Below are positions 1 to 64,000 of a stretch of 64,000 nucleotides of DNA, piece by piece (within the stretch, counting starts at the first letter, position 1; each line of letters opens with the position of its first letter). The DNA is from Magnetococcales bacterium WMHbin3 (GTDB taxonomy: Bacteria; Pseudomonadota; Magnetococcia; Magnetococcales; Magnetaquicoccaceae). A program made the translations under genes and the position numbers. The notes under the pieces were generated by a model. That model was not told where the DNA came from, made no database searches, and was given only the letters and a program-made list of their open reading frames with translations. The stretch spans positions 1 through 64,000 of the forward strand of contig PDZX01000001.1 of assembly GCA_002753185.1 (NCBI GenBank). Reading direction: 5' to 3'.

Positions 1-1821
1 CCGGTTCCCACCCCCGCGCCCGAACCGCCCCCCGTCCCCCAACGGGAGGAGCCGGTCGCCGTGGTCCCCCCCCCTTCGCCCCCTGCCGGTCGTGAAAGCG
101 AAGAGCACGCGTCCGAGGGCAAGCAGGCTGCCGGCGACACGGGCAGCGGTTCGGTCATCCGGGTCGATTCCGGCAAACTGGATCAACTGTTGAACCTGGT
201 GGGAGAGCTGAGCGTGGTGCGTACCCGCGTCAAGCGCCGCATGGGGGAGATCGAGGAGATCATCTCCTTGTGGGAGGAGTCCACCCGGTTCCGGGAGCGA
301 CGGGGCAGCATGGAACAGCTCGGCACCCGCCTGCACGAACTGCGCAACGCGGTCTTCGCCGACGAAGTGGCCCTGGACGGAGTGGCGCGGGATCTGGAGG
401 AGAGGATCCACAATCTGCGTCTGCTGCCGGTGCTGACCCTCTTCTCCCAGTTCCCCCGCCTGGTGCGGGACCTGGCCCGCCAGCAGGACAAACGCATCGC
501 CCTGCTGATGGAGGGCGGCGAAACCACGGCGGACAAACGGATCATCGAGGAGATGAAGAGTCCGCTCGTGCATCTGGTGCGCAACGCCGTGGATCACGGG
601 GTGGAAAGCCCGGCGGAACGCCTGGCCGCCGGCAAGCCGGAAGAGGCCACCATCCGCCTGCGCGCCTTGCGCACAGCCACCCACGTGGTGCTGGAGGTGA
701 GCGACGACGGGCGGGGCCTGGACCTGGACGCCATCCGCCGGGTGGCCGCCAGGAACCGTCTCGCCTCCCTGGAGGAACTGGAGACCATGACCCCGGCGCA
801 GGTTGCCGGCCTGATCTTTCATGCCGGTTTTTCCACCAGCGCCATGGTCACCGATGTCTCCGGACGCGGCGTGGGACTGGATGTGGCGCGGGTCAACGTC
901 GAGCGGCTGAAGGGGAGCGTGCAGGTCGAGTCGTCGCCGGGCCATGGGTGCCGCTTCATCATCCGGCTGCCGATCACCCTGGCCACGACGCCGGTCTTCA
1001 TCGTCGGGGTGGGCGCGCACCGTTTCGCCATCCCCCTGGATTTCGTGCAGAGCGTGCGGCGTCTCGCCCCCGATGCCGTGTTCCGCATCGAGGGACGCGA
1101 GGCGGTGGCCATCGACCAAACCCCCCTCTCCCTCGCCTACCTGGGGGATCTTTTGGAGTTGCGCATCCCACCGGGAGAGCGGGCCACCCCTCCCTGGCCA
1201 TGCATCATCCTCGCGGTGGGCGAGGAGCGGTTCGCCCTGCTGGTGGATCTTTTGCTGGACGAACTGGAAGTGGTGATGAAACCCCATGGCGGGATTCTCT
1301 CACGGGTGCGCAATATCGCCGGGGCCACGATTCTGGGTTCCGGCGAGGTCTGCATGGTGTTGCATCCGGCGGATCTGCTCAAGACCCTGCGCAAGGGGCA
1401 TGCCGGAGGCGCCAGGGAACAGCCCGTCGGCGAGGAGGTCGGTGGCGAGACCGCCGGGAAAAAGACCATCCTGCTGGCCGAGGACTCCATCACCACCCGG
1501 ATTCAGGAAAAGCGCATCCTGGAAGGGGCCGGCTACGAGGTGGTGGTGGCCGTGGATGGGGCCGACGCCTTCAACAAGCTGTGCCAGCAGCCGGTCGATG
1601 CCGTGGTCTCCGACATCCAGATGCCCAACATGGACGGCCTGACCCTGACCACCCGCATCCGCCAGCAGGCGGCCTTTCGGGAACTCCCGGTGATCCTGGT
1701 CACGTCGCTGGCCTCGGATGAGGATCTGCGGCGCGGCATGGAGGCGGGGGCCAATGCCTACCTGTCCAAGCCCACGTTCGATCAGGGCATCTTTCTGGAA
1801 ACCTTGCGGAGGTTGGTGTGA
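1..1821 (+). CDS. cheA: Chemotaxis histidine kinase CheA with C-terminal receiver domain (5' end outside window)
   Basis: The reading frame is open from base 1, so the gene starts upstream and the N-terminal Hpt domain(s) are missing. About 606 residues are visible. A Pro-rich linker is followed by the dimerisation helices (VDSGKLDQLLNLVGELSVV), the ATPase N-box (HLVRNAVDHGVES), the DDGRGLD and GRGVGLDV glycine boxes, a CheW-like coupling domain (about residues 310-455) and a fused receiver domain from about 485 with phospho-acceptor Asp in SDIQMPNMDG. CheA autophosphorylates in response to chemoreceptors. The fused receiver is common in Frz/Wsp-like or type IV pilus-linked systems and may act as a phosphate sink. 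The stop overlaps the cheB start (GTGA), so the two are translationally coupled. Confidence 0.93.
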   Translation, partial: PVPTPAPEPPPVPQREEPVAVVPPPSPPAGRESEEHASEGKQAAGDTGSGSVIRVDSGKLDQLLNLVGELSVVRTRVKRRMGEIEEIISLWEESTRFRERRGSMEQLGTRLHELRNAVFADEVALDGVARDLEERIHNLRLLPVLTLFSQFPRLVRDLARQQDKRIALLMEGGETTADKRIIEEMKSPLVHLVRNAVDHGVESPAERLAAGKPEEATIRLRALRTATHVVLEVSDDGRGLDLDAIRRVAARNRLASLEELETMTPAQVAGLIFHAGFSTSAMVTDVSGRGVGLDVARVNVERLKGSVQVESSPGHGCRFIIRLPITLATTPVFIVGVGAHRFAIPLDFVQSVRRLAPDAVFRIEGREAVAIDQTPLSLAYLGDLLELRIPPGERATPPWPCIILAVGEERFALLVDLLLDELEVVMKPHGGILSRVRNIAGATILGSGEVCMVLHPADLLKTLRKGHAGGAREQPVGEEVGGETAGKKTILLAEDSITTRIQEKRILEGAGYEVVVAVDGADAFNKLCQQPVDAVVSDIQMPNMDGLTLTTRIRQQAAFRELPVILVTSLASDEDLRRGMEAGANAYLSKPTFDQGIFLETLRRLV

Positions 1822-2864
1822 TTTCGGTTCTGCTGGTGGATGACTCTCCCATTGCCGTGCTCGTCCTGAAGAAGATGCTGGCGGGCTTTCCCGACATCGA
1901 GGTGCTGGGCGCCGCATCCAACGGCGAGGAGGCCCTGGAGATGATCCCGCGTCTGCGGCCCCAGGTGATCTGCACCGACCTGCACATGCCGAAAATGGAC
2001 GGCCTGCGCTTCACCAGGGAGGTGATGCGGCTCCACCCCCTGCCGATCCTGGTGATCAGCGTTTCGGTCCATCAGACCCAGGACGATCACAACATCTTCG
2101 AGTTGCTCGACGCTGGGGCCATCGACGTGTTTCCCAAACCGCGCGGCGGCCTGGAAGGGTACAGCAGGGAACTCGCCTTGGAACTGGCCAACAAGATCCG
2201 CGTGCTCTCCGGGGTGATCCCCATCCGGCGTCATCAGCGGGTCAAGCCGCGTGACACCCTCGCGCCGCTATCCGTCGTCGCGCCCCCCAGCCAGCCCAGG
2301 CCTCCGCGTTTGGTGGTGATCGGCGCCTCCACCGGCGGTCCCATGGCCCTCCTGACGATCCTGTCCGAACTGCCGCGCGATTTTCCGCTCCCGGTGGTCT
2401 GCATTCAGCATATCAGCAAGGGGTTCCTGGAGGAGATGGTCTCCTGGCTCAACGGCAACATCTCCATGCCCGTGCGCATCGCCGCATCGGGAGAGACCTT
2501 GAACGCCGGCCATGTCTACTTCCCCATGGAAGAGGCCCATCTGACCTTTCACCCCGCCGGACGTTGCCAGATCGGCTCCTGCGGCCTGGAGGAGCTGCAC
2601 TGCCCCTCTATCGACGTGGTCTTCGAGTCGGCCGCCAGCGCCTTCCGGGAAGCGGTGGTCGGGGTCCTGCTCACCGGGATGGGACGGGATGGCGCCCACG
2701 GGATGCGCGCCATCGTGGACGCAGGCGGGGATACCATCGCCCAGGACGAGGCGTCCTGCGTGATCTTCGGCATGCCGGCCCAGGCGATCGCATTGGGTGG
2801 GGCCAGGGAGGTGCTGCCCCTGACCCGCATCGCCTCGGCCTTGTTGAAGAGGGTGGGGATGTGA
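1818..2864 (+). CDS. cheB: Protein-glutamate methylesterase CheB
   Basis: This 348-residue protein has the full CheB architecture. A receiver domain (about 1-120, VLLVDDSP, phospho-Asp in TDLHMPKMDG, Lys in FPKP) is followed by a methylesterase domain (about 165-345) with the catalytic Ser in IGASTGGP, the His in CIQHIS and the late Asp in TGMGRDGAHGM. It removes methyl groups from chemoreceptors once phosphorylated by CheA, giving adaptation. The GTG start overlaps the cheA stop by 4 bases, and the next gene follows after 1 base, so it belongs to one operon. No CheR is visible in the window, although the cluster continues off the left edge. Confidence 0.95.
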   Translation: MISVLLVDDSPIAVLVLKKMLAGFPDIEVLGAASNGEEALEMIPRLRPQVICTDLHMPKMDGLRFTREVMRLHPLPILVISVSVHQTQDDHNIFELLDAGAIDVFPKPRGGLEGYSRELALELANKIRVLSGVIPIRRHQRVKPRDTLAPLSVVAPPSQPRPPRLVVIGASTGGPMALLTILSELPRDFPLPVVCIQHISKGFLEEMVSWLNGNISMPVRIAASGETLNAGHVYFPMEEAHLTFHPAGRCQIGSCGLEELHCPSIDVVFESAASAFREAVVGVLLTGMGRDGAHGMRAIVDAGGDTIAQDEASCVIFGMPAQAIALGGAREVLPLTRIASALLKRVGM

Positions 2865-2865
2865 A

Positions 2866-4488
2866 ATGAAACCCACCGCCCCCATTCTGCTCGTCGAGGA
2901 CAGCGCCATTCAGAGGGTGATGCTGCAACGCATGCTGGAACAGGCCGGCTACGCCACCGTGACCGCCCTGGACGGCGCGGAGGGGTTGCTGGCCGCCCGT
3001 CGTCATCGCCCCTGCCTGATCATCACCGACATCTCCATGCCCAACATGGACGGCTACGAGATGTGCCGCGCGGTCAAGCAGGATCCGGCAATCAAGCACA
3101 TCGCGGTGCTGATCCTCACCGGCCTGGACGACCCCCGCGAGGTGATTCGCGGCCTGAACGCCGGCGCGGACAATTTCCTCACCAAGTCCTCCGACGAGGC
3201 CCGCATCCTGGAACGGGTCGCCGCCCTGCTCGCCAACTCCACTCCGGAGACGGACGACGGCGGTCCCATCGAGGTGGTCTTCGCCGGCGAGCCGCAAACC
3301 ATCCACGCCACGCGCCAGCAGACCGTCAACCTCCTGCTCTCCACCTACGAAAGCGCCGTGCGTCAGAACCGGCAGTTGATCGAAACGCAACAGGAGTTGA
3401 AACTCCTCAACCAGCACCTGGAAGAGAAGGTCCGGCAACGGACCCGGGAACTGGAGGTGGCCAACCGCGCCAAGAGCGTCTTCATCGCCAACATGAGCCA
3501 CGAATTGCGCACCCCCATGAATGCCATCATCGGCATGACCGAACTGGTGCTCGGCACCCAACTGGACGATACCCACAGAGAGTATCTGGGCATCGTGCGC
3601 GACTCATCGGAAACGTTGCTGTTCTTTATCAATACGTTGCTCGATTTCACCCAGATGGAGATCGGCTCGCTGCGGGTCGTCCCGCGACCGTTCGGGCTGC
3701 GCGCGGAACTGGAACGCATGACGCATTCGTTCACCGCCAAGGCGCGGGATCAGGGGCTGGCCTTTTCCTGGCGGGTGGACGACGCGGTTCCGAACGCCCT
3801 GTTCGGTGATTTCCCGCGCACCCGGCAAATCCTGGTGCAACTGCTGGCCAATGCCTTCAAGTTCACCCCGAAGGGTGCAGTGACCCTGGAAGCCTCCTTG
3901 ACCGCGCAAGGCGAAGAGCATCTGACGTTGCGTTTTTCGGTGCGGGATACCGGCATCGGCATCGACCCGAAAGAGGCGGACCTGGTCTTCGAAAGCTTTG
4001 TCCAGGGAGACGGCAGTTCCACGCGCAAATACGGCGGTGCCGGACTGGGCCTGAGCGTGGTTCGGGGGTTGTGCCGTCTGCTGGAAGGGCGCGTCTGGTT
4101 TACGAGCGTGCCGAACGAGGGGAGCGTCTTCCATTGCGAACTGCCATTCCAGCGGTCGCCGGAGGAGGATGCCACGCGTGCGCCATCCGCAACCGCCGGG
4201 CTGACCACGAACGCCACGGTGGCCGCGTCCCGTCCGGAGCCGGGCGCCTTGATTCCGGAGATGGCGCCGACGTTGTTGGTCGAACTGGGGCGCATGCTGG
4301 AGGCCAACGACCTGACGGCGGAGCAGGCCAGCGCCCGCTTCGCCAGCTTTCTGTCCCACTCCCCCGATCACGCCCTGGCCGTGGAAATGGAAGCGGCGGT
4401 CAGGGATCTGGACTTCGACCGGGCGCGCGCGCGCTGGCGGGAGCTGGCGCGTCGCTGGGGCATCGCCGGGCCGGCGGGGCAAGGGTGA
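2866..4488 (+). CDS. Receiver-histidine kinase hybrid of the chemotaxis cluster
   Basis: The protein has 540 residues. An N-terminal receiver (about 1-125, LLVEDSAIQR, Asp in ITDISMPNMDG) is followed by a coiled linker (about 150-205), a HisKA domain with phospho-His in FIANMSHELRTPMNAI (about 208) and a HATPase_c domain (about 285-425; RDTGIGID, GGAGLGLSV). The last 80 residues are a helical tail of unknown role. There is no membrane segment, so it is a cytoplasmic kinase that probably takes phosphate or a signal from the CheA pathway through its receiver. It starts 1 base after cheB and converges on the chemoreceptor gene behind it with no gap. The partner output is not identifiable here. 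Confidence 0.9.
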   Translation: MKPTAPILLVEDSAIQRVMLQRMLEQAGYATVTALDGAEGLLAARRHRPCLIITDISMPNMDGYEMCRAVKQDPAIKHIAVLILTGLDDPREVIRGLNAGADNFLTKSSDEARILERVAALLANSTPETDDGGPIEVVFAGEPQTIHATRQQTVNLLLSTYESAVRQNRQLIETQQELKLLNQHLEEKVRQRTRELEVANRAKSVFIANMSHELRTPMNAIIGMTELVLGTQLDDTHREYLGIVRDSSETLLFFINTLLDFTQMEIGSLRVVPRPFGLRAELERMTHSFTAKARDQGLAFSWRVDDAVPNALFGDFPRTRQILVQLLANAFKFTPKGAVTLEASLTAQGEEHLTLRFSVRDTGIGIDPKEADLVFESFVQGDGSSTRKYGGAGLGLSVVRGLCRLLEGRVWFTSVPNEGSVFHCELPFQRSPEEDATRAPSATAGLTTNATVAASRPEPGALIPEMAPTLLVELGRMLEANDLTAEQASARFASFLSHSPDHALAVEMEAAVRDLDFDRARARWRELARRWGIAGPAGQG

Positions 4489-7332
4489 TCACGTGACCCC
4501 CTTCTCCTTCAGGAAGGGAGCGAAGGCCATGTCGGTCTTCATGATATGGTTGATCAGCCACGCCTTGGCCACGGTGAGCAGGTCCATGGGCGCCGCGAAG
4601 TCCCCTTCGGCGAACTCCTTCATCAGCGTGCTGACACCCTGCAACAGTTGCACGTGTTTCTCCTTGTGGGAAGCGGTGTCCGGATAACCGAACTGGTCGA
4701 AGAATTTCTCCTCGCGGGCGAAATGGAACTGGGTGTAGGCGGCCAGCTCGTTGATCACCTGGCCCACGGCCGCCGACCCGGCGCTCTCCTTGAGCAGCCG
4801 GTGAATCTTGTTGACCATGGCCACCAGCTTTTTGTGGTCGTCGTCCACATCCCGCACGCCGGTCAACAGGGTATCGGTCCAGGGGAAGAATTCCACGTCC
4901 TCCGGGTGATCCGAGCCGTTTTCCAGATAGAGGCGGTCCAGCAGGGAGAAGAGATGTTTGGCTATGCCCAGGTATTCGAGCAGGGTGCTGTCCGCCTGTT
5001 GCTGGCCCGCCAGACCCTCCTTCTGGACGATGGTCAGGGTGGCGGTGATTTTTTGGAAGAGTTGTTCGTGCAGCCGGCTCATCTCCTGGAAGTGGGCCGT
5101 CTTGCCGTAGGGCTGGGCCGAAGCGGCCCGTATCCAGGCGTGCAACGGGGAGTCGTCGGGTTTGGGCCATTGGGCGGATTCGATGCGGATGCGGCCTGGA
5201 ATGGCCTGCTCCATGCGGCTGTGCCACTGGAGGAACCACCCCTTGGCGGCGCGCATGTCGAAGAGCGGCGCGCCCAGCTCGGCCTCGGCCTGGGCGGCGT
5301 ACAACGCGCCGCACATGTCTTGCAGCACCTCGCCCATGCGGCTGAATTGGGTGACGGATCCGTGGGTCATGAGGACCACGGCGGAGGCGTCGGTCATCTG
5401 TTGCTGCACCACGGAAGAGGCATCCAGGGTGGTGTGGGTGGATTGCAGGATGTCGCTGGAGAGGGCCTGGGCATCGCGGGTCTTGTCCGCCATGGACTCC
5501 GCCGCCGTGGCGACCATGGATGCGGAACGGGCCACCTCGCCGGTGCCGGTGGCCGCCTCCATGGCGGCGCGCGCCACCTCCTGGGCGGCGGTCCCCAGCT
5601 CCAGGGCATTGCGCGTCACCTCGCCGGCGGCCTTGGCGACCTCCTCCATGGAGTTGGCGATGTTGTTCATCGACGCGGATTGGATCTCCACCGCATCGGT
5701 GATTTCCCGGTTGGCGTCGTTGATCCGGTCGATGCTGTGGCCCACGCTGTTGTTGGCCTCGGTGGCCTCGCTGGTGTTCACCTGGATGCGGGCGATCTTT
5801 TCCGAGATCATGCGGGTGGCGTTCGAGGTCTGTCTGGCCAGCTCCTTGACCTCGTTGGCCACCACCGCGAATCCCTTGCCCGCCTCGCCGGCCCCGGCCG
5901 CCTCGATGGAGGCGTTCAGGGCCAGCATGTTGGTCTGCTCGGAGATGTTGTTGATGATGTCCACCACATCGCCGATCTCCTGGGCCGAGGCGGCGAGGCG
6001 CTCCATCACCTCCCGCACCCCCAGGGCATTGGTGCTGGCGGTCTCCGATTCGCTGCTCGCGCCCTGGCAACGGATCTTGATCTCCTCCAGTGCCTGGGTG
6101 ATGTCGTCGATGGAGGCCGCCACGTTCTTCACCGAGTGATCCACCCGGCCCAGACTGTCGTTGACCCCGCCGATGTTGGCGGTGATCTCCTCGGCCGCCG
6201 CCGCCATGGTGGCGATGTTGGCGCTCGCCTCCTCCGCCCCGGCGGCGATGGTGACGATGTTCTGGGAAACCTCCCCGGCCGCATCGGCGATGGCGTCGAT
6301 GTTCTGGGATGCCTGCCCGATCGAGGCGCTGATGGCCTGCAGCTCCTGCGCCAGGATATCGTTCTTTTCCGAGACGTTGTGTACGATGGTCTGGGACTGT
6401 TCGGCATCGTCTCCCACCAGGTTGCGGATTTTGATCAACTCCGTCACGCAGGCGGTGATGCCGCCGGAGTGGAGATTGACAATGCGCATGATCCGTTCCA
6501 GCCGATCCGCCAGGCGGTTGACCGCGAGCGCGATTCCGGTGCCCGGTGGGATGCCGCCCTTGCCCGTGATGCGCACGGTCATCTCGCCGTTGGCCAGACG
6601 CCTCACCGCATCCTCCACCTGGTGGATGTCGCCGCCCACCTGTACCAGGATGGTGCGCGCCAGCCAGGAGGAGACGCCTATGAGGATCGCCGAGGTGATG
6701 AGGATCTCGATGAGCAGAAAGATCAGGCCCTCGCGAAACTCCTGATCCAGGTCGTCGATGTAGATCCCGGAACCGATGACCCAGCCCCACGGCTCGAAAT
6801 GGATGACATAAGATAGTTTTGGAGAGTGTTTGTTCGGCTGTTTCGGATCCTTGGTCCATTGATAATCGACAAATCCGGCCCCATGCTTCTTGGCGGTCTC
6901 CACGAAGGCAACGAAGAGTTTTTTGCCGGTTGGATCCTTGAATTCGCTCAGGTCCTTGCCATCCAGTTCCGGCTTGAGGGGATGCAGGACCATCTTGGGA
7001 GTCAGATCGTTGATCCAGAAATAGTCGTTGTCTCCGTAACGCAACGTTTTGACTACGGCCTTGGCCGCCTCCTGGGCCTGGGGCGCGGTCATCTCGCCGG
7101 AAACTTGTTTGGCGTGGTAGTGGACCAGGAAGTGATGGGCGACTTCCACCAACTGTTTGGTCTTGAGTTGCCGGTCTTCGAACATTTCGTTCCTTTTGGC
7201 CTCCAGGGCTACCTCGCCGGTCAGGGCGATCCCCAGGATGGCCAACAGCAGGATCAGTCCCAGTCGTTTTGTCAAGCTTTGTCTGGAAATATATGCTTGC
7301 AGGGAAAAAGAGGAGGTACGCGGGTGATTCAT
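4489..7332 (-). CDS. Methyl-accepting chemotaxis protein with Cache sensor and C-terminal haemerythrin domain
   Basis: About 947 residues from the ATG preceded by AAAGG; a start 30 bases upstream is possible but lacks an RBS. Order: TM1 (about 14-34), a single-Cache periplasmic domain with the typical YFWINDL element, TM2 (about 200-222), HAMP, then the signalling hairpin ([20 protein letters not shown], about 465). Next comes a His-containing helical segment (about 640-790) that recalls, but does not clearly match, CZB zinc domains. The bacteriohaemerythrin domain (about 815-945) has all ligand groups: DDDHKKL, FHFAREE, SHKEKH and NHIMKTD. The receptor should combine small-molecule sensing by Cache with O2 or redox sensing by the di-iron site and signal to CheA. 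Confidence 0.92.
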
Positions 7333-7419
7333 TATTTTTAACCTTTGCGAATTGCCGGGCAACAGTGTATGGGCAAATTCATCTTACTCCGATTTGTGGT
7401 CATGCAAAAGGAAGATTGA

Positions 7420-9228
7420 ATGAACGAAACCGTAGAGGCGATCATGGTCTTGCGGCGTGTCTTCGGGTACCCCGCTTTTCGTGGGGATCAGGAGGCGGTC
7501 ATCCGGCATGTGCTGGAGGACGGGGACGCTTTGGTCCTCATGCCGACGGGAGGGGGAAAGTCGCTGTGCTTCCAGATACCCGCCCTGCTGCGACCGGGCA
7601 TGGCCGTGGTGATCTCGCCGCTCATCGCCCTGATGCGGGATCAGGTGGCCGCCCTGCGGCAATTGGGCGTGGCGGCTGCGGCCCTGCACTCCAATCTGTC
7701 CCCAGGGGAGTCGATGGAGGTGCTGCGTCAGGTGGAAGAGGGGACATTGAATCTGCTGTACGTCTCCCCGGAGAGGTTGCTCATGCCCCACACCCTGGAG
7801 TGGCTGAAAGGCCGGCCATTGGCCCTGTTCGCCATCGACGAGGCCCACTGCGTCTCCCAGTGGGGCCATGATTTCCGGGCGGAGTATCTCGGCCTGGGGG
7901 TGCTGCACGACCATTTTCCTGGGGTGCCGCGCCTGGCCCTGACCGCCACCGCCGACCTGCCGACCCGCGCGGAGATCATCAAACGCCTCGGCCTGGAAGG
8001 GGCGCGCCATTTCATCAGCAGCTTCGACCGGCCCAACATCCGCTATCGGATCATCATCAAGGAGCGCCCCCTGGAGCAGTTTCTGCAATTCTGGCGAGCG
8101 GGGCACACAAAGGATACCGGGATCGTCTACCGGCTCTCCCGCAAGAGCGTCGAGGAGGCAGCCGCCTGGCTGGAACGACACGGGGTGCGCGCCTTGCCCT
8201 ATCACGCCGGCATGGACCCGGAGATCCGCACCCGGAATCAGGACCGCTTCCTGCGCGAGGAGGGGATCGTGATCGTGGCCACCATCGCCTTCGGCATGGG
8301 GATCGACAAGCCCGATGTCCGTTTCGTCGCCCACCTGGACCTGCCCAAGAGCATCGAAGCCTATTACCAGGAGACCGGACGCGCCGGCAGGGACGGCCTG
8401 CCCGCCGATGCCTTCCTGACCTACGGCATGGAGGATGTGGTGCAATTGCGCAAATTCATCGAATCCTCGGAGGCCGGAGAAGAGTTCAAGCGCGTCGAGC
8501 ACCACAAGCTGGATGCCCTGGTCGGCATGTGCGAAAGCGTGGCCTGCCGGCGCTCCGTCCTGTTGCACCACCTGGGAGACCGCCACGAGGGCCAGTGCGG
8601 CAACTGCGATACCTGTCTGGAGCCGGTGGAGACCTGGGATGGCACCGAGGCGGCCCGCAAGGCGCTCTCGGCCATCCATCGCACCGGCCAGCGGTTCGGG
8701 GTGAATCACCTGACCGCCGTGCTGCGCGGGGATGTCACGGATCGCGTCCTGACCCTGCAACACGACAAGTTGAGCGTCTTTGGCATCGGTCGCGAGTTGA
8801 ACGCCAAACAGTGGCGCTCCCTCTTCCGGCAACTGGTGGTCACGGGACTGGCGAACGTGGATCTGAGCCACGGCGGCCTGCACCTGGACGAACGCTGCCG
8901 TCCGGTCCTGCGCGGAGAACAGGAGGTGCGCTTTCGCGTGGATCCCAACGAGTCGCCGCCACGCAAGAAGGAGCGCAAGCCGGAAATACCGGAGGAGGGC
9001 GACGCGATGTGGGAACTGCTCAAGGCGACCCGGATGGATCTGGCCAAGGAGCAGCAGGTGCCGCCCTACGTCATCTTCCACGACACCACCCTGCGGGAGA
9101 TGCTGGAGCAACGTCCTACCACCCTGCGCGAACTGGAGCGCATCTTCGGCGTGGGCCGACGCAAGCTGGAACGCTATGGCGAGATTTTCCTCAAAGTGCT
9201 GCGCACCGGCGAGCCGTATCGTCCCTGA
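7420..9228 (+). CDS. recQ: ATP-dependent DNA helicase RecQ
   Basis: The protein has 602 residues, the normal RecQ size. The superfamily 2 helicase motifs are intact: Q-motif region [13 protein letters not shown], Walker A MPTGGGKS (about 40-48), DEAH box [16 protein letters not shown], motif III ALTATAD and motif [14 protein letters not shown]. The zinc-binding cysteines ([19 protein letters not shown]), an RQC winged helix and a C-terminal HRDC domain (about 525-600) follow. RecQ unwinds 3'-tailed DNA in recombination and fork repair. The ATG is preceded by AAAGGAAG. The gene is divergent from the chemoreceptor across about 87 bases, which must hold both promoters. Confidence 0.96.
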
Positions 9229-9236
9229 GCGAACAA

Positions 9237-9314
9237 CCGCTGAAGGAATGCATCTTTAGTCGCCGCGAGCAATCGGGCTATCGTGCTTGCGGATCGATTG
9301 CGTTCCTTCAGCGG
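9237..9314. repeat. Long imperfect hairpin between recQ and the portal gene
   Basis: A perfect 12-base inverted repeat (CCGCTGAAGGAA at 9237-9248, complement at 9303-9314) encloses 54 bases. These hold an inner stem CGCGAGCA/TGCTTGCG with one G-U pair. The right arm runs into the GGGAG ribosome-binding site of the portal gene. It could be the recQ terminator (no T-run seen), a translation-masking leader or a mobile-element end. Confidence 0.5.
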
Positions 9315-9325
9315 GAGTTTCCATC

Positions 9326-10546
9326 ATGGCCAAGGACAAGAAAAGTGTAAAAAAAACCGAACCGGTGTTTCGCGAGGTCGCCACCTCCGGGGACGGGCGC
9401 GACATCACCCGCAATTACGGCGGCTTGATGCGGGCGCTCATGCCCCAGGATTCGGTGTTGCAGGGCAAGGGCGGGGATTATGCCCTCTACGAGGACGTGT
9501 TGCGGGACGATCAGGTCGCCTCCACGTTCCAGCAACGGCGCATGGCCGTCACCTCCTCGGAATGGGGGGTCAAGCCGGGCGGCGGCGACCGGTCGAGCCG
9601 CATGGCCGCCGATTTTCTCGCCGAGGCCCTGCGTCACGTCGGCTGGGACGCGGTGACGGACAAGATGCTCTACGGGGTGTTCTACGGCTACGCGGTGGCC
9701 GAGTGCCTGTGGGGTAGGGAAGGGGGGCTGGTCACCCTGGAAGCCGTCAAGGTGCGCAAACAGCGCCGGTTCGCCTTCGACGCGCAAGGCAGGCCGCTGC
9801 TGCTCACCACGGAACACCCCAGCGGCGAGAGCCTGCCGGAGCGAAAATTCTGGCATTTCCATTCCGGGAGCGACAACGATGACGAACCGTATGGCCTGGG
9901 TCTGGCCCACTGGCTCTACTGGCCGGTCTTCTTCAAGCGCAACGGCCTGAAGCTGTGGCTGATCTTCATGGACAAGTTCGGCATGCCCACCGCCCTGGGG
10001 AGTTATCCGGTGGGGGCCACCGAAGAGGAGAAGCGCAGACTGCTGGCCGCGCTGCGGGCGATTCAGACCGACTCCGGGATCATCGTGCCGGAAGGGATGA
10101 AGGTGGAGTTGATCGAGTCGGCGCGCGGTGGTCAGGTGAGCTACGAAAGTTTCCTGGACCGCATGAACGCCGCCATCGCCAAGGTGACCCTGTCACAGAC
10201 CCAGACCACCGATGCCGGCGGCGGACAGTACCGCGCGGACGTCCACAAGCAGGTGCGCAACGAGGTGGTCAAGGGGGACGCGGATCTGGTGTGTGACAGC
10301 TTCAACCGTTCGGTGGCCACCTGGCTCACCGAATGGAATTTTTCCAATGCACGGCCACCGCTGGTCTGGCGGCGGGTTTCCGAGGACAAGGATCTGCGTC
10401 CCCTGGCCGAGCGGGATCGCATTCTGTTCGGCATGGGCCTGCGCCCCACCGGGGAGTACATCCGTTCCACCTACGGGGAGGGATGGCTCGCCGTCTCCCC
10501 GGACGTTCCGGCAACCGGGGAGGGTCACATGCCGCTGGAGTCCTGA
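9326..10546 (+). CDS. Orphan Mu gp29-like phage portal protein (DUF935 family)
   Basis: The protein has 406 residues, with a GGGAG site 8 bases before the ATG. The region from about 20 to 400 reads as a DUF935 portal: [15 protein letters not shown], a [18 protein letters not shown] helix, the core [33 protein letters not shown] and the helix [21 protein letters not shown]. In Mu-like phages this subunit forms the dodecameric ring through which DNA enters the capsid. Phage homologues are, as I recall, usually longer at the C-terminus (Mu gp29 is near 510), so the end may be missing. No terminase, protease, capsid or tail gene is nearby. It lies between recQ and a clipped chemoreceptor, so it looks like a prophage relic or a captured gene. 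Confidence 0.8.
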
Positions 10547-10995
10547 GTCACCTGAATGATTTCGTCGTTGGCGCGGCGGATCTTGTCGATGCTTTCGGTG
10601 ATCTCGCGGGCCGTGTCCGAGGCGCTGACCGTGTTTTTCAGGATTTCGGCCATCTTTTTGGAGATCAGGTTGGTGGCCTCGGCGGTCTGGCGCGCCAGAT
10701 CCTTCACCTCGTTGGCCACCACGGCGAACCCCTTGCCCGCCTCGCCCGCGCCGGCTGCCTCGATGGCGGCGTTGAGGGCCAGCATGTTGGTTTGGCCGGC
10801 GATGTTCTTGATCATCTTGACCGCCTGACCGATCTCCTGGGTGGAGAGGGCCAGCTTTTCGATCACCTGCCCGTTGTTGCGGCTGAATTCGTCCGCCCGT
10901 TTCAACTCATCCTTGGCGTCCTGGACCTTTTCGTACAGTTCCTCCACGAGCTGTTGGGCCTCGTCCAGCGACTGCAGTTTGGGTATTTTGTTCAT
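10525..10995 (-). pseudogene. Truncated soluble chemoreceptor signalling domain
   Basis: The 156-residue product starts at an ATG with AGGA upstream. It has a coiled N-terminus (about 10-50) and then the highly conserved receptor tip ([40 protein letters not shown]), but it stops about 50 residues after the tip. The descending helix bundle is cut short and there is no sensor or membrane segment. Its last 22 bases overlap the end of the portal gene on the other strand, so the 3' end was probably replaced when that DNA arrived. It could still be a small functional MCP-tip protein. Confidence 0.6.
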
Positions 10996-11022
10996 CGGTT
11001 TCCTGTCTTTGGTGCGTTGGGG

Positions 11023-11057
11023 TGGATCCAGCGGGCCATTTCGCTCGGCTGGATCCA
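11023..11057. repeat. Inverted repeat downstream of hemH
   Basis: Ten-base arms TGGATCCAGC and GCTGGATCCA form a perfect stem around a 15-base loop. The repeat sits between the hemH stop and the start of the chemoreceptor fragment on the minus strand. It may act as a weak terminator for hemH. No T-run follows. Confidence 0.4.
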
Positions 11058-11094
11058 TCATACCTTGTTCTGGCGCGTCGAGAAATGGATTTTT

Positions 11095-12105
11095 TCATGT
11101 CATTGTCATCCAACCCGACAATTCCCGGCGCGCCAGTTCCGTCAAGGCATCTCTCCAGGCCGCGCGGTCGTTGAGGCAGGGGGCATGCACGAAGCTTTCG
11201 CCGCCCGCCGCCAGAAAGGTCTTGCGTCCGGCGACCGCGATCTCCTCCAGGGTTTCCAGGCAGTCGGCGGCAAAGCCGGGGCATGCCACGGCCACCTTCC
11301 GGATCCCCTCGCCGGGCAGGGAGGCCAGAACGCTGGCGGTATCGGGGGTTAGCCAGGGTTCCTTGCCGAACCGGGACTGAAAGGTCAGGCGCCATCCCGC
11401 ATCGGGCAGCCCCAGCCTTTCGGCCAGCAGGCGGGCGGTGACGCGGCACTGATCGGCGTAGGGATCCCCCTCGGCCACGAAACGTTGCGGCAGCCCATGG
11501 AACGAAAAGAGCCAGAAGCGATCCCGCGGTTCTTCCACGGCGGCGCGCGCGGCGTCGGCCAGGGCATCGATGTAGGCGGGCTGGTCGAAGAACGGCGGTG
11601 CGAACCGCAGGGTGGGGAGGTGACGCTCCCTGGCGAAGGCGGCATGGACGGCGTCCACGATGGAGGCGGTGGTGGCACAGGAATATTGCGGGAAAAGCGG
11701 CATGACCAGAATCCGTTCGATCCCCACGGCGACCATGGCGCGCAAGGCTGTCCCCAGGGACGGAGCGCCGTAACGCATGCCGATGCCGACCCTGACTTCC
11801 GGCCCAAGCCTCTCCGCGATCCCCTCGGCAAGACGATTGGTAAAATGCAGGAGCGGCGAGATGCCATCGGCGCGCCAGATCTTGCGGTAGAGGGCGGCGG
11901 AACGCGGCGAGCGGGTCGGCAGGATGACCCCGTGCAGCAAGGGCAGCCACATCCAGCGCGGCAGGTCCACCACGCGCCGATCCGAAAGGAATTCCTTCAA
12001 GAAACGCTTTACCGCTTCCGTGTCCGGGGCGTCGGGCGTGCCCAGCTGGGCCAGCAACAGGCCGATGGCAGGGCGGGATGGGGGGGGCGACGTCAGGGTG
12101 CTCAT
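11095..12105 (-). CDS. hemH: Ferrochelatase HemH
   Basis: The product is about 336 residues from the ATG, with AGGAAA 4 bases upstream; a TTG one codon earlier is less likely. Family signatures are visible: LLLAQLGTPDAP at the N-terminus, the VGIGMRYGAPS strand, MPLFPQYSCATTAS, the catalytic-site FSFHGLPQRFV containing the metal-binding His, and the CPGFAADCLETLEEI segment with the conserved acidic residues. It inserts Fe2+ into protoporphyrin IX at the inner membrane, the last step of haem synthesis, needed here for cytochromes such as DsrJ. It is the last ordinary chromosomal gene before the low-GC island begins. Confidence 0.96.
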   Translation of the reverse strand: MSTLTSPPPSRPAIGLLLAQLGTPDAPDTEAVKRFLKEFLSDRRVVDLPRWMWLPLLHGVILPTRSPRSAALYRKIWRADGISPLLHFTNRLAEGIAERLGPEVRVGIGMRYGAPSLGTALRAMVAVGIERILVMPLFPQYSCATTASIVDAVHAAFARERHLPTLRFAPPFFDQPAYIDALADAARAAVEEPRDRFWLFSFHGLPQRFVAEGDPYADQCRVTARLLAERLGLPDAGWRLTFQSRFGKEPWLTPDTASVLASLPGEGIRKVAVACPGFAADCLETLEEIAVAGRKTFLAAGGESFVHAPCLNDRAAWRDALTELARRELSGWMTMT

Positions 12106-12365
12106 CAAATTTCCTATTGTTGTTTTGTCAATATCCGATTCCCTTCTTACTCTACACGCGAAGGACGCTAAAATTGTCTACACTAAAGATTCTTTTAATC
12201 ATTGCTTTATAGATACTTATATTGGTAACAGATTCCGTTTCCAACCAAGGGGTTGCTTACCGACCCTTTTGGCGTGGCTATCGATTGCTCTTACTAGCGT
12301 TTCTCCAATCATGGTACCCAACGATACTTCAATTATTTGTAAGGCAAAATCATTTATTAACAATA
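12106..12365. other. AT-rich spacer at the left edge of the restriction island
   Basis: These 260 bases between hsdR and hemH are distinctly AT-richer than hemH. I see no complete gene. On the minus strand at 12152-12202 a 16-codon open stretch (MIKRIFSVDNFSVLRV, then TAG) looks like the N-terminus of an AAA-ATPase of the sort that accompanies type I restriction loci. If so, it is a remnant. Confidence 0.4.
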
Positions 12366-15300
12366 TCATCTACTCCTATCGGCAGGAATGGACTCATAAA
12401 TTACTTTTGACAGTACGGCAAAAGCCGTATTTTCAAAAGTTTTATCATCCATGTAACGAGTTACAATTTTATCATTCTCGCTCATCCTTTTAATCATCAT
12501 ATCCTCAACCATCTTACGTAGGCCCAATTGGAACTTATCGAAGGGGTTAGCTTGGCGCATTTTGATCACCTGTGGATTATTGGTGGCCTTCTCACGGATT
12601 TGCTCAAAAAACAAACGGTCTTCCTCAGTAAAATTGGTTCCGAACCGATCATTAAGCACGTCGATGATTTCCGACAGAGGAGCCTTGTCATCTTTCGCCT
12701 TGCCTGTTCCTACATCTGTAGGGCTTCTTACGCCATCAGACTCCCCCTCACCAAGGTCGATGCTCCCTGAGGAAATCCGCTCCATCCGATAATATTGCAG
12801 ACCCACCTCATCTCCCAGTTTGACTGTTGCACCGTCCTTTTCCATGTCCAAATGGGGGACAAGGAATCTTCCAAAGCTGTAGAGCATTTCCAGTTCCGGA
12901 TCGGCGTAGGGAATGATTTGACTGAGAAAAGCATAAACGCGCACATAGCCACTCAACTTGTCCCGGAAAGCCAACCGTTGTTCGTCTTCTGTCAAAGCCT
13001 TGAAACGATCCACGGCGGGTTGGAGGTGCAATTGCAGTTGGGCATGGTCCGATTTGGCCTGCTTGTTCGGGGAACGGTAGAATATCCTCGCAAAGGCTCT
13101 CACCTCGCTCCATTGGTAGATCTGCATTCCATCCAATTCATGCTTGAGCTTTTCGAGTTGCGAGGGATCGGACCCCTCTTGGAGACTGGTGGCATCGTAA
13201 TAGGGTTTGAAGGCACGGTAGATGTCCTCCGCCTCGTTCACGAAGTCGAGGACAAAAGGGACTTCCTTGCCGGGTATCATGCGATTGAGGCGCGACAGGG
13301 TCTGTACCGCCTGCACTCCGTCCAACCGCTTGTCCACATACATCGCCATCAGCAAGGGTTGGTCAAAACCAGTCTGATATTTGTTGGCCACCAGCAGCAC
13401 TTGGTAATCCAAAGATGCGAACCGTTCCGGCAATTGGCTCTCACCAATAGGTTTGTTGTTGACAATATCGATATTCATGCCAGGCTCGGTATACTCCAGG
13501 CCGGTATCGAGATCCTTCACCGTGCCGCTGAAGGCGACAAGGGGATGGATATCATCATAGCCGTGTTCATCGATGTATTTCTGGAAGGCAAGCATGTATT
13601 TCACCGCCTGGATACGGGAGGTGGTCACCACCATCGCTTTGGCCCGTCCGCCCAGATGACTCATGACATGGAGCCGGAAGTGTTCTACAATCACTTCGAT
13701 TTTTTGGGAAATGTTAGTGGGGTGCATTACCAAAAACTTTGCCAAGGCACGCGCAGCCTTTTTTTTGGGCAGGTCTGGATCATCTTCGACCGCCTTTATC
13801 AATTTGAAATAGGTCTTGTAGGTGGTGTAGTTGCGGACTACGTCGAGAATAAAACCCTCCTCAATGGCCTGCCGCATACTATAAAGATGGAACGGCACAG
13901 GTGTACCGCTGGTTCCGGGGCGACCGAACAACTCCAGGGTCTTTCCCTTGGGTGTGGCAGTAAAGGCAAAAAAGCTGAGATTGGGCTGACGTCCTCTGGA
14001 TTGCATCACTTGGTTGATGCGATCTTCCCAGTCGGGATCTTCTTCGGAATTGGCGGTATCGGTAGCAGTTCCGAGGATCTCCTTTAATTCGCGGGCGGTC
14101 TCGCCGGTTTGCGATGAGTGGGCCTCGTCCACGATGACCGCATAGCTGCGGTTGCCGATTTCCGCTTCCCAAGCCCGTGCCTGGGTGCGTTCTTCCTCAT
14201 TGGGGTTGTCCAGTTTGTTGACCCCGGCTGCGTGCAGCAACCCCCGCAACACGAAGGGGAATTTTTGCAGGGTTGTCACCACGATCTTGGTGCCGTCGAT
14301 GAGGGCTTTTGCCAGTTGTTTGGAGTCCCGGTCGATGGCCTTGACCATCCCTTGGGCGTGTTCGATCTGGTAGATGGCGTCTTGCAACTGACGGTCAAGA
14401 ACCTGTCGGTCGGTGATGACGATGACGCAATCATAAATTTTCCGGTCATCAGCACCATGCAAGCCGGCCAGGCGATGGGAAAGCCAGGAGATACTGTTGG
14501 TCTTGCCGCTGCCCGCCGAGTGCTGGATCAGGTAGTTTTGCCCCGTGCCTTCCGCTCTCGCAGCCTGGATCAGCTTGCGTACCGCGTCCAACTGATGAAA
14601 GCGGGGAAAGATCATCGTCTCCTTACTGATGATGCGTTGCCCCCCTTGGCCATCGTCTCGTTTTTCGTCTTTCTTCTCAATGAACAAAAAATGGCCAAGT
14701 ATGTCGAGAAAGCTGTCTCTGGCCAACACTTCTTGCCACAGATAGCCGGTGCGATAGCCGGAAGGGTGCTGGGGATTGCCTGCACCGCACCGAATGGTGC
14801 CCGGATGACTGCCACGGTTGAATGGAAGAAAAAAAGTTGTGACCCCAGAAAGAAGGGTAGCCATATGGATTTCATCAGGATCAGCGGCAAAGTGGACTAA
14901 CGCCCGCTTTTTAAAATCGAACAGCGGCGCACGGGGGTTGCGATCCTTTTTGTACTGCTGAATGGCATTGCGCCAGCTTTGGCCAGTGCCTGGGTTCTTC
15001 AGTTCGCAGGTGGCCACAGGCAGACCGTTGACGGCAAAGACCAAATCAATGGTGCTGTGATCGTCTGGGTGACAAGGAACCTGCCGGGTGACGGTAAGGC
15101 GGTTTTGATCATAGAGTGCCTGGACCTCCAGGTTCAGGCCATGGGCGGGCTTGAAGTAGGCCAATCGAAACGTCTTGCCATAGAACTTGAACCCTTGGCG
15201 CAGCACATGAAGTGACCCCTTGATTCCCAGTTCCTTGACCAGAGCCGTGAGCAACATGCTTTCCAGCCCTGGTCCATGCAGGGCGCGCATTTCCTGCCAA

Positions 15301-15455
15301 AGCTTGGGTTGGGTTGCCTCAATAAAGGCATATACCTGGACAGGAAAAAGTGCCCGGTCATGATCCCATTCGACGTTGGTGCCTGGTCGCCAGCCCCCTG
15401 CCAGAAGCATCTGTTCCACGTTGGATTCAAAGGCATTTTCGGTGGTCTGGGACAT
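12366..15455 (-). CDS. hsdR: Type I restriction enzyme R subunit HsdR
   Basis: The protein has 1029 residues, a normal length. The N-terminal nuclease core is present (LVFAVNGLPVATCELKNP, with the Asp and ELK catalytic residues at about 155-175). The helicase motor follows, with Walker A HSAGSGKTNSISW (about 315), the DEAH box VIVDEAHSSQTG (about 440), FAFTATPKG and the C-terminal helicase domain (NKYQTGFDQPLL, QTLSRLNRM). A helical C-terminal domain would contact the methylase. It translocates and cleaves DNA lacking the HsdM/HsdS methylation. AGGAAA precedes the ATG. It is the last gene of the island operon, 9 bases after the FRG gene. Confidence 0.95.
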   Translation of the reverse strand: MSQTTENAFESNVEQMLLAGGWRPGTNVEWDHDRALFPVQVYAFIEATQPKLWQEMRALHGPGLESMLLTALVKELGIKGSLHVLRQGFKFYGKTFRLAYFKPAHGLNLEVQALYDQNRLTVTRQVPCHPDDHSTIDLVFAVNGLPVATCELKNPGTGQSWRNAIQQYKKDRNPRAPLFDFKKRALVHFAADPDEIHMATLLSGVTTFFLPFNRGSHPGTIRCGAGNPQHPSGYRTGYLWQEVLARDSFLDILGHFLFIEKKDEKRDDGQGGQRIISKETMIFPRFHQLDAVRKLIQAARAEGTGQNYLIQHSAGSGKTNSISWLSHRLAGLHGADDRKIYDCVIVITDRQVLDRQLQDAIYQIEHAQGMVKAIDRDSKQLAKALIDGTKIVVTTLQKFPFVLRGLLHAAGVNKLDNPNEEERTQARAWEAEIGNRSYAVIVDEAHSSQTGETARELKEILGTATDTANSEEDPDWEDRINQVMQSRGRQPNLSFFAFTATPKGKTLELFGRPGTSGTPVPFHLYSMRQAIEEGFILDVVRNYTTYKTYFKLIKAVEDDPDLPKKKAARALAKFLVMHPTNISQKIEVIVEHFRLHVMSHLGGRAKAMVVTTSRIQAVKYMLAFQKYIDEHGYDDIHPLVAFSGTVKDLDTGLEYTEPGMNIDIVNNKPIGESQLPERFASLDYQVLLVANKYQTGFDQPLLMAMYVDKRLDGVQAVQTLSRLNRMIPGKEVPFVLDFVNEAEDIYRAFKPYYDATSLQEGSDPSQLEKLKHELDGMQIYQWSEVRAFARIFYRSPNKQAKSDHAQLQLHLQPAVDRFKALTEDEQRLAFRDKLSGYVRVYAFLSQIIPYADPELEMLYSFGRFLVPHLDMEKDGATVKLGDEVGLQYYRMERISSGSIDLGEGESDGVRSPTDVGTGKAKDDKAPLSEIIDVLNDRFGTNFTEEDRLFFEQIREKATNNPQVIKMRQANPFDKFQLGLRKMVEDMMIKRMSENDKIVTRYMDDKTFENTAFAVLSKVIYESIPADRSR

Positions 15456-15464
15456 GGGTTTTTC

Positions 15465-16484
15465 CTAAACGCTGCCGTTGATCTCGAACACCCGGTATTT
15501 CAGCCATTTGGCAATACCGTCCAGGTCCGGGAATAACTGTTTGTCGAACACCCCGTACTGATCCAGGCGACGGCGAATATCGTCATGGGCCGCCTGTTTG
15601 ATCACCAACTCCAGGAAGTCTTTTTCCTCAAGGGGCTGCATGGGCTGATGACAGGCCAGGAGGACGCCATCCTGGGCACGAATCCGGGGGGAGACATGGG
15701 GCGGGTCGTAGATAACGTTGCCAGTGATATCGAATGGGGAAAGATCGGTATCAGTTTTGGAGTGACTTTTTGCCTCTTGTTTCGGTTCCACTTTGGTGGA
15801 CTCACTCTCCGGCTCATCATCCAAAAACGCTCCGTAGCCTTCTCCTGAACCGTCATCATTACCTACACCTGAACCATATCCAGCCCCTGATCCGGAACCA
15901 TCACCATGCCCGGCTCCTGATCCAGAGCCACTTCCATCTCCAGAACTATCATCATAACCTCTCCCGGAACCATACCTCTCCCCTGATCCAGAGCCATCCA
16001 CCTCGCCAGCACTATCAAATCGTCGCCGTCTCAAATCGCTGTATTTGGCAGGTTCGCTGATCAGTACATAAACGGCACTGTCCAAGGGTTTACCGTCCGC
16101 GCCTTTTTTGGTCTCACGCGTGGCAAAATAAAGCGCCACCAGGGGGTTGGTGGTCCAATCCATTAAACGAGTGGGCAGACCGTGGTGCTGGGCGATAGCC
16201 AACGCTTCCCAATCATTACGGGGCAGATGGGAGACGTATGTGAGCAAATGATTGCTGAAAGTCTCCAGGACGTCCCGTTCAAGAAAATGGCGATCTTCGG
16301 GGCTGCGGCTATTCAATCGGTGGTAACGACCTATGGATGGTTTCAAGTCATAACCTTGATCCACCCTTTTGCTCTGCCCTCGGAAATAGTGGCGGATGGG
16401 ATTGCTATTGCGCTGTTTGCTGCCCACCTCATCCCGGACGATGCGCAGGTATTCCCCGAAGTTTTCAATTTCATATTCATTCAT
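15465..16484 (-). CDS. FRG-domain protein with an acidic Gly/Ser-rich insertion
   Basis: The protein has 339 residues. The N-terminal half is a FRG domain (named for its Phe-Arg-Gly motif): [10 protein letters not shown] at about 32-41 and the block [24 protein letters not shown] at about 100-125. Residues of about 155-225 are a low-complexity stretch of Gly, Ser, Asp and Tyr (repeated GSGSG, GYGSG, DGSGEG), encoded by degenerate tandem repeats around 15840-16010. An ordinary-looking C-terminal domain (about 250-339) follows. FRG proteins recur in defence islands, but I know of no firmly established activity. The position just before hsdR suggests an accessory defence role. Confidence 0.75.
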
Positions 16485-16492
16485 ATCTTTTA

Positions 16493-16518
16493 GTTATACA
16501 ATCAATCTTGTCATTGAT
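16493..16518 (-). promoter_or_regulatory. Palindrome next to a candidate -10 upstream of the FRG gene
   Basis: ATCAAT and ATTGAT arms, 6 bases apart (16501-16518), lie directly upstream of a minus-strand TATAAC (16498-16493), a few bases before the FRG start. No clear -35 is seen. It suggests that FRG-hsdR can be transcribed separately from hsdM-hsdS under repressor control. Confidence 0.3.
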
Positions 16519-16550
16519 AGAGGTGGTTGAATATGCGGTGCAGGGAAAAA

Positions 16551-16763
16551 TCACGCCACTTTCCCAAGTTCCATGGTCAAACTTTGTAATGTGTTTCTAT
16601 CCTGGGATTTTTTTGATGCATCCAGAATTTCGATGCCCACCATCCGGCCATGGGCATCATAGTCAAGAATGATACCATCCGCCACCTCTTCGCTGCTTTC
16701 GATATCACCCTGGGTCAAATCCAGGTAGATGGTATCCGATTGGGCGTCCACTCTCACACGCAT
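16551..16763 (-). CDS. DUF2283 family small protein
   Basis: The protein has 70 residues. The sequence follows the DUF2283 pattern: a YDAQSDTIYLDL-like start (here VDAQSDTIYLDLTQ), then VADGIILDYDAHGRMVGIEILDAS. These small beta-rich proteins are usually encoded right after a DUF4258 gene, as here, where the two overlap by 10 bases. The pair behaves like a toxin-antitoxin unit in layout, and DUF2283 would be the antitoxin, but this has not been shown to my knowledge. It is embedded between hsdS and the FRG gene. Confidence 0.75.
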   Translation of the reverse strand: MRVRVDAQSDTIYLDLTQGDIESSEEVADGIILDYDAHGRMVGIEILDASKKSQDRNTLQSLTMELGKVA

Positions 16764-16984
16764 GGTTTTCTCCTGTCAAAGTAGGCCGTAATGACATATT
16801 CGGGATCGTCCTGCCGCACCACGACGCGCAGCATCTTGCCCCGTTCGGGGAAACAGGCCAAAAGGGAAAGCTTGTCTCCCCGCTGTTCCATCTCTTCTGA
16901 CGCAGATATCACCCGCTCAATCCACGCCTTTTCAAGACCTCGGCGCACGATTTGAAATTCCGCATGTGGATCGTAGCGGATCAT
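16754..16984 (-). CDS. DUF4258 family small protein
   Basis: The protein has 76 residues. It matches DUF4258 by the initial HAEFQIVRRGLEKAWIERVI helix, a central RGDKLSLLACFP segment and the C-terminal strand RVVVRQDDPEYVITAYFDRR. The fold is related to BrnT/RelE-like toxins, so it may be the toxin of a pair with DUF2283. Its ATG overlaps the hsdS stop (ATGA) and its end overlaps the DUF2283 start, so all three genes are translationally coupled within the restriction operon. Confidence 0.75.
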   Translation of the reverse strand: MIRYDPHAEFQIVRRGLEKAWIERVISASEEMEQRGDKLSLLACFPERGKMLRVVVRQDDPEYVITAYFDRRKPCV

Positions 16985-18333
16985 GCTGCCTGCTCACGCA
17001 CATCAATCTTGCCGGTGACGGCAGCAGTGATCAGGGCAGTGCGGTATTCCTGCAACCGGGTGATGGCTGTTTTCACCTTTTCTGTCAGGCGATCCAGCTT
17101 GGCGGTTTCGCGGTCGAGGTAGGTAGCGATGACGGTTTGTTCAACCTCGGCTGGCAATGCCACCACAATATTTAAAAAAGCGTCCTGAGATAAATTTTTC
17201 ATGCTACCGCTTGTTCCGGTTGCTAATACCCCATTCAAGCATGACAACCCATGAGAGGTAACCAAGTACCATGCGAATTTTCCATGCATTGCCTTGTGCT
17301 TACTAAATTGTGCGATCCAAAGACGATCAGGCAGGTATAGAGTTGGGTGGTCAATCTCAACATAGCCGCAGTTACCAACAAGATCTGGGGTGTTCATCCT
17401 GCTAATAATCAAGCTATTCTCTGTAACTGGACATATTACTCTGCCTAATTCATCGTCAAGAACTTTTTTATTTTCTTCTGGATGAAAATAATTCCCATGG
17501 ACACAGCTGGTTTTCAGTATTCCCATCAAACCATCTTTAACAGGAATATTTTCTGAATTGACGCTGACTCCCGAGTAAAGACGAGGAAACTTGAATTTTA
17601 GCGGAATGATCTCCCACCCTTCCGGCACCTCACCCAGCCAGTCGATGCCGGAATCCTTAAAGCGGGTGTGCGGTTCCAGCCCGAATTCCCTGGCAGCATC
17701 GGGGGGCAGACCACGGGTGACGGTGCGGGCAACCAAAGCCGTGCGCTTCTCTTTGAGGCGGGCAATCAACTCACGCTTTTTCTGCATCAACAAATCAATG
17801 CGCCCGGTCTGCCGGTCCAGGAAATCGGCGATGGCGGTTTGTTCGGGGCGGGGAGGAACCGGAAGTCGGCAATTGCCAATGAAATTCCAGTTTGCCCGGG
17901 GCATTTTGGAACCATAGGTTGACGAGTCAACAAGGTTCACAAACCCATCTGCCAACATCCAGTAAAGAAGGGCTCGGCGGTCAAAGTTTTTTCCTTCTAT
18001 CACCAACAACTCAGTTGAACACAGACCGGGAAAATCTGGGTTGCAGGCTTTTGCCAAATAGGGGCGAAGCTTTCCAAAAAGCGTATGCTCTGCTTGAAAG
18101 CTATGAGCAATCCCGGTTGGCGCAACATCAGGATCAATCGATAGCAATTTTCCTGTCCACGATTCTATATTTTCTAATCCGATGTATGGCAAAGGATTGG
18201 CGTCGTCAGCTTCAACCTTCTTGTCCGACAATTGCGAAGCCATTTTGAGCCGCTTCACATCCCAATGCTCCGGCACCTCGCCCAGCCATGGCACGCCGCT
18301 GGCCTTATAGCAAGGATAGGGCTTCCTATTCAC
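16981..18333 (-). CDS. hsdS: Type I restriction-modification specificity subunit HsdS
   Basis: The protein has 450 residues with the typical two-fold layout. Each half begins with WLGEVPEHWDVKRLK-like or WLGEVPEGWEIIPLK text (residues about 15 and 230) and a target-recognition domain. Each half then has a conserved long helix (QTAIADFLDRQTGRIDLLMQ at about 165 and QTVIATYLDRETAKLDRLTE at about 395). The two TRDs read half-sites of a bipartite DNA target for HsdM methylation and HsdR cleavage. The TRDs are AT-richer than the helices, usual for exchanged recognition domains. The gene overlaps the small upstream gene by ATGA. Confidence 0.94.
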   Translation of the reverse strand: MNRKPYPCYKASGVPWLGEVPEHWDVKRLKMASQLSDKKVEADDANPLPYIGLENIESWTGKLLSIDPDVAPTGIAHSFQAEHTLFGKLRPYLAKACNPDFPGLCSTELLVIEGKNFDRRALLYWMLADGFVNLVDSSTYGSKMPRANWNFIGNCRLPVPPRPEQTAIADFLDRQTGRIDLLMQKKRELIARLKEKRTALVARTVTRGLPPDAAREFGLEPHTRFKDSGIDWLGEVPEGWEIIPLKFKFPRLYSGVSVNSENIPVKDGLMGILKTSCVHGNYFHPEENKKVLDDELGRVICPVTENSLIISRMNTPDLVGNCGYVEIDHPTLYLPDRLWIAQFSKHKAMHGKFAWYLVTSHGLSCLNGVLATGTSGSMKNLSQDAFLNIVVALPAEVEQTVIATYLDRETAKLDRLTEKVKTAITRLQEYRTALITAAVTGKIDVREQAA

Positions 18334-18491
18334 CGAAGGACTCCCTTCGACTCTAAAACCTGTTTTACCGCCTCCAAGGTCTTTAAAGTCGGAGTGGCGG
18401 CAGTTGTCAAGAATTCCTTGACAACTTGTCCATCGATTTCCGGTTGGGACGTCCAGGCTGACATCTCCATGGCAGACATATAAATTGTCAT
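18330..18491 (-). CDS. 53-residue protein between orf131 and hsdS, unknown
   Basis: A short acidic, helix-prone protein (MTIYMSAMEMSAWTS..., ending KQVLESKGVLR). I chose the ATG that overlaps the previous stop (ATGA). Its own stop overlaps the hsdS start in the same way, which is strong layout evidence that it is translated. I do not recognise it. By size and position it could be a chaperone-like or inhibitor peptide for a neighbour. Confidence 0.5.
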   Translation of the reverse strand: MTIYMSAMEMSAWTSQPEIDGQVVKEFLTTAATPTLKTLEAVKQVLESKGVLR

Positions 18492-18883
18492 CGTTCTACC
18501 CCCACCTGACTGGCAGTTGCTTGGTAGAGCCAACCACGCTCGACAGCCATGTCCCGTAACAGTTTGGCCTTAGCCTTGGTCTCGCCATTGGTGAAGTCGG
18601 AAAAATCTATGACTGCATGTTCTGGGTAAGGCGTGGGATCAGGACGGGTCGGCAGGGATAGTGATCTGCACTCCCCTACCGTAATCCCCATGATACCCAT
18701 GGAAGAGCAGTTTGGACGGCGATTGTGATATACCCAAGCGTTCTCGGGTTTGATGAGATCGCCGTTGTAGGTCGAGAGTAATTTTTTATCCTTGGGCGTG
18801 GGGCTGAAAGCTGAGGAGATCACCCGTCCACCCTGGACGAAGTTTGGATGGATCTGTCGCAGGAGCACGGTTTCATCCTTCAT
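18488..18883 (-). CDS. 131-residue protein of the restriction island, unknown
   Basis: The ATG follows a GGGGAG site and overlaps the previous stop by ATGA. The sequence starts MKDETVLLRQIHPNFVQGGR and has a basic, Pro- and Asn-containing middle (SSAFSPTPKDKKLLSTYNGD, VYHNRRPN). It is soluble, without membrane segments. I do not recognise the family. The opening, which leads into a VSSAFSP-like element, recalls small proteins found beside restriction genes. It pairs with the 376-residue gene in front of it. Confidence 0.6.
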   Translation of the reverse strand: MKDETVLLRQIHPNFVQGGRVISSAFSPTPKDKKLLSTYNGDLIKPENAWVYHNRRPNCSSMGIMGITVGECRSLSLPTRPDPTPYPEHAVIDFSDFTNGETKAKAKLLRDMAVERGWLYQATASQVGVER

Positions 18884-20010
18884 ACCCTGTTCTCCCCGGT
18901 CAGGCAGCGAAGCCGATCTGCCAGCATGATCCACTCTTCTGGAGAGGCGAGATGGAAGGTATGCTCGTTCCACTCTTTGGTGTCCATGTCCAGATCATGC
19001 CATTCTGCCTGCTTGGTATTCAAATCCACTTCCAGGGATATCTCGTGCCGCCCCAAAGACCATTCCGCCTGGATCCCTCCTTCCGCCGAAGGATAGAGAT
19101 AGGGCAACGGCAGTCCCTCAGGGTAATTGCGTCCAAAGGCGTCTGTTAGCCAATCCAATCCATCCCGACTTGGGGCATATCCCTCGCCCTCCAACCAACC
19201 ATCCCGTATGGATCGGAACTCCTCCAATCGTGCCGTTACGTCCAGTGGATCCAGGATGCAGATATGTTCGATCTCATCGATGCCCTTGAGGCGTCCATTA
19301 CCATCAAACCGTCCGACACCTTGGACCATAAGACGATCACCGGATTGATATCCACGAATTGCAGCAAGCACGGTTTCCAACTGTTGAAGCCTCATTCTGG
19401 CCACAACCTTTGACCCACCAATGGTTTCTACTTCAAAAGTCATGTTTGCCTGATCAATTTCAGGAACAGTTCCTCTCAAGACGATCTCATCTGTGTACTC
19501 TTTGATTCTTGATGCCAACACCAGTTTACGGCGTATCAATTTATCCAGACGGGCCGGACGAAGAGCATTGTTCGGATCAAATTCGATCATCTCGCCATTT
19601 CGAAGGCTCCGACCCAGGCGATCAAAGTATCCCAACAGGTTTTCTGGCAAATAGTCCGTGATCTTTTCATCGTTCGCAGCAGCGTTGATGGCTCCACAAA
19701 AGCGTTCTCTAGCCAGTTCGAGATAGACCTGATTAGCGGAAAAAAGGACACCAGGAGTCTCCATAAACAGACTCACCTGGGGCACTGCACTGCCTTCCGC
19801 GATGCCCGTCAACTTGAGGGAAATGCCATCGGTGAACCCCCGTGGCGAACGTTGCCGTCCAGGATGATCCTGCAGGTAACACCACTTGGCCACCTCAATA
19901 ATCATTTCATCCAACACGGCAAGATCTTTGAGCATCTCTAGAGGAATGGCATGCCTCTGGAAACGTTCGCCAACCATGCGCGGTTGCATGAAAGGAATGG
20001 GATCATTCAT
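18880..20010 (-). CDS. 376-residue protein of the restriction island, unknown
   Basis: A soluble protein between hsdM and the 131-residue gene, joined to both by ATGA overlaps. The N-terminal part (about 1-110) includes a DEMIIEVAKWCYLQDHPGR helix and a beta-rich segment. The middle (about 125-180) is helical (LDKLIRRKLVLASRIKEYTD). Residues of about 185-265 look like an OB- or barrel-type strand set (VRGTVPEIDQ-, SGDRLMVQGVGRFDG). The C-terminal 100 residues are acidic. I see no nuclease, ATPase or HTH motif. Its conserved place in the operon suggests it modulates or extends the restriction system. Confidence 0.65.
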   Translation of the reverse strand: MNDPIPFMQPRMVGERFQRHAIPLEMLKDLAVLDEMIIEVAKWCYLQDHPGRQRSPRGFTDGISLKLTGIAEGSAVPQVSLFMETPGVLFSANQVYLELARERFCGAINAAANDEKITDYLPENLLGYFDRLGRSLRNGEMIEFDPNNALRPARLDKLIRRKLVLASRIKEYTDEIVLRGTVPEIDQANMTFEVETIGGSKVVARMRLQQLETVLAAIRGYQSGDRLMVQGVGRFDGNGRLKGIDEIEHICILDPLDVTARLEEFRSIRDGWLEGEGYAPSRDGLDWLTDAFGRNYPEGLPLPYLYPSAEGGIQAEWSLGRHEISLEVDLNTKQAEWHDLDMDTKEWNEHTFHLASPEEWIMLADRLRCLTGENRV

Positions 20011-22127
20011 GCGGTCACCTCCCTGAGCAATGCTACAATCTCTTCCTCCAGACCCTTGATGTCCTGTTCGATTTTTTCCAGAGGACGCGGCGGCTCGTAG
20101 CGATAGAAATAACGGTTGAAGGGAATTTCATAACCCACCCTGGTTTTGGATTCGTCAATCCAGGCGTCAGGCACATGGGGCAGCACCTCACGCCGGAAAT
20201 AATCCTGAATTCTCTCCTTGAGCGGCACCGACTCGGTATCGCGCAATTCTGTATCTGTTTCAGGATTTCCCTGACGGTCAGTACAAATGGCAGCACCTTC
20301 ATCCCGTTCGGAGAGGGCATCCAGCACAGCCTTCAATTCAGGTGCGGCAAGCCGCACTCCTCGGACACGATCAACTTCTCTCAAATCCACGAGAAATGCC
20401 TTGCGATCTTTGTAAAGCTTTTCGCCATGCTTGTCGGCAAAAGCCGTCAGCAGATCACGGATGACCTGCTGACGCTGCTGGCCCTCGGCAATCTCCTGTT
20501 GACGAATGGTCTCGTTCTTTTTGGTGCTGGTGGCCAGATTGCGGAAGGCCGTCTGGTCTTCAAGGCGAGCAATGCGCCCCAAAGTGGCCTGAAAACTGAG
20601 CCGCAACGGCCTCTCAACGGTGATTTTATTGAAACCAAAACCATCATTGTCAAAAATCTTACTGACCACTAATTTTTTTTCCTGACCATCCAAGATGAAG
20701 GTGCGGGTTTCTCCATCGATAAAACCCGCATAAATACGGGTGATTTCGGCGATATGATCGGGATCTCTGGGCTTGTCACTCGGATCACCAATGCGGCGGC
20801 GCTTGTTGCCCAGGGATTTTTCCATAGGCACCCAAAAGTTCCGGGCATCAATCAACTGCACCTTGCCCCTGCGTTGGGGTTCCTTGCGGTTGGTGACAAT
20901 CCACACATAGGTGGCAATGCCGGTGTTGTAAAAAAGCTGTTCCGGCAGGGCAACAATGGCCTCCAGCCAGTCGTTTTCAATAATCCATCGGCGAATTTCG
21001 CTCTCTCCACTGCCTGCGTCCCCGGTGAAGAGTGGCGAACCGTTGAATACGATGCCGATGCGGCTGCCCCCCTGCTCTGGGGTTCTCCGCTTGCTGATCA
21101 TGTGCTGAAGAAACAGCAATGCCCCATCATTGATGCGTGGCGTACCCGCGCCAAACCGACCGGCAAAGCCCAGGGTGTCGGCCTCGTGCTGGATTGCCTT
21201 CTGCTGCTGTTTCCACTCCACACCGAATGGCGGATTGGCCAGCATGTAATCAAAGGTCCATTTGCTGCCGTCCCCGGTCTGCTCGAAGCCATCACGGGTA
21301 AAGGTGTCGCCCTGAACGATGTTGTCTGAATCCTCACCCTTGATCAGCATATCGGACTTGCAGACTGCCCAGGCTTCGTCATTCCAATCCTGGCCAAACA
21401 ATTTGGGCTGCGCCTCCCTGTTCAGGTTGCGGATATACTCTTCTGCTACCGACAGCATGCCGCCGGTGCCACAGGCGGGGTCATAGATGGTCTTTACCAC
21501 ATGGCTGCGGGCAAGATCTTCCTCAGGAGCCAAAAGCAGATTGACCATCAGCTTGATGACCTCGCGAGGCGTGAAATGCTCCCCGGCCTCCTCATTGGAT
21601 TGTTCCGCCCCGATCCGGATCAAATGCTCGAATACATACCCCATTTGCATGCCATCCAGCCGTTGGGGAGAGAGATCTATGGCTGCAAAGGCCTTGATCA
21701 CCTCAAACAGGACGTTCTTTTCCGCCATGCGGGCAATTTGCTGATCAAATCCAAACCGCTCCATAATTGCCCGGACATTTGGCGAAAATCCGTTGATGTA
21801 GCTGTTCAGGTTGGGGGCAAGGTTGTTGGGGTCGTTCAGCAGGGAATGTGCGGCATTCTTGTCAAACTGCAGTCGGGAGAGGTTGTAAAACTTGTAGCCA
21901 GTGGTGTCCTCCAAAAGCCTCCGAACGACAGTGTCAGGCTTGGTCTTGATTTCCCGATGCCTCTCCAGAGCAGCCAGCTTGGTGGGAGCCAACAGGCAGT
22001 CAAAGCGGCGCAGAACGGTGAGTGGCAGGATGACTTTGCGGTACTCATTGCGTTTATAGGGGCCACGGAGCAGATTGCAAATGCCCCAGATGAAATTGGC
22101 CAACTGGCGGTGGGTTTCTCCGTTCAT
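20007..22127 (-). CDS. hsdM: Type I restriction-modification DNA methylase HsdM
   Basis: The protein has 706 residues, longer than many HsdM because of a helical C-terminal extension. An N-terminal HsdM helical domain (about 5-140) is followed by an N6-adenine methylase with SAM-binding motif DPACGTGGML (about 215) and catalytic NPPFG (about 295). It methylates adenine at the HsdS-defined site and protects host DNA. Its ATG overlaps the stop of a small HTH gene, and its stop overlaps the next start, so it is in the middle of a tightly coupled operon. Confidence 0.95.
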   Translation of the reverse strand: MNGETHRQLANFIWGICNLLRGPYKRNEYRKVILPLTVLRRFDCLLAPTKLAALERHREIKTKPDTVVRRLLEDTTGYKFYNLSRLQFDKNAAHSLLNDPNNLAPNLNSYINGFSPNVRAIMERFGFDQQIARMAEKNVLFEVIKAFAAIDLSPQRLDGMQMGYVFEHLIRIGAEQSNEEAGEHFTPREVIKLMVNLLLAPEEDLARSHVVKTIYDPACGTGGMLSVAEEYIRNLNREAQPKLFGQDWNDEAWAVCKSDMLIKGEDSDNIVQGDTFTRDGFEQTGDGSKWTFDYMLANPPFGVEWKQQQKAIQHEADTLGFAGRFGAGTPRINDGALLFLQHMISKRRTPEQGGSRIGIVFNGSPLFTGDAGSGESEIRRWIIENDWLEAIVALPEQLFYNTGIATYVWIVTNRKEPQRRGKVQLIDARNFWVPMEKSLGNKRRRIGDPSDKPRDPDHIAEITRIYAGFIDGETRTFILDGQEKKLVVSKIFDNDGFGFNKITVERPLRLSFQATLGRIARLEDQTAFRNLATSTKKNETIRQQEIAEGQQRQQVIRDLLTAFADKHGEKLYKDRKAFLVDLREVDRVRGVRLAAPELKAVLDALSERDEGAAICTDRQGNPETDTELRDTESVPLKERIQDYFRREVLPHVPDAWIDESKTRVGYEIPFNRYFYRYEPPRPLEKIEQDIKGLEEEIVALLREVTA

Positions 22128-22291
22128 CCATTGCGTCCCTTAAGATGACTGCTCTCGACTAAAGCCCATTTCTCACAGAAATCGTCGAACTGTCTGCGGG
22201 CGATCTTGGACGGCATGGTTTTACCATTCTCCCATCGGTTGACCGTGGCAAAGCTCACCCCAAGGGCATGGGCCAAATCTTCCTGGCTCAT
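22124..22291 (-). CDS. Small HTH (XRE-type) regulator at the head of the hsd operon
   Basis: A 55-residue protein starting MSQEDLAHALGVSFATVNRW and continuing ENGKTMPSK. This is a recognisable Cro/cI HTH core (helix 2, turn, recognition helix SFATVNRW) lacking the usual first helix, so an upstream non-ATG start is possible although a TAA lies four codons before. Its stop overlaps the hsdM ATG (ATGA). It probably times expression of methylase and nuclease, like controller proteins of restriction systems. A palindrome TGTAATTACA at 22330-22339 lies about 40 bases upstream and is a candidate operator. Confidence 0.7.
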   Translation of the reverse strand: MSQEDLAHALGVSFATVNRWENGKTMPSKIARRQFDDFCEKWALVESSHLKGRNG

Positions 22292-22585
22292 ACTTAACCG
22301 TTAGCGAACACCCTTCACCATTGGAGAGATGTAATTACAACCCTCTCAAAATGCACCGATTTTTCCGTTTTCACGGCCTGTTTTTCGAGACATCTGCGGC
22401 CTTTTCTGCTATGATTGGACTTGCAGAAAAGCAATCAACGGAAAGGCTCACGGGCGATGACACTGAGGGACAGTTTATCAATATATTGGCTGAAGATCCA
22501 GGGAAATCTGTTTCCATGGTTGAAAGAGGAACTTGGACCGTTCGCCGACAAGCAACAATAATTGGATGATGCGCACTCATGAGCG
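22292..22585. other. Spacer between the hsd operon and the antiporter gene
   Basis: This holds the presumed hsd operon promoter (minus strand), the TGTAATTACA palindrome at 22330-22339 flanked by GAGA and CTCTC, and the transposase relic listed separately. I see no intact gene. Confidence 0.4.
22457..22561 (+). pseudogene. Transposase N-terminal relic (ISNCY-like)
   Basis: A 34-codon open stretch reads MTLRDSLSIYWLKIQGNLFP and continues WLKEELGPFADKQQ before TAA. This resembles the N-terminus of ISNCY/IS1182-type transposases, which typically carry a LFPxLEEELGPLTEKH element. Nothing of the catalytic domain follows, so it is a decayed insertion-sequence fragment at the right edge of the restriction island. 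It was identified by motif recall only. Confidence 0.45.
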
Positions 22586-24568
22586 TCATGATGTAAGATC
22601 TGGATCGGACGTTTCTTGTCCCGCCAGGCGGTTGAAGCCGTTGCGCGCCTCGTCGTCGCCGATGATGGCGGCCAGGTCACCTGCCGCGAAACGGAATTCG
22701 GCATCGGGATTGACGATCAACCCGCCCTGGCGAATGACCCCCACCACGGTCGCCCCACTGGTGCGGCGCAGATCGAGTTCCAGGATCGTGCGCCCGGCGA
22801 TGGCCGCGTCGTGGGCGACCGGGACCCACTCCAGGTCGAAGCGCTCTTCCATTTTGCATTGGGGGCCGGTCGCGTCAGGGGGAGGGAGGGTGTCGAGCGC
22901 GGAATAGAGCGAACGGCGGGCCTGGTGCGACAGGCGTTCGATGGCCATGGCCGGCAGGTTGAGGGCGTTCATGGCCAGGCGGGCCATCTCCACCCCCGCC
23001 TCCAGGTAGGGCCACACCACCTCCCGCACCTCCAGCAGACGCAATTCCTCGATATGCTCCAGGCTGGAGACCCGTCCGATCACCCGCAGTTCGGGATTCG
23101 CCTCGCGTGCCCTGGCGATGGTGGCGCACGAGGTGACAAGGTCCGGGATGGTGACCAGCATCAGCCTGGCGTTGGCGACATGGGCCGCTTCGAGGACCGT
23201 TTCACGGGTGGCGTCACCGAAAACCACGGGATACCCCTTGGCCAGCGCCTCGTCCAGGCGACGCTGATTGCTCTCCACCACCACCAGGGAAAGGCCGAGT
23301 TTGCCGAGCATCTCCATCAATTGCCGTCCCACGCGTCCCCCTCCCACCACGACCACATGGCCGGAAACCGTGGTGGCGGGCAGGTTGTAGACCACCGGCG
23401 GCTCCGGATCGTGCCGTTTTTTCCGCCAGGCGTAAATGAGCGCGGTGTGGCCCGAAATCAGGGGGGTGATCAACATGGTCATGATGGTGGTGGTGAGGAA
23501 CAGGGAGTAGGTGCGCTGATCGATGCTGCCGCTCGCCTGGCCGGTTCTGGCCAGCACGAAGGCGAATTCGCCGATCTGGAAGAGTCCCAGTCCCACGGCC
23601 CAGGGGACCACCCGCCGATAGCCGAAAAGACGCGCGATGGCATGAAAGATGTAACCCTTGCCCAGGCTGACCCCCACCACCAGCAGGCTGACCACGCCGG
23701 CATTCTCGATCAGGAAGCGCGGGTCGAGCATCATGCCCACCGAGACGAAAAAGAGCATGGCGAAAAGATCGCGCACCGGGGTGATGTCGCTCAAGGCCTG
23801 GTGCCCGAAGTGGGATCCCCCCAGGACGATCCCGGCCATGAAGGCCCCCAGGGCAAAGGAAAGCCCCGCATGATGGGTGGCGTAACCCACCCCCAGACCG
23901 ACCGCCAGCAAGGAGAGGGTAAAGAGTTCCCGCGAGTTCAGATGGGCGATGTGGCGCATGAGCCAGGGGATCAGCCGCGTGCCCAGCAGAACCATGCCGC
24001 CAAGAAAGAGAAACCCCTTGATGGCGGCGGCGCCCAGGATCTTCATGCCCATGTCGGGTTGCTGGAGTTGCGGCAGGATGATCATCAGGGGGGCCACGGC
24101 CAGGTCCTGGACGATCAGCATGCCGATCATCACCCGACTGGAGAGAGTGCCCATCCAGCCCTGGTTGGTCAGGGTTTTTAAAATGACCATGGTGCTCGAC
24201 AAGGAGACCATGCCCCCGAACCAGAGGCTGGCGATCCAGTCCAGCCCCGCCAGGCGTCCGATTCCGTACCCCAGGGCGATGCAGGCCGCCATTTGCAATG
24301 GGGTGCCCAGCAGGGCCACCTTGCGTACCGGTTTCAGCTCCTTGAAGGAGAACTCCAGCCCCAGGGCGAACATCAGCAGGGCCACCCCGATTTCGGCCAG
24401 CAACTCGATGTCGTGAATCTGGACCACGCCCATGGTGCTGACATGAGGGCCAACCAGCACCCCGGCCAGGATGTAACCGAGGATGAGGGGCTGTTTCAGG
24501 AGGTGGGCGATGCCGCCGCCCAGCAAGGCAACCAGCACGATCGTGATGATGTCGGTGGCGATTCCCAA
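22586..24568 (-). CDS. Kef-type cation:proton antiporter with TrkA-N and TrkA-C domains
   Basis: The protein has 660 residues. Residues 1-385 form a 12-13-helix Na+/H+ exchanger-type domain ([17 protein letters not shown]-like [35 protein letters not shown]). A RCK/TrkA-N NAD-binding domain (about 405-520, [16 protein letters not shown]) and a TrkA-C ligand-binding domain (about 575-650) follow. It likely exports K+ or Na+ in exchange for H+ under control of nucleotides bound to the RCK domain, protecting against pH or electrophile stress. It is close to the YbaL/KefB branch. No KefF/G-type ancillary gene is next to it. The GGDEF-EAL gene lies 18 bases upstream on the same strand. Confidence 0.9.
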
Positions 24569-24586
24569 GGGTCTTCTCCTTATGCG

Positions 24587-27500
24587 CTAACCGGGGATGG
24601 GTGGCTGGCTCGTCAGCCCCACGAAGCGGGCGAACGCGTCGCCAGGCAAGGGCTTCGACAGGTAATAGCCCTGGACCTGATGGCAGCCGTGCTCGCGCAG
24701 AAACTCGAGTTGTTCGACGTTCTCCACCCCTTCCGCCACCACCTTCAGGCCCAGCGTCCGCGCCAGGGCGATGATCGCCCGCACGATGGCGGCGTCGCTG
24801 GAGTCCCGCGTGAGGTCGCGCACGAACGACTGGTCGATCTTGAGGGTGTTCACCGGGAAGCGCTTCAGATAGTTCAGCGACGAATAACCGGTGCCGAAGT
24901 CGTCCATGGCCAGGCTCAGCCCAAGCTCACGCAGATTCCGCATGATGGTGATCGACTCCTCGATATTGCCCATCAGCATGCTCTCGGTGATTTCGAGTTC
25001 CAGGCACTCCGGCGGCAAGGCCGTGCGCCACAGGGTTTCCTGCACCTTGGCGATGAGATCCGGTTGCTGGAACTGGCGGGCGGAGAGATTCACCGCCACC
25101 TGCAAGGGGCATGTGTCCCCCTGGTTCCAGGCCACGGACTGGCGACAGGCGTTTTCCAGGATCCACTCCCCCATGGGCAGAATCAGTCCCGTCTCCTCGG
25201 CCAGCGGAATGAACCTGGCGGGGGAGACCAGACCCACGCCCGGCTTTTCCCAACGCACCAGGGACTCCATCCCCACCACCCGGTTGCCGGCCAGTTCGAA
25301 CTTGGGCTGAAAGTGGAGCAGCAGCTCGTTGCGCGCAATCGCCTTGGTGAGTTCCTCCTCCAGGGTGACGCGCTCGAAGATGCGGGTCTGGAGTTCGTCG
25401 GAGAAGAACTGAAAGTTGTTGCGTCCCTTTTCTTTGGCCAGGTACATGGCCATGTCCGCGTGTTTGGTGAGAGAGTCGAAATCGTGGCCGTCGCCCGGAT
25501 ACAGGGCGATGCCGATGCTGCCGCCGATGTTCACCTCCTGTTCCATGAGGGTCAGTGGCGTCCGCAGGGAGTCGATCATCCCCTGGGCGATGGCGGAAAT
25601 CTGTTCCGGGTGTTTCACGTCGGTGAGGATCACGGTGAACTCGTCGCCCCCCAGGCGGGCCACGGTGTCGTTTTTTCGCACCTTGGCCGTCAGCCGCTTG
25701 GCCACGATGCGCAGAAGTTCGTCTCCGGCGGCGTGGCCCAAGGTGTCATTGACGAACTTGAAGCGGACCAGGTCGATGAAGAAAAGGGCCACCCCCTGCT
25801 GATGGCGATGGGCGGTGGCCAGTTCGTGGGTGAGCCGTTCGCGGAACATGGCGCGGTTGGGCAATTCGGTGAGGGGGTCGTAGTAGGCCAGGTTGAGCAG
25901 TTTGCGTTCCGTGGCCTTTTGCTCGCTGATGTCGGAGAAAATGCCGACGTAGTGCGTGGGAACGCCAGCGGTGTTGTGGACCGTGTTGATGGAAAGCCAC
26001 TTGGGATAGAGCGCGCCGTCCTTGCGGCGGTCCCAGATCTCCCCTTCCCAGCGTCCCTCTTCCCGCAGTCCTTGCCACATCCGTTGGTAGAAGGATGCGT
26101 CGTGGCGGCCCGACTTGGAGATCGCCGGAGTCTTGCCCAGCACCTCCGCGCGGCTAAAGCCGGTGATGGTCTCGTAGGCGTTGTTGACCTTCTGGATGAC
26201 GCCGTCGAGGTCGGTGATGACGATCGCCTCGTTGGCGGTATCGATGATCTTGCCGGAGAGGATCAGGGCCTCTTCCGCCTGTTTGCGCTCCGAGATGTCG
26301 GACTGGGTGACGATCATGCGCAACGGTTTTCCGTCCGCCGAGCGTTTAACCACCATGCCCCGCGCCAGGGTCCATTTCCAACTGCCGTCCTTGCATCGCA
26401 TGCGGTGTTCGTTGGCGTAGGTGGTCATGTCACCGTCGAGACAGGCCTCGACCGTCGCCATGGTCGCCGCCCGGTCATCGGGGTGCAGACGTTTTTCCCA
26501 CGCGTCGATACCGTTGCCGATTTCGTTGTCGGCCAAACCGAACATCGTCTTCCATCGTTGCGAGTAGTAGACGGCGCCAGCCGGGATGTCCCAGTCCCAG
26601 AGGCCGTCGCCGGCGCCCTCGATGGCGAATTTCCAGCGGAATTCGCTTTCCTGCAACTCTCGTGTCATGGATTGCGCCAGGCGCAGGGCACGTTCGCGAC
26701 CGCTGGCCAGGAGCCAGACCAGCAGGGCCAGCAATCCGCTCGCCAATCCCCCGGAATAGAGCATCACCGTGGCGCGGTGGGTATCCAGGCGCTCCTCGAA
26801 GGCGGGCAGGGAGTGCAGCCGGATCATCCAGGGGTGACCCGCGAATTCGATGACCTGCGTGGTTTGAAATAATGAATGATTTTGATTGGTTATCGACAGG
26901 CTGCCATCGGCGTCATAAAGCAGGGTATCGGGGGAGATGGAGTCGCCGTCGAAGATTTCCAGATCGATCTCCTGCGACCGCCCACCGAGGATGCCGGCCA
27001 TGAGGTCGTCCATGCGAAAGGTCGCGTAGCTCCATCCGATGATGTTGGTCCGCCGATCCGCTTCCGTATCCAGGGAGGCGCCGATGCGGTAGACCGGAAC
27101 GTAGATCAACATGCCGGCCTGGACGCGGCCGCGGTCTTCCTGGACCAGTTTCACCTTGCCCGACATGGCCGCCTGTCCGGAATCGCGCGCCCGGCTCATG
27201 GCGGCGCGGCGCACCGGTTCAGAATACATGTCGAAGCCGAAGGCGCGCAGATTGCGTTCCGCGAAGGGTTCCAGGAACATGATGCTGGAATAGAGTTCCC
27301 GTTCGCCCGGTGGGCGGATGGTGAAATCCGGAAATCCTTCCTGGCGTATCGTTCGGATGTAGGTCTCTTTTTCCTCTGGGGGAACGATGACCGAATATCC
27401 CACCCCTTGAATGCCGGGATAATTCTCTCCGAGTTCCAAGGTGGCCACGTATTGCCGGAACGCCTCGCGTTTCACCTCCCGCGAGGCCGAGAACAGCCCC

Positions 27501-27733
27501 TTGCCCCCGCGCAGCACTTGCACATAGGCCGCCAGGCGTTGTTGGATGCGGATGGTCACCTCTTTCGTCTGATAGGCGAATTCGGTTTGCAGATCGTGTA
27601 ATGCATCGGTTGCCGCCGTTTGCCGCAGGATCTGGGTCGTGGTCAGGCCGATGGCCAATACCAACCAAGGTACCGTATTGATGATTTTTTGTCTGATCGT
27701 CATGCTTGTCAACCGGTGCCGAATGTAGTCCAT
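24587..27733 (-). CDS. CHASE-PAS-PAS-GGDEF-EAL c-di-GMP enzyme
   Basis: About 1048 residues from the ATG at 27733; other ATGs 60 bases upstream and 30 downstream are possible. Order: TM1 (about 20-40), a CHASE-type periplasmic domain (GIQGVGYSVIVPPEE, about 60-310), TM2 (about 330), two PAS domains (about 365-620), GGDEF (about 630-790) with intact RLGGDEF, and EAL (about 800-1040). The EAL signature reads ESL (GMESLVRW), while DDFGTGYSS and the EGVEN box are intact. It should make and/or degrade c-di-GMP in response to a periplasmic ligand. ESL variants are often still active, so the net direction is unclear. Confidence 0.92.
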   Translation of the reverse strand: MDYIRHRLTSMTIRQKIINTVPWLVLAIGLTTTQILRQTAATDALHDLQTEFAYQTKEVTIRIQQRLAAYVQVLRGGKGLFSASREVKREAFRQYVATLELGENYPGIQGVGYSVIVPPEEKETYIRTIRQEGFPDFTIRPPGERELYSSIMFLEPFAERNLRAFGFDMYSEPVRRAAMSRARDSGQAAMSGKVKLVQEDRGRVQAGMLIYVPVYRIGASLDTEADRRTNIIGWSYATFRMDDLMAGILGGRSQEIDLEIFDGDSISPDTLLYDADGSLSITNQNHSLFQTTQVIEFAGHPWMIRLHSLPAFEERLDTHRATVMLYSGGLASGLLALLVWLLASGRERALRLAQSMTRELQESEFRWKFAIEGAGDGLWDWDIPAGAVYYSQRWKTMFGLADNEIGNGIDAWEKRLHPDDRAATMATVEACLDGDMTTYANEHRMRCKDGSWKWTLARGMVVKRSADGKPLRMIVTQSDISERKQAEEALILSGKIIDTANEAIVITDLDGVIQKVNNAYETITGFSRAEVLGKTPAISKSGRHDASFYQRMWQGLREEGRWEGEIWDRRKDGALYPKWLSINTVHNTAGVPTHYVGIFSDISEQKATERKLLNLAYYDPLTELPNRAMFRERLTHELATAHRHQQGVALFFIDLVRFKFVNDTLGHAAGDELLRIVAKRLTAKVRKNDTVARLGGDEFTVILTDVKHPEQISAIAQGMIDSLRTPLTLMEQEVNIGGSIGIALYPGDGHDFDSLTKHADMAMYLAKEKGRNNFQFFSDELQTRIFERVTLEEELTKAIARNELLLHFQPKFELAGNRVVGMESLVRWEKPGVGLVSPARFIPLAEETGLILPMGEWILENACRQSVAWNQGDTCPLQVAVNLSARQFQQPDLIAKVQETLWRTALPPECLELEITESMLMGNIEESITIMRNLRELGLSLAMDDFGTGYSSLNYLKRFPVNTLKIDQSFVRDLTRDSSDAAIVRAIIALARTLGLKVVAEGVENVEQLEFLREHGCHQVQGYYLSKPLPGDAFARFVGLTSQPPIPG

Positions 27734-27843
27734 GCGCGCAAGATTGCGTGGATGATACCCCACCCCATTGCCGGAGACAAGTTGGCGATGCATGCCCCAT
27801 CCGCATGGGGTCGGGGAGGGCGTGCTGCCACTATTGGGGGATG

Positions 27844-27871
27844 GATCGTTTCTTCCAGGTCACCATGGATC
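27844..27871. repeat. 28-bp direct repeat, left copy, flanking prlF-yhaV
   Basis: It matches the copy at 28828-28855 at 25 of 28 positions and has the core TTCCAGGTCACCAT. The two copies bracket the toxin-antitoxin operon about 985 bases apart, as expected if the module arrived by recombination at this sequence. Confidence 0.6.
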
Positions 27872-27881
27872 TGTGACGCAC

Positions 27882-27922
27882 AATGCAATTGCATTGACAT
27901 GGTAAGGCGTTTGCATTACCAT
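27882..27922 (+). promoter_or_regulatory. prlF-yhaV promoter with two palindromes
   Basis: A TTGACA -35 (27894-27899) is followed after 17 bases by TACCAT (27917-27922). A perfect 14-base palindrome AATGCAATTGCATT (27882-27895) touches the -35. A second inverted repeat, ATGGTAA/TTACCAT, spans the spacer and the -10. This is a classic layout for autoregulation by the PrlF AbrB-type antitoxin with YhaV. Confidence 0.6.
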
Positions 27923-27957
27923 ACAGGGCATCCCAACTCCTTGAATCGGAGATCGAC

Positions 27958-28290
27958 ATGCCTGCCACCCTTGAAATCGAATCCAAGCTCACCGATCGCT
28001 ACCAGACCACGGTGCCGGAGACGGTACGCCGTGCGCTTCGGCTCGGCAAGCGCGACAAGATCCGCTATACCATTCGCCCCAACGGCGAAGTGGCGCTTAC
28101 CCGCGTCGAAACCCCCGATGGCGAGGACCCGGTGCTTGGACGGTTTCTGGAGTTCCTGGAAAGCGATATGGTCAACCATTCCGAACGCCTCCACCCTGTG
28201 GATGCCGGCCTGGTGCAACGGCTTCAGGCGCTGGTGGGCGATATCGATGTCGATTTCGCCTCCGCGTTGCCGGCGGATGACGAGGCATGA
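27958..28290 (+). CDS. prlF: Antitoxin PrlF (SpoVT/AbrB-fold)
   Basis: The protein has 110 residues. The N-terminal swapped-hairpin DNA-binding domain reads ESKLTDRYQTTVPETVRRAL with LGKRDKIRYTIRPNGEV after it (about 8-50). The acidic C-terminus (about 60-110) would wrap YhaV. A GGAG site lies 6 bases before the ATG, and the stop overlaps the yhaV start (ATGA). PrlF neutralises the YhaV RNase and represses the operon, consistent with the palindromes just upstream. Confidence 0.88.
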   Translation: MPATLEIESKLTDRYQTTVPETVRRALRLGKRDKIRYTIRPNGEVALTRVETPDGEDPVLGRFLEFLESDMVNHSERLHPVDAGLVQRLQALVGDIDVDFASALPADDEA

Positions 28291-28805
28291 ACAGGAACCC
28301 GCCGGAACCTTTGGTCGTTCATGGCTGGAGGCTTTTCGCGCATCCACTGTTCCTCGTCCAAATCGAGGGACTGTTTCGGCAGGTCGAGGCATTTCGGCAA
28401 TTGGACCCGGTCGGGTACGTGAACAGGAATGCCAGCAAGCGTCTGGCGGCCATCACGAAATTGGCATTCGATGTCATCCCGCAAGATCCGTCCCGACCGG
28501 AGTATCGGCAAGGCGGCACGCTTGGCGATCATTACAAGCATTGGTGCCGGGCGAAATTTTTCCAACAGTATCGGATTTTTTTTCGTTATCGTGCTTCAGG
28601 CAAGGTGATCGTGTTCGCCTGGGTCAACGACGAAAAGACCAGGCGTGCCTACGAGAGCAGTGACGACGCGTACCGGGTGTTTGGCAAGATGCTCGAAAGC
28701 GGCCATCCGCCTGATGACTGGAACCAGTTGCTGGCCGAGGCCCGTGTCGAGGGGCAACGCTTGCAACGGTTCGCCGCCGGCTTTCCCCGGCAGGGGACTC
28801 CTTAA
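28287..28805 (+). CDS. yhaV: Type II toxin YhaV (RelE-superfamily RNase)
   Basis: The protein has 172 residues, close to E. coli YhaV (about 154). Family text is clear: VHGWRLFAHPLFLVQIE at the start, KRLAAITKLAFDVIPQDPSR, YRQGGTLGDHYKHWCRAKFF-QQYRIFFRY and KVIVFAWVNDEKTRRAYES. YhaV cleaves mRNA during translation and is held by PrlF. The coding sequence is complete, so the toxin is probably active. The second direct-repeat copy starts 22 bases after its stop. Confidence 0.88.
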   Translation: MNRNPPEPLVVHGWRLFAHPLFLVQIEGLFRQVEAFRQLDPVGYVNRNASKRLAAITKLAFDVIPQDPSRPEYRQGGTLGDHYKHWCRAKFFQQYRIFFRYRASGKVIVFAWVNDEKTRRAYESSDDAYRVFGKMLESGHPPDDWNQLLAEARVEGQRLQRFAAGFPRQGTP

Positions 28806-28827
28806 AAAATTGGTAATTGTTCAGGTA

Positions 28828-28855
28828 GATCGCTCCTTCCAGGTCACCATAGATC
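28828..28855. repeat. 28-bp direct repeat, right copy, flanking prlF-yhaV
   Basis: The partner of 27844-27871, with 3 mismatches. On the minus strand both copies encode related peptide text (IHGDLE/IYGDLE). A short signal-peptide-like reading frame (MRQTVLIVMGVLLLFPCPQS, from 28935) runs into this copy, so the repeat may come from a gene split by the insertion. Confidence 0.55.
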
Positions 28856-28984
28856 CGTCGTCCCTCGCCGTGGATCGATTGCGGGCATGGGAACAGCAAT
28901 AGCACTCCCATGACGATGAGGACGGTCTGGCGCATTGGGGACCCGTTGGCGTACCTGGAAGAATTGGCAATCACAGGTACGATT

Positions 28985-29033
28985 CTAAGGATTCCTTAGT
29001 ATCCTTGCAAGAGGTAAGCTAAGAAAATCTTAG
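28985..29033. promoter_or_regulatory. Two 15-bp palindromic operators upstream of the XRE gene
   Basis: CTAAGGA-T-TCCTTAG (28985-28999) and CTAAGA-AAA-TCTTAG (29019-29033) are perfect inverted repeats of the same length with a shared CTAAG...CTTAG frame. Their centres are 34 bases apart, about three helical turns. A paired-operator arrangement is expected for a dimeric XRE autorepressor encoded 30 bases downstream. Confidence 0.6.
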
Positions 29034-29063
29034 TCCACGTCAACTTCATGGGCATGGACCAAG

Positions 29064-29372
29064 ATGGCCAGGACACCGATAGCAAAGCGACTCAAGGAGG
29101 CGAGAGACCGGTTGAATCTCTCTCAAACCGACCTGGGAATTGCCGCCGGGATGGACCCCTCTGGCGCAAGCGCCAGGATGAACCAGTACGAGCGGGACAA
29201 GCACGTACCTGACTTTCAGACCATGAAACGCATTGCCGCCGTCCTGGGCTGCCCCGTTCCCTACTTTTACGCCGAGGATGATACCCTTGCCGCGATCTTG
29301 TCGCACATGGGGCGGATGGATGATGCGGGAAAGGCGGCAATACTGGAGATGCTGAAACGAGCAGGCGTTTAG
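29064..29372 (+). CDS. XRE-family transcriptional regulator
   Basis: The protein has 102 residues. The HTH_3 domain occupies about 6-66: KRLKEARDRLNLSQTDLGIA, then SARMNQYERDKHVPDFQTMK and RIAAVLGCPVPYFYAEDD. The C-terminal 30 residues are a helical dimer arm. It is a Cro/cI-type repressor and the two palindromes upstream are its likely sites. A 50-base block that is almost pure A+T (29373-29425) follows the stop. It probably belongs to the mobile toxin-antitoxin patch. Confidence 0.85.
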   Translation: MARTPIAKRLKEARDRLNLSQTDLGIAAGMDPSGASARMNQYERDKHVPDFQTMKRIAAVLGCPVPYFYAEDDTLAAILSHMGRMDDAGKAAILEMLKRAGV

Positions 29373-29474
29373 AAAATATTAATTATATTTATAAATATTA
29401 TTATAATAAAAATCAAAAATTATCCAGGCGCCATGCCAATGGCAGCCAGTTGGCGTATCGCGTCGTGCTTCGCC

Positions 29475-29553
29475 TCAAGAAAATAAATCGGAGTGGGTGC
29501 CGGTACGGATAGTGTGTGTGGACGATGACGGGCAGGCGGATGACGAGCGACAT
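29475..29553 (-). pseudogene. C-terminal scrap of a RelE/YafQ-type toxin
   Basis: Directly after the RelB/DinJ stop, one minus-strand frame ends TIRTGTHSDLFS then TGA. The RTGTHSDLF ending is characteristic of YafQ/RelE-family toxins (E. coli YafQ ends ERTGTHAALFG). Only about 10 recognisable residues remain and the toxin body is absent, so the toxin gene was deleted while the antitoxin was kept. Confidence 0.5.
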
Positions 29554-29811
29554 CTATCGATATTTCGCTCGGAGATCTTCCAGATTCTCCCATTCGGTGA
29601 GATGCTGCCCTGCCAGGGCATCTTGCATGGCATTGCGTGTGGTTTCATTAGGCAATTTGATCAGGAAAGGCAGGCCACGATGCATGACCACTTGCCGATA
29701 GAACAAGGTGATCGCTTCCGTCGCGGAAATCCCAAGAGCCTGCAAGATTGCCTCGGCATCGTTTTTGACGGACGGTTCAATCCGCGCCCGGATGATCGAA
29801 CGCTTTGCCAT
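29554..29811 (-). CDS. RelB/DinJ-family antitoxin (orphan)
   Basis: The protein has 85 residues. The ribbon-helix-helix N-terminus (SIIRARIEPSVKNDAEAILQ, then ALGISATEAITLFYRQVVMH) and PFLIKLPNETTRNAMQDA match DinJ. The C-terminus (LTEWENLEDLRAKYR) would bind the toxin. AAAGGGAG precedes the ATG. The normal downstream toxin gene is reduced to a scrap, so this antitoxin is an orphan. It may still repress its promoter or counteract a toxin elsewhere. Confidence 0.85.
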   Translation of the reverse strand: MAKRSIIRARIEPSVKNDAEAILQALGISATEAITLFYRQVVMHRGLPFLIKLPNETTRNAMQDALAGQHLTEWENLEDLRAKYR

Positions 29812-30091
29812 GACCGTTCTCCCTTTCTTCTGTTGGCACTGATGATCTTCATTTGTACCATAATTTGGAGAACATGCTCAATTCTCACATTGCCGCGTGG
29901 CGGACTTTCATGGTAAGACGGCGACGAAACCACTGAGCAAGGGATGACCGCAGCAGGAACGCTGGCCTCGGAGAGCACTCCGTCATCATGAACTTGTGTC
30001 CGGAAAATGGGCTGGGGTACAATGGTCCGATTCCGGCGCGCGGTGGCATGTGCGACCCGCCCCGGTCGATTCCCTCCCCGGAGATGGATGC

Positions 30092-31462
30092 ATGTCGCCA
30101 CGGATCATGATCACCGCCCCGCGCAAGAGTTGCGGCAAGACCACCGTCACCATCGGCCTGGCGGCGGCGTGGAAACAGCTCGGCCTGACGGTGCGGGCTT
30201 TCAAGAAGGGGCCGGATTTCATCGACCCCATGTGGCTCGCCAAGGCCAGCGGCCATGTGTGCCGCAATCTGGATTTTCATCTGATGGGGGAAGAGGCGGT
30301 TTGCGACCATTTTCTCGCCCATGCCGCCGGCTGCGACGTCGCCCTGGTCGAGGGCAATCACGGCTATTTCGACGGCCAGGACCTGGAAGGCGGGGATTGC
30401 AGCGCCGCCCTGGCCAAACGGCTGCAAACCCCGGCGATCCTGGTGGTGGATTGCAAGGGGACCTCACGCGGCATCGCCCCCTTGATCAACGGCCATCTCG
30501 CCTTTCCGGACGGCGGCTGGATCCGGGGCGTGATCCTCAACAACGTCGCCTCCCCGCGCCACGAAAAACGCCTGCGCCAGGTCCTGGAACGCTATTGCCC
30601 GCTGCCGGTGCTCGGCTGCCTGCCCCGCTCCGGCGCGATCGCCATCGTGGAACGCCACCTCGGCCTGCAACCCGTGGCCGAGGAGGAACCCCTCCTGGAA
30701 CGCATCCTGACGATTCGCGATTTCATCTCCCGACACGTGGACGTGGCGGGGATCCTGGAACTGGCCCGCTCCGCCCCGCCACTGCCCGCGCCAACCCCAC
30801 GGGCCGTCACGCTCCCGGCCTCGCGCGTCCGGGTGGCGGTGGCCATGGACCAGGCAACCCATTTCTATTATCCGGAAAACCTGGAGGCGCTCCAAACCCT
30901 CGGCGTGGAACTGCGCCCCTTTTCCCTGCTCAACGACGCCACGCTCCCGGAGGCCGACGGACTCTACATCGGCGGCGGCTTCCCGGAGGTGTTCATGGAA
31001 CGCCTGGCCGCCAACCGGCCCCTGTTGAGCCGCATCCGGGATGCCGCCGAGACCGGAATGCCCGTCTACGCCGAATGCGGCGGGCTGATGGTCCTGGCCG
31101 AATCCCTCGTCTGGGGCGGTCGCGAGGCCGCCATGATCGGCGCGCTCCCCATCGCCCTGAGCATGGAAGCCAAGCCCGTCGGCTACGGGTACATGGAGAT
31201 CGAAGGGAGCGGCCTGCTGCCATGGCCAGGAGAGGGGCGGCGCATCCGCTGCCATGAATTCCACCACTCCCGCGTCATCCGTCAGGGCGAGGGGATCCGT
31301 CACGCCTTCCGGGTCCGCCGGGGGTTCGGGGTGGATGGCGAAGGCGATGGCATCCTCTACCGCAACATCCTGGCCTGCTATGCCCATTTTCACGCCCTGG
31401 CCGCCGAGGGGTGGGCAGGGTTTCTGGCCGATTTTTGGGCCGGCAAAAAAAAATCAACATAG
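30092..31462 (+). CDS. dsrN: DsrN, sirohaem amidase (cobyrinate a,c-diamide synthase-like)
   Basis: The protein has 456 residues, with GGAG 9 bases before the ATG. An N-terminal ATP-binding domain (about 1-190) opens with MITAPRKSCGKTTVTIGLAA and includes KKGPDFIDPMW. A class I glutamine amidotransferase domain (about 245-450) has the nucleophile Cys in VYAECGGLMVLAE and a late His in CHEFHHS. The family makes cobyrinate diamide. Next to dsrEFH and dsrJOP it is better read as DsrN, which amidates sirohaem for sulfite reductase. CbiA/CobB is the alternative, but no other cobalamin gene is nearby. Confidence 0.82.
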   Translation: MSPRIMITAPRKSCGKTTVTIGLAAAWKQLGLTVRAFKKGPDFIDPMWLAKASGHVCRNLDFHLMGEEAVCDHFLAHAAGCDVALVEGNHGYFDGQDLEGGDCSAALAKRLQTPAILVVDCKGTSRGIAPLINGHLAFPDGGWIRGVILNNVASPRHEKRLRQVLERYCPLPVLGCLPRSGAIAIVERHLGLQPVAEEEPLLERILTIRDFISRHVDVAGILELARSAPPLPAPTPRAVTLPASRVRVAVAMDQATHFYYPENLEALQTLGVELRPFSLLNDATLPEADGLYIGGGFPEVFMERLAANRPLLSRIRDAAETGMPVYAECGGLMVLAESLVWGGREAAMIGALPIALSMEAKPVGYGYMEIEGSGLLPWPGEGRRIRCHEFHHSRVIRQGEGIRHAFRVRRGFGVDGEGDGILYRNILACYAHFHALAAEGWAGFLADFWAGKKKST

Positions 31463-31485
31463 TCGGTTTCAATATCAACAAATCG

Positions 31486-31494
31486 TGATATACT
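31486..31494 (+). promoter_or_regulatory. Candidate extended -10 promoter of dsrE
   Basis: TGATATACT (extended -10, TGN plus TATACT) lies in the 95-base gap between dsrN and dsrE, about 64 bases before the dsrE ATG. The -35 is poor. It would allow dsrEFHJOP to be transcribed apart from dsrN. Confidence 0.35.
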
Positions 31495-31557
31495 GATGCG
31501 ATGTATGGACGATGATGTCCGGCGCCCCCCCGTAACCATGAGAGAGAGATCGGAACC

Positions 31558-31914
31558 ATGAAACTTGCGGTATGTATTTACGAAGGGCCTTATAATCACG
31601 AGGCCTCGGATACGGCCTATAATTTTATTCAGGCCGCCTTGAAACGCGGACACGAGTTCAAGGGCATTTTCTTTTATCATGATGGTGTCTATAATGTCAC
31701 CAAGCTGATGGAACCCCCCCAGGATGACCGGCATATCGCCAACCGCTGGTCGCAACTCGGCGCCACCGGCATCGATATCGTCGTCTGCATCGCGGCGGCC
31801 AAACGGCGTGGCATCGTGGACGACGTCCTGGTGCCGAACGTCCGGATCTCCGGACTTGGACAATTGACCATGATGGCCATCGAAGCCGACCGGCTCGTGG
31901 TCTTCGGCGACTGA
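31558..31914 (+). CDS. dsrE: DsrE, sulfurtransferase subunit
   Basis: The protein has 118 residues. The DsrE/F fold is evident (KLAVCIYEGPYNHEASDTAY, then a long helix and the GIFFYHDGV strand). Cys77 in DIVVCIAAAKRRGI is the equivalent of the active-site persulfide Cys of DsrE in Allochromatium. In the DsrE2F2H2 hexamer it passes sulfur to DsrC in the cytoplasm. DsrEFH is the marker of the oxidative (sulfur-oxidising) Dsr pathway. dsrF follows after 15 bases. Confidence 0.93.
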   Translation: MKLAVCIYEGPYNHEASDTAYNFIQAALKRGHEFKGIFFYHDGVYNVTKLMEPPQDDRHIANRWSQLGATGIDIVVCIAAAKRRGIVDDVLVPNVRISGLGQLTMMAIEADRLVVFGD

Positions 31915-31929
31915 TAAGGAGCGCGCGCG

Positions 31930-32331
31930 ATGTCGGAAGAAAAGAAAAAGATCATGTTCACCGTGCGCAAGGCGCCGCATGGCTCCATCTACGTCTATGA
32001 GGGCCTGGAGGTCAAGCTGATCATGGCCGCCTACGACGCGGACATCTCGGTGGTCTTCGTGGACGACGGGGTCTTCGCCGTCAAACAGGGCCAGAATACC
32101 AAGGCGCTGGGCATCAAGGGCTTCGCGGCCACCTACGGCGCTCTGGTCGATTACGAGATCACCAAGGTCTTCGTGGATCGCCAATCCATGGAGGAGCGCG
32201 GCATGAGCGAGGACGACCTGCTGGTGATCGGCGAGGACGAGGATACCGAGGAGCCGATCAAACCCCAGGTGGTCGATAGCGACGAAATCGCGGCCATGAT
32301 GGCCGAACAGCACAATATTCTTGCCTTCTAA
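31930..32331 (+). CDS. dsrF: DsrF, sulfurtransferase subunit
   Basis: The protein has 133 residues with the DsrF pattern (FTVRKAPHGSIYVYEGLEV, VVFVDDGVFAVKQGQNT, YEITKVFVDRQSMEERG). It has no cysteine at all, consistent with DsrF being a structural subunit of the DsrEFH hexamer. The C-terminus is acidic and ends MAEQHNILAF. It sits between dsrE and dsrH with gaps of 15 and 12 bases. Confidence 0.92.
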   Translation: MSEEKKKIMFTVRKAPHGSIYVYEGLEVKLIMAAYDADISVVFVDDGVFAVKQGQNTKALGIKGFAATYGALVDYEITKVFVDRQSMEERGMSEDDLLVIGEDEDTEEPIKPQVVDSDEIAAMMAEQHNILAF

Positions 32332-32343
32332 GGAATTCTGGCC

Positions 32344-32637
32344 ATGCTGCATACCGTGAACAAATCCCCCTTCCAGAACACCACCCTGGAAAGCTGCATC
32401 CGCTTCACCCGTCCCGGCGACGTCATCCTCCTGATCGAGGACGGCGTGCTCGCCGCCCAGGCCGACACCAGCAAGAGCGACATGCTCTCGCAGGCCATGG
32501 CCACGGCCGAGGTCTACGCCCTTCAGGCCGACCTCCAGGCCCGCGCCCTGACCGAGCTGGTGCCCGGCGTCAAGGTCACCGATTACGAAGGCTTCGTGGA
32601 ACTGGTGGAAAAACACTCCACCCACGCCTGGCTGTGA
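32344..32637 (+). CDS. dsrH: DsrH, sulfurtransferase subunit
   Basis: The protein has 97 residues. It starts MLHTVNKSPFQNTTLESCIR, with Cys18 corresponding to the conserved DsrH cysteine, followed by PGDVILLIEDGVLAAQ. It is the third member of the DsrEFH hexamer that exchanges sulfur with DsrC. The stop lies 23 bases before the dsrJ GTG. Confidence 0.93.
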   Translation: MLHTVNKSPFQNTTLESCIRFTRPGDVILLIEDGVLAAQADTSKSDMLSQAMATAEVYALQADLQARALTELVPGVKVTDYEGFVELVEKHSTHAWL

Positions 32638-32660
32638 CGGAACATGGAGGAGGCGCAACC

Positions 32661-33029
32661 GTGAATTCTCCCATACTCCCGGTCGGAGATCGGTCGCGGA
32701 TCTCCTTCCGGAAAGGCATCGTTGGCCTGCTGTTGTTCATGCTGGCCGTTCTGGTCCTGCTCCCGCAAGGGAGCTGGGCCGCGCCCCCACAGCCGGAAAA
32801 GGCCGTGCGGGGACCCTGCGTGCGCGACCCGGAGTGGATGCGTCGCAATCATATGGACTTTTTGAAACACAAACGCGAGGCGACCGTGCGGGAAGGGAAA
32901 TTCGTCAAGGCGGAATCCTTTCTCGCCTGCGCCGATTGCCACCAAAGCCGGGAACGGTTCTGCGACCGTTGCCATGCCTACGTGGCCGTGGCGCCCAACT
33001 GTTTCGAGTGTCATCAATATCCCAAATGA
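32661..33029 (+). CDS. dsrJ: DsrJ, periplasmic triheme cytochrome c
   Basis: The protein has 122 residues from the GTG that has GGAGG 8 bases upstream; a GTG 27 bases earlier lacks a site. A signal anchor (about 18-38) exports it. Three CXXCH haem motifs are at 90-94 (CADCH), 101-105 (CDRCH) and 114-118 (CFECH). Cys53 in RGPCVRDPEW is positioned like the cysteine that gives one DsrJ haem its unusual His/Cys ligation. DsrJ works with DsrO and DsrP (and DsrMK, not seen here) in the transmembrane electron complex. Confidence 0.92.
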   Translation: MNSPILPVGDRSRISFRKGIVGLLLFMLAVLVLLPQGSWAAPPQPEKAVRGPCVRDPEWMRRNHMDFLKHKREATVREGKFVKAESFLACADCHQSRERFCDRCHAYVAVAPNCFECHQYPK

Positions 33030-33050
33030 CCCTTTTCGGAAGCTTCAGTC

Positions 33051-33806
33051 ATGACCATGGATAGAAGATCGGTATTGGGACTGGGAGGAGCCATCGCCGC
33101 CGGGGTGGTCCTGGCCCCGGGCATGTACCTGGTGGCCGCGCCCCAGACGCCCTCGGACGCCCCCAAGGATCCTGCGGAATCCCCACCGCCAAAACGATGG
33201 GCCATGCTCATCGATACCACCAAATGCTCCGCCAGTTGCACGGCCTGTGTCGATGCCTGCCGTCAGGAAAACAACGTCCCGCTATTCGGCGATCCGGAAC
33301 GGGATATCTACTGGATCCGCAAGGTGGAACTGCGTGACAAGGGGCTGCGCAAACCCCCGGTGAGCCTCCCGGTGTTGTGCAACCACTGCGAAAATCCGCC
33401 CTGCGTCCACGTCTGTCCCACCGCCGCCTCCTTCACCCGCAAGGATGGCGTGGTGCTGATCGACAAACACCGCTGCATCGGCTGCCGCTACTGCATCATC
33501 GCCTGCCCCTACAAGGCGCGGTCGCTGGTCTACTACAAGACCAAACCCCCCGCCAACACCAACAAGGCAGTGCCCATCCGCGCGGCGGGCGTGGTGGAAA
33601 AATGCACCTTCTGCGTCCATCGCATCGACAACGGCGAACCACCCGCCTGCGTGGCCGCCTGTCAGGGCGCCGAAAAGGGGGCCATGATCTTCGGCGATAT
33701 CAACGATCCCCAGTCGGAAATCTCCCAAAGACTTCTGACGGTGAAGACTCAAACCATGCGGCCGGATCTGGGTCTGAAACCCCAGGTTCACTATCAGGGA
33801 ATCTAG
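33051..33806 (+). CDS. dsrO: DsrO, periplasmic four-cluster iron-sulfur protein
   Basis: The protein has 251 residues. The N-terminus (DRRSVLGLGG plus a hydrophobic stretch) is a Tat-type signal for export of the folded protein. Ferredoxin-type Cys groups follow: CSASCTACVDAC (about 62-73), CNHCENPPCVHVCP, CIGCRYCIIACP and CTFCVHRIDNGEPPACVAAC. Together they hold up to four [4Fe-4S] clusters that carry electrons between DsrJ and DsrP. The dsrP start is 9 bases downstream. Confidence 0.93.
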   Translation: MTMDRRSVLGLGGAIAAGVVLAPGMYLVAAPQTPSDAPKDPAESPPPKRWAMLIDTTKCSASCTACVDACRQENNVPLFGDPERDIYWIRKVELRDKGLRKPPVSLPVLCNHCENPPCVHVCPTAASFTRKDGVVLIDKHRCIGCRYCIIACPYKARSLVYYKTKPPANTNKAVPIRAAGVVEKCTFCVHRIDNGEPPACVAACQGAEKGAMIFGDINDPQSEISQRLLTVKTQTMRPDLGLKPQVHYQGI

Positions 33807-33815
33807 GAGGGAACG

Positions 33816-35012
33816 ATGCTCAGCGAATATTCCGTCGTCGAGGGACGTTCCGGACATTTCTTCAGGATCCTGGGCGGCCTGGCGCTCCTGGCCCTGATGG
33901 GAGTGGGGGCTTTCTTCTACATCGAGCACCACGGCCATGCCGTCACCGGCATGAACAACCAGATCGTCTGGGGCCTGCCCCACATCTTCGCCATCTCCCT
34001 GCTGGTGATGGCCTCCGGCGCCCTGAACATGGGCTCCATGTCCACGGTCTTCGCGGTCAAGCAGTTCGAGCAGTTCGGCCGCTTTTCCGCCTTCCTCTCC
34101 ATCGCCCTGCTGGCCGGAGGGCTGACCGTGCTGATGCTCGACCTGGGACGTCCGGACAACATGCTTCTGCCCATGGTCTACATGAACTTCCGCTCCATGT
34201 TCACCTGGAACGTCTTCCTGTATACCGGGTTTGCGACCCTGTGCCTGCTCTATCTGTGGTCCATGTTCGAGTACAAGCAGTACAAGAAATTCATCGGCAC
34301 CGTGGCCTTCGGCTGGCGGTTGGTCCTGACCACCGGCACCGGCTCCATCTTCGGCGTGATTCAGGGGCGCGAGGTGTTCGGTTCCGCCATCACCGCCCCC
34401 ACCTTCGTCGCCGCATCTCTCACCTCCGGCACGGCCATCGGCATCCTGCTTTTGGTCTACGCCTATCGCAATACCGACCGCTTTATGGATGACCGGCTGA
34501 TCTTCGGTATGCGCAATGCGTTGATCTTCTTCATGATGCTCTTCGCCTACCTGCTGGTGGTGGAGAAATTCACCCGCTTCTACGATCCAGCCTCCTACGA
34601 CGTGCAAATCTGGATCCTGACCGGCAGTTGGGCCTGGCTCTACTGGGGCGGGGTGTGGGGCGTGGGGGTGATCATTCCCTTGCTCCTGCTCTTCAATCAC
34701 TCCATAGGCAACCGGGTGGGTGGCATCACCCTGGCATCCGGTTTCGTGGTGGCTGGCGTCTTCTGCTTCGTGGGCCATGTGCTGTTGGCCGGGCAAGCCT
34801 ATCCCCTCGACCTTTTCCCCGGCTATGCCGTCTCCAGCCCCTTCCTCGATGGCGTGGTGGGCAGCTATACCCCGACCTTGCCGGAACTCTTTCTCGGTCT
34901 GGGTGGCGTGGGCGTGTCGGGCGTGATCTTCCTGTTGGGCGTCCGCTTCCTGCGCATGCTGCCCAAACAGGGCGTGGCCCCTGAGGGATGGGAACTGCCC
35001 TGGAGTCCGTGA
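33816..35012 (+). CDS. dsrP: DsrP, NrfD-family quinone-interacting membrane subunit
   Basis: The protein has 398 residues, almost entirely hydrophobic, with about ten membrane helices (for example LALLALMGVGAFFYIEH, IFAISLLVMASGALNMG, LIFFMMLFAYLLVVEKF). The NrfD/PsrC-like fold exchanges electrons with the quinone pool for DsrO. A GGAGG-type site (AGGAGGGAACG) precedes the ATG. It is the last dsr gene, and a strong 15-bp hairpin follows. Confidence 0.92.
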   Translation: MLSEYSVVEGRSGHFFRILGGLALLALMGVGAFFYIEHHGHAVTGMNNQIVWGLPHIFAISLLVMASGALNMGSMSTVFAVKQFEQFGRFSAFLSIALLAGGLTVLMLDLGRPDNMLLPMVYMNFRSMFTWNVFLYTGFATLCLLYLWSMFEYKQYKKFIGTVAFGWRLVLTTGTGSIFGVIQGREVFGSAITAPTFVAASLTSGTAIGILLLVYAYRNTDRFMDDRLIFGMRNALIFFMMLFAYLLVVEKFTRFYDPASYDVQIWILTGSWAWLYWGGVWGVGVIIPLLLLFNHSIGNRVGGITLASGFVVAGVFCFVGHVLLAGQAYPLDLFPGYAVSSPFLDGVVGSYTPTLPELFLGLGGVGVSGVIFLLGVRFLRMLPKQGVAPEGWELPWSP

Positions 35013-35018
35013 GCCTCC

Positions 35019-35061
35019 CCCGTCCTTCCCGCCATCGAGACGTATGGGCGGGAAGGACGGG
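35019..35061 (+). terminator. 15-bp hairpin between dsrP and the secretion operon
   Basis: A perfect inverted repeat (CCCGTCCTTCCCGCC at 35019-35033, complement at 35047-35061) has a 13-base loop. It ends at the base before the next ATG and contains its AAGGA ribosome-binding site. With no T-run it may be a weak terminator for dsr, a translation mask for the downstream gene, or both. Confidence 0.6.
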
Positions 35062-35403
35062 ATGAGTCTTCTGTTGCGCGCCCTGGACCAGGCGGCCAGG
35101 AGTCCGCGTCGGCAACCGGCCTGCCGCACGCATCGTCTTTCCCGCCCCACGCCTTTGCCGACACGTCGTCTCCGCCATCATCGCCGGGTGTTCACCTTTT
35201 TGCTGTTGGCTCTTCTGTTTGGGAGCATTATCACGTATCATTCATGGCGGGTCGTGGCGCCGGAACCGGAAGAGACCCTGTTCGGGATGCGTCACAGCCG
35301 CCTCTTGTCTGCCCGCCCCGTGCTGGAAGCGGACTCCGTGGCCGGCGCGGACCATGTGGAAGGGATTCTCCTCGTCAAAAGCGTGCGTTGTGGAATGTGT
35401 TGA
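35062..35403 (+). CDS. Small bitopic GspB-like protein heading the type II secretion genes
   Basis: The protein has 113 residues. The start MSLLLRALDQAARSP is like the N-termini of GspB/ExeA-associated proteins (MSLLLKALEKAE type). A very basic stretch (about 18-45) precedes one membrane helix (FTFLLLALLFGSIITYHSW, about 43-61). A short periplasmic tail ends VRCGMC. It probably helps assemble or anchor the secretin. The ATG with AAGGA 5 bases upstream was preferred over an earlier ATG. gspD starts 10 bases after the stop. I am not certain of the family. Confidence 0.5.
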   Translation: MSLLLRALDQAARSPRRQPACRTHRLSRPTPLPTRRLRHHRRVFTFLLLALLFGSIITYHSWRVVAPEPEETLFGMRHSRLLSARPVLEADSVAGADHVEGILLVKSVRCGMC

Positions 35404-35413
35404 GCCAGTGTCC

Positions 35414-37435
35414 ATGCGGTTGCGATTTCTTGTTTTTCTGGTTTGGGTCCTGTTGGCCGCAAGCGCGACGGCGGGCAGCCTGACCCTCAATCTCAAGGGC
35501 GCGGACCTGACCACGCTCATCGAGACCGTCGCGCAGGCCACGGGCCGCAACTTCATCCTCGATCCGCAGATCAAGGGCAAGGTCACGGTCATCTCCTCCA
35601 AACCCATGACCGACCAGGACCTCTATCAGATGTTTCTCTCCATTCTGGAGGTGCATGGCTACATCGCCGTGCCCACCGAGGGGGGAGCGGTCAAGATCCT
35701 GCCCGACACCGAACTGAAATACAGCGCCTCCCCGAACGACTCCCTGACGCTGGATGGCAGCGAGGTGGTGACGCGGGTCTTCAAGCTGAGATACGTCAAC
35801 GCCAATCGCCTGCTGGCCGCCCTGCGTCCGCTGGCCAGCCCCAAGGCCCACATGGCCGCCAACGACGACGGCAACCTCCTGATCGTGACCGACCACGCCG
35901 ACGTGACCGAACGCCTTGCCCAGATCGTGCAGCGGGTGGATCAGCCTGCGGACGGCGAGGTGGAGGTGATCGCCCTGCGCAACGGTTCCGCCACGGAGAT
36001 GGCGCGGGTCATCAACGCCCTGGAGCAGGGCGCCTCGGTCACCACGCCGGGGCAGCCGCCGGCCACACTTCCGGTCAAACCGATCGCCATCGCCGACGAA
36101 CGCACCAACTCCATTCTGATCGGCGGCGACAAGGCGGTGCGGCTGCGCCTGCGCACCATCATCACCCATCTGGACATTCCGGTGGAGATCGCCGGCAATA
36201 CCCGCGTGGTGGATCTGCGTCATGCCGCAGCCAAGAAGATGGCCGAGGTGCTGGCCTCCATGGGGCAGGATTACCTGAAAAACACCCAGAAGGACAAACG
36301 CCCGGAAAACAGCATCGTCAACGTGCAGGCTTACGAGGGGACCAACTCGCTGGTGATCACCGCGCCTCCTGCGTTGCTCAAATCCATGCAGGATGTCATT
36401 CGCCGGCTGGACGTGCGTCAGGCGCAGGTGCAGGTGGAGGCGATCATCGTGGAGGTTTCGGTCAGGAAGGCGGCGGAACTGGGGGTGCAATGGGGCATCC
36501 TGGGGGGCAGTGGCGATCATCCGGGCGCGCTGACCGGCACCAATTTTCCCAGCGCCAATCCCGGCCTGTTGCAACTTGGCGGGTTGGTGGCCAAGGGGTT
36601 GTCCGGCGCGGCCTCTGCGGCGTCCGGCACCACGGCCTCCGGCCTGTTGATGGGGGGATCGGACGGCGACCATTTCGCCTTGCTGCTGCGCGCCTTGAGC
36701 AGCGATGCCTCCAACAATGTCCTCTCCACGCCCACCATCGTCACCCTGGACAACGAGGAGGCGGAGATCATGGTCGGTTCGAAGATCTCGGTCACCACCG
36801 GCCAGACCAACTCCATTCCGGGGGGCAATCCCTTCACCACCATCACCCGCGAGAACGTGGGCCTCACCCTGAAGGTGCGCCCGCAGATCAGCGAGGGGGA
36901 CGTGGTGCGCATGGAGATCCTCCAGGAGGTGTCGGAGATCGCCGCCACCCGCGACGCCTATGGCAACCGGGATACCGACAACCGCACCATCAAGACCTCG
37001 GTGCTGGTGGACGACCAGCAGATTCTGGTGTTGGGCGGCCTGATCCGCGACGCACGCCAGCAGAATACCGAGAAGGTCCCGGTGCTGGGGGATCTGCCGC
37101 TGTTGGGTGGCTTGTTCCGCGCCGAGGGGGCGATGGATGAAAAAAGAAATCTGATGGTGTTTTTGCGTCCCAGGATCCTGCGCACCCGCGAGGAGGGGAT
37201 CCGCCTCACCCACGAGAAATACCGCTCCATGCGGGAGACCCAACTGGCCGCCCCGCGCGCGCTGGGGCCGGTCACCCTGGAGGGGAGCACCCCGCTGTTG
37301 CCGGAGCTGCAAACCCCGTTGCGCATGGATCGCGGGATTTCGTCGCCGTCGGCTCCCCCCGCCACCCCTGTTCCCGCGCGGCGTGAGGCACCGCCCAAGC
37401 CGGTGCGCGCGCCTCCGTCCTCCCGTGTCCGCTGA
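35414..37435 (+). CDS. gspD: Type II secretion system secretin GspD
   Basis: The protein has 673 residues from the ATG that begins a clear signal peptide ([20 protein letters not shown]). The N0 domain ([20 protein letters not shown]) and three N1-N3 repeats follow ([57 protein letters not shown]). The secretin beta-domain (about 390-620) includes [36 protein letters not shown] and [13 protein letters not shown]. It forms the outer-membrane channel for folded exoproteins. The gspE start overlaps its end. Confidence 0.94.
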
Positions 37436-38873
37436 TCCGGACGGCAAGACGCCGTCGCTCCCATACGCCTTCGCCAGGCGGCATGGCGTCCTGGTGGGAG
37501 GCGTGGAGGAGGAGGGGGACGCGGTGCGGATCTGGCATCGCGCCGAGGTCTCCCTGGTGGTGTTGCAGGAGTTGCGGCGTCGGTTTCGGCGCGAGTTGCG
37601 GCTGACCGGGGTGAGCGACGGGGTGTTCGAGGAGCGGTTGCGGCTCAGCTTCGAGGCGGGTTCGGCGCGGGCCATGGAGGAGATGGCCGGGTTGGACGAG
37701 GAGCCGGATCTGGCGCAGGCCGCCGAGGCGATCGGCGAACCCCGTGATCTGGCCGACAGCGCCGACGACGCGCCGATCATCCGCCTGATCAACGCCCTGG
37801 TGACCGACGCGGTGCGCAAGGGGGCCTCGGACATCCATCTGGAGCCGTATGAGGATCGCCTGTCGGTGCGGTTCCGGGTGGACGGCGTGTTGCGCCGGGT
37901 GTTGGATCTGAAGCGTGCCCTGGCGCCCTGGATTGCGTCGCGGGTCAAGGTGATGGCGCGTCTGGACATTGCCGAAAAACGGCTGCCCCAGGATGGCCGG
38001 ATCGCGTTGCGCATTGCGGGGCGTCCGGTGGATGTGCGGGTTTCCACCCTGCCCACCGGTCATGGCGAACGGGTGGTGATGCGGTTGTTGGACAAGCAGG
38101 CCGGCCGCCTGAGCCTGGAGGAACTGGGGATGACGCCAGCCATGCGTGAGGAGTTGGACCGGCTGATCCATCGTCCCAACGGCATCATTCTGGTGACCGG
38201 GCCGACCGGTTCCGGCAAGACCACGACGTTGTACGCCATTTTGCGGCGTCTGAACGAGTCGAGCCGCAACATCATGACCGTGGAGGATCCCATCGAGTAC
38301 GAACTGGAGGGGATTGGGCAGACCCACGTCAACACCAAGGTGGATCTGACCTTCGCGCGGGGGTTGCGCGCCATTTTGCGGCAGGATCCGGATATCGTGA
38401 TGGTGGGGGAGATTCGGGACGTGGAGACGGCGCGCATCGCGGTGCAGGCGAGTCTGACCGGTCATCTGGTGTTGTCCACGTTGCATACCAACAGCGCCAT
38501 CGGGGCCGTGGCCCGTTTGCGGGACATGGGGATCGAGCCGTATCTGTTGTCGTCGAGTCTGGCGGCGGTGGTGGCGCAGCGGTTGGTACGTTTGTTGTGC
38601 GATGCCTGCAAGCGGTCGGAGCAGGACGGGGAAGTCGTTCCGGTGGGGTGTGATGCCTGTCTGAGCAGCGGCTACGTTGGCCGGGCCGGGATTTACGAGC
38701 TGGTCGCCATGGACGACACCCTGAAGCGGATGATCCACGACAACGCCGGCGAGCGGGAACTCACCGCCCATGCCCGTGGCTTTTCCGCCAGTTTGCGGGA
38801 TGACGGATTGCGTTTGCTGCAGACCGGGCGCTCCAGCATGGCGGAGATCGTGCGCGTGACCCGCGAGGATTGA
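37425..38873 (+). CDS. gspE: Type II secretion ATPase GspE
   Basis: About 482 residues from the GTG that overlaps gspD by 11 bases; a GTG 42 bases earlier is possible. The N-terminus reads [15 protein letters not shown] as in GspE. The N2 domain has [19 protein letters not shown] (about 130). The ATPase core has Walker [13 protein letters not shown] (about 260), Walker [17 protein letters not shown] and the His box [11 protein letters not shown] tetracysteine zinc motif (CDAC...CDAC, about 395-415) is conserved. It powers pseudopilus assembly. The gspF-G genes expected next are absent, so the system is split. Confidence 0.94.
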
Positions 38874-38896
38874 TGAGGCTTGCTCTTGCCATTTTT

Positions 38897-38925
38897 TTGT
38901 TGGGATCAGCGCGGAAGCGTGATAA
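38897..38925 (+). promoter_or_regulatory. Candidate promoter for the two genes after gspE
   Basis: TTGTTG (38897-38902), a 17-base spacer and TGATAA (38920-38925) lie in the 102-base gap after gspE, about 50 bases before the next ATG. The match to the sigma-70 consensus is moderate. Confidence 0.35.
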
Positions 38926-38975
38926 ATTAGAGTCTTCTGAAATGCGGATTGCCAGGTTTGTACAAGGAGTCGAGA

Positions 38976-39437
38976 ATGCGGGAATCAGGGATGGAAACGG
39001 GGGAACTCCCCTTTCACAGGCGGTTGACGGGCCGGTTCGACGGCATGATCCGGCAGAAGGATGTATCGACCCTTGGGGATGAGATGGCGCGACGGGACGG
39101 ATGGTATGTGGTGGAACCCAATGTCCCGATGCCGGAGACGCCGGTGAGTGGCGCGGCGGCCCGGCGCGATCTGGACGGTCTGGTCGCCGAGATCCTGGAG
39201 GTGGAGCGTGGGGTGTGGACCACCATGGTTTATGCTCAAAGTTTCGAGGATCCCTGGATCATCAAGGTGTTTCATCCCCGTCGCGCCGGATGCGGCTGCG
39301 GTCCCGGAGGCGGGGTTTTGCCCTGGAAGGTGTTCACCCGTTTCAAGCCGGGACCGGTGCCGGAATGGGAAAACGTCCAATGTGCGACCGGCCAGGGTGA
39401 CGCCACCCGGCGTTCCTGGTTGGGGGGATGGCATTGA
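38976..39437 (+). CDS. Hypothetical protein (153 residues)
   Basis: AAGGAG lies 7 bases before the ATG chosen; an ATG 27 bases earlier has no site. The protein is soluble. It starts MRESGMETGELPFHRRLTGR, has a helix AARRDLDGLVAEILEVERGV, then MVYAQSFEDPWIIKVFHPRR, a GCGCGPGGG cluster and a Trp-rich end (RRSWLGGWH). The pattern suggests a conserved domain but I do not recognise it. The next gene begins 3 bases after its stop, so the two are co-expressed. Confidence 0.65.
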   Translation: MRESGMETGELPFHRRLTGRFDGMIRQKDVSTLGDEMARRDGWYVVEPNVPMPETPVSGAAARRDLDGLVAEILEVERGVWTTMVYAQSFEDPWIIKVFHPRRAGCGCGPGGGVLPWKVFTRFKPGPVPEWENVQCATGQGDATRRSWLGGWH

Positions 39438-39440
39438 CTT

Positions 39441-40361
39441 ATGAGCAAGCCGGGATGGTTGGTGCTGTTGGCAGGGGTTTGGGTGGGTTGGCTGGGGACG
39501 GCCTTGGCCCTGGAAGGCAACGGGCCGGAGCGGCCTCCCCTCAAGGTGGACAGGCCGATTCAGGTTTTTACGCCGGAAGAGTTGGCTTTCAGCAAGCGGA
39601 CCATGGGCTATTACAAAAACCCCGATCCGGAAGCATTGATGAACGCCTTCCTGGCCATCAAGGACATTTTGGCATTTTTTCAGCATTCCAAAAGAACGGC
39701 GGATGACGGTCGTGCGGTGATTGCCTCGCAGATCACGGCGGTGTTTTTTGCCAGCATGATCCGCAAGCAGCCTGCCCTGGCATCGACCTTCAGCCGGATG
39801 GTGATCGCCAAGGGGACGGATCCGCACAGGATCGTGCTGGCCGACGCCATTGCCATGTCCGGGGTCAAGGATCGGGAGGAGATCCTCAACAAGGTGTTCA
39901 AGAGCGTCTCGGATGGTTTTTTGAACGACAAGGGCAAGGATCCGGCCCAGGTCGCCAAGGATCGGGAGACGCTGTTCGCGCGGATGAAGCAGCAACCGGT
40001 CCTGGATTTGACCAAGGTGACGATCGTGCATCCTGGCCAACTCGATCTGTTGTGGTCGGCCTTTTTTGCCACCGGGGAGAAGGATTACGTCGTCAGGGTG
40101 GCGAAAAAATTGGATTTCTGGCTCCCCCAGGAGGAGTTGTCGCGCAAGATGGACGCGTTGAGCGCCAGTCAGCGCACCCCGGAAGTCATGGCGGATGTCA
40201 GGCGTCATGCCTTGAGCGCGGCGGCGGGCTGGTCTCTTGGCGCCAATGCCAAGCGTTTTCCGGAAGTGAAGAGCGCGTTGGAAAAATTCGCGACCTCCGA
40301 GCCGGGAACGGCGGGCAATGCGGCCAAGAGCATCTTGCAGCTTCTCAAGGAGGCCAATTAG
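39441..40361 (+). CDS. Exported hypothetical protein (306 residues)
   Basis: The N-terminus (WLVLLAGVWVGWLGTALALEG) is a signal peptide with likely cleavage after ALA (about 24). The mature part is all-helical with many Lys/Ala-rich amphipathic helices (FSKRTMGYYKNPDPEALMNA, TAVFFASMIRKQPALASTFS, SAAAGWSLGANAKRFPEVKS), which suggests a periplasmic helical-repeat protein. I recognise no family. It is paired with the 153-residue gene and ends 6 bases before the protease gene on the other strand. Confidence 0.7.
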   Translation: MSKPGWLVLLAGVWVGWLGTALALEGNGPERPPLKVDRPIQVFTPEELAFSKRTMGYYKNPDPEALMNAFLAIKDILAFFQHSKRTADDGRAVIASQITAVFFASMIRKQPALASTFSRMVIAKGTDPHRIVLADAIAMSGVKDREEILNKVFKSVSDGFLNDKGKDPAQVAKDRETLFARMKQQPVLDLTKVTIVHPGQLDLLWSAFFATGEKDYVVRVAKKLDFWLPQEELSRKMDALSASQRTPEVMADVRRHALSAAAGWSLGANAKRFPEVKSALEKFATSEPGTAGNAAKSILQLLKEAN

Positions 40362-40367
40362 TCGGTT

Positions 40368-41480
40368 TCATTTGCCGGTCAAGGACACCGGGAGGGTGGT
40401 GCGGCGTCCGGCGCGCCAGATGGAGAGTGTGACGGTATCGCCGATTTGGTGTTGGGTGATGATTTTTTGCAGGGTGTCGAGATCCGCGACCGGTTGGTTG
40501 TCGATTGCCTGAATGACATCGCCCAGTTCGGCCCCGCCGGAGAAGAGGCGGGTGGGGCGCAGACCGGCCTTGGCAGCGGCGGAGCCGGGGGCGATTTGCA
40601 GGACCAGCACGCCGGAGATGCCGGCCTCTTCCAGGATGCGGCGACCGATTTCGTCGTTGGCGGTGATGCCCAGGGAGGGGGCGCGGAATTGCCCTTGGGC
40701 GATGAGGATCGGGACCACCCGGTTGACCGTATCCACGGGCACCGCGAAGCCGATGCCGGCGTAGGCCCCGGAGGGGCTGTAGATGGCGGTGTTGATGCCG
40801 ATCAGGCGTCCGGCGCTGTCCAGCAGAGGACCGCCGGAGTTGCCTGGATTGATGGCGGCGTCGGTTTGGATCAGGTTGTCGATGGAGCCGCCCGCTTCGT
40901 TGTCGATGCTGCGATCCAGTGCCGAGATCACCCCGGTGGTGAGGGTATGGTCCAGACCGAAGGGGTTGCCGATGGCCAACACCTTTTGTCCCACCTGGAG
41001 GTCATGGCTGCTGCCGATGGGAACGGGCCGGGGCCGATCGAACCCCGTATCGATGCGCAGCACCGCCAGGTCGTGTTCCTTGCTGGCCCCCACCAGGGCC
41101 GCCGGATAGCTTTTCTGGTCCGATAGAGTGACTTTCGCCTCTTGCGCCTCTTCCAGGACGTGGAAGTTGGTGACCACGTGTCCGTTCTCGTCCCAGACGA
41201 ATCCCGACCCGGTCCCCTTGGGCACGCGCATGATGTTGCGGGTCCAGAAATCCCTGACATGCTGGATGGTGGTGATATAGACCACCGATGGCTTTGCCAC
41301 CTTGAAGATGGCGATGGTATTTTTTTCGTCATCTGCCAGATCCCCCCTTGCCGTCACCGCCCTTGGCGTGGCGGTCCATTCGATCAGCCAAGCCTGCACC
41401 ACTGGCCGGAAATAGATGGCCAGCAGGATAAGGCCGAGGATCAACCAGAACCAGGGGAGGGGTTTGCGCGTGGCGTTCAT
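40368..41480 (-). CDS. DegS/HtrA-like serine protease with one PDZ domain
   Basis: About 370 residues from the ATG followed by NATRKPLPWFWL; the open frame extends further upstream but without RBS support. One N-terminal membrane anchor (about 10-28) is followed by a trypsin-like domain with catalytic His in VTNFHVL, Asp in HDLAVLRID and Ser in NPGNSGGPLLDSAG. A single PDZ domain (about 275-365, GVLVLQIAPGSAAAKAGLRP) ends the protein. This is the DegS/AlgW build, a periplasmic sensor of misfolded outer-membrane proteins that cuts an anti-sigma factor. No rpoE, rseA or rseP gene is adjacent, so a DegQ-like quality-control role is also possible. Confidence 0.9.
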   Translation of the reverse strand: MNATRKPLPWFWLILGLILLAIYFRPVVQAWLIEWTATPRAVTARGDLADDEKNTIAIFKVAKPSVVYITTIQHVRDFWTRNIMRVPKGTGSGFVWDENGHVVTNFHVLEEAQEAKVTLSDQKSYPAALVGASKEHDLAVLRIDTGFDRPRPVPIGSSHDLQVGQKVLAIGNPFGLDHTLTTGVISALDRSIDNEAGGSIDNLIQTDAAINPGNSGGPLLDSAGRLIGINTAIYSPSGAYAGIGFAVPVDTVNRVVPILIAQGQFRAPSLGITANDEIGRRILEEAGISGVLVLQIAPGSAAAKAGLRPTRLFSGGAELGDVIQAIDNQPVADLDTLQKIITQHQIGDTVTLSIWRAGRRTTLPVSLTGK

Positions 41481-41503
41481 TGTTATCATTCCATAGGCCG
41501 TTA

Positions 41504-41809
41504 TCACCTGGAAGGGGCGGGCACTCCCTGGCCATGAGGAGGTGGCGCCGGGTGGGCGGGAAGGCGCATTTCCTGGGTGAAGGGCTGGTAATAGATCGGA
41601 ACCGGGGGAAAAAATCTGTTGATGGTGGCGACGCCACCAAGGATGACAATGGCCGAGGCAATCACCCACTGGATGGTTTCCACCTTGGCCCGTTGCAATT
41701 CTTTTTCCAGACGGAGAATATCCTCCTTGGTGGCCAACTCTTTGACCCGCGTCTCTTCCACTTTCTTGACAAAGGCCAACGTGTCAAACGGGGTGGCAAT
41801 GATGGTCAT
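41504..41809 (-). CDS. Coiled-coil membrane-anchored protein (DUF1640-like)
   Basis: The protein has 101 residues. MTIIATPFDTLAFVKKVEET and a following Lys/Glu-rich coiled coil (about 20-45, LATKEDILRLEKELQRAKVE) match the small DUF1640-type proteins of bacteria. One membrane helix follows (WVIASAIVILGGVATINRFF, about 48-67), then a Pro-rich tail. The function is unknown. AGGGGAAA precedes the ATG, and it ends 24 bases before the protease gene start, so the two may be co-transcribed. Confidence 0.75.
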   Translation of the reverse strand: MTIIATPFDTLAFVKKVEETRVKELATKEDILRLEKELQRAKVETIQWVIASAIVILGGVATINRFFPPVPIYYQPFTQEMRLPAHPAPPPHGQGVPAPSR

Positions 41810-41899
41810 GAGGTTTCCCCTCCTGGCAGGCAGAACGCAATTGCCAAATAGCCTATCAGATCCGGGCCTATCCCGTCCATAAGGAACTTGATCGCGACC

Positions 41900-42937
41900 T
41901 CACCCCATCCGCGCCAACACCTTGCGGTGCAGCGTGGAGACCGGCAGGGCGGCGTCCACTGGTAATGAAACCCAGCGCGCCTCGCCGGACGGCTCGTGGG
42001 CCAGCCAATCGCTCAGAAATGGAAAAACTGTCAGGCGGAAATGGGTGAAGGCATGATGTACCGGCGCCAGGGGCGTGGGAGAAGAGACCTCCATGCCGTG
42101 CCGGTTCTTGATCCAGTGGACGAGGGTTTGGGCATCGGGCGCGGACCAGGTTTCCTCCGGGGGGGAACCGGGCGGCTCCCACATGCCACCCAGCAGGCCA
42201 CGGGCGGGACGGGGGGTCAACAGGACGGATCCCTCCCGAACGACCAGCAGCGTGAATTGATACTTTTCCGGTCGCGTCCGCTTGGGCATCAGACGGGGAT
42301 GGGCCATGGGCGTCCCCGACTGACACGCCCGGCACCAGGACGACCAGGGACAGGCAGGACACTCCGGATTGCGGGGACGGCAAATCCGGGCGCCCAGGTC
42401 CATGATCGCCTGCGCGTAATCCCCTGGCCGGTCGGCAGGGGTGAGACGATCCGCCATCTCCCACAACCGCGCGCGGCCCGCAGAGGAATCCGCCGGCTCC
42501 TCCATGGCCAGCACACGAGAAAGCACCCGCACCACGTTGCCATCCAATATCGGCACACGCTGCCCGCTGCCGATCGCCAATATCGCCCCGGCCGTACTCG
42601 CCCCGATCCCCGGCAAGGCCAGCAATCCCGCCAGGGTCTCCGGCAGACGGCCATCCCCATGTTGCATCACCAACCGCGCCGCCGCGTGCAAATGCACCGC
42701 ACGACGGTAATACCCCAATCCCTGCCAGCAGGCCAGAACCTCTTCCACCTCCGCTATCGCCAGGGAGGGCAGGTCCGGAAAACGGGCAAGAAAATTTTGA
42801 AAATACGGAATCACGCTCTTGACCCCGGTCTGTTGCAGCATGATCTCCGCCACCCAGATCCGATAGGTATCCCGCTGCCCGCGCCAGGGCAGATCACGGG
42901 CGTGGAGGTCGTAATGCGACAACAACGCCTGCGCCAT
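41900..42937 (-). CDS. mutY: A/G-specific adenine glycosylase MutY
   Basis: About 345 residues from the ATG with GGGGGA upstream. The glycosylase domain shows LPWRGQRDTYRIWVAEIMLQ QTGV text (about 15-40), the helix-hairpin-helix LPGIGASTAGAIL with catalytic Asp in ILDGNVVRVLSR (about 115), and the [4Fe-4S] loop C-X6-C-X2-C-X5-C (CRPRNPECPACPWSSWC, about 170). A C-terminal NUDIX-like 8-oxoG recognition domain (about 205-340) follows. It removes A mispaired with 8-oxoG. It starts 2 bases after the TonB-like gene. Confidence 0.95.
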   Translation of the reverse strand: MAQALLSHYDLHARDLPWRGQRDTYRIWVAEIMLQQTGVKSVIPYFQNFLARFPDLPSLAIAEVEEVLACWQGLGYYRRAVHLHAAARLVMQHGDGRLPETLAGLLALPGIGASTAGAILAIGSGQRVPILDGNVVRVLSRVLAMEEPADSSAGRARLWEMADRLTPADRPGDYAQAIMDLGARICRPRNPECPACPWSSWCRACQSGTPMAHPRLMPKRTRPEKYQFTLLVVREGSVLLTPRPARGLLGGMWEPPGSPPEETWSAPDAQTLVHWIKNRHGMEVSSPTPLAPVHHAFTHFRLTVFPFLSDWLAHEPSGEARWVSLPVDAALPVSTLHRKVLARMG

Positions 42938-42939
42938 GT

Positions 42940-43866
42940 TCACATCCCCCAACGGAATCCCCCCCGGATGTATTCGAAAGTGGTCTTGACGTGCAGTTTC
43001 TCCAGGTCCCAATCCTCCGGGAAGGGGACGAACGGATGGACGTTGCGCACCGCCTGCATGGCGGCCTCGTCCAGCATCTCGGCCCCGGAGGATTTCAATA
43101 TTTTGAAATCGGTGATCGTGCCGTTGCGAAGAATGGTGAAACTCATGGTGAGGGCGCCGTCGAGTTTGGCCTTCTTGGCCTCCTCCGGATAGATCCAGCC
43201 CATCTGGATCCGCTCCTTGAGCCGCGAGAAATAAGCGGCATAGCGCACCTGCCGGGTGTTGAGATTGACCGTCTCCTCCTGGCGCTTGAACACCTCCTGC
43301 TGTTCCCGGTGCTGCCGTTCCCGGTCCCAGCGGGCCATCTCGCCCAGGGAGGGGTTCAGGCTCAGGGAAGGGAGTGGCGCGGGTTGGGCGGGCGCGGCCG
43401 GGGCACGCGGCTCCGGCGGGGGTGGGGCGGACTTGACGACGGACGGCTTGTTGACCACCGGGCGGGGCTTCTCCGGGGCCGGGCGTGGCGGGAGGGTGGG
43501 TTTCTGGGGTGGCTCGGCTCGTGCCTCGGTTGGCGGGGGGGGAGGCGGAAGCGCGGCAGGCTCAGGGGCGGCCTCCGGCGAAGTGGCGGGCTTATCCTTC
43601 CCGGATTTTCCCTCCGTTGCCTGATGATCCTGTTGCGCCACGGCATCCGCCTGTTTGGGCGTTTCGCTCTTTTGTTTTTGCGGGGGCAAAAAGACCAGTT
43701 GCACCGGAATGACGGGCGGGGGCGGGGCATGGGTGGCGAACAACCGCAACGTCACGGCAGCCGCGACCAGCAGATGCAACACCACCGAGACGATCAGGGC
43801 AAGCGAAAAGGGAGGCCGCCGAGAGGCCGAAATCGGCGAGAAAGGTTCCGGGAGGTCTTCGTCCAT
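42940..43866 (-). CDS. TonB-like energy transducer
   Basis: The protein has 308 residues. One membrane anchor near the N-terminus (SLALIVSVVLHLLVAAAVTL, about 20-40, with the SXXXH-type His in VVLHLL) is followed by a long Pro/Glu/Lys-rich periplasmic linker (about 45-165). The C-terminal TonB/TolA fold (about 205-300, AAYFSRLKERIQMGWIYPEE, GALTMSFTILRNGTITDFKI) completes it. It transmits proton-motive force to outer-membrane receptors. ExbB/ExbD are not adjacent. A TolA-like assignment is less likely given the ILRNGTI...KSSG signature. Confidence 0.85.
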   Translation of the reverse strand: MDEDLPEPFSPISASRRPPFSLALIVSVVLHLLVAAAVTLRLFATHAPPPPVIPVQLVFLPPQKQKSETPKQADAVAQQDHQATEGKSGKDKPATSPEAAPEPAALPPPPPPTEARAEPPQKPTLPPRPAPEKPRPVVNKPSVVKSAPPPPEPRAPAAPAQPAPLPSLSLNPSLGEMARWDRERQHREQQEVFKRQEETVNLNTRQVRYAAYFSRLKERIQMGWIYPEEAKKAKLDGALTMSFTILRNGTITDFKILKSSGAEMLDEAAMQAVRNVHPFVPFPEDWDLEKLHVKTTFEYIRGGFRWGM

Positions 43867-43872
43867 GGCCGG

Positions 43873-44403
43873 TCACATGCCATCCAGCAGGCGCTGGTGG
43901 CGATCGAAGCGTTCCAACAGCAGAAAGGTCAACAAACCGTTCATGATCCCGGTGATCCACGAGCCGGCCAAAAACCACGGCAACGCCGTCAGAATGCCGG
44001 CATGACCAATGACCAACAACCAGGCGGCGACGGTCTGAGCGAGCATGTGCGCCAGGGCGGCCAACAGCGATACCCCCACCGGCCCCAGCCGCGCGGGCGA
44101 CATGTCCGCCAGGCCCATGGCCGCCATCGCTCCGACCGCGCCGCAGAAACTCAACAAAAAAGTCGGCGAAAACAACGTTCCCAACACCATGGACCCCGCC
44201 ACGACCCGGATCAGCGTCACCGACACGGCGGCACGCCAACCAAACCGGAAAAAGGCCACCAACGCGAATACATTCGCCAGCCCCGGCTTGAACCACGGCC
44301 CCGGACCCGGCGCCACCGCCTCCAGCAGATGCGCCGCCAGGGCCGCCGCAGCCAGATAGGCCACCAGCAGATCCCGCCGCAACCCCTTGGAGGCCTCGCT
44401 CAT
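43873..44403 (-). CDS. Gx transporter family membrane protein (Hpre_diP_synt_I)
   Basis: About 176 residues with five or six membrane helices (LLVAYLAAAALAAHLLEAV, LANVFALVAFFRFGWRAAV, FLLSFCGAVGAMAAMGLA, LTFLLLERF at the end). PGPGPWFKPGLANVFALVAF is the family hallmark. Members were once called heptaprenyl diphosphate synthase component I, but they look like ECF-type S components. The start overlaps the stop of the HD-GYP gene (TGATG). As I recall, its usual partner is a NusG-domain-II gene, found here 7 kb away on the same strand. Confidence 0.85.
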   Translation of the reverse strand: MSEASKGLRRDLLVAYLAAAALAAHLLEAVAPGPGPWFKPGLANVFALVAFFRFGWRAAVSVTLIRVVAGSMVLGTLFSPTFLLSFCGAVGAMAAMGLADMSPARLGPVGVSLLAALAHMLAQTVAAWLLVIGHAGILTALPWFLAGSWITGIMNGLLTFLLLERFDRHQRLLDGM

Positions 44404-46463
44404 CACCCCCTGGGGGTAATGAACGGGGAGATATCCACCTGATCGATCTGAAACGGCTCCAGAAACTGCTCGGCGTATTTTTGATACACTCCGGCCGTCA
44501 GAAAGATATCGAAAAGATCCGGATCGATATGACCGTCTTTTTTCATGAAGCTCATGATTTTGATCGCCTGGCTCAGGGTCTTGGGTTCCTTGTAGGGGCG
44601 ATCCGTGGCGGTCAGGGCCTCGAAGACATCGGCGATTGCCATGATGCGCGCGGGAATCGACATCTCCTCCCGTTGCAGCTTGCGCGGATAGCCGGTGCCC
44701 AGCATGGTCTCGTGGTGCGCGCCGGCGTACTCCGGCACCTGCGACAGGTTGTCGGGAAAGGGGAGTTTTTTCAGCATGGCCAGGGTCTGCACCGCATGCT
44801 CGTTGATTTTGTAGCGCTCCTCGTTGGTGAGCGTGCCGCGTTCGATACAGAGATTGTAGACCTCGCCCATATTGTACAGGTGCTCCGGCGCGGGCATGCG
44901 AATCCCCAAGGTTTCATCCCGTTCGCGGGTTTCCCGCTCCCTGGGGATGATGTGTTCCGTCTTGTCGGCCAGCAACGGCTCCGGGGCCGGAGTCACGCTC
45001 TTGCCATCTCCCTTGCGTTTGATTTCCGCATGGGAGAGGCCCAGCCGGTCATCGAAGTGACGTGTCCAGGTCCTTTGCGCCAGTTGTTGGATTCGCTCCT
45101 TGTCCGCAGGACGCATGAACTCCCCGCCGACGTTGCATTTGGCGATGAAGGCATACTCCTCCTGCAAGGCGGCCTGGCGTTCCCGCATTTCCCGTTGGAG
45201 TTCCCCGGCCGCCTCCGCGTTCTTCAGCGTCGCCTTCAGGCAGGCGATCTCCGCGTCGCGATGCAGCACCTCGAAGCGCATGCGTACCTCGTGGATGCGG
45301 TTGTGGATCCCTTCCAGCTTGGTGGCCTTGTCCACCACGTATTCCGGCGTGGTCACCTTGCCGCAGTCGTGCAGCCAGGAGGCGATCCGCATCTCCTGAT
45401 GCTCGTCCTCGTTCATGGTAAATTCGGCATAGCCCGGATGATCCGTCTCGCAAACCGCCTCGGCCAGCAGACGGGCCAGCTCCGGCACCCGTTCGCAATG
45501 GCCGCCGGTGTACGGCGACTTGGCGTCGATGGCGGCGGCGATCAGCCGGATGAAGGAGTCGAAGAGGTCCTTCTGGGCCTGCAACAGAATCTGGTTGTCC
45601 AACGTCATGGCGGCTTGCGCCGCCAGGGCCTCCACGAAGGTGACCACCTCCGGATCGAAGGGAATGACCTGGCCGGTGGCCGGATCGGTGGCATTGATCA
45701 GCTGCATGACGCCGATCACCCGCCCCTGGCGTGGCTTCAAGGGCACGGTGAGAAACGATTGCGAACGATAGCTGGTCCCCTTGTCGAATTGACGGACCCC
45801 GGCAAAGTCGAAGTGGGTCGAATCGTAGGCATCATCCACCACCACCGCCGCGCTGGTCAACGCGACATGGGCGGCAATATTCTGGTGATTGGGGCTGCCA
45901 TCCGGTTTCCACATGGGAACCGCAGGCATGAAAATCGGTTTCCTGCCCGCCCCGCCCATGGCAATACCCAGCGAGTCGGTGCGCACGATGGTGAATTTCA
46001 GAAAATCGTCCCTGGTGCGCAGATAGAGGGTGCCGGCATCGGCATGGGTCAGGGCCTTGCCGCCCAGCAATATATTTTCCAAAAGGGTATCGATATCCCG
46101 CTCCGCCGCCAGGGAGATCCCCAGATCGACCAGTTTTTCCAGTTTTTCCTGGCTGCGTACCAGATCGCGGGTGCGCACCTTGACCGTTTCTTCCAGGATT
46201 TCGGCGTGTTTGGACAACTGCGCGTGCGCGGTGGTCAGTTCTTCCTGCTGCTGCCGGATGCGGACGTTGGCCTGCTTGACCTTCTCTTCGCTGCGGTCGC
46301 TCATCCGCATCAGCTTTTGCGTACCCTTGAAGAGCTTTTCGTATCCCTGCAGCAGGTTGTCCATCCCCGCGCGCAGTTCCTCCGCTGTCGCGTCCCCCCG
46401 CGCCAGGAGTGTGGCGGCCGCATCCAAGGCGGCATTTTCGTCCTGAAAAATATCGAAACTCAT
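44403..46463 (-). CDS. GAF-HD-GYP c-di-GMP phosphodiesterase, last gene of the Sia-like module
   Basis: About 686 residues from the ATG with GGAGAGGGG upstream. A coiled-coil N-terminus (about 30-115) precedes a GAF domain (about 120-310). The HD-GYP domain follows: first half with HDCGK (WLHDCGKVTTPEYV, about 365) and second half with HHETMLGTGYPRKL (about 590) and MAIADVFEALTATDRPYK. About 150 residues lie between the two halves. HD-GYP proteins hydrolyse c-di-GMP, and the metal-ligand motifs are intact. It occupies the place of the diguanylate cyclase SiaD in the Pseudomonas operon. There is no membrane segment, so control by SiaC binding is plausible. Confidence 0.88.
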   Translation of the reverse strand: MSFDIFQDENAALDAAATLLARGDATAEELRAGMDNLLQGYEKLFKGTQKLMRMSDRSEEKVKQANVRIRQQQEELTTAHAQLSKHAEILEETVKVRTRDLVRSQEKLEKLVDLGISLAAERDIDTLLENILLGGKALTHADAGTLYLRTRDDFLKFTIVRTDSLGIAMGGAGRKPIFMPAVPMWKPDGSPNHQNIAAHVALTSAAVVVDDAYDSTHFDFAGVRQFDKGTSYRSQSFLTVPLKPRQGRVIGVMQLINATDPATGQVIPFDPEVVTFVEALAAQAAMTLDNQILLQAQKDLFDSFIRLIAAAIDAKSPYTGGHCERVPELARLLAEAVCETDHPGYAEFTMNEDEHQEMRIASWLHDCGKVTTPEYVVDKATKLEGIHNRIHEVRMRFEVLHRDAEIACLKATLKNAEAAGELQREMRERQAALQEEYAFIAKCNVGGEFMRPADKERIQQLAQRTWTRHFDDRLGLSHAEIKRKGDGKSVTPAPEPLLADKTEHIIPRERETRERDETLGIRMPAPEHLYNMGEVYNLCIERGTLTNEERYKINEHAVQTLAMLKKLPFPDNLSQVPEYAGAHHETMLGTGYPRKLQREEMSIPARIMAIADVFEALTATDRPYKEPKTLSQAIKIMSFMKKDGHIDPDLFDIFLTAGVYQKYAEQFLEPFQIDQVDISPFITPRG

Positions 46464-46492
46464 TCCCCTCTCCTGTCGTGCGAGCGGATCGT

Positions 46493-46876
46493 CTAGCGCA
46501 GGGCGCACATGTTGAAGGTGGCGGCCTGCAACTCCTCGCCGAACTCCTCGCCCAACTCCTGCATGTTGTCGTCATCCTCGGCGAAGCGCCAGTTGACGGT
46601 CACCGCCACTCCCTGGCCGGCGGTTTTTTCCAGGAGATCGAACAGCTTCATCACCACCTTGGCACTGGTGCTGTTGAAATAAATCATCTCGAAATCGAAC
46701 TCCACGTAGCCGGCCTGCATCCCTCGCAGGTGGGACTCCAGGGCGGAAAGCGGCGGACCGAAAAAGGTTGGGACATCTTCGGGGTAGGATTCGCCGCGCA
46801 TGGAAAAGCGGTTGTCGGCGAAGTTGAAGTCGATGGCCGGAGTGCGCTCGGTTGCGTCGATTTTGATGTTCTCCAT
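46493..46876 (-). CDS. siaC: SiaC-family regulatory phosphoprotein (DUF1987)
   Basis: The protein has 127 residues, a normal SiaC size. Family text: MENIKIDATERTPAIDFNFA, RGESYPEDVPTFFGPPLSAL, FDFEMIYFNSTSAKVVMKLF and the C-terminal VAVTVNWRFAEDDDNMQELG. The Ser/Thr cluster at 69-71 (YFNSTSAK) lies where SiaC is phosphorylated. In Pseudomonas, unphosphorylated SiaC binds and activates SiaD, SiaB phosphorylates it and SiaA reverses this. It lies between siaB and the HD-GYP gene, 13 and about 30 bases away. Confidence 0.9.
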   Translation of the reverse strand: MENIKIDATERTPAIDFNFADNRFSMRGESYPEDVPTFFGPPLSALESHLRGMQAGYVEFDFEMIYFNSTSAKVVMKLFDLLEKTAGQGVAVTVNWRFAEDDDNMQELGEEFGEELQAATFNMCALR

Positions 46877-46889
46877 GGCTTTGGCTCCT

Positions 46890-47435
46890 TCAATTGGGGC
46901 GGATGACCGCTTTCAGGGCAAAATAACTGTAATTGCTATCGATCGGAATGAAATCGAACTCGATGGGTTGCGAGGATCGGCGGGCGATATCCACGAAGCC
47001 GACGCCGGCTCCCTTGCTCCCTTCGGGGACCTCGCCCTTGAGGATCTGCCGGTACATGGCCTTCAGTTCTTCCCGGTCCATGGCGCGGATGGAGGCCAAC
47101 TTTTCGCGCAGGCGGTTGGCCTGGCCGATTTCCACGCGGTTGCCGCAGGTGACGAAAAAACCCTCGCCATCGCGTCCCACGGTCAGGGTGCCTTGACCCA
47201 GGGCCTGGGTATCCCGATCTTCCGCGTAACGAATGACGTTTTGTATTTGTTCGACCAGTATTGAGAATACGTTTTGCACGGTGCCGGGATGATCGGTTTC
47301 CACGGCGATCTTCTGTTTGACGAGTTGTCCGAGGCCGGGCAGGAGCGCCTCGTTCATCGGCCCGCTGTAGCAGAACAGCACGTTTTCTTCCTCCAGCAAC
47401 TTGCGAATCCGGTAATGCTCTTGAGCCAGGGACAT
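46890..47435 (-). CDS. siaB: SiaB-family protein kinase
   Basis: About 181 residues from the ATG with GAGAGG upstream. FCYSGPMNEALLPGLGQLVK, the ATPase-type N-box QNVIRYAED and the GEGFFVTCGNRVEIGQANRL strand pair match SiaB proteins (DUF6272, GHKL-like kinases). SiaB phosphorylates SiaC and so switches its downstream enzyme off. The conserved Asn in IQNVIRY is retained, so the kinase is probably active. Adjacent to siaC, as in the known operon. Confidence 0.88.
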   Translation of the reverse strand: MSLAQEHYRIRKLLEEENVLFCYSGPMNEALLPGLGQLVKQKIAVETDHPGTVQNVFSILVEQIQNVIRYAEDRDTQALGQGTLTVGRDGEGFFVTCGNRVEIGQANRLREKLASIRAMDREELKAMYRQILKGEVPEGSKGAGVGFVDIARRSSQPIEFDFIPIDSNYSYFALKAVIRPN

Positions 47436-47455
47436 GGAAGCAACCTCTCGTGATG

Positions 47456-47872
47456 TCAGTGGGACGCGCCGCTGAGTTTTGGTTTCAAAAAAGTTCCCAA
47501 CTCCAGGTCGGTTTCGAGAATGTGGTGGGTCAGCCAGTTGCGCAGGAATTCCAGCACCTCCAGGGTGATTTCGGCCTGGTTGGCGTGAAAGGCCTTCTGG
47601 AGGGACGCGGCCTGTTCGATCAGTCCGGCGTGTTCGTTTTTGTGGGCCATGAATCCCTTGAATCGATAGGTCTGCATGAGTCTTTCCTCGTGGCGGAAAT
47701 GCCATGAGGTATAACTGATCAATTCGTCGAGGATTTTGCCGATGCGTATGCGTTCGGAGCCATCCCGGCTGGCCACGATCAGGGCATTGAGCATTTCCAC
47801 CAGTTTTTTGTGGTCGTTATCGATTTCCGCCAGGCCAACGCTCAGGGCGTCGGTCCACTGCAAGGTTTCCAT
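47456..47872 (-). CDS. Bacteriohaemerythrin within the Sia-like module
   Basis: The protein has 138 residues, a single-domain haemerythrin. The ligand set is complete: DNDHKKL (about 18-24), WHFRHEE (about 57-63), HKNEH (about 77-81) and HHILETD (about 115-121), which would hold a di-iron O2-binding site. It is inserted between the phosphatase gene and siaB, a position not occupied in the Pseudomonas operon. It could carry or report O2 to the module. It is related to the haemerythrin domain fused to the chemoreceptor at 4489-7332. Confidence 0.92.
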   Translation of the reverse strand: METLQWTDALSVGLAEIDNDHKKLVEMLNALIVASRDGSERIRIGKILDELISYTSWHFRHEERLMQTYRFKGFMAHKNEHAGLIEQAASLQKAFHANQAEITLEVLEFLRNWLTHHILETDLELGTFLKPKLSGASH

Positions 47873-47890
47873 GATTTGTTTTCCTTTCCA

Positions 47891-50800
47891 TCAATTGATA
47901 ATACCCTTGAACCCCACCACAGAAACGTCGTCCCGTCTGTGTTCGTTGTTTTGATAGGCGAGCAGGGCCTGTTTTATGTGTTCCCCGTGTTCGGCGATGG
48001 GGGTTTGCCGCAGCGAGTCCAGCAGTTTCACGAAGCGTTGCTTGCCGAAGGCGCGCCGCGACTCGCCGCCCAGTTGATCGATGAGACCATCAGACGTCAT
48101 ATAGTAGCACCACTCCTGGCGCAACGCCACCTCCTGGGCGGTGAACCGGATATCCCTGGGAAAATCCCGATAGCCGATGCCGAGTTTGTCGCCCTTGATC
48201 TCCTGGCACGCTTCCTCCGAGACCACGAACAGGGAGAAACGTGCCCCGGAGTAGGTCAGGTTGGTCAGTTCGGGGTCCAGATAGCAAACCCCCAATTCCA
48301 GGCCGTCGTTGGAGGCCCCTTCTTCCCGGTCCTGTCCCAGGGCGAGTTGAATCAGTTGATGCATGCGTTGCAGCAGGGTGGCGGTATCGCCCGGCGGGGT
48401 TTCCAGCAATGCCTGATCCAGGGCGCCGTTGGCGATCAGGGTGATGAAGGCCCCCGGAACCCCATGGCCGGTGCAATCCCCCAGCGCCAGCAGCGTGCCG
48501 GTGATCCAGGGGCGGTACCAGTACATATCCCCACCCACCACGTCGCGGGGTTCCCACAGCACGAAATGTTCGGGCAGTACCTCGGTCAACATCTGGGGGG
48601 GGACAAGGATGGAACGCTGGATGCGACTGGCGTAATGGATGCTCGATGAGATGAGTTTCAAGGCTTCTTGCAGCCGCTCTTCGGCCTGTTTGCGCCGGGT
48701 GATGTCCTCCTTGTTGGCCAGGTAATGCCTGACCTTGCCATCGGGATCCCGAATTGGCGAAATCGTGGTCGCCTCCCAGTAGAGTTGGCCGCTCTTGGTG
48801 CGGTTGAGGAGTTCTCCTTCCCAGGTCTCGCCGGTAAGCAGGGTTTGCCACAGGGATTGGTAGAAACCGGCCTCCAACGATCCGGATCGCAGGATGCGAG
48901 GATTTTTGCCCATGACCTCTTCGGCACTATAACCGCTCACCCTGGTGAAGGCGGGATTGACGTATTCGATGCGAGCCTTGGGATCCGTGATGACGATGGA
49001 AACCGGGCTTTGCTCCACGGCGCTGCTCAGGATGCGGATTTTCTGTTCGATGAGCAGCCTCTCGGTGATGTCCCGGAACACCACCACCGAACCGATCAAC
49101 TGTTGTTCCTTCCAGATCGGATGGCTGGAAAATTCCACCGAAAACAGGCCCGCATCCTTGCGCCAGAAGCGTTCGTCCGCCCTGTGTACCTGTCTTTCCT
49201 GGACGAATTCTTTCCGCAGTGGACATTTCTCCTTGAGGCAGCCGCTTTTGTCGTGATCGTGGTGATTGATCAGAATGCAAACTTCCTGGCCGATCAGTTC
49301 CTCCGGCTGGCGGTTCAGCATGGCGGCCCCCGCCGGATTGAAAAAATTGATGCGCCCTTCCACATCCAGCCCGAAGATCCCTTCCCCTACCGATTCCAGA
49401 AGCAGGCGGCTGCGCTCCTCGGCGGCCTCCAGGGCCGTTTCCGCCTGTTTGCGTTCCCGGATCTCGCGACCCAGCCGACGGTTCCAGACCATGATCGCCA
49501 CGACGATCAGCACCACCGCCAGGCCAATGGGGACGATCCACAGCAGCAGGTGTTTCATTTCGATGCCGATTTGCACCTGGACCGCCATCCAGGCATTGAG
49601 AATGGCGGTTCGGTCCCGGTTGGCGATCCGCTTGATGCCTTTTTGCAGGATCGACCGCAACTCCGGCCAATCCTGGCGCACCGCCATGGCCAATGCGACC
49701 TGGTGCGGGGTGGGGGCCGCCAGACGCAGCTTGTCCAGGGAGAGGCGCTGCATCTCGTAGGTCGCGCTGGCCAGATTGTCCACCACGGCATCGATTTTGC
49801 GTTGATCCAATGCCTGCAGCGCATCTCCCAGCGTCGCCATGACCAATGGTTGCGTCCTGGCATGGCGGCGCACCAGATCTCCCTCCAGCGTGTCTTCCTC
49901 GATGACCGCCACTTTGCTTTCCGTCAAGTCCTCCAACCCGCCGACGAACGCCCCATCCCGATGGGTGACGATCATCACCGGAAAGGTCAGGTAAGGTTCG
50001 GTGAGCAGCAGCGATGCCAGCGGCTTCTCACCGGTCATGACTGCAGGCAGCAGGTCGATTTTGCCACTCGCAAGGGCCGCGCTGGCCTCCGTCCCGGAGC
50101 CGAAGGGAACCGCCGTGAGGGCCAGGCCGGACTGACTGGCGAGCAGGTTGGCGAAGTCGGCGCTCATGCCGGTGAACTTGCCGTTCTGGAAGAATTCGAA
50201 CGGCGGATTGGCCGTGACCACCCCGACGCGGATCCTGGGATGCTGTTTCACCCAGGCCTCTTCCTCGTTGGTCAGTTGCAGCGCATCCGCCGGTTTCCCG
50301 GAGGTGGCCGGGATGGCGTTGGGCCATTTCTCTTCGAGTCGTTTCATCTCCTGGGGGGTGATCTCCCCCATTGCCTTTTGCAGAAGATCCCGCAAGCGGA
50401 CCATGGATTTGGGCAAGGCGATCCCGGTCGTGCTGCCCGGATAGGGAGGGGTGAACACCACGTCGCCGGCACCCACCGACCCGGCGGGCGGGTCGAGCAC
50501 GAGATCCGCATCCTCCTGGCCCGACGCATGACGGATCGGAATCGCCAGCTTGGACGCCAAAAGGTCCAGGTAGTCGATGGCGAAGCCGCGCGGCTGGGTC
50601 CCATCCCGAAAATGAAACGGGGGCCGATCCGATGTGAAGCCGACCCGGAAGGGAGCGGGATTGTCCTCCAGCCATTGCCGGTCATCCGTTGACAGGCGGG
50701 TGGCCAGGTCGGCGGCGCGTTCGTTCTGAAAGAAGCGGGTCAGGACCGCTTCCGCTTCCCCGTTGGCGGTCAAGGCTTGCAGTTCCCGCTCCAGCGCCTC

Positions 50801-51502
50801 GGTGAGCACGGCGTTGGGGGAGCTTTTCGAAAAGCCGTAGTTCATGGCGATGGACATCACCATGCGGTACTGGGCGAAGGCGTAGTCCGTGACGCCCAGG
50901 CCCGCCAGGGCACTCTCCATGGCGCGGCGGTCCAGGACGATCACCGTGTCCACCGCCCCGGTGACGAATTGATCGAGCAGCCCGTAGTCGTCCCCGGCAT
51001 GGGGGCGTTTCGCCAGTTCCTGGTCCTTGTCGAAGCGGGGGAAATAGGCGGTACCCTTTTTGGTGCCGATGGTTCTGGTCTTGAGGTCGTCGTAATTGCG
51101 GATGGCCTGTTCCTGTCCCTTGCGGACCAGAAAGAGAATCTCCTGCTGTTCGTAGCCGACAGGGGAGGAAAAGCGGATCCACTGTTCCCTTTCCGGGGTC
51201 TGGATGGTGCGCGGCACGATATCCACATTGCCGCTTTTCAGATCCTCGATGCTCTTGGAGAAGGGCTGGTCCCGCCACGCCACCCGTATGGCCAGGCGCT
51301 GGGCGGCCAGGTCCAGCAGTTCCTTGAGCGAGCCACCCAGGAACTCCCCCTGGACGATCATGTGGGGGGGACGATGGCGGATGTGGGCGGTCAGCATCTT
51401 TTCCTCCGCCAGACCCGCGCCGGTGAGCATCATCAGCCAGGTCAACACCGTCAGGAGTGGCAGGCACAGGTGGAGAGAGGGGATTTTTTTGATAAATGTC
51501 AT
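47891..51502 (-). CDS. SiaA-like sensor phosphatase: SBP-type sensors, two PAS domains, PP2C/SpoIIE output
   Basis: The protein has 1203 residues. After a signal segment (about 10-32) come periplasmic solute-binding (SBP_bac_3) domains at about 37-265, a shortened one at about 275-400 and another at about 415-645. One membrane helix (about 660-682, LLLWIVPIGLAVVLIVVAIM) leads to two PAS domains (about 705-955; IVITDPKARIEYVNPAFTRV). The C-terminal PP2C phosphatase (about 985-1200) has DVVGGDMYW, GDCTGHGVPGAF, MTSDGLID and HRRDDVSVVG, with the metal-binding Asp residues kept. It should dephosphorylate SiaC on sensing an amino acid-like ligand. Known SiaA has a different, smaller sensor. Confidence 0.88.
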   Translation of the reverse strand: MTFIKKIPSLHLCLPLLTVLTWLMMLTGAGLAEEKMLTAHIRHRPPHMIVQGEFLGGSLKELLDLAAQRLAIRVAWRDQPFSKSIEDLKSGNVDIVPRTIQTPEREQWIRFSSPVGYEQQEILFLVRKGQEQAIRNYDDLKTRTIGTKKGTAYFPRFDKDQELAKRPHAGDDYGLLDQFVTGAVDTVIVLDRRAMESALAGLGVTDYAFAQYRMVMSIAMNYGFSKSSPNAVLTEALERELQALTANGEAEAVLTRFFQNERAADLATRLSTDDRQWLEDNPAPFRVGFTSDRPPFHFRDGTQPRGFAIDYLDLLASKLAIPIRHASGQEDADLVLDPPAGSVGAGDVVFTPPYPGSTTGIALPKSMVRLRDLLQKAMGEITPQEMKRLEEKWPNAIPATSGKPADALQLTNEEEAWVKQHPRIRVGVVTANPPFEFFQNGKFTGMSADFANLLASQSGLALTAVPFGSGTEASAALASGKIDLLPAVMTGEKPLASLLLTEPYLTFPVMIVTHRDGAFVGGLEDLTESKVAVIEEDTLEGDLVRRHARTQPLVMATLGDALQALDQRKIDAVVDNLASATYEMQRLSLDKLRLAAPTPHQVALAMAVRQDWPELRSILQKGIKRIANRDRTAILNAWMAVQVQIGIEMKHLLLWIVPIGLAVVLIVVAIMVWNRRLGREIRERKQAETALEAAEERSRLLLESVGEGIFGLDVEGRINFFNPAGAAMLNRQPEELIGQEVCILINHHDHDKSGCLKEKCPLRKEFVQERQVHRADERFWRKDAGLFSVEFSSHPIWKEQQLIGSVVVFRDITERLLIEQKIRILSSAVEQSPVSIVITDPKARIEYVNPAFTRVSGYSAEEVMGKNPRILRSGSLEAGFYQSLWQTLLTGETWEGELLNRTKSGQLYWEATTISPIRDPDGKVRHYLANKEDITRRKQAEERLQEALKLISSSIHYASRIQRSILVPPQMLTEVLPEHFVLWEPRDVVGGDMYWYRPWITGTLLALGDCTGHGVPGAFITLIANGALDQALLETPPGDTATLLQRMHQLIQLALGQDREEGASNDGLELGVCYLDPELTNLTYSGARFSLFVVSEEACQEIKGDKLGIGYRDFPRDIRFTAQEVALRQEWCYYMTSDGLIDQLGGESRRAFGKQRFVKLLDSLRQTPIAEHGEHIKQALLAYQNNEHRRDDVSVVGFKGIIN

Positions 51503-51540
51503 ATTGATGATGGTAAAGACTTGCTGGGGTGAACTGTTAT

Positions 51541-51575
51541 TTGGCAGTATAATGCCAAGGCGAGGCAGCGACCAA
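51541..51575 (-). promoter_or_regulatory. Promoter with palindrome upstream of the Sia-like module
   Basis: On the minus strand a TATACT -10 (51551-51546) lies 18 bases from TTGGTC (51575-51570). The -10 sits inside a palindrome TTGGCA-N6-TGCCAA (51541-51558), which would block polymerase if a protein bound it. It lies about 40 bases before the phosphatase gene start. Confidence 0.4.
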
Positions 51576-51581
51576 GCAAAA

Positions 51582-51977
51582 TCAGTGGGCCACGGCGTCG
51601 AATTCCCGTGTCGTCCCTTCCGGCTCCCCCTCCACCCGGATCAGGATGCCGCACGGGACACAAGCGGTGGTGCCGCCCGCGTCCCGGATCCAGCCGGTGC
51701 GGGTGCCGATCATGCGTGGCGAATCGTATTCCAACAGGCGGATACGCCCACCCTCGACCTGAATCCTCACCGGCCCCAGTCGGCCGGTCACTTCCGTGGT
51801 GAGATCCCGATCCATGGCCACGGTGAGGATGGGTTGGTTGTCCCGATAGACCGTGGCGCGATTGCCCGGCATCCGCATCATGGCCACCATGAGGGCGGCG
51901 ATGGCCAGGGCGGAGATCAGAATCACCCAGCGATCCGTCGTGTTGGTGGCGCGAAGGGCGAGCCGCCAGAGCTTCAT
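51582..51977 (-). CDS. NusG domain II-containing membrane protein
   Basis: The protein has 131 residues. One membrane helix (WVILISALAIAALMVAMMR, about 17-35) is followed by a NusG_II-type beta domain (about 45-125): VYRDNQPILTVAMDRDLTTE, then VEGGRIRLLEYDSPRMIGTR and CVPCGILIRVEGE. The Cys pair in ACVPCGILI is typical. The function is unknown. These genes are often found with apbE and Gx-transporter genes. The ATG overlaps the apbE stop (ATGA). The Sia-like module follows after 79 bases. Confidence 0.8.
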   Translation of the reverse strand: MKLWRLALRATNTTDRWVILISALAIAALMVAMMRMPGNRATVYRDNQPILTVAMDRDLTTEVTGRLGPVRIQVEGGRIRLLEYDSPRMIGTRTGWIRDAGGTTACVPCGILIRVEGEPEGTTREFDAVAH

Positions 51978-53005
51978 GGTCCCTTCACCCAGCGGCCGAT
52001 GAAGCCAGTGGTCTGGAAATGGCTGCCATCCTCGCGGATCAGCAGTGCCTCGCAGCCGGGAAAGTGGCGCAGCATCGCAAGCCCCGCCTGTTCTCCCAGC
52101 ACGAACAGGGCGGTGCTCAGTCCATCGGCGGTCATGGAGTCCGGGGCCTGAACCGATACCGATATCAGCCCGGCGCGGGCCGACTGGCCGGTTTTGGGGT
52201 CCAGGATGTGGTGGTGGCGGATCCCGTCGGCCATGAAGAACCGCTCGTAGTCCCCGGAGGTGGAGAGGGCCACCTCGCCGGCGAGATCCAGAATCGCCGC
52301 CACTCCTTGCGGATCCCGCGGATCCCTCAGACCCACATGCCAGGGCTTGCCCCCCTTGCTGCCCAGGATGCGCATGTCGCCGCCGGCATTGATCAGGGCG
52401 TCTTGCACCCCCTCCCGGCGCAGCATCTCCACGGCCCTTTCCACGGCGTATCCTTTGGCGATGCCGCCCAGGTCCAGGCCGACGCCCGCGTTGTCCAGGC
52501 GGATTTTTTTCTCCGATTCCCCGGAGCGTTCGATCCCAGCGTCGTTTTGCCGCGCCCGTTGCGCCAGCCATCCGGCGATCCGATCCGCCGGCGGGGGGCG
52601 GGTGGGCGGGGGTTCCAGGGAAAAGCCCCACAGATCCGACAAGGACCCCAGGCCGATGTCGAACGCCCCGGAGGCAAGACGCCCCATGGCCAGCCCCCTG
52701 TCCACCACCAGGGCCAGTTCCGCAGAGATCGGCTGCCATTGGCCGCGTTGGCCGCGATTGATGCGGGCGAGTTCGCTTTCCGGACGCATGCGGCTCATCC
52801 GCTCCTCGACGCGGGTCATCTCGTCGAAGGCCAGCGCCACGGCCCGCATGGAGAGCGCTTCCGGCATCCCCCAGGTGGAGATCTCCACCAAAGTACCCAT
52901 CAGCAGCCGGGTGGTCACGCTTGGCCGCAGCGGACGTTCCTGCCACCACCACCCCGCCACGAGCAACAGCGCCAACGTCAGCACCAGACCGATCCGGCCT
53001 CTCAT
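51974..53005 (-). CDS. apbE: FAD:protein FMN transferase ApbE
   Basis: The protein has 343 residues with an N-terminal export/anchor helix (about 5-20). ApbE motifs: MGTLVEISTW, a first conserved FDIGLGSLSDLWGF, LDLGGIAKGYAVERAVE (about 175), NAGGDMRILGSKG and a late TADGLSTALFVLGEQ with the metal-binding Asp. It attaches FMN covalently to Thr of periplasmic flavoproteins such as Rnf/Nqr subunits. The target is not encoded nearby. It overlaps rsmE by ATGA on one side and the NusG_II gene on the other. Confidence 0.92.
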   Translation of the reverse strand: MRGRIGLVLTLALLLVAGWWWQERPLRPSVTTRLLMGTLVEISTWGMPEALSMRAVALAFDEMTRVEERMSRMRPESELARINRGQRGQWQPISAELALVVDRGLAMGRLASGAFDIGLGSLSDLWGFSLEPPPTRPPPADRIAGWLAQRARQNDAGIERSGESEKKIRLDNAGVGLDLGGIAKGYAVERAVEMLRREGVQDALINAGGDMRILGSKGGKPWHVGLRDPRDPQGVAAILDLAGEVALSTSGDYERFFMADGIRHHHILDPKTGQSARAGLISVSVQAPDSMTADGLSTALFVLGEQAGLAMLRHFPGCEALLIREDGSHFQTTGFIGRWVKGP

Positions 53006-53739
53006 CCCATGTCTCCCCACAACAGTTGACAGGCCGTGGCCGCGACCAGGGCGGCGGTCTCGGCGCGCAGGATGCGCGGACCCAGGGTCACCAATTGGAA
53101 TTGCAACTCCTCCTGGGCAAAGCGGACCTCCTCCCCGGTCAATCCCCCCTCCGGGCCGACCAGGAGGGTCACCCGCTCCCGTGGCGGGGGGAGGTCGGAG
53201 AGGCGCGCGCCCTCCTGGCCGACCTTTTCCCAGAACAAAAGACGCGGACCTTCCGGGAGCAGTGTCGCCAATTGCGGCCACTCCACCAGGGGGTGCAGCG
53301 TGGGGACGCGGGTCCGGCCACACTGTTGCGCCGCCTCCACCGCGATGCGTTGCAGCCGGCGCAGCTTGTTTTCGGCCTGATGCGGGTCCGGGCGGCTCAC
53401 CCCGTAACGGGTGAGCAACGGGATCAACGTGTCCGCGCCCACCTCCACCGCCTTTTGCACCGCCACCTCGATGGCCCCGCTCTTGGTCAGGCCCAGCACC
53501 AGGGTCACCCGCAGGGGGGATTCCCGGCCATCGCTCAGGTGTTCCAGCACTTCCAGTTCCATGGGGGGGCCGGCCTCCCGGATCACGGCGCGCCACTCCC
53601 CGCCGCTTTCGTGGAACACCCGTACCGGGTCCCCCACGCGCAGCCGCAGGGTCCGCGTCAGCCGGTGACGCTCCGCTTCGTCCAACGCGACACGCTCTCC
53701 GGGGCGCACGCCTTGCGGGATGTAAAGACGGGGAATCAT
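53002..53739 (-). CDS. rsmE: 16S rRNA m3U1498 methyltransferase RsmE
   Basis: The protein has 245 residues, the usual length. An N-terminal PUA-like domain (about 1-70, RLYIPQGVRPGERVALDEAE RHRLTRTLRLRVGD) is followed by a SPOUT methyltransferase domain. That domain has SKGAIE-type text (LTKSGAIEVAVQKAVEVGAD), LLVGPEGGLTGEEV and LGPRILRAETAALVAATACQ, the knotted SAM-binding region. It methylates U1498 of 16S rRNA. It is the first gene of the minus-strand run and is divergent from ubiC over 131 bases. Confidence 0.95.
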   Translation of the reverse strand: MIPRLYIPQGVRPGERVALDEAERHRLTRTLRLRVGDPVRVFHESGGEWRAVIREAGPPMELEVLEHLSDGRESPLRVTLVLGLTKSGAIEVAVQKAVEVGADTLIPLLTRYGVSRPDPHQAENKLRRLQRIAVEAAQQCGRTRVPTLHPLVEWPQLATLLPEGPRLLFWEKVGQEGARLSDLPPPRERVTLLVGPEGGLTGEEVRFAQEELQFQLVTLGPRILRAETAALVAATACQLLWGDMG

Positions 53740-53870
53740 GGTCGGCGAGAAAAAAATGGCATGGGGTGGCTCGGTCCTGCAAGCGACGCATTGTCTTAAC
53801 GATCATTACGCGATACTTTTACCATGCATCGTCGCTTTCATCCACCCGGTATCGAAACGTTCCTTGCATT

Positions 53871-54446
53871 ATGCCGTTACCTTTTGCCGTGCGATTTTCG
53901 ACCCCCTGGTTTGCTCCGGAGCCGTTTCCGGACCTGGGAGGTAGTGCGATCTCCGAATCCTTTCGAGCCGTTCTCGGCAGCACGGACTCGCTGACCCGAC
54001 GTCTGGAACTCCTTACCGGCGCCTCCGGGCGGGTGCGCCTGGAGGAGCAGGCCACGCTGCCGGAGTGGGAGGACCTCCCCGAAATCTGGCCCCCGGAGTA
54101 CCGGATGGAGCCGTCCGGCCCGATCATGACCCGCAACGCCTGGCTGGCCCTGGGGGGGCGCGACCTGTTGTTCGCCCACTCCCAACTCCTGCTGGCGGGC
54201 ATGGAGGAGACCACGCGCCAGGCCATTCGGCGCGGCGAGCAGCCCATCGGCTCGCTCTTTCTGGCGCGCGACGAACAAATGCGGCGCCAGCGCCTGCAAC
54301 TGGCCCTCGCCATCTCCCCGGCGCTGGCCGCGCGCCAGGGGTTGCCGGAGGATCACCGGTTCTTCGCCCGCCGTTCCCTGTTCTTCGTGGCGGATGCATT
54401 GCGTGGTCGCATCCTGGAACTCTTCTGGAGCGATCTGACGGCATGA
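53871..54446 (+). CDS. ubiC: Chorismate-pyruvate lyase UbiC
   Basis: The protein has 191 residues from the ATG at 53871; the frame is open further upstream without support. Family features: LLTGASGRVRLEEQATLPEW (here with RRLELLTGASG), PSGPIMTRNAWLALGGRDLL, the core TRQAIRRGEQPIGSLFL and HRFFARRSLFFVADALRGRI, close to the usual UbiC ending. It cleaves chorismate to 4-hydroxybenzoate, the first committed step of ubiquinone synthesis. Its stop overlaps the ubiA start. Confidence 0.85.
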   Translation: MPLPFAVRFSTPWFAPEPFPDLGGSAISESFRAVLGSTDSLTRRLELLTGASGRVRLEEQATLPEWEDLPEIWPPEYRMEPSGPIMTRNAWLALGGRDLLFAHSQLLLAGMEETTRQAIRRGEQPIGSLFLARDEQMRRQRLQLALAISPALAARQGLPEDHRFFARRSLFFVADALRGRILELFWSDLTA

Positions 54447-55315
54447 ACGCCTGGGTGGCCCATCTTCCCCAATCCTGGTTCAAGGAGTCCCTGCTGCTGA
54501 TGCGCGTCGATCGCCCCATCGGCACCTGGCTGTTGATGTGGCCCTCCCTGTGGGCGCTGGCCGCCAGTCAGCGGGGCTGGCCCGGATGGCGGCTGATGGC
54601 GATTTTTGTTCTCGGCTCCTTTCTCATGCGCTCCGCCGGCTGCGTGGCCAACGACATCACCGATCGCGACATCGATCCCATGGTGGCCAGAACCCGCGAT
54701 CGCCCCCTGGCCGCCGGACGCATCTCTTTGGCCGCCGCCCGGCGACTGCTGCTGATCCTGCTGCTGGGCGCGCTGGCGCTGGCCTTCGCCCTGCCCATGG
54801 CCGCGATCCACTACTGCGTGGCCGGCGCCCTGTTGGCCCTGACCTATCCCTTTGCCAAGCGGTTCATCCCGGTGCCTCAGTTCCATCTGGGCGTCGCCTT
54901 CGCCTGGGGGGTCCTGGTCGCCTGGAGCGCCGCCTCCGGTTCCCTCGCCCCGGAGGCCTGGCTGCTCTTTTTGGCTGCTGCGGCCTGGACCGCCGGTTTC
55001 GACACGATCTACGCCATGATGGACATCCAGGACGATCGCAAGATCGGCGTGCGTTCCACCGCCATCTTTTTCGGACGTCACGACATCGCGGCCACGGGCC
55101 TGCTCTATCTCGCCGCGCTGGCTCTTCTGGCCCTGGTCGGCTGGCGCATGCAACTGTCTTGGGTCTATTTCGGCGTGCTCGGCGGGGCGGTGCTCCATGT
55201 TGCCTGGCAGCTTCATGCCATCCGGGAGCGTCGGCCGGAGGCCCTGCTTGGGGTATTTCTTGCCAACAAGTGGTTCGGATGGTTGCCTTTTCTGGGGTTT
55301 CTGTTCGGCGCATGA
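54443..55315 (+). CDS. ubiA: 4-hydroxybenzoate octaprenyltransferase UbiA
   Basis: The protein has 290 residues. Eight or nine membrane helices surround the two prenyltransferase Asp motifs: NDITDRDIDPMVARTRDRPL (about 67-86) and DIQDDRKIGVRS (about 193-204). RPIGTWLLMWPSLWAL near the N-terminus is a UbiA signature. It prenylates 4-hydroxybenzoate in the inner membrane. The ATG overlaps the ubiC stop (ATGA), and the next gene, a sensor kinase, overlaps its stop in the same way. Confidence 0.95.
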   Translation: MNAWVAHLPQSWFKESLLLMRVDRPIGTWLLMWPSLWALAASQRGWPGWRLMAIFVLGSFLMRSAGCVANDITDRDIDPMVARTRDRPLAAGRISLAAARRLLLILLLGALALAFALPMAAIHYCVAGALLALTYPFAKRFIPVPQFHLGVAFAWGVLVAWSAASGSLAPEAWLLFLAAAAWTAGFDTIYAMMDIQDDRKIGVRSTAIFFGRHDIAATGLLYLAALALLALVGWRMQLSWVYFGVLGGAVLHVAWQLHAIRERRPEALLGVFLANKWFGWLPFLGFLFGA

Positions 55316-58300
55316 CGATGAAAACCGGCACGATCGCTTTCAAGTTGACGGTCATCCTGCTGGCCATCACCGCGCTTTTGATCGGTTTTTCCTTCATGTC
55401 GATCCGTGGCGCCTGGGAGCACAACCAGATTGCGCGACAACTGGACGTGCGCAATGAACTGACGAAACATTTCAACAAATTATCCGGCATCGTCGCCCTG
55501 GAGCGCGGCGTCGGACACACCATTCTGGGCGGCGACCGCTCCTTGTTGACCAAATTCGTCCATCTCTCCCGCGAGGCGGAAATCGAGATCGACGAGATCG
55601 AGCAACACATCATCGAGTACCGCCAGTTCGGCAGACTCCCGTCCGAATTCGAACACAAGGCGGGCGAGTGGCGCTCCAGGCTGGAACGGTTGCGGCTGGC
55701 GCGCCAAAAGGTGACCGGCGCCCTGATCCCCCCACGGGATTGGTTCGAAACCGCCACAGAGACCATTCAGGCCGGTTTCGATCTGAGCGGACAGTTCTTC
55801 GTCCCCATCGACGCCACCGAATCCGCCATCTACTACAACACCATCATCCGGCCCCACATCGCCATGCTGGCGGAATACGCCGGACGGGAACGGGCGCTCA
55901 TCGGTCACCTGTTGGCCAAGGGCAACACCTTGAGCGCGGAAACCCTCGCCACTTTGCGCAACTATCGGGACCGGGTGGAGCAATCCATGGAGCATATCCT
56001 GCCCCTCGCCCAGGATCCCGCCTCGCCGCGACCGCTCAAGCAGGCGATTCTTCGCTTCCAGGAGATCTTTCTGGGGGATTACCAGAAACTGCGTCAGGAA
56101 ATTTTCGATGTCCACGCGGAAAACGTCTCCCGGATCGACCGGCTCCGTTCCGCCATGATCCTGACCGAGGAGGAGATCCGCAGCCGCCTGGCCGACTTGC
56201 AGGAGAGCATGCGCGCCGTGACCGGCAATCCCCTGCTGCTGTGGACCGTCATGCGCTGGCAGGACGAACCGGGGGCGAATGTCGCGTTGCGGGGGCTGAT
56301 CGAGGCGTTTCTCATCAGGAACACCGCGCTGATCGGGGCCGAGGTTCTGGACGCCGCCGGCCGGAGGCGGTTAGGCGCGCGGCGAACGATGGAAGGCGCC
56401 ATCCACCTCGACATGGAGAACGGTCCCGCCGGAGAGAAACCGTCGGGCGAACCCTTCGACTGGCAACAGTTGCCGGAAAACCGGTTGGGCATTGCCGGCA
56501 TGACCCTGAACAAGGAGCATCCCCCGCGCCCCGTTCTCACCCTTGCCATGCCGGTCCAGGCCGAGGCGGGGCGATTGGGCACGCTGATCGTCCAACTCGC
56601 CGGTCGGACCCTGTTGGACACGCTGCCCTCGAATACCCTGCTCGCGGGCGAGGATGACCATTACTTGCATCATCCGGATCGCAACAAGGAGTGGGGCATG
56701 GTGGGGGAAGGGCACTCCTTGCATCGGGATTTTCCCGCCGAGGCGGCCTCGCTCACCGATGGCGCGGAAAAAATTTTGTTTGTCGATGGCAAGATATACA
56801 TTGCACGTCCGATTTATTTCCATCCCACGGATCGCAATCGCCATTGGACCATGCTGCGCATCATCGATCCGCTGCCCTATCCCATGGACAGCAGCCAGTG
56901 GATCCGGGAATCCACCCGCGCCATCGACACCGCCCTGGCCATTTCGACCGACGTGGGGGATCTGGCGGTGCGTTCCATTCAGGAGAGCGAGCGGCAGAGC
57001 CTCCTCGATATCGCCTGGGCGGTGGGGAGCGCGCTTTTGGCCATGCTGGCGCTGTTTTTGTTGTCGCGGGGCTTCGCGCGGGCCAACCAGCGCCTGATCC
57101 GGATCGATCAGGAGTTGCGGGCGCTGGCGTCGGGCGATCTGACGCGGCGCATCCCCGACCTGCCGGTGGGACAGGCGGATGGATCGAATCAGGACGAAAT
57201 CGATCACATCGCCAACGGGATCAACGAGATGGCCGACAACCTGGAACGAACGATGCGGGCCATCCGGGAGAACGAGGCCCAACTCCGCGTGATTCTGGAA
57301 AATGTGGAGGAGGGGATCATCGTCCTGAATGCCCGTGAGACGATCATGACCTGCAATCCGGCCGCCGAGCGGATTTTCGGGCGCTCCGCCGAGGCGCTGC
57401 GGGGCCAGGAGATCGGCGTCCTTCTTCCGGCGGTCACGGGATCGATCCGTGAGGTCGGCGGTGAGATTCGCGGGGTCGCCGGCGACGGCAGGAGCGTGCC
57501 GCTGTGGATTTCGGTGGGGATCGGTCAATGGGAGGAGGACGTCCGTTACATCTGCCTGGTCAGCGACATGACCAGCCGCATGGAGCAGACACAACGCCTC
57601 CAGGAGGCCAAGGAGGAGGCGGAAAACGCCGCGCGCGGCAAGGCGGAGTTCCTGGCCGCCATGAGTCACGAGATCCGTACCCCGATGAACGGGGTGCTGG
57701 GCATGGCCGAACTGTTGCTGGAGGAGCGCCTCTCCCCGGCCCAGCGCGGCAAGGTGGAGACCATATTCCGTTCCGGCGAGGCATTGCTCGCCCTGATCAA
57801 CGACATCCTGGATTTTTCCCGCATCGAGGCCGGCAAGCTGGCGCTGGATCCGACCCATTTCGACCTGTCGGAACTGCTCAAGGATGTCACCAACCTGTTC
57901 TCCGACATCGCCGCCCGCAAGGGACTGCGGCTGGAGAGCCGGATCGGGTCGGATCTGCCCCGTCTGGTGGTGGGGGACGGCCATCGGTTGCGGCAGATTC
58001 TGACCAATCTGTTGAGCAACGCGGTGAAATTCACCGAGCGGGGCCAGGTGTCGCTGGGGGTGTATGCCCAGCCCGATCAACCCTACACGTTTCATTTTCA
58101 TGTTCAGGATACCGGGATCGGGATCGCGGAAGAGGTGCTCGCCAGGTTGTTTCAGCCCTTTACCCAGGCCGACGCCTCGGTGACGCGCCGTTTTGGCGGG
58201 AGCGGGTTGGGGCTTTCCATCTCGCGCAATCTGGCGGAGATGATGGGGGGCACGGTGACGGCGGTCAGTCGGCCGGGATCCGGCAGTCTGTTCGTGGCGA

Positions 58301-59181
58301 CCATTCCCCTCGCCCCCGGCCAGATCCGGGAGGTGGAGGGCGAACCACGGGTGGGGTTGTCCGATGCGGGGCGGTTCTCTCCGGAGTCGCGGCTGTTGGT
58401 GGTGGAAGATGATCCCGTCAACCGTCAGGTGATGTTGGGCTTGCTGGGCGGCTTCGGCCTGAGCGCGGATGTGGCGGTCGATGGCCGGACGGCCCTGGAT
58501 CGCCTGCGGGAGCAATCCTACGACCTGGTGTTCATGGATTGCCAGATGCCGGAGATGGATGGTTTTGCCGCATGCCAGCGCTTCCGCGAGCTGGAACGGA
58601 CAACGTCGCCCTCCCGCCGCACGCCGGTGGTGGCGCTCACCGCCTATGCCTTGCCGGGCGACCGACAGCGCTGCCTGGACGCCGGCATGGACGACTATCT
58701 GGTCAAGCCTCTGCGCAAGGGGCTGTTGCATCGGGTGTTGATGCACCGGCTCATCGGTTCCGCGTGGGACGGTTACCAGGAACCGGTACCGACGGAATCG
58801 GCCCCCGTGGTTTTCGATGCCAGGGTCTATCGGGAGATGCGCGAGGAGATCGGGCAATTGCTGGATGAGATCGGCGCGGAGTTTCTCGCCTCGCTGCCCG
58901 ACCGACTCGCCGAGATGCGGCTGGCCGCAGGAATTGGGGAGTGGAACCTCCTGGAACGGCATGCCCATACCCTCAAGACCGTTGCGGCCCAGTTCGGGGC
59001 ATCCGCCTTGTCGGATCTGGCCGAAACCATCGAAGGCCACTGCCGGGAAGGGCTGGGCGCCGACGTGACGGCCCTGGTGGAATCGGCGCTGCTGCTCGGA
59101 GAGCGGACCCGCGAGGCCATGGGAATGTTCATTGCACAAGATTGTGCAACATCCCTGGACAAGGGCGAAAAGATGGAGTAG
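55312..59181 (+). CDS. Large hybrid sensor kinase: NIT-like sensor, HAMP, PAS, HisKA, HATPase, receiver, Hpt
   Basis: The protein has 1289 residues. TM1 (about 8-28) is followed by a long helical periplasmic domain (about 40-300) with an ALERGVGH motif recalling nitrate/nitrite-sensing (NIT) domains, a second periplasmic sensory segment (about 330-550), TM2 (about 565-586) and HAMP. Then come a PAS domain (about 655-765), HisKA (phospho-His in AAMSHEIRTPMNGV, about 785), HATPase_c (DTGIGIAEEV, GGSGLGLSIS), a receiver (Asp in MDCQMPEMDG, about 1075) and a C-terminal Hpt (HAHTLKTVAAQFG, about 1225). It is a complete internal phosphorelay. Its output regulator is not nearby. It overlaps ubiA by ATGA, an unusual link. 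Confidence 0.92.
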   Translation: MTMKTGTIAFKLTVILLAITALLIGFSFMSIRGAWEHNQIARQLDVRNELTKHFNKLSGIVALERGVGHTILGGDRSLLTKFVHLSREAEIEIDEIEQHIIEYRQFGRLPSEFEHKAGEWRSRLERLRLARQKVTGALIPPRDWFETATETIQAGFDLSGQFFVPIDATESAIYYNTIIRPHIAMLAEYAGRERALIGHLLAKGNTLSAETLATLRNYRDRVEQSMEHILPLAQDPASPRPLKQAILRFQEIFLGDYQKLRQEIFDVHAENVSRIDRLRSAMILTEEEIRSRLADLQESMRAVTGNPLLLWTVMRWQDEPGANVALRGLIEAFLIRNTALIGAEVLDAAGRRRLGARRTMEGAIHLDMENGPAGEKPSGEPFDWQQLPENRLGIAGMTLNKEHPPRPVLTLAMPVQAEAGRLGTLIVQLAGRTLLDTLPSNTLLAGEDDHYLHHPDRNKEWGMVGEGHSLHRDFPAEAASLTDGAEKILFVDGKIYIARPIYFHPTDRNRHWTMLRIIDPLPYPMDSSQWIRESTRAIDTALAISTDVGDLAVRSIQESERQSLLDIAWAVGSALLAMLALFLLSRGFARANQRLIRIDQELRALASGDLTRRIPDLPVGQADGSNQDEIDHIANGINEMADNLERTMRAIRENEAQLRVILENVEEGIIVLNARETIMTCNPAAERIFGRSAEALRGQEIGVLLPAVTGSIREVGGEIRGVAGDGRSVPLWISVGIGQWEEDVRYICLVSDMTSRMEQTQRLQEAKEEAENAARGKAEFLAAMSHEIRTPMNGVLGMAELLLEERLSPAQRGKVETIFRSGEALLALINDILDFSRIEAGKLALDPTHFDLSELLKDVTNLFSDIAARKGLRLESRIGSDLPRLVVGDGHRLRQILTNLLSNAVKFTERGQVSLGVYAQPDQPYTFHFHVQDTGIGIAEEVLARLFQPFTQADASVTRRFGGSGLGLSISRNLAEMMGGTVTAVSRPGSGSLFVATIPLAPGQIREVEGEPRVGLSDAGRFSPESRLLVVEDDPVNRQVMLGLLGGFGLSADVAVDGRTALDRLREQSYDLVFMDCQMPEMDGFAACQRFRELERTTSPSRRTPVVALTAYALPGDRQRCLDAGMDDYLVKPLRKGLLHRVLMHRLIGSAWDGYQEPVPTESAPVVFDARVYREMREEIGQLLDEIGAEFLASLPDRLAEMRLAAGIGEWNLLERHAHTLKTVAAQFGASALSDLAETIEGHCREGLGADVTALVESALLLGERTREAMGMFIAQDCATSLDKGEKME

Positions 59182-59203
59182 AGTGTGCGGAAAGACTGGT
59201 TGG

Positions 59204-59280
59204 CGGGGCGTGGCGCAGCCTGGTAGCGCACAAGCATGGGGTGCTTGGGGCCGGAGGTTCGAATCCTCTCGCCCCGACCA
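59204..59280 (+). tRNA. tRNA-Pro (anticodon GGG)
   Basis: A 77-base cloverleaf: acceptor CGGGGCG/CGCCCCG, D-arm GCGC-AGCCTGGTA-GCGC, anticodon stem CAAGC/GCTTG with loop ATGGGGT (anticodon GGG), T-arm GGAGG-TTCGAAT-CCTCT and encoded ACCA end. The C1-G72 pair is typical of bacterial tRNA-Pro. A run of seven T follows directly and may end transcription. Confidence 0.95.
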
Positions 59281-59461
59281 GTTTTTTTCCGAAAATGTCA
59301 CGTCCTTCATCCGGCCCATCCATGCCGGAGCATCCAACCAGAGGAATTGCCAAAATTTTGTTGCGATTTGCAAGCATGAATGGCAACGTCCCGCGTTCGA
59401 TGGCATGGAACCTTCCCGAAACGGCAAGGTCCAAGTTCCCAGCAAGGCAAGGAGATCATGA

Positions 59462-59782
59462 GTGAGAAATATCGGCGAGATCATGAAGCAGGCCCAGGCC
59501 ATGCAGAACAAAATGGTCAAGCTTCAGGAAGAACTGGCCGGCGTCACCGTGACCGGTCAATCCGGAGGCGGGATGGTGCAGGTGGTCATGAACGGCAAGC
59601 AGGAGGTGTCGCGTGTCAAGATCGATCCCTCGGTGGTCGATGCCGATGACCTCGAAATGCTGGAGGATCTCGTCGTTGCCGCCATCAACGACGCCCAGCG
59701 CAAGGTGCAGGAGACCGCCCAGGAAAGCATGGCCAAGGTCACCGGCGGCATGAAAATCCCAGGCTTGAATCTGCCATTCTGA
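59462..59782 (+). CDS. ybaB: Nucleoid-associated protein YbaB/EbfC
   Basis: The protein has 106 residues. The GTG start has AAGGAG about 10 bases upstream; an ATG seven codons later is the alternative. The family pattern is plain: [60 protein letters not shown] and the [12 protein letters not shown] end. It forms a dimeric DNA-binding tweezer. It is followed after 12 bases by recR, the conserved ybaB-recR pairing. Confidence 0.95.
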
Positions 59783-59794
59783 CGGAAAATCCGC

Positions 59795-60403
59795 GTGAAG
59801 GAACTGCCTTCGCTGGAAAGGGCCGTCACCCTGCTGACCCGTTTTCCCGGTATCGGGCCGAAAAGCGCCCGGCGCATGATCCATCATCTGCTGCGTCGGG
59901 GCGAGGAGGCCAACCGGGAACTCGTGCTGGCCCTGGATGCCCTGCGGGCCAACATCCGTCCCTGTGAACTCTGTTACAATCTGGCGGAAGGAAAACAATG
60001 CTGGATCTGCTCCGATCCCCGACGCGACAGTTCGCGCCTGTGTGTCGTCGAGGAGCCGTCCGATTTGATGGCCCTGGAAAAAGCTGGCCTTTTCAAGGGG
60101 GTATATCACGTCCTGGGCGGACGTCTCAGTCCGCTGGACGGCATTGGACCGGACGAACTGCATCTGGCCGGACTGGAGTCCCGGTTGCGGGCAGGAGGGG
60201 TGATGGAGGTGATCCTGGCCACCAATCCCACCGTGGAGGGGGAGGCCACCGCCCACTTCGTGGCGCAACTGGCCGAACCCCTGGTCCCCAGGGTGACCCG
60301 TCTGGCGTATGGCCTGCCGATGGGGGGTGAACTGGAGTATCTCGACGAATCGACCCTGTATCAGGCCATGGCCGGGCGCGCGGAGTTTCGGCACGCCATG
60401 TGA
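59795..60403 (+). CDS. recR: Recombination mediator RecR
   Basis: The protein has 202 residues, the normal length. A helix-hairpin-helix (TRFPGIGPKSARRMIHHLL, about 15-35) is followed by the C4 zinc finger (CELCYNLAEGKQCWIC, about 57-72) and a Toprim domain (LCVVEEPSDLMALEKAGLFK; YHVLGGRLSPLDGIGPDEL). The C-terminal VTRLAYGLPMGGELEYLDE is typical. With RecF/RecO it loads RecA on gapped DNA. The GTG start is the only one that keeps the N-terminal helix. Confidence 0.96.
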   Translation: MKELPSLERAVTLLTRFPGIGPKSARRMIHHLLRRGEEANRELVLALDALRANIRPCELCYNLAEGKQCWICSDPRRDSSRLCVVEEPSDLMALEKAGLFKGVYHVLGGRLSPLDGIGPDELHLAGLESRLRAGGVMEVILATNPTVEGEATAHFVAQLAEPLVPRVTRLAYGLPMGGELEYLDESTLYQAMAGRAEFRHAM

Positions 60404-60422
60404 ATGCGATGAAGATTGGACC

Positions 60423-60451
60423 TTGCCTGTTTTATTGCAGTGCAATATAAT
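60423..60451 (+). promoter_or_regulatory. Sigma-70 promoter with palindrome upstream of the 2-oxoacid oxidoreductase
   Basis: TTGCCT (60423-60428), a 17-base spacer and a perfect TATAAT (60446-60451). A 15-base palindrome TATTGCA-G-TGCAATA (60433-60447) fills the spacer and touches the -10, so a bound regulator would block initiation. A 7-bp stem (CGCCGGG/CCCGGCG, 60466-60472 and 60481-60487) follows in the leader. Confidence 0.65.
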
Positions 60452-60521
60452 CATTCCCTGATTCTCGCCGGGGGCGTGATCCCGGCGCGTCTAGGACATC
60501 AATCCTTGGAGGGCGTCTTTG

Positions 60522-62561
60522 ATGAGCAAGCAAACAGCCCAAACCGCTGGGACCTTTCCCTATCCGGGCAGACCCGGAACCGGCGACGGCTCCGACGCGG
60601 TATCCTACATCGAGACCAGGGCCACGGATGGCGCGGCTGCCTATCCGATCACCTCGTCCACGATCATGGGCCAGTTGTACCAGGTCGCGGTGGCCAACGG
60701 CATGAAAAATGTCTGGGGCACGCCGCTCACCTGGATGGAACTGGAGTCGGAGCACTCCTCGGCCTCGGCGTGCGAGGGCTTCGCGCTGGCGGGGGGCCGG
60801 GTGACCAACTTCACCTCCGGACAGGGGCTGATCCTGATGAAGGAGGTGCTCTATACCTCGTCGGGCAAACGTCTGCCCATGGTCCTCAACATCGGCGCCC
60901 GCGCCCTGACCTCCCAGGGGTTGAACGTCCATGCCGGCCACGACGACGTGATGGGCGTGGCCGATTGCGGCTGGGGCATCCTGTTCGCCCACAGCGTGCA
61001 GGCCGTGGCGGACCTCTGCCTGATCGCCCGGCGCGCCTCGGAGGACTCCAAAACCCCGATCATGAACGTTCAGGACGGTTTTCTGGGCACCCACACCATC
61101 GAAAACCTCAACTACCCGGAAGACGAGCTGATCCGTAACTATCTGGGCGACCCGCGCGAACGGATGCAGGCCATCTTCGACCCGGAGTACCCCCTGCAGA
61201 TCGGGGTGGTGCAGAACCAGGAAGCCTACATGCATGGCAAGATCGCCCAACGTTACTACTACGACGCGCTGCCCGGCAAGATCCAGGACGCGATGGACGA
61301 ATTCCACCGTCTCACCGGACGGCGCTACCGCCTGGCCGACCCGGTGGAGATGGAAGATGCCGAATACGCCATCATCGCCATGGGCACCACCGCAGAAACC
61401 GCCATCTCGGCCATCGAGGTGGTGAAGGAACGGCTGGGCGTGAAACTGGGCGTGGTGATCGTCACCAGTTACCGCCCCTTTCCGGCCACCGAACTGGCCC
61501 GGATGATCATGAACTGCAAGGCGGTCTCGGTGATCGAACGGTGCGACATCCCCACCATGGTGGACAACCCCCTCACCACCGACGTGGAGGCCGCCCTGGC
61601 CAAGGGGGCGATGGGGTTGCCCGGCTTCACCAGAATCGAGCGCATGCCGATGGTTTTCTCCGGCGCCGGCGGCCTGGGTTCACGGGATGTCACCCCCGGC
61701 CACATGCTGGCGGTGGTGAAGAACATGTTGCTTGGGGTGGAAAAGGGCAAACGCTTCTTCACCATTGGCATCGATCACCCCTCGGCCCTCTCGTTGGAAG
61801 AGGAACCGGACGTGCGTCCGCCGGGGTCGTTCTCGGTGCGCGCCCACTCGGTGGGTGGCTTCGGCTCGGTGACCACCAACAAGATCATCGCCACCATGCT
61901 GGGCGACATCTTCGGCTTCCGCGTGCAGGCCGCGCCCAAGTACGGCTCGGAAAAGAAGGGTCTGCCCACCAATACCTATCTCACGGTCATCCCGAGCGGC
62001 AAGATCCTCACCCACTGCGAACTGAAACAGGTGGAGTTCGTCCCGCTGATGGATCCCACCACCTGGCACATGGGCAATCCCCTGGTCGGCTTGCAGCAGG
62101 GCGGGATCGTCTTTCAGCACACCGATGAACAAACCCCTCTGGATCTGTGGAACTCACTGCCGCCCTACGCCCAGTATTTCATGAAGGAAAACAGGATCCG
62201 CTTTTATGGCGTGGATACCATTCAAATCGCCCGCGAATCTTGCCTGAACGACTCCTCCCTGATTCAACGCTTCCAGGGAGTGGTGCTGCTGGGGGTGTTC
62301 CTGCGGGTGACGCCGTTCCGGGTCAATGCCGGCATGTCCGAAGAGGATCTTTTCACCAAAGTGGAAAAACCTCTGACGAAATATTTCGGCAAGCGGGGCG
62401 GGAAGGTGGTCGAGGACAACCTGAACGCAGTCAGAAGGGGCTATCAGCGTGTCATGGAGGTGACCCCGGAAATCATGAATCAAACTCCCGCCGATGTGCT
62501 CGCTTTGGGCAAGGAAGATTGGGATGCCAAGGGCAAGGATGTCAACGCCTTCTTCATCTAG
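60522..62561 (+). CDS. 2-oxoacid:ferredoxin oxidoreductase, fused alpha-gamma subunit (pyruvate synthase type)
   Basis: The protein has 679 residues from the ATG with GGAGG 9 bases upstream. Residues of about 20-410 are the POR alpha domains (TRATDGAAAYPITSSTIMGQ, LESEHSSASACEGFALAGGR, NIGARALTSQGLNVHAGHDD). Residues of about 440-660 are a gamma-type domain (VRAHSVGGFGSVTTNKIIAT). With the beta subunit next to it the enzyme interconverts pyruvate and acetyl-CoA plus CO2 with ferredoxin. Such enzymes serve CO2 fixation by the reductive TCA cycle in microaerophiles. Other 2-oxoacid substrates remain possible. Confidence 0.88.
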   Translation: MSKQTAQTAGTFPYPGRPGTGDGSDAVSYIETRATDGAAAYPITSSTIMGQLYQVAVANGMKNVWGTPLTWMELESEHSSASACEGFALAGGRVTNFTSGQGLILMKEVLYTSSGKRLPMVLNIGARALTSQGLNVHAGHDDVMGVADCGWGILFAHSVQAVADLCLIARRASEDSKTPIMNVQDGFLGTHTIENLNYPEDELIRNYLGDPRERMQAIFDPEYPLQIGVVQNQEAYMHGKIAQRYYYDALPGKIQDAMDEFHRLTGRRYRLADPVEMEDAEYAIIAMGTTAETAISAIEVVKERLGVKLGVVIVTSYRPFPATELARMIMNCKAVSVIERCDIPTMVDNPLTTDVEAALAKGAMGLPGFTRIERMPMVFSGAGGLGSRDVTPGHMLAVVKNMLLGVEKGKRFFTIGIDHPSALSLEEEPDVRPPGSFSVRAHSVGGFGSVTTNKIIATMLGDIFGFRVQAAPKYGSEKKGLPTNTYLTVIPSGKILTHCELKQVEFVPLMDPTTWHMGNPLVGLQQGGIVFQHTDEQTPLDLWNSLPPYAQYFMKENRIRFYGVDTIQIARESCLNDSSLIQRFQGVVLLGVFLRVTPFRVNAGMSEEDLFTKVEKPLTKYFGKRGGKVVEDNLNAVRRGYQRVMEVTPEIMNQTPADVLALGKEDWDAKGKDVNAFFI

Positions 62562-62606
62562 GGAATTGCCTGACCGCGGCCAGACCGTGGTCCATGGAGG
62601 ATCGTT

Positions 62607-64000
62607 ATGAGACAACGCGCGCTAATCTATTCGGAAGCCACCCCCCAATGGTATGACTCGACCCGTGCCAGGGAGGTCATGGACGCCTACAATTCGGGAG
62701 CCAGTTCCAATCAGCCGGCGGATCGCTTCGTGGCCTGCTCGGTGATCCCGGCGGGCACCGGATCCTATCGGGATTTCTCCTACATCGCGCCCGATCTGCC
62801 CGAATACACCGCCAGCAACTGCGTGGCCTGCATGGAGTGCGTGCAGAACTGTCCGGACTCGGCCATCTGGGGCAAGGTGTTGCCTCAGGAGAACGTGGAC
62901 GCCACCCTGGTCGGCTTCCCGGACGAAAAGGATAAAAAGTTGCTCCAGGACCAATTGGTGCAGACCACCAAGTTCTGGAAGACCTACGAAAAGAAGAAGG
63001 GTAAGGCCACGGATGCCCCCGGCGGCGCCTGGTTCGGCATCTTCGTGGACCCGACCAAGTGCAAGGGATGCGGCGAGTGCGTCACGGCCTGCGGGGATCA
63101 TGGGGCGCTGGCGATGATCAAAAAAACGCCGGTCAACCTGCCTTATTTCTTCACCATGTGGGAGTTCTACAAAAAGGCCCCGCAAACCCCGGAAACCTAT
63201 ATCAACCCGAAGCTGAAAGTGGACATCATGCTGCGGGACGGGGCCAATCAGTACGTGGGCGGCGCAGGATCCTGCATGGGGTGCGGAGAGACCTCGGCCT
63301 ACCGGCAACTGCTGGCCATGACCTACGCCAAGGTGGGCAACAAGTACGGCATCGTCGCCAATACCGGCTGCAACACGGTGTATGGCTCGACCTATCCGTA
63401 CAACCCCTTCCGGGCGCCGTGGGTCAACTCCCTGTTCGAAAACGCCGCCACCGTGGCCATGGGAATCCGCAGCCACTGGGATCAGATCGGCAAGAAGGAT
63501 CACCACCTCTGGGTGGTGGGGGGCGACGGCTCCATGCTGGATATCGGCTTTCAGGCCCTGTCGCGCATGCTGACATCGGGCATGAACATCAAGGTCCTGG
63601 TGCTGGACACGCAGGTCTATTCCAATACCGGCGGTCAGGCCTCCACCGCCACCTTCATCGGCCAGGACGCCAAGATGTCGGTGCATGGCAGCCACATGCA
63701 AGGGAAATGGGAACGACGCAAGGAGATCGCCAACATCGCCCTGATGCACCCGCGGGTGTTCGTCGCCCAAACGGTCGGTCCGATGACCAACCACTTCTAC
63801 CGCGCCGTGGAACAGGCCCTGGAATTCGACGGACCCGCCCTGATCAACGTCTACACCACCTGCCAGCCGGAGCATCAGGTGGCCGACGACCGTTCCTGTG
63901 AACGGGCGATCCAGGCCGTGGAGTCGCGGGCCTTTCCGGTCTTCATCTACGATCCGGACGCGGGTCCGACCTTGGCCTCGCGTTTGTCGTTGCAGGGCAA
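62607..64000 (+). CDS. 2-oxoacid:ferredoxin oxidoreductase, beta subunit (3' end outside window)
   Basis: The visible part is 464 residues from the ATG with GGAGG 7 bases upstream. It carries two ferredoxin-like cluster motifs, CVACMECVQNCPDS (about 72-85) and the less usual CKGCGECVTACGDH (about 152-165). The TPP-binding domain follows (GAGSCMGCGETSAY about 220, VVGGDGSMLDIGFQALSRML about 300, and VYSNTGGQ). It binds TPP and holds the clusters that pass electrons to ferredoxin. The coupling to the alpha-gamma gene 45 bases before shows a two-gene operon. The frame is still open at the window end. Confidence 0.9.
   Translation, partial: MRQRALIYSEATPQWYDSTRAREVMDAYNSGASSNQPADRFVACSVIPAGTGSYRDFSYIAPDLPEYTASNCVACMECVQNCPDSAIWGKVLPQENVDATLVGFPDEKDKKLLQDQLVQTTKFWKTYEKKKGKATDAPGGAWFGIFVDPTKCKGCGECVTACGDHGALAMIKKTPVNLPYFFTMWEFYKKAPQTPETYINPKLKVDIMLRDGANQYVGGAGSCMGCGETSAYRQLLAMTYAKVGNKYGIVANTGCNTVYGSTYPYNPFRAPWVNSLFENAATVAMGIRSHWDQIGKKDHHLWVVGGDGSMLDIGFQALSRMLTSGMNIKVLVLDTQVYSNTGGQASTATFIGQDAKMSVHGSHMQGKWERRKEIANIALMHPRVFVAQTVGPMTNHFYRAVEQALEFDGPALINVYTTCQPEHQVADDRSCERAIQAVESRAFPVFIYDPDAGPTLASRLSLQG

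Follow-up and report, generated by a model that had tools for sequence, protein, structure and literature searches.

Which enzyme does a SiaABC-type phospho-switch control when a GAF-HD-GYP phosphodiesterase stands in the place of the diguanylate cyclase SiaD? The question is raised by a locus in the window (the whole stretch of DNA analyzed, 64,000 nucleotides from Magnetococcales bacterium WMHbin3, a member of a magnetotactic group), which carries on its minus strand, from 51502 to 44403, the genes of a SiaA-type PP2C sensor, a haemerythrin, SiaB, SiaC and a GAF-HD-GYP protein, placed head to tail and nearly contiguous. An initial annotation, made without database searches, had proposed this five-gene run, the assignment of two of its products to DUF1987 and DUF6272, an enlarged sensor with solute-binding-type and PAS domains, and the replacement of SiaD by the HD-GYP protein. 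These points held: the five genes are all real and co-directional, both family assignments are backed by Pfam and by PDB matches, the sensor domains are recognized by Pfam, and the overall interpretation is supported, the replacement of SiaD being underpinned by a docking helix common to both proteins, which the annotation had not seen.

Components of the five-gene block

As the defining features of SiaABCD, we considered a membrane sensor with a PP2C phosphatase domain, a SiaB kinase of the DUF6272 family, a SiaC with a hydroxyl residue at the phosphorylated position, an output enzyme with a SiaC-binding stalk motif, and the GGDEF diguanylate cyclase SiaD in the operon. The first is met by the SiaA-type protein (1,203 amino acids; 47891..51502, minus strand), which consists of two family-3 solute-binding domains (Pfam SBP_bac_3, 1.7e-40), a transmembrane helix, two PAS domains (2e-34) and a PP2C/SpoIIE domain (1e-17). 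The sole PDB match of its PP2C part at E<=0.01 is SiaA of Pseudomonas aeruginosa (6k4e, E 2.6e-44). The second is met by the SiaB-type kinase (181 amino acids; 46890..47435, minus strand; Pfam DUF6272, 3.2e-42), whose start codon was placed at ATG 47435 after correction of the gene call; it retains the conserved E-x-x-QN box, and P. aeruginosa SiaB (6kko_A, E 2.6e-21) is the one protein that it matches in the PDB.

The SiaC-type phosphoprotein (127 amino acids; 46493..46876, minus strand; Pfam SiaC/DUF1987, 1.3e-37) matches P. aeruginosa SiaC in the PDB (6kko_C, E 2.2e-17). Its Ser69, within the motif Y-F-N-S-T-S, stands at T68 of P. aeruginosa SiaC and satisfies the requirement for a hydroxyl group, so that it is the expected phospho-residue; both this role and the phosphorylation itself are inferred from sequence alone. 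In the numbering of P. aeruginosa SiaC, the contact residues Y31, Y65, N67, M75, D79, L107 and E110 are identical in the window protein and R103 is not conserved. SiaC R103 and the stalk residue D91 (SiaD numbering) are both lost in the window, but kinship dominates the table of contact residues, so that no firm sign of covariation between SiaC and the stalk can be read from it.

The last feature is not met, the place of SiaD being occupied by a stalk-GAF-HD-GYP phosphodiesterase (686 amino acids; 44403..46463, minus strand; Pfam HD_5, 7.5e-48, and GAF, 3e-13). Its start was moved from the upstream GTG 46508 to ATG 46463, the position at which the aligned relatives begin. The metal ligands and the GYP motif expected of an HD-GYP enzyme are present (H322, H365-D366, K369, H556, H583-H584, D612 and G591-Y592-P593) and invariant in alignments of 12 and 15 homologues, and the closest relatives with names, at up to 91% identity, belong to Magnetococcales bins. 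The closest fold is that of the GAF-HD-GYP enzyme PmGH (4mcw, E 7e-16), with which the protein shares the order and fold of the two domains and from which it differs in the stalk placed in front and in a long insertion that separates the HD part from the GYP part. Tyr318 occupies what we take to be, from the alignment and from knowledge of the family, the position of the Glu of the third metal site in PmGH. The c-di-GMP chemistry is assumed from the family, and a different cyclic dinucleotide remains possible.

We also observed that the GAF domain (residues 138 to 303; 45555-46052) is nearest in fold to cyclic-nucleotide-binding GAF domains, namely, those of PDE5, CyaB2 and Lcd1 with cAMP. It is possible to hypothesize from this likeness that the phosphodiesterase also responds to a cyclic nucleotide.

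A SiaD-type docking stalk on the HD-GYP protein

In P. aeruginosa, SiaC grips the helical stalk of SiaD around R74-D91. SiaC T68 is positioned between S82 and Q86 of SiaD, and a phosphate on T68 prevents the grip; SiaC binding stabilizes the active parallel dimer of SiaD (PMC8457831). Within the first 120 residues or so of the HD-GYP protein, we identified a putative SiaC-docking motif, YEKLFKGTQKLMRMSDRSEEKVKQAN (residues 41 to 66; 46266..46343, minus strand), which aligns with YHKQLRRLEKVARISDRYQQMMRDLN of SiaD. K77, R80, S82, D83 and R84 of SiaD are identical in the HD-GYP stalk, where R53, S55 and E59 correspond to SiaD R80, S82 and Q86, whereas R74, Y85, M88 and D91 are not conserved; one clear docking motif is found, compared with two in SiaD. 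The AlphaFold2 model places the motif on one continuous helix of about 94 residues (27 to 120; 46104..46385, minus strand) that leads into the GAF-HD-GYP region, with block pLDDT values of 58 to 85 along its length.

The recognition of the stalk rests on a profile of SiaD-type cyclase stalks that was built only from GGDEF proteins outside Magnetococcales and is thus independent of the window protein. Searched against 16,571 open reading frames, this profile matched the window HD-GYP protein at E 2.7e-13, by which the requirement for an output enzyme with a SiaC-binding stalk is met; the first protein without a stalk appeared at E 0.022, and no stalk-less HD-GYP protein in this set was matched. 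Conversely, a profile of ten Magnetococcales proteins adjoining siaC, with no sequence from outside the order, placed SiaD (7e6g) at the top of 177,635 PDB sequences. This match is weak when taken alone (E 0.022), and both matched stretches fall on the two SiaC-binding motifs of SiaD. A phmmer search of the PDB with the whole HD-GYP protein did not find SiaD, the signal being obtained only with a stalk profile. The sequence evidence thus supports the view that the HD-GYP protein carries a SiaD-type docking stalk, which is the new element tying SiaC to this enzyme; the binding itself is inferred, no binding data being available.

Association of the stalk with siaC

Among 80 named loci of the HD-GYP subfamily, siaBC occurred within the fetched flank of 7 of 10 stalked members and of none of the 70 stalk-less ones (Fisher 4e-8), some stalked HD-GYP proteins being located away from siaC. 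In 249 genomes of the phylum, SiaC was detected in 56 and the stalk in 49, with both in 47, the stalk only in 2 and SiaC only in 9. These counts were not corrected for phylogeny, and the P values are therefore too small. Outside Magnetococcales, 12 of 13 stalk matches lay directly beside siaC although the search profile lacks sequences from there, an adjacency that is hard to explain other than by a real association.

The initial annotation had stated that its reading would be refuted by a GGDEF partner for this SiaC elsewhere in the genome. Such a partner was searched for and not found: the genome contains 42 GGDEF regions, and none of its GGDEF proteins carries the docking stalk according to either of two stalk profiles, even at E<=10. 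The genome has three siaC genes and only three stalked proteins, one in each siaC cluster, none of them a GGDEF protein. These genome-wide statements rest on profile searches of the genome's contigs, and since the bin is about 93% complete, a missing stalked GGDEF gene is not fully excluded.

Each of the genome's two remaining siaABC clusters (L004:8616-9962, contig C96, and L005:6268-7563, contig C74) was found to carry a class III nucleotidyl cyclase with a SiaC-docking stalk. Because of this arrangement, we infer that SiaC switches are likely to control cAMP or cGMP as well in this organism.

The haemerythrin and its position

The second gene of the block encodes a bacteriohaemerythrin (138 amino acids; 47456..47872, minus strand; Pfam, 9.6e-16). 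Alignment to the bacteriohaemerythrin 4xpx (E 1.7e-22) confirmed all seven di-iron ligands, H21, H58, E62, H77, H81, H117 and D122, that is, the five His, one Glu and one Asp expected of the family. A haemerythrin gene lies within 6 kb of 9 of the 51 siaC loci in the order, whereas haemerythrin density in the window genome would predict about 1.9. Where the SiaA gene could be read, the haemerythrin is mostly either directly 3' of it, as in the window and at five further loci (L045, L056, L061, L065 and L066), or fused to the SiaA C terminus after the SpoIIE domain, as in L043 and L069. Because it follows, or is fused to, SiaA, we place the haemerythrin on the input side and infer that it probably acts with SiaA. 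Its role in sensing oxygen or redox state is inferred from the family (PMC9388753), and the gating by oxygen put forward in the initial annotation remains an inference of the same kind.

Proposed mechanism and alternative explanations

We suggest that the block is likely to encode a SiaABC partner switch with a c-di-GMP phosphodiesterase as its output. The five parts, the catalytic residues and the docking stalk are supported by the sequence; SiaC binding, its dependence on phosphorylation, the sign of the effect, the substrate, the solute and the action of the haemerythrin through SiaA are only inferred, as no binding, kinase or phosphodiesterase data exist. In this view, SiaB would phosphorylate SiaC on Ser69, and the SiaA phosphatase would strip this phosphate under the control of a periplasmic solute and of cytoplasmic input from the PAS domains and the haemerythrin (oxygen or redox state). 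Unphosphorylated SiaC would then dock on the coiled-coil stalk at the N terminus of the HD-GYP protein in the way it does on that of SiaD. Docking would set how the two GAF-HD-GYP subunits of the dimer are arranged, and the most likely result is an active enzyme and a lower c-di-GMP level. Activation is considered more probable than inhibition by analogy with SiaD, the direction of control not having been shown. The inverted logic of the initial annotation, in which nutrient sensing leads to c-di-GMP loss, therefore remains an inference, the sign of SiaC action being undetermined by the sequence.

An alternative is that SiaC docks but turns the phosphodiesterase off, so that active SiaA would raise c-di-GMP with the same net sign as in SiaABCD. 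The sequence is compatible with either sign, and the stalk feeds a GAF domain with cyclic-nucleotide-binding structural relatives, so that the coupling may differ from that in SiaD; however, the only precedent is activation, SiaC stabilizing the active SiaD dimer (PMC8457831), and we regard this alternative as unlikely.

It is also improbable, in our opinion, that the haemerythrin carries iron or oxygen, or pairs directly with the HD-GYP protein, instead of serving as an input to SiaA, a reading that would be compatible with the main SiaC model. In its favor, a haemerythrin-HD-GYP fusion (Bhr-HD-GYP of Ferrovum) confers redox-controlled phosphodiesterase activity (PMC9388753), and the two genes share one operon here; against it stand the fusions to SiaA and the position directly 3' of the SiaA gene reported above.

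Finally, SiaABC could serve another client elsewhere, a diguanylate cyclase or a class III cyclase, with the HD-GYP gene as an independent neighbor, for which the many GGDEF regions and the two other stalked proteins of the genome could be cited, but this is very unlikely given that no GGDEF protein there is stalked, that each siaC gene has a stalked protein in its own cluster, and that the HD-GYP protein is itself stalked, stalk presence predicting siaC adjacency.

Comparison with known systems

The preferred reading, a SiaABC switch acting on the HD-GYP enzyme, shares with SiaABCD of P. aeruginosa (PA0172-PA0169) a PP2C sensor phosphatase, SiaB, SiaC and an output enzyme with an N-terminal docking stalk. 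It differs in having a GAF-HD-GYP instead of a GGDEF output, a Ser as the expected phospho-residue, an added haemerythrin gene, a larger SiaA with solute-binding and PAS domains, and a single clear docking motif. In HsbA-HsbD and BgrV-BgrR, a STAS-type protein likewise controls a c-di-GMP enzyme (cited in PMC8457831), but these systems act on diguanylate cyclases, their STAS protein is of another family, and no HD-GYP output is reported there. A haemerythrin is likewise joined to an HD-GYP phosphodiesterase in Bhr-HD-GYP of Ferrovum sp. PN-J185 (PMC9388753), although as a single fused protein without a partner switch, whereas the window haemerythrin is encoded by a separate gene behind SiaA.

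In the literature searched, SiaC is described only with SiaD and the five-gene composition was not found, in agreement with the statement of the initial annotation that such a system is not known to have been described; an earlier mention is not excluded. With the same reservation, both the HD-GYP output and a docking stalk common to several enzyme classes appear to be new. A switch characterized in detail with a single client, a cyclase producing c-di-GMP, would here be connected to an enzyme with the opposite activity, and the same type of signal could then give the opposite cell decision.

Genomic setting and distribution

The conserved gene run RsmE-ApbE-NusG_II-Gx-TonB is interrupted by the block, which lies between NusG_II and Gx (flanks 51582-52004 and 43873-44406). 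In most other relatives ApbE, NusG_II and Gx (Hpre_diP_synt_I) are contiguous, often with TonB too; NusG_II adjoins Gx at 12 of the 16 Gx loci of other relatives, and the remaining 4 could not be judged, NusG_II not being found in the short stretch available. Only in the window and in one congener (G001) does the block stand exactly between the two genes. This congener (L061, the same place as L120) is also the only other genome in which the same five-gene order was seen, its HD-GYP protein being 91% identical. Given a single block at this position, the five genes appear to have been acquired, or retained, together, a reason to count the haemerythrin and the HD-GYP protein as members of the module.

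A chance neighborhood and a chimeric or misassembled arrangement were considered and rejected, because the congener matches the window in the order of the five genes and in the genes on either side; moreover, unrelated bacteria have a three-gene version. This version, siaB-siaC beside a stalked HD-GYP gene, occurs in about twenty Magnetococcales genomes and, outside the order, in a Rhodospirillaceae bin (L127) and in the cultured Solidesulfovibrio aerotolerans DSM 16695 (L132), the latter making the prediction testable. At a further locus outside the order (L241:2537-3937), siaC is followed by a 467-amino-acid HD-GYP protein without a GAF domain, whose N terminus, RQERIMARSDKRQRKEY, is stalk-like and went undetected by the stalk profile.

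The other stalked clients adjoining siaC are GGDEF proteins, class III cyclases and histidine kinases. The authors of PMC8457831 suggest for DUF1987 proteins a general role in modulating the proteins next to them, and the presence of the stalk also on class III cyclases, histidine kinases and PP2C phosphatases makes SiaC look like a portable switch with a recognizable docking element. A bolder reading, towards which we lean by a narrow margin, is that SiaC is a general phospho-switch and that any enzyme given a short N-terminal docking stalk becomes its client, bacteria having joined the stalk to no fewer than five unrelated kinds of enzyme (diguanylate cyclases, HD-GYP phosphodiesterases, class III nucleotidyl cyclases, histidine kinases and PP2C phosphatases). 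One SiaC could then serve several clients simultaneously, and the Rhodospirillaceae bin points that way. The docking helix marks other likely SiaC targets in many bacteria and, being recognizable in sequence, would allow clients to be predicted from genomes and the element to be moved between enzymes.

The cluster of the Rhodospirillaceae bin (L127:6983-12485) comprises a stalked HD-GYP protein, a stalked histidine kinase and a stalked class III cyclase, with one siaC in the genome. Stalked SpoIIE/PP2C phosphatases were observed away from siaC at three loci (L110:5152-6135, L257:3858-4988 and L260:4881-5963), and these could possibly represent feedback phosphatases recruited by SiaC.
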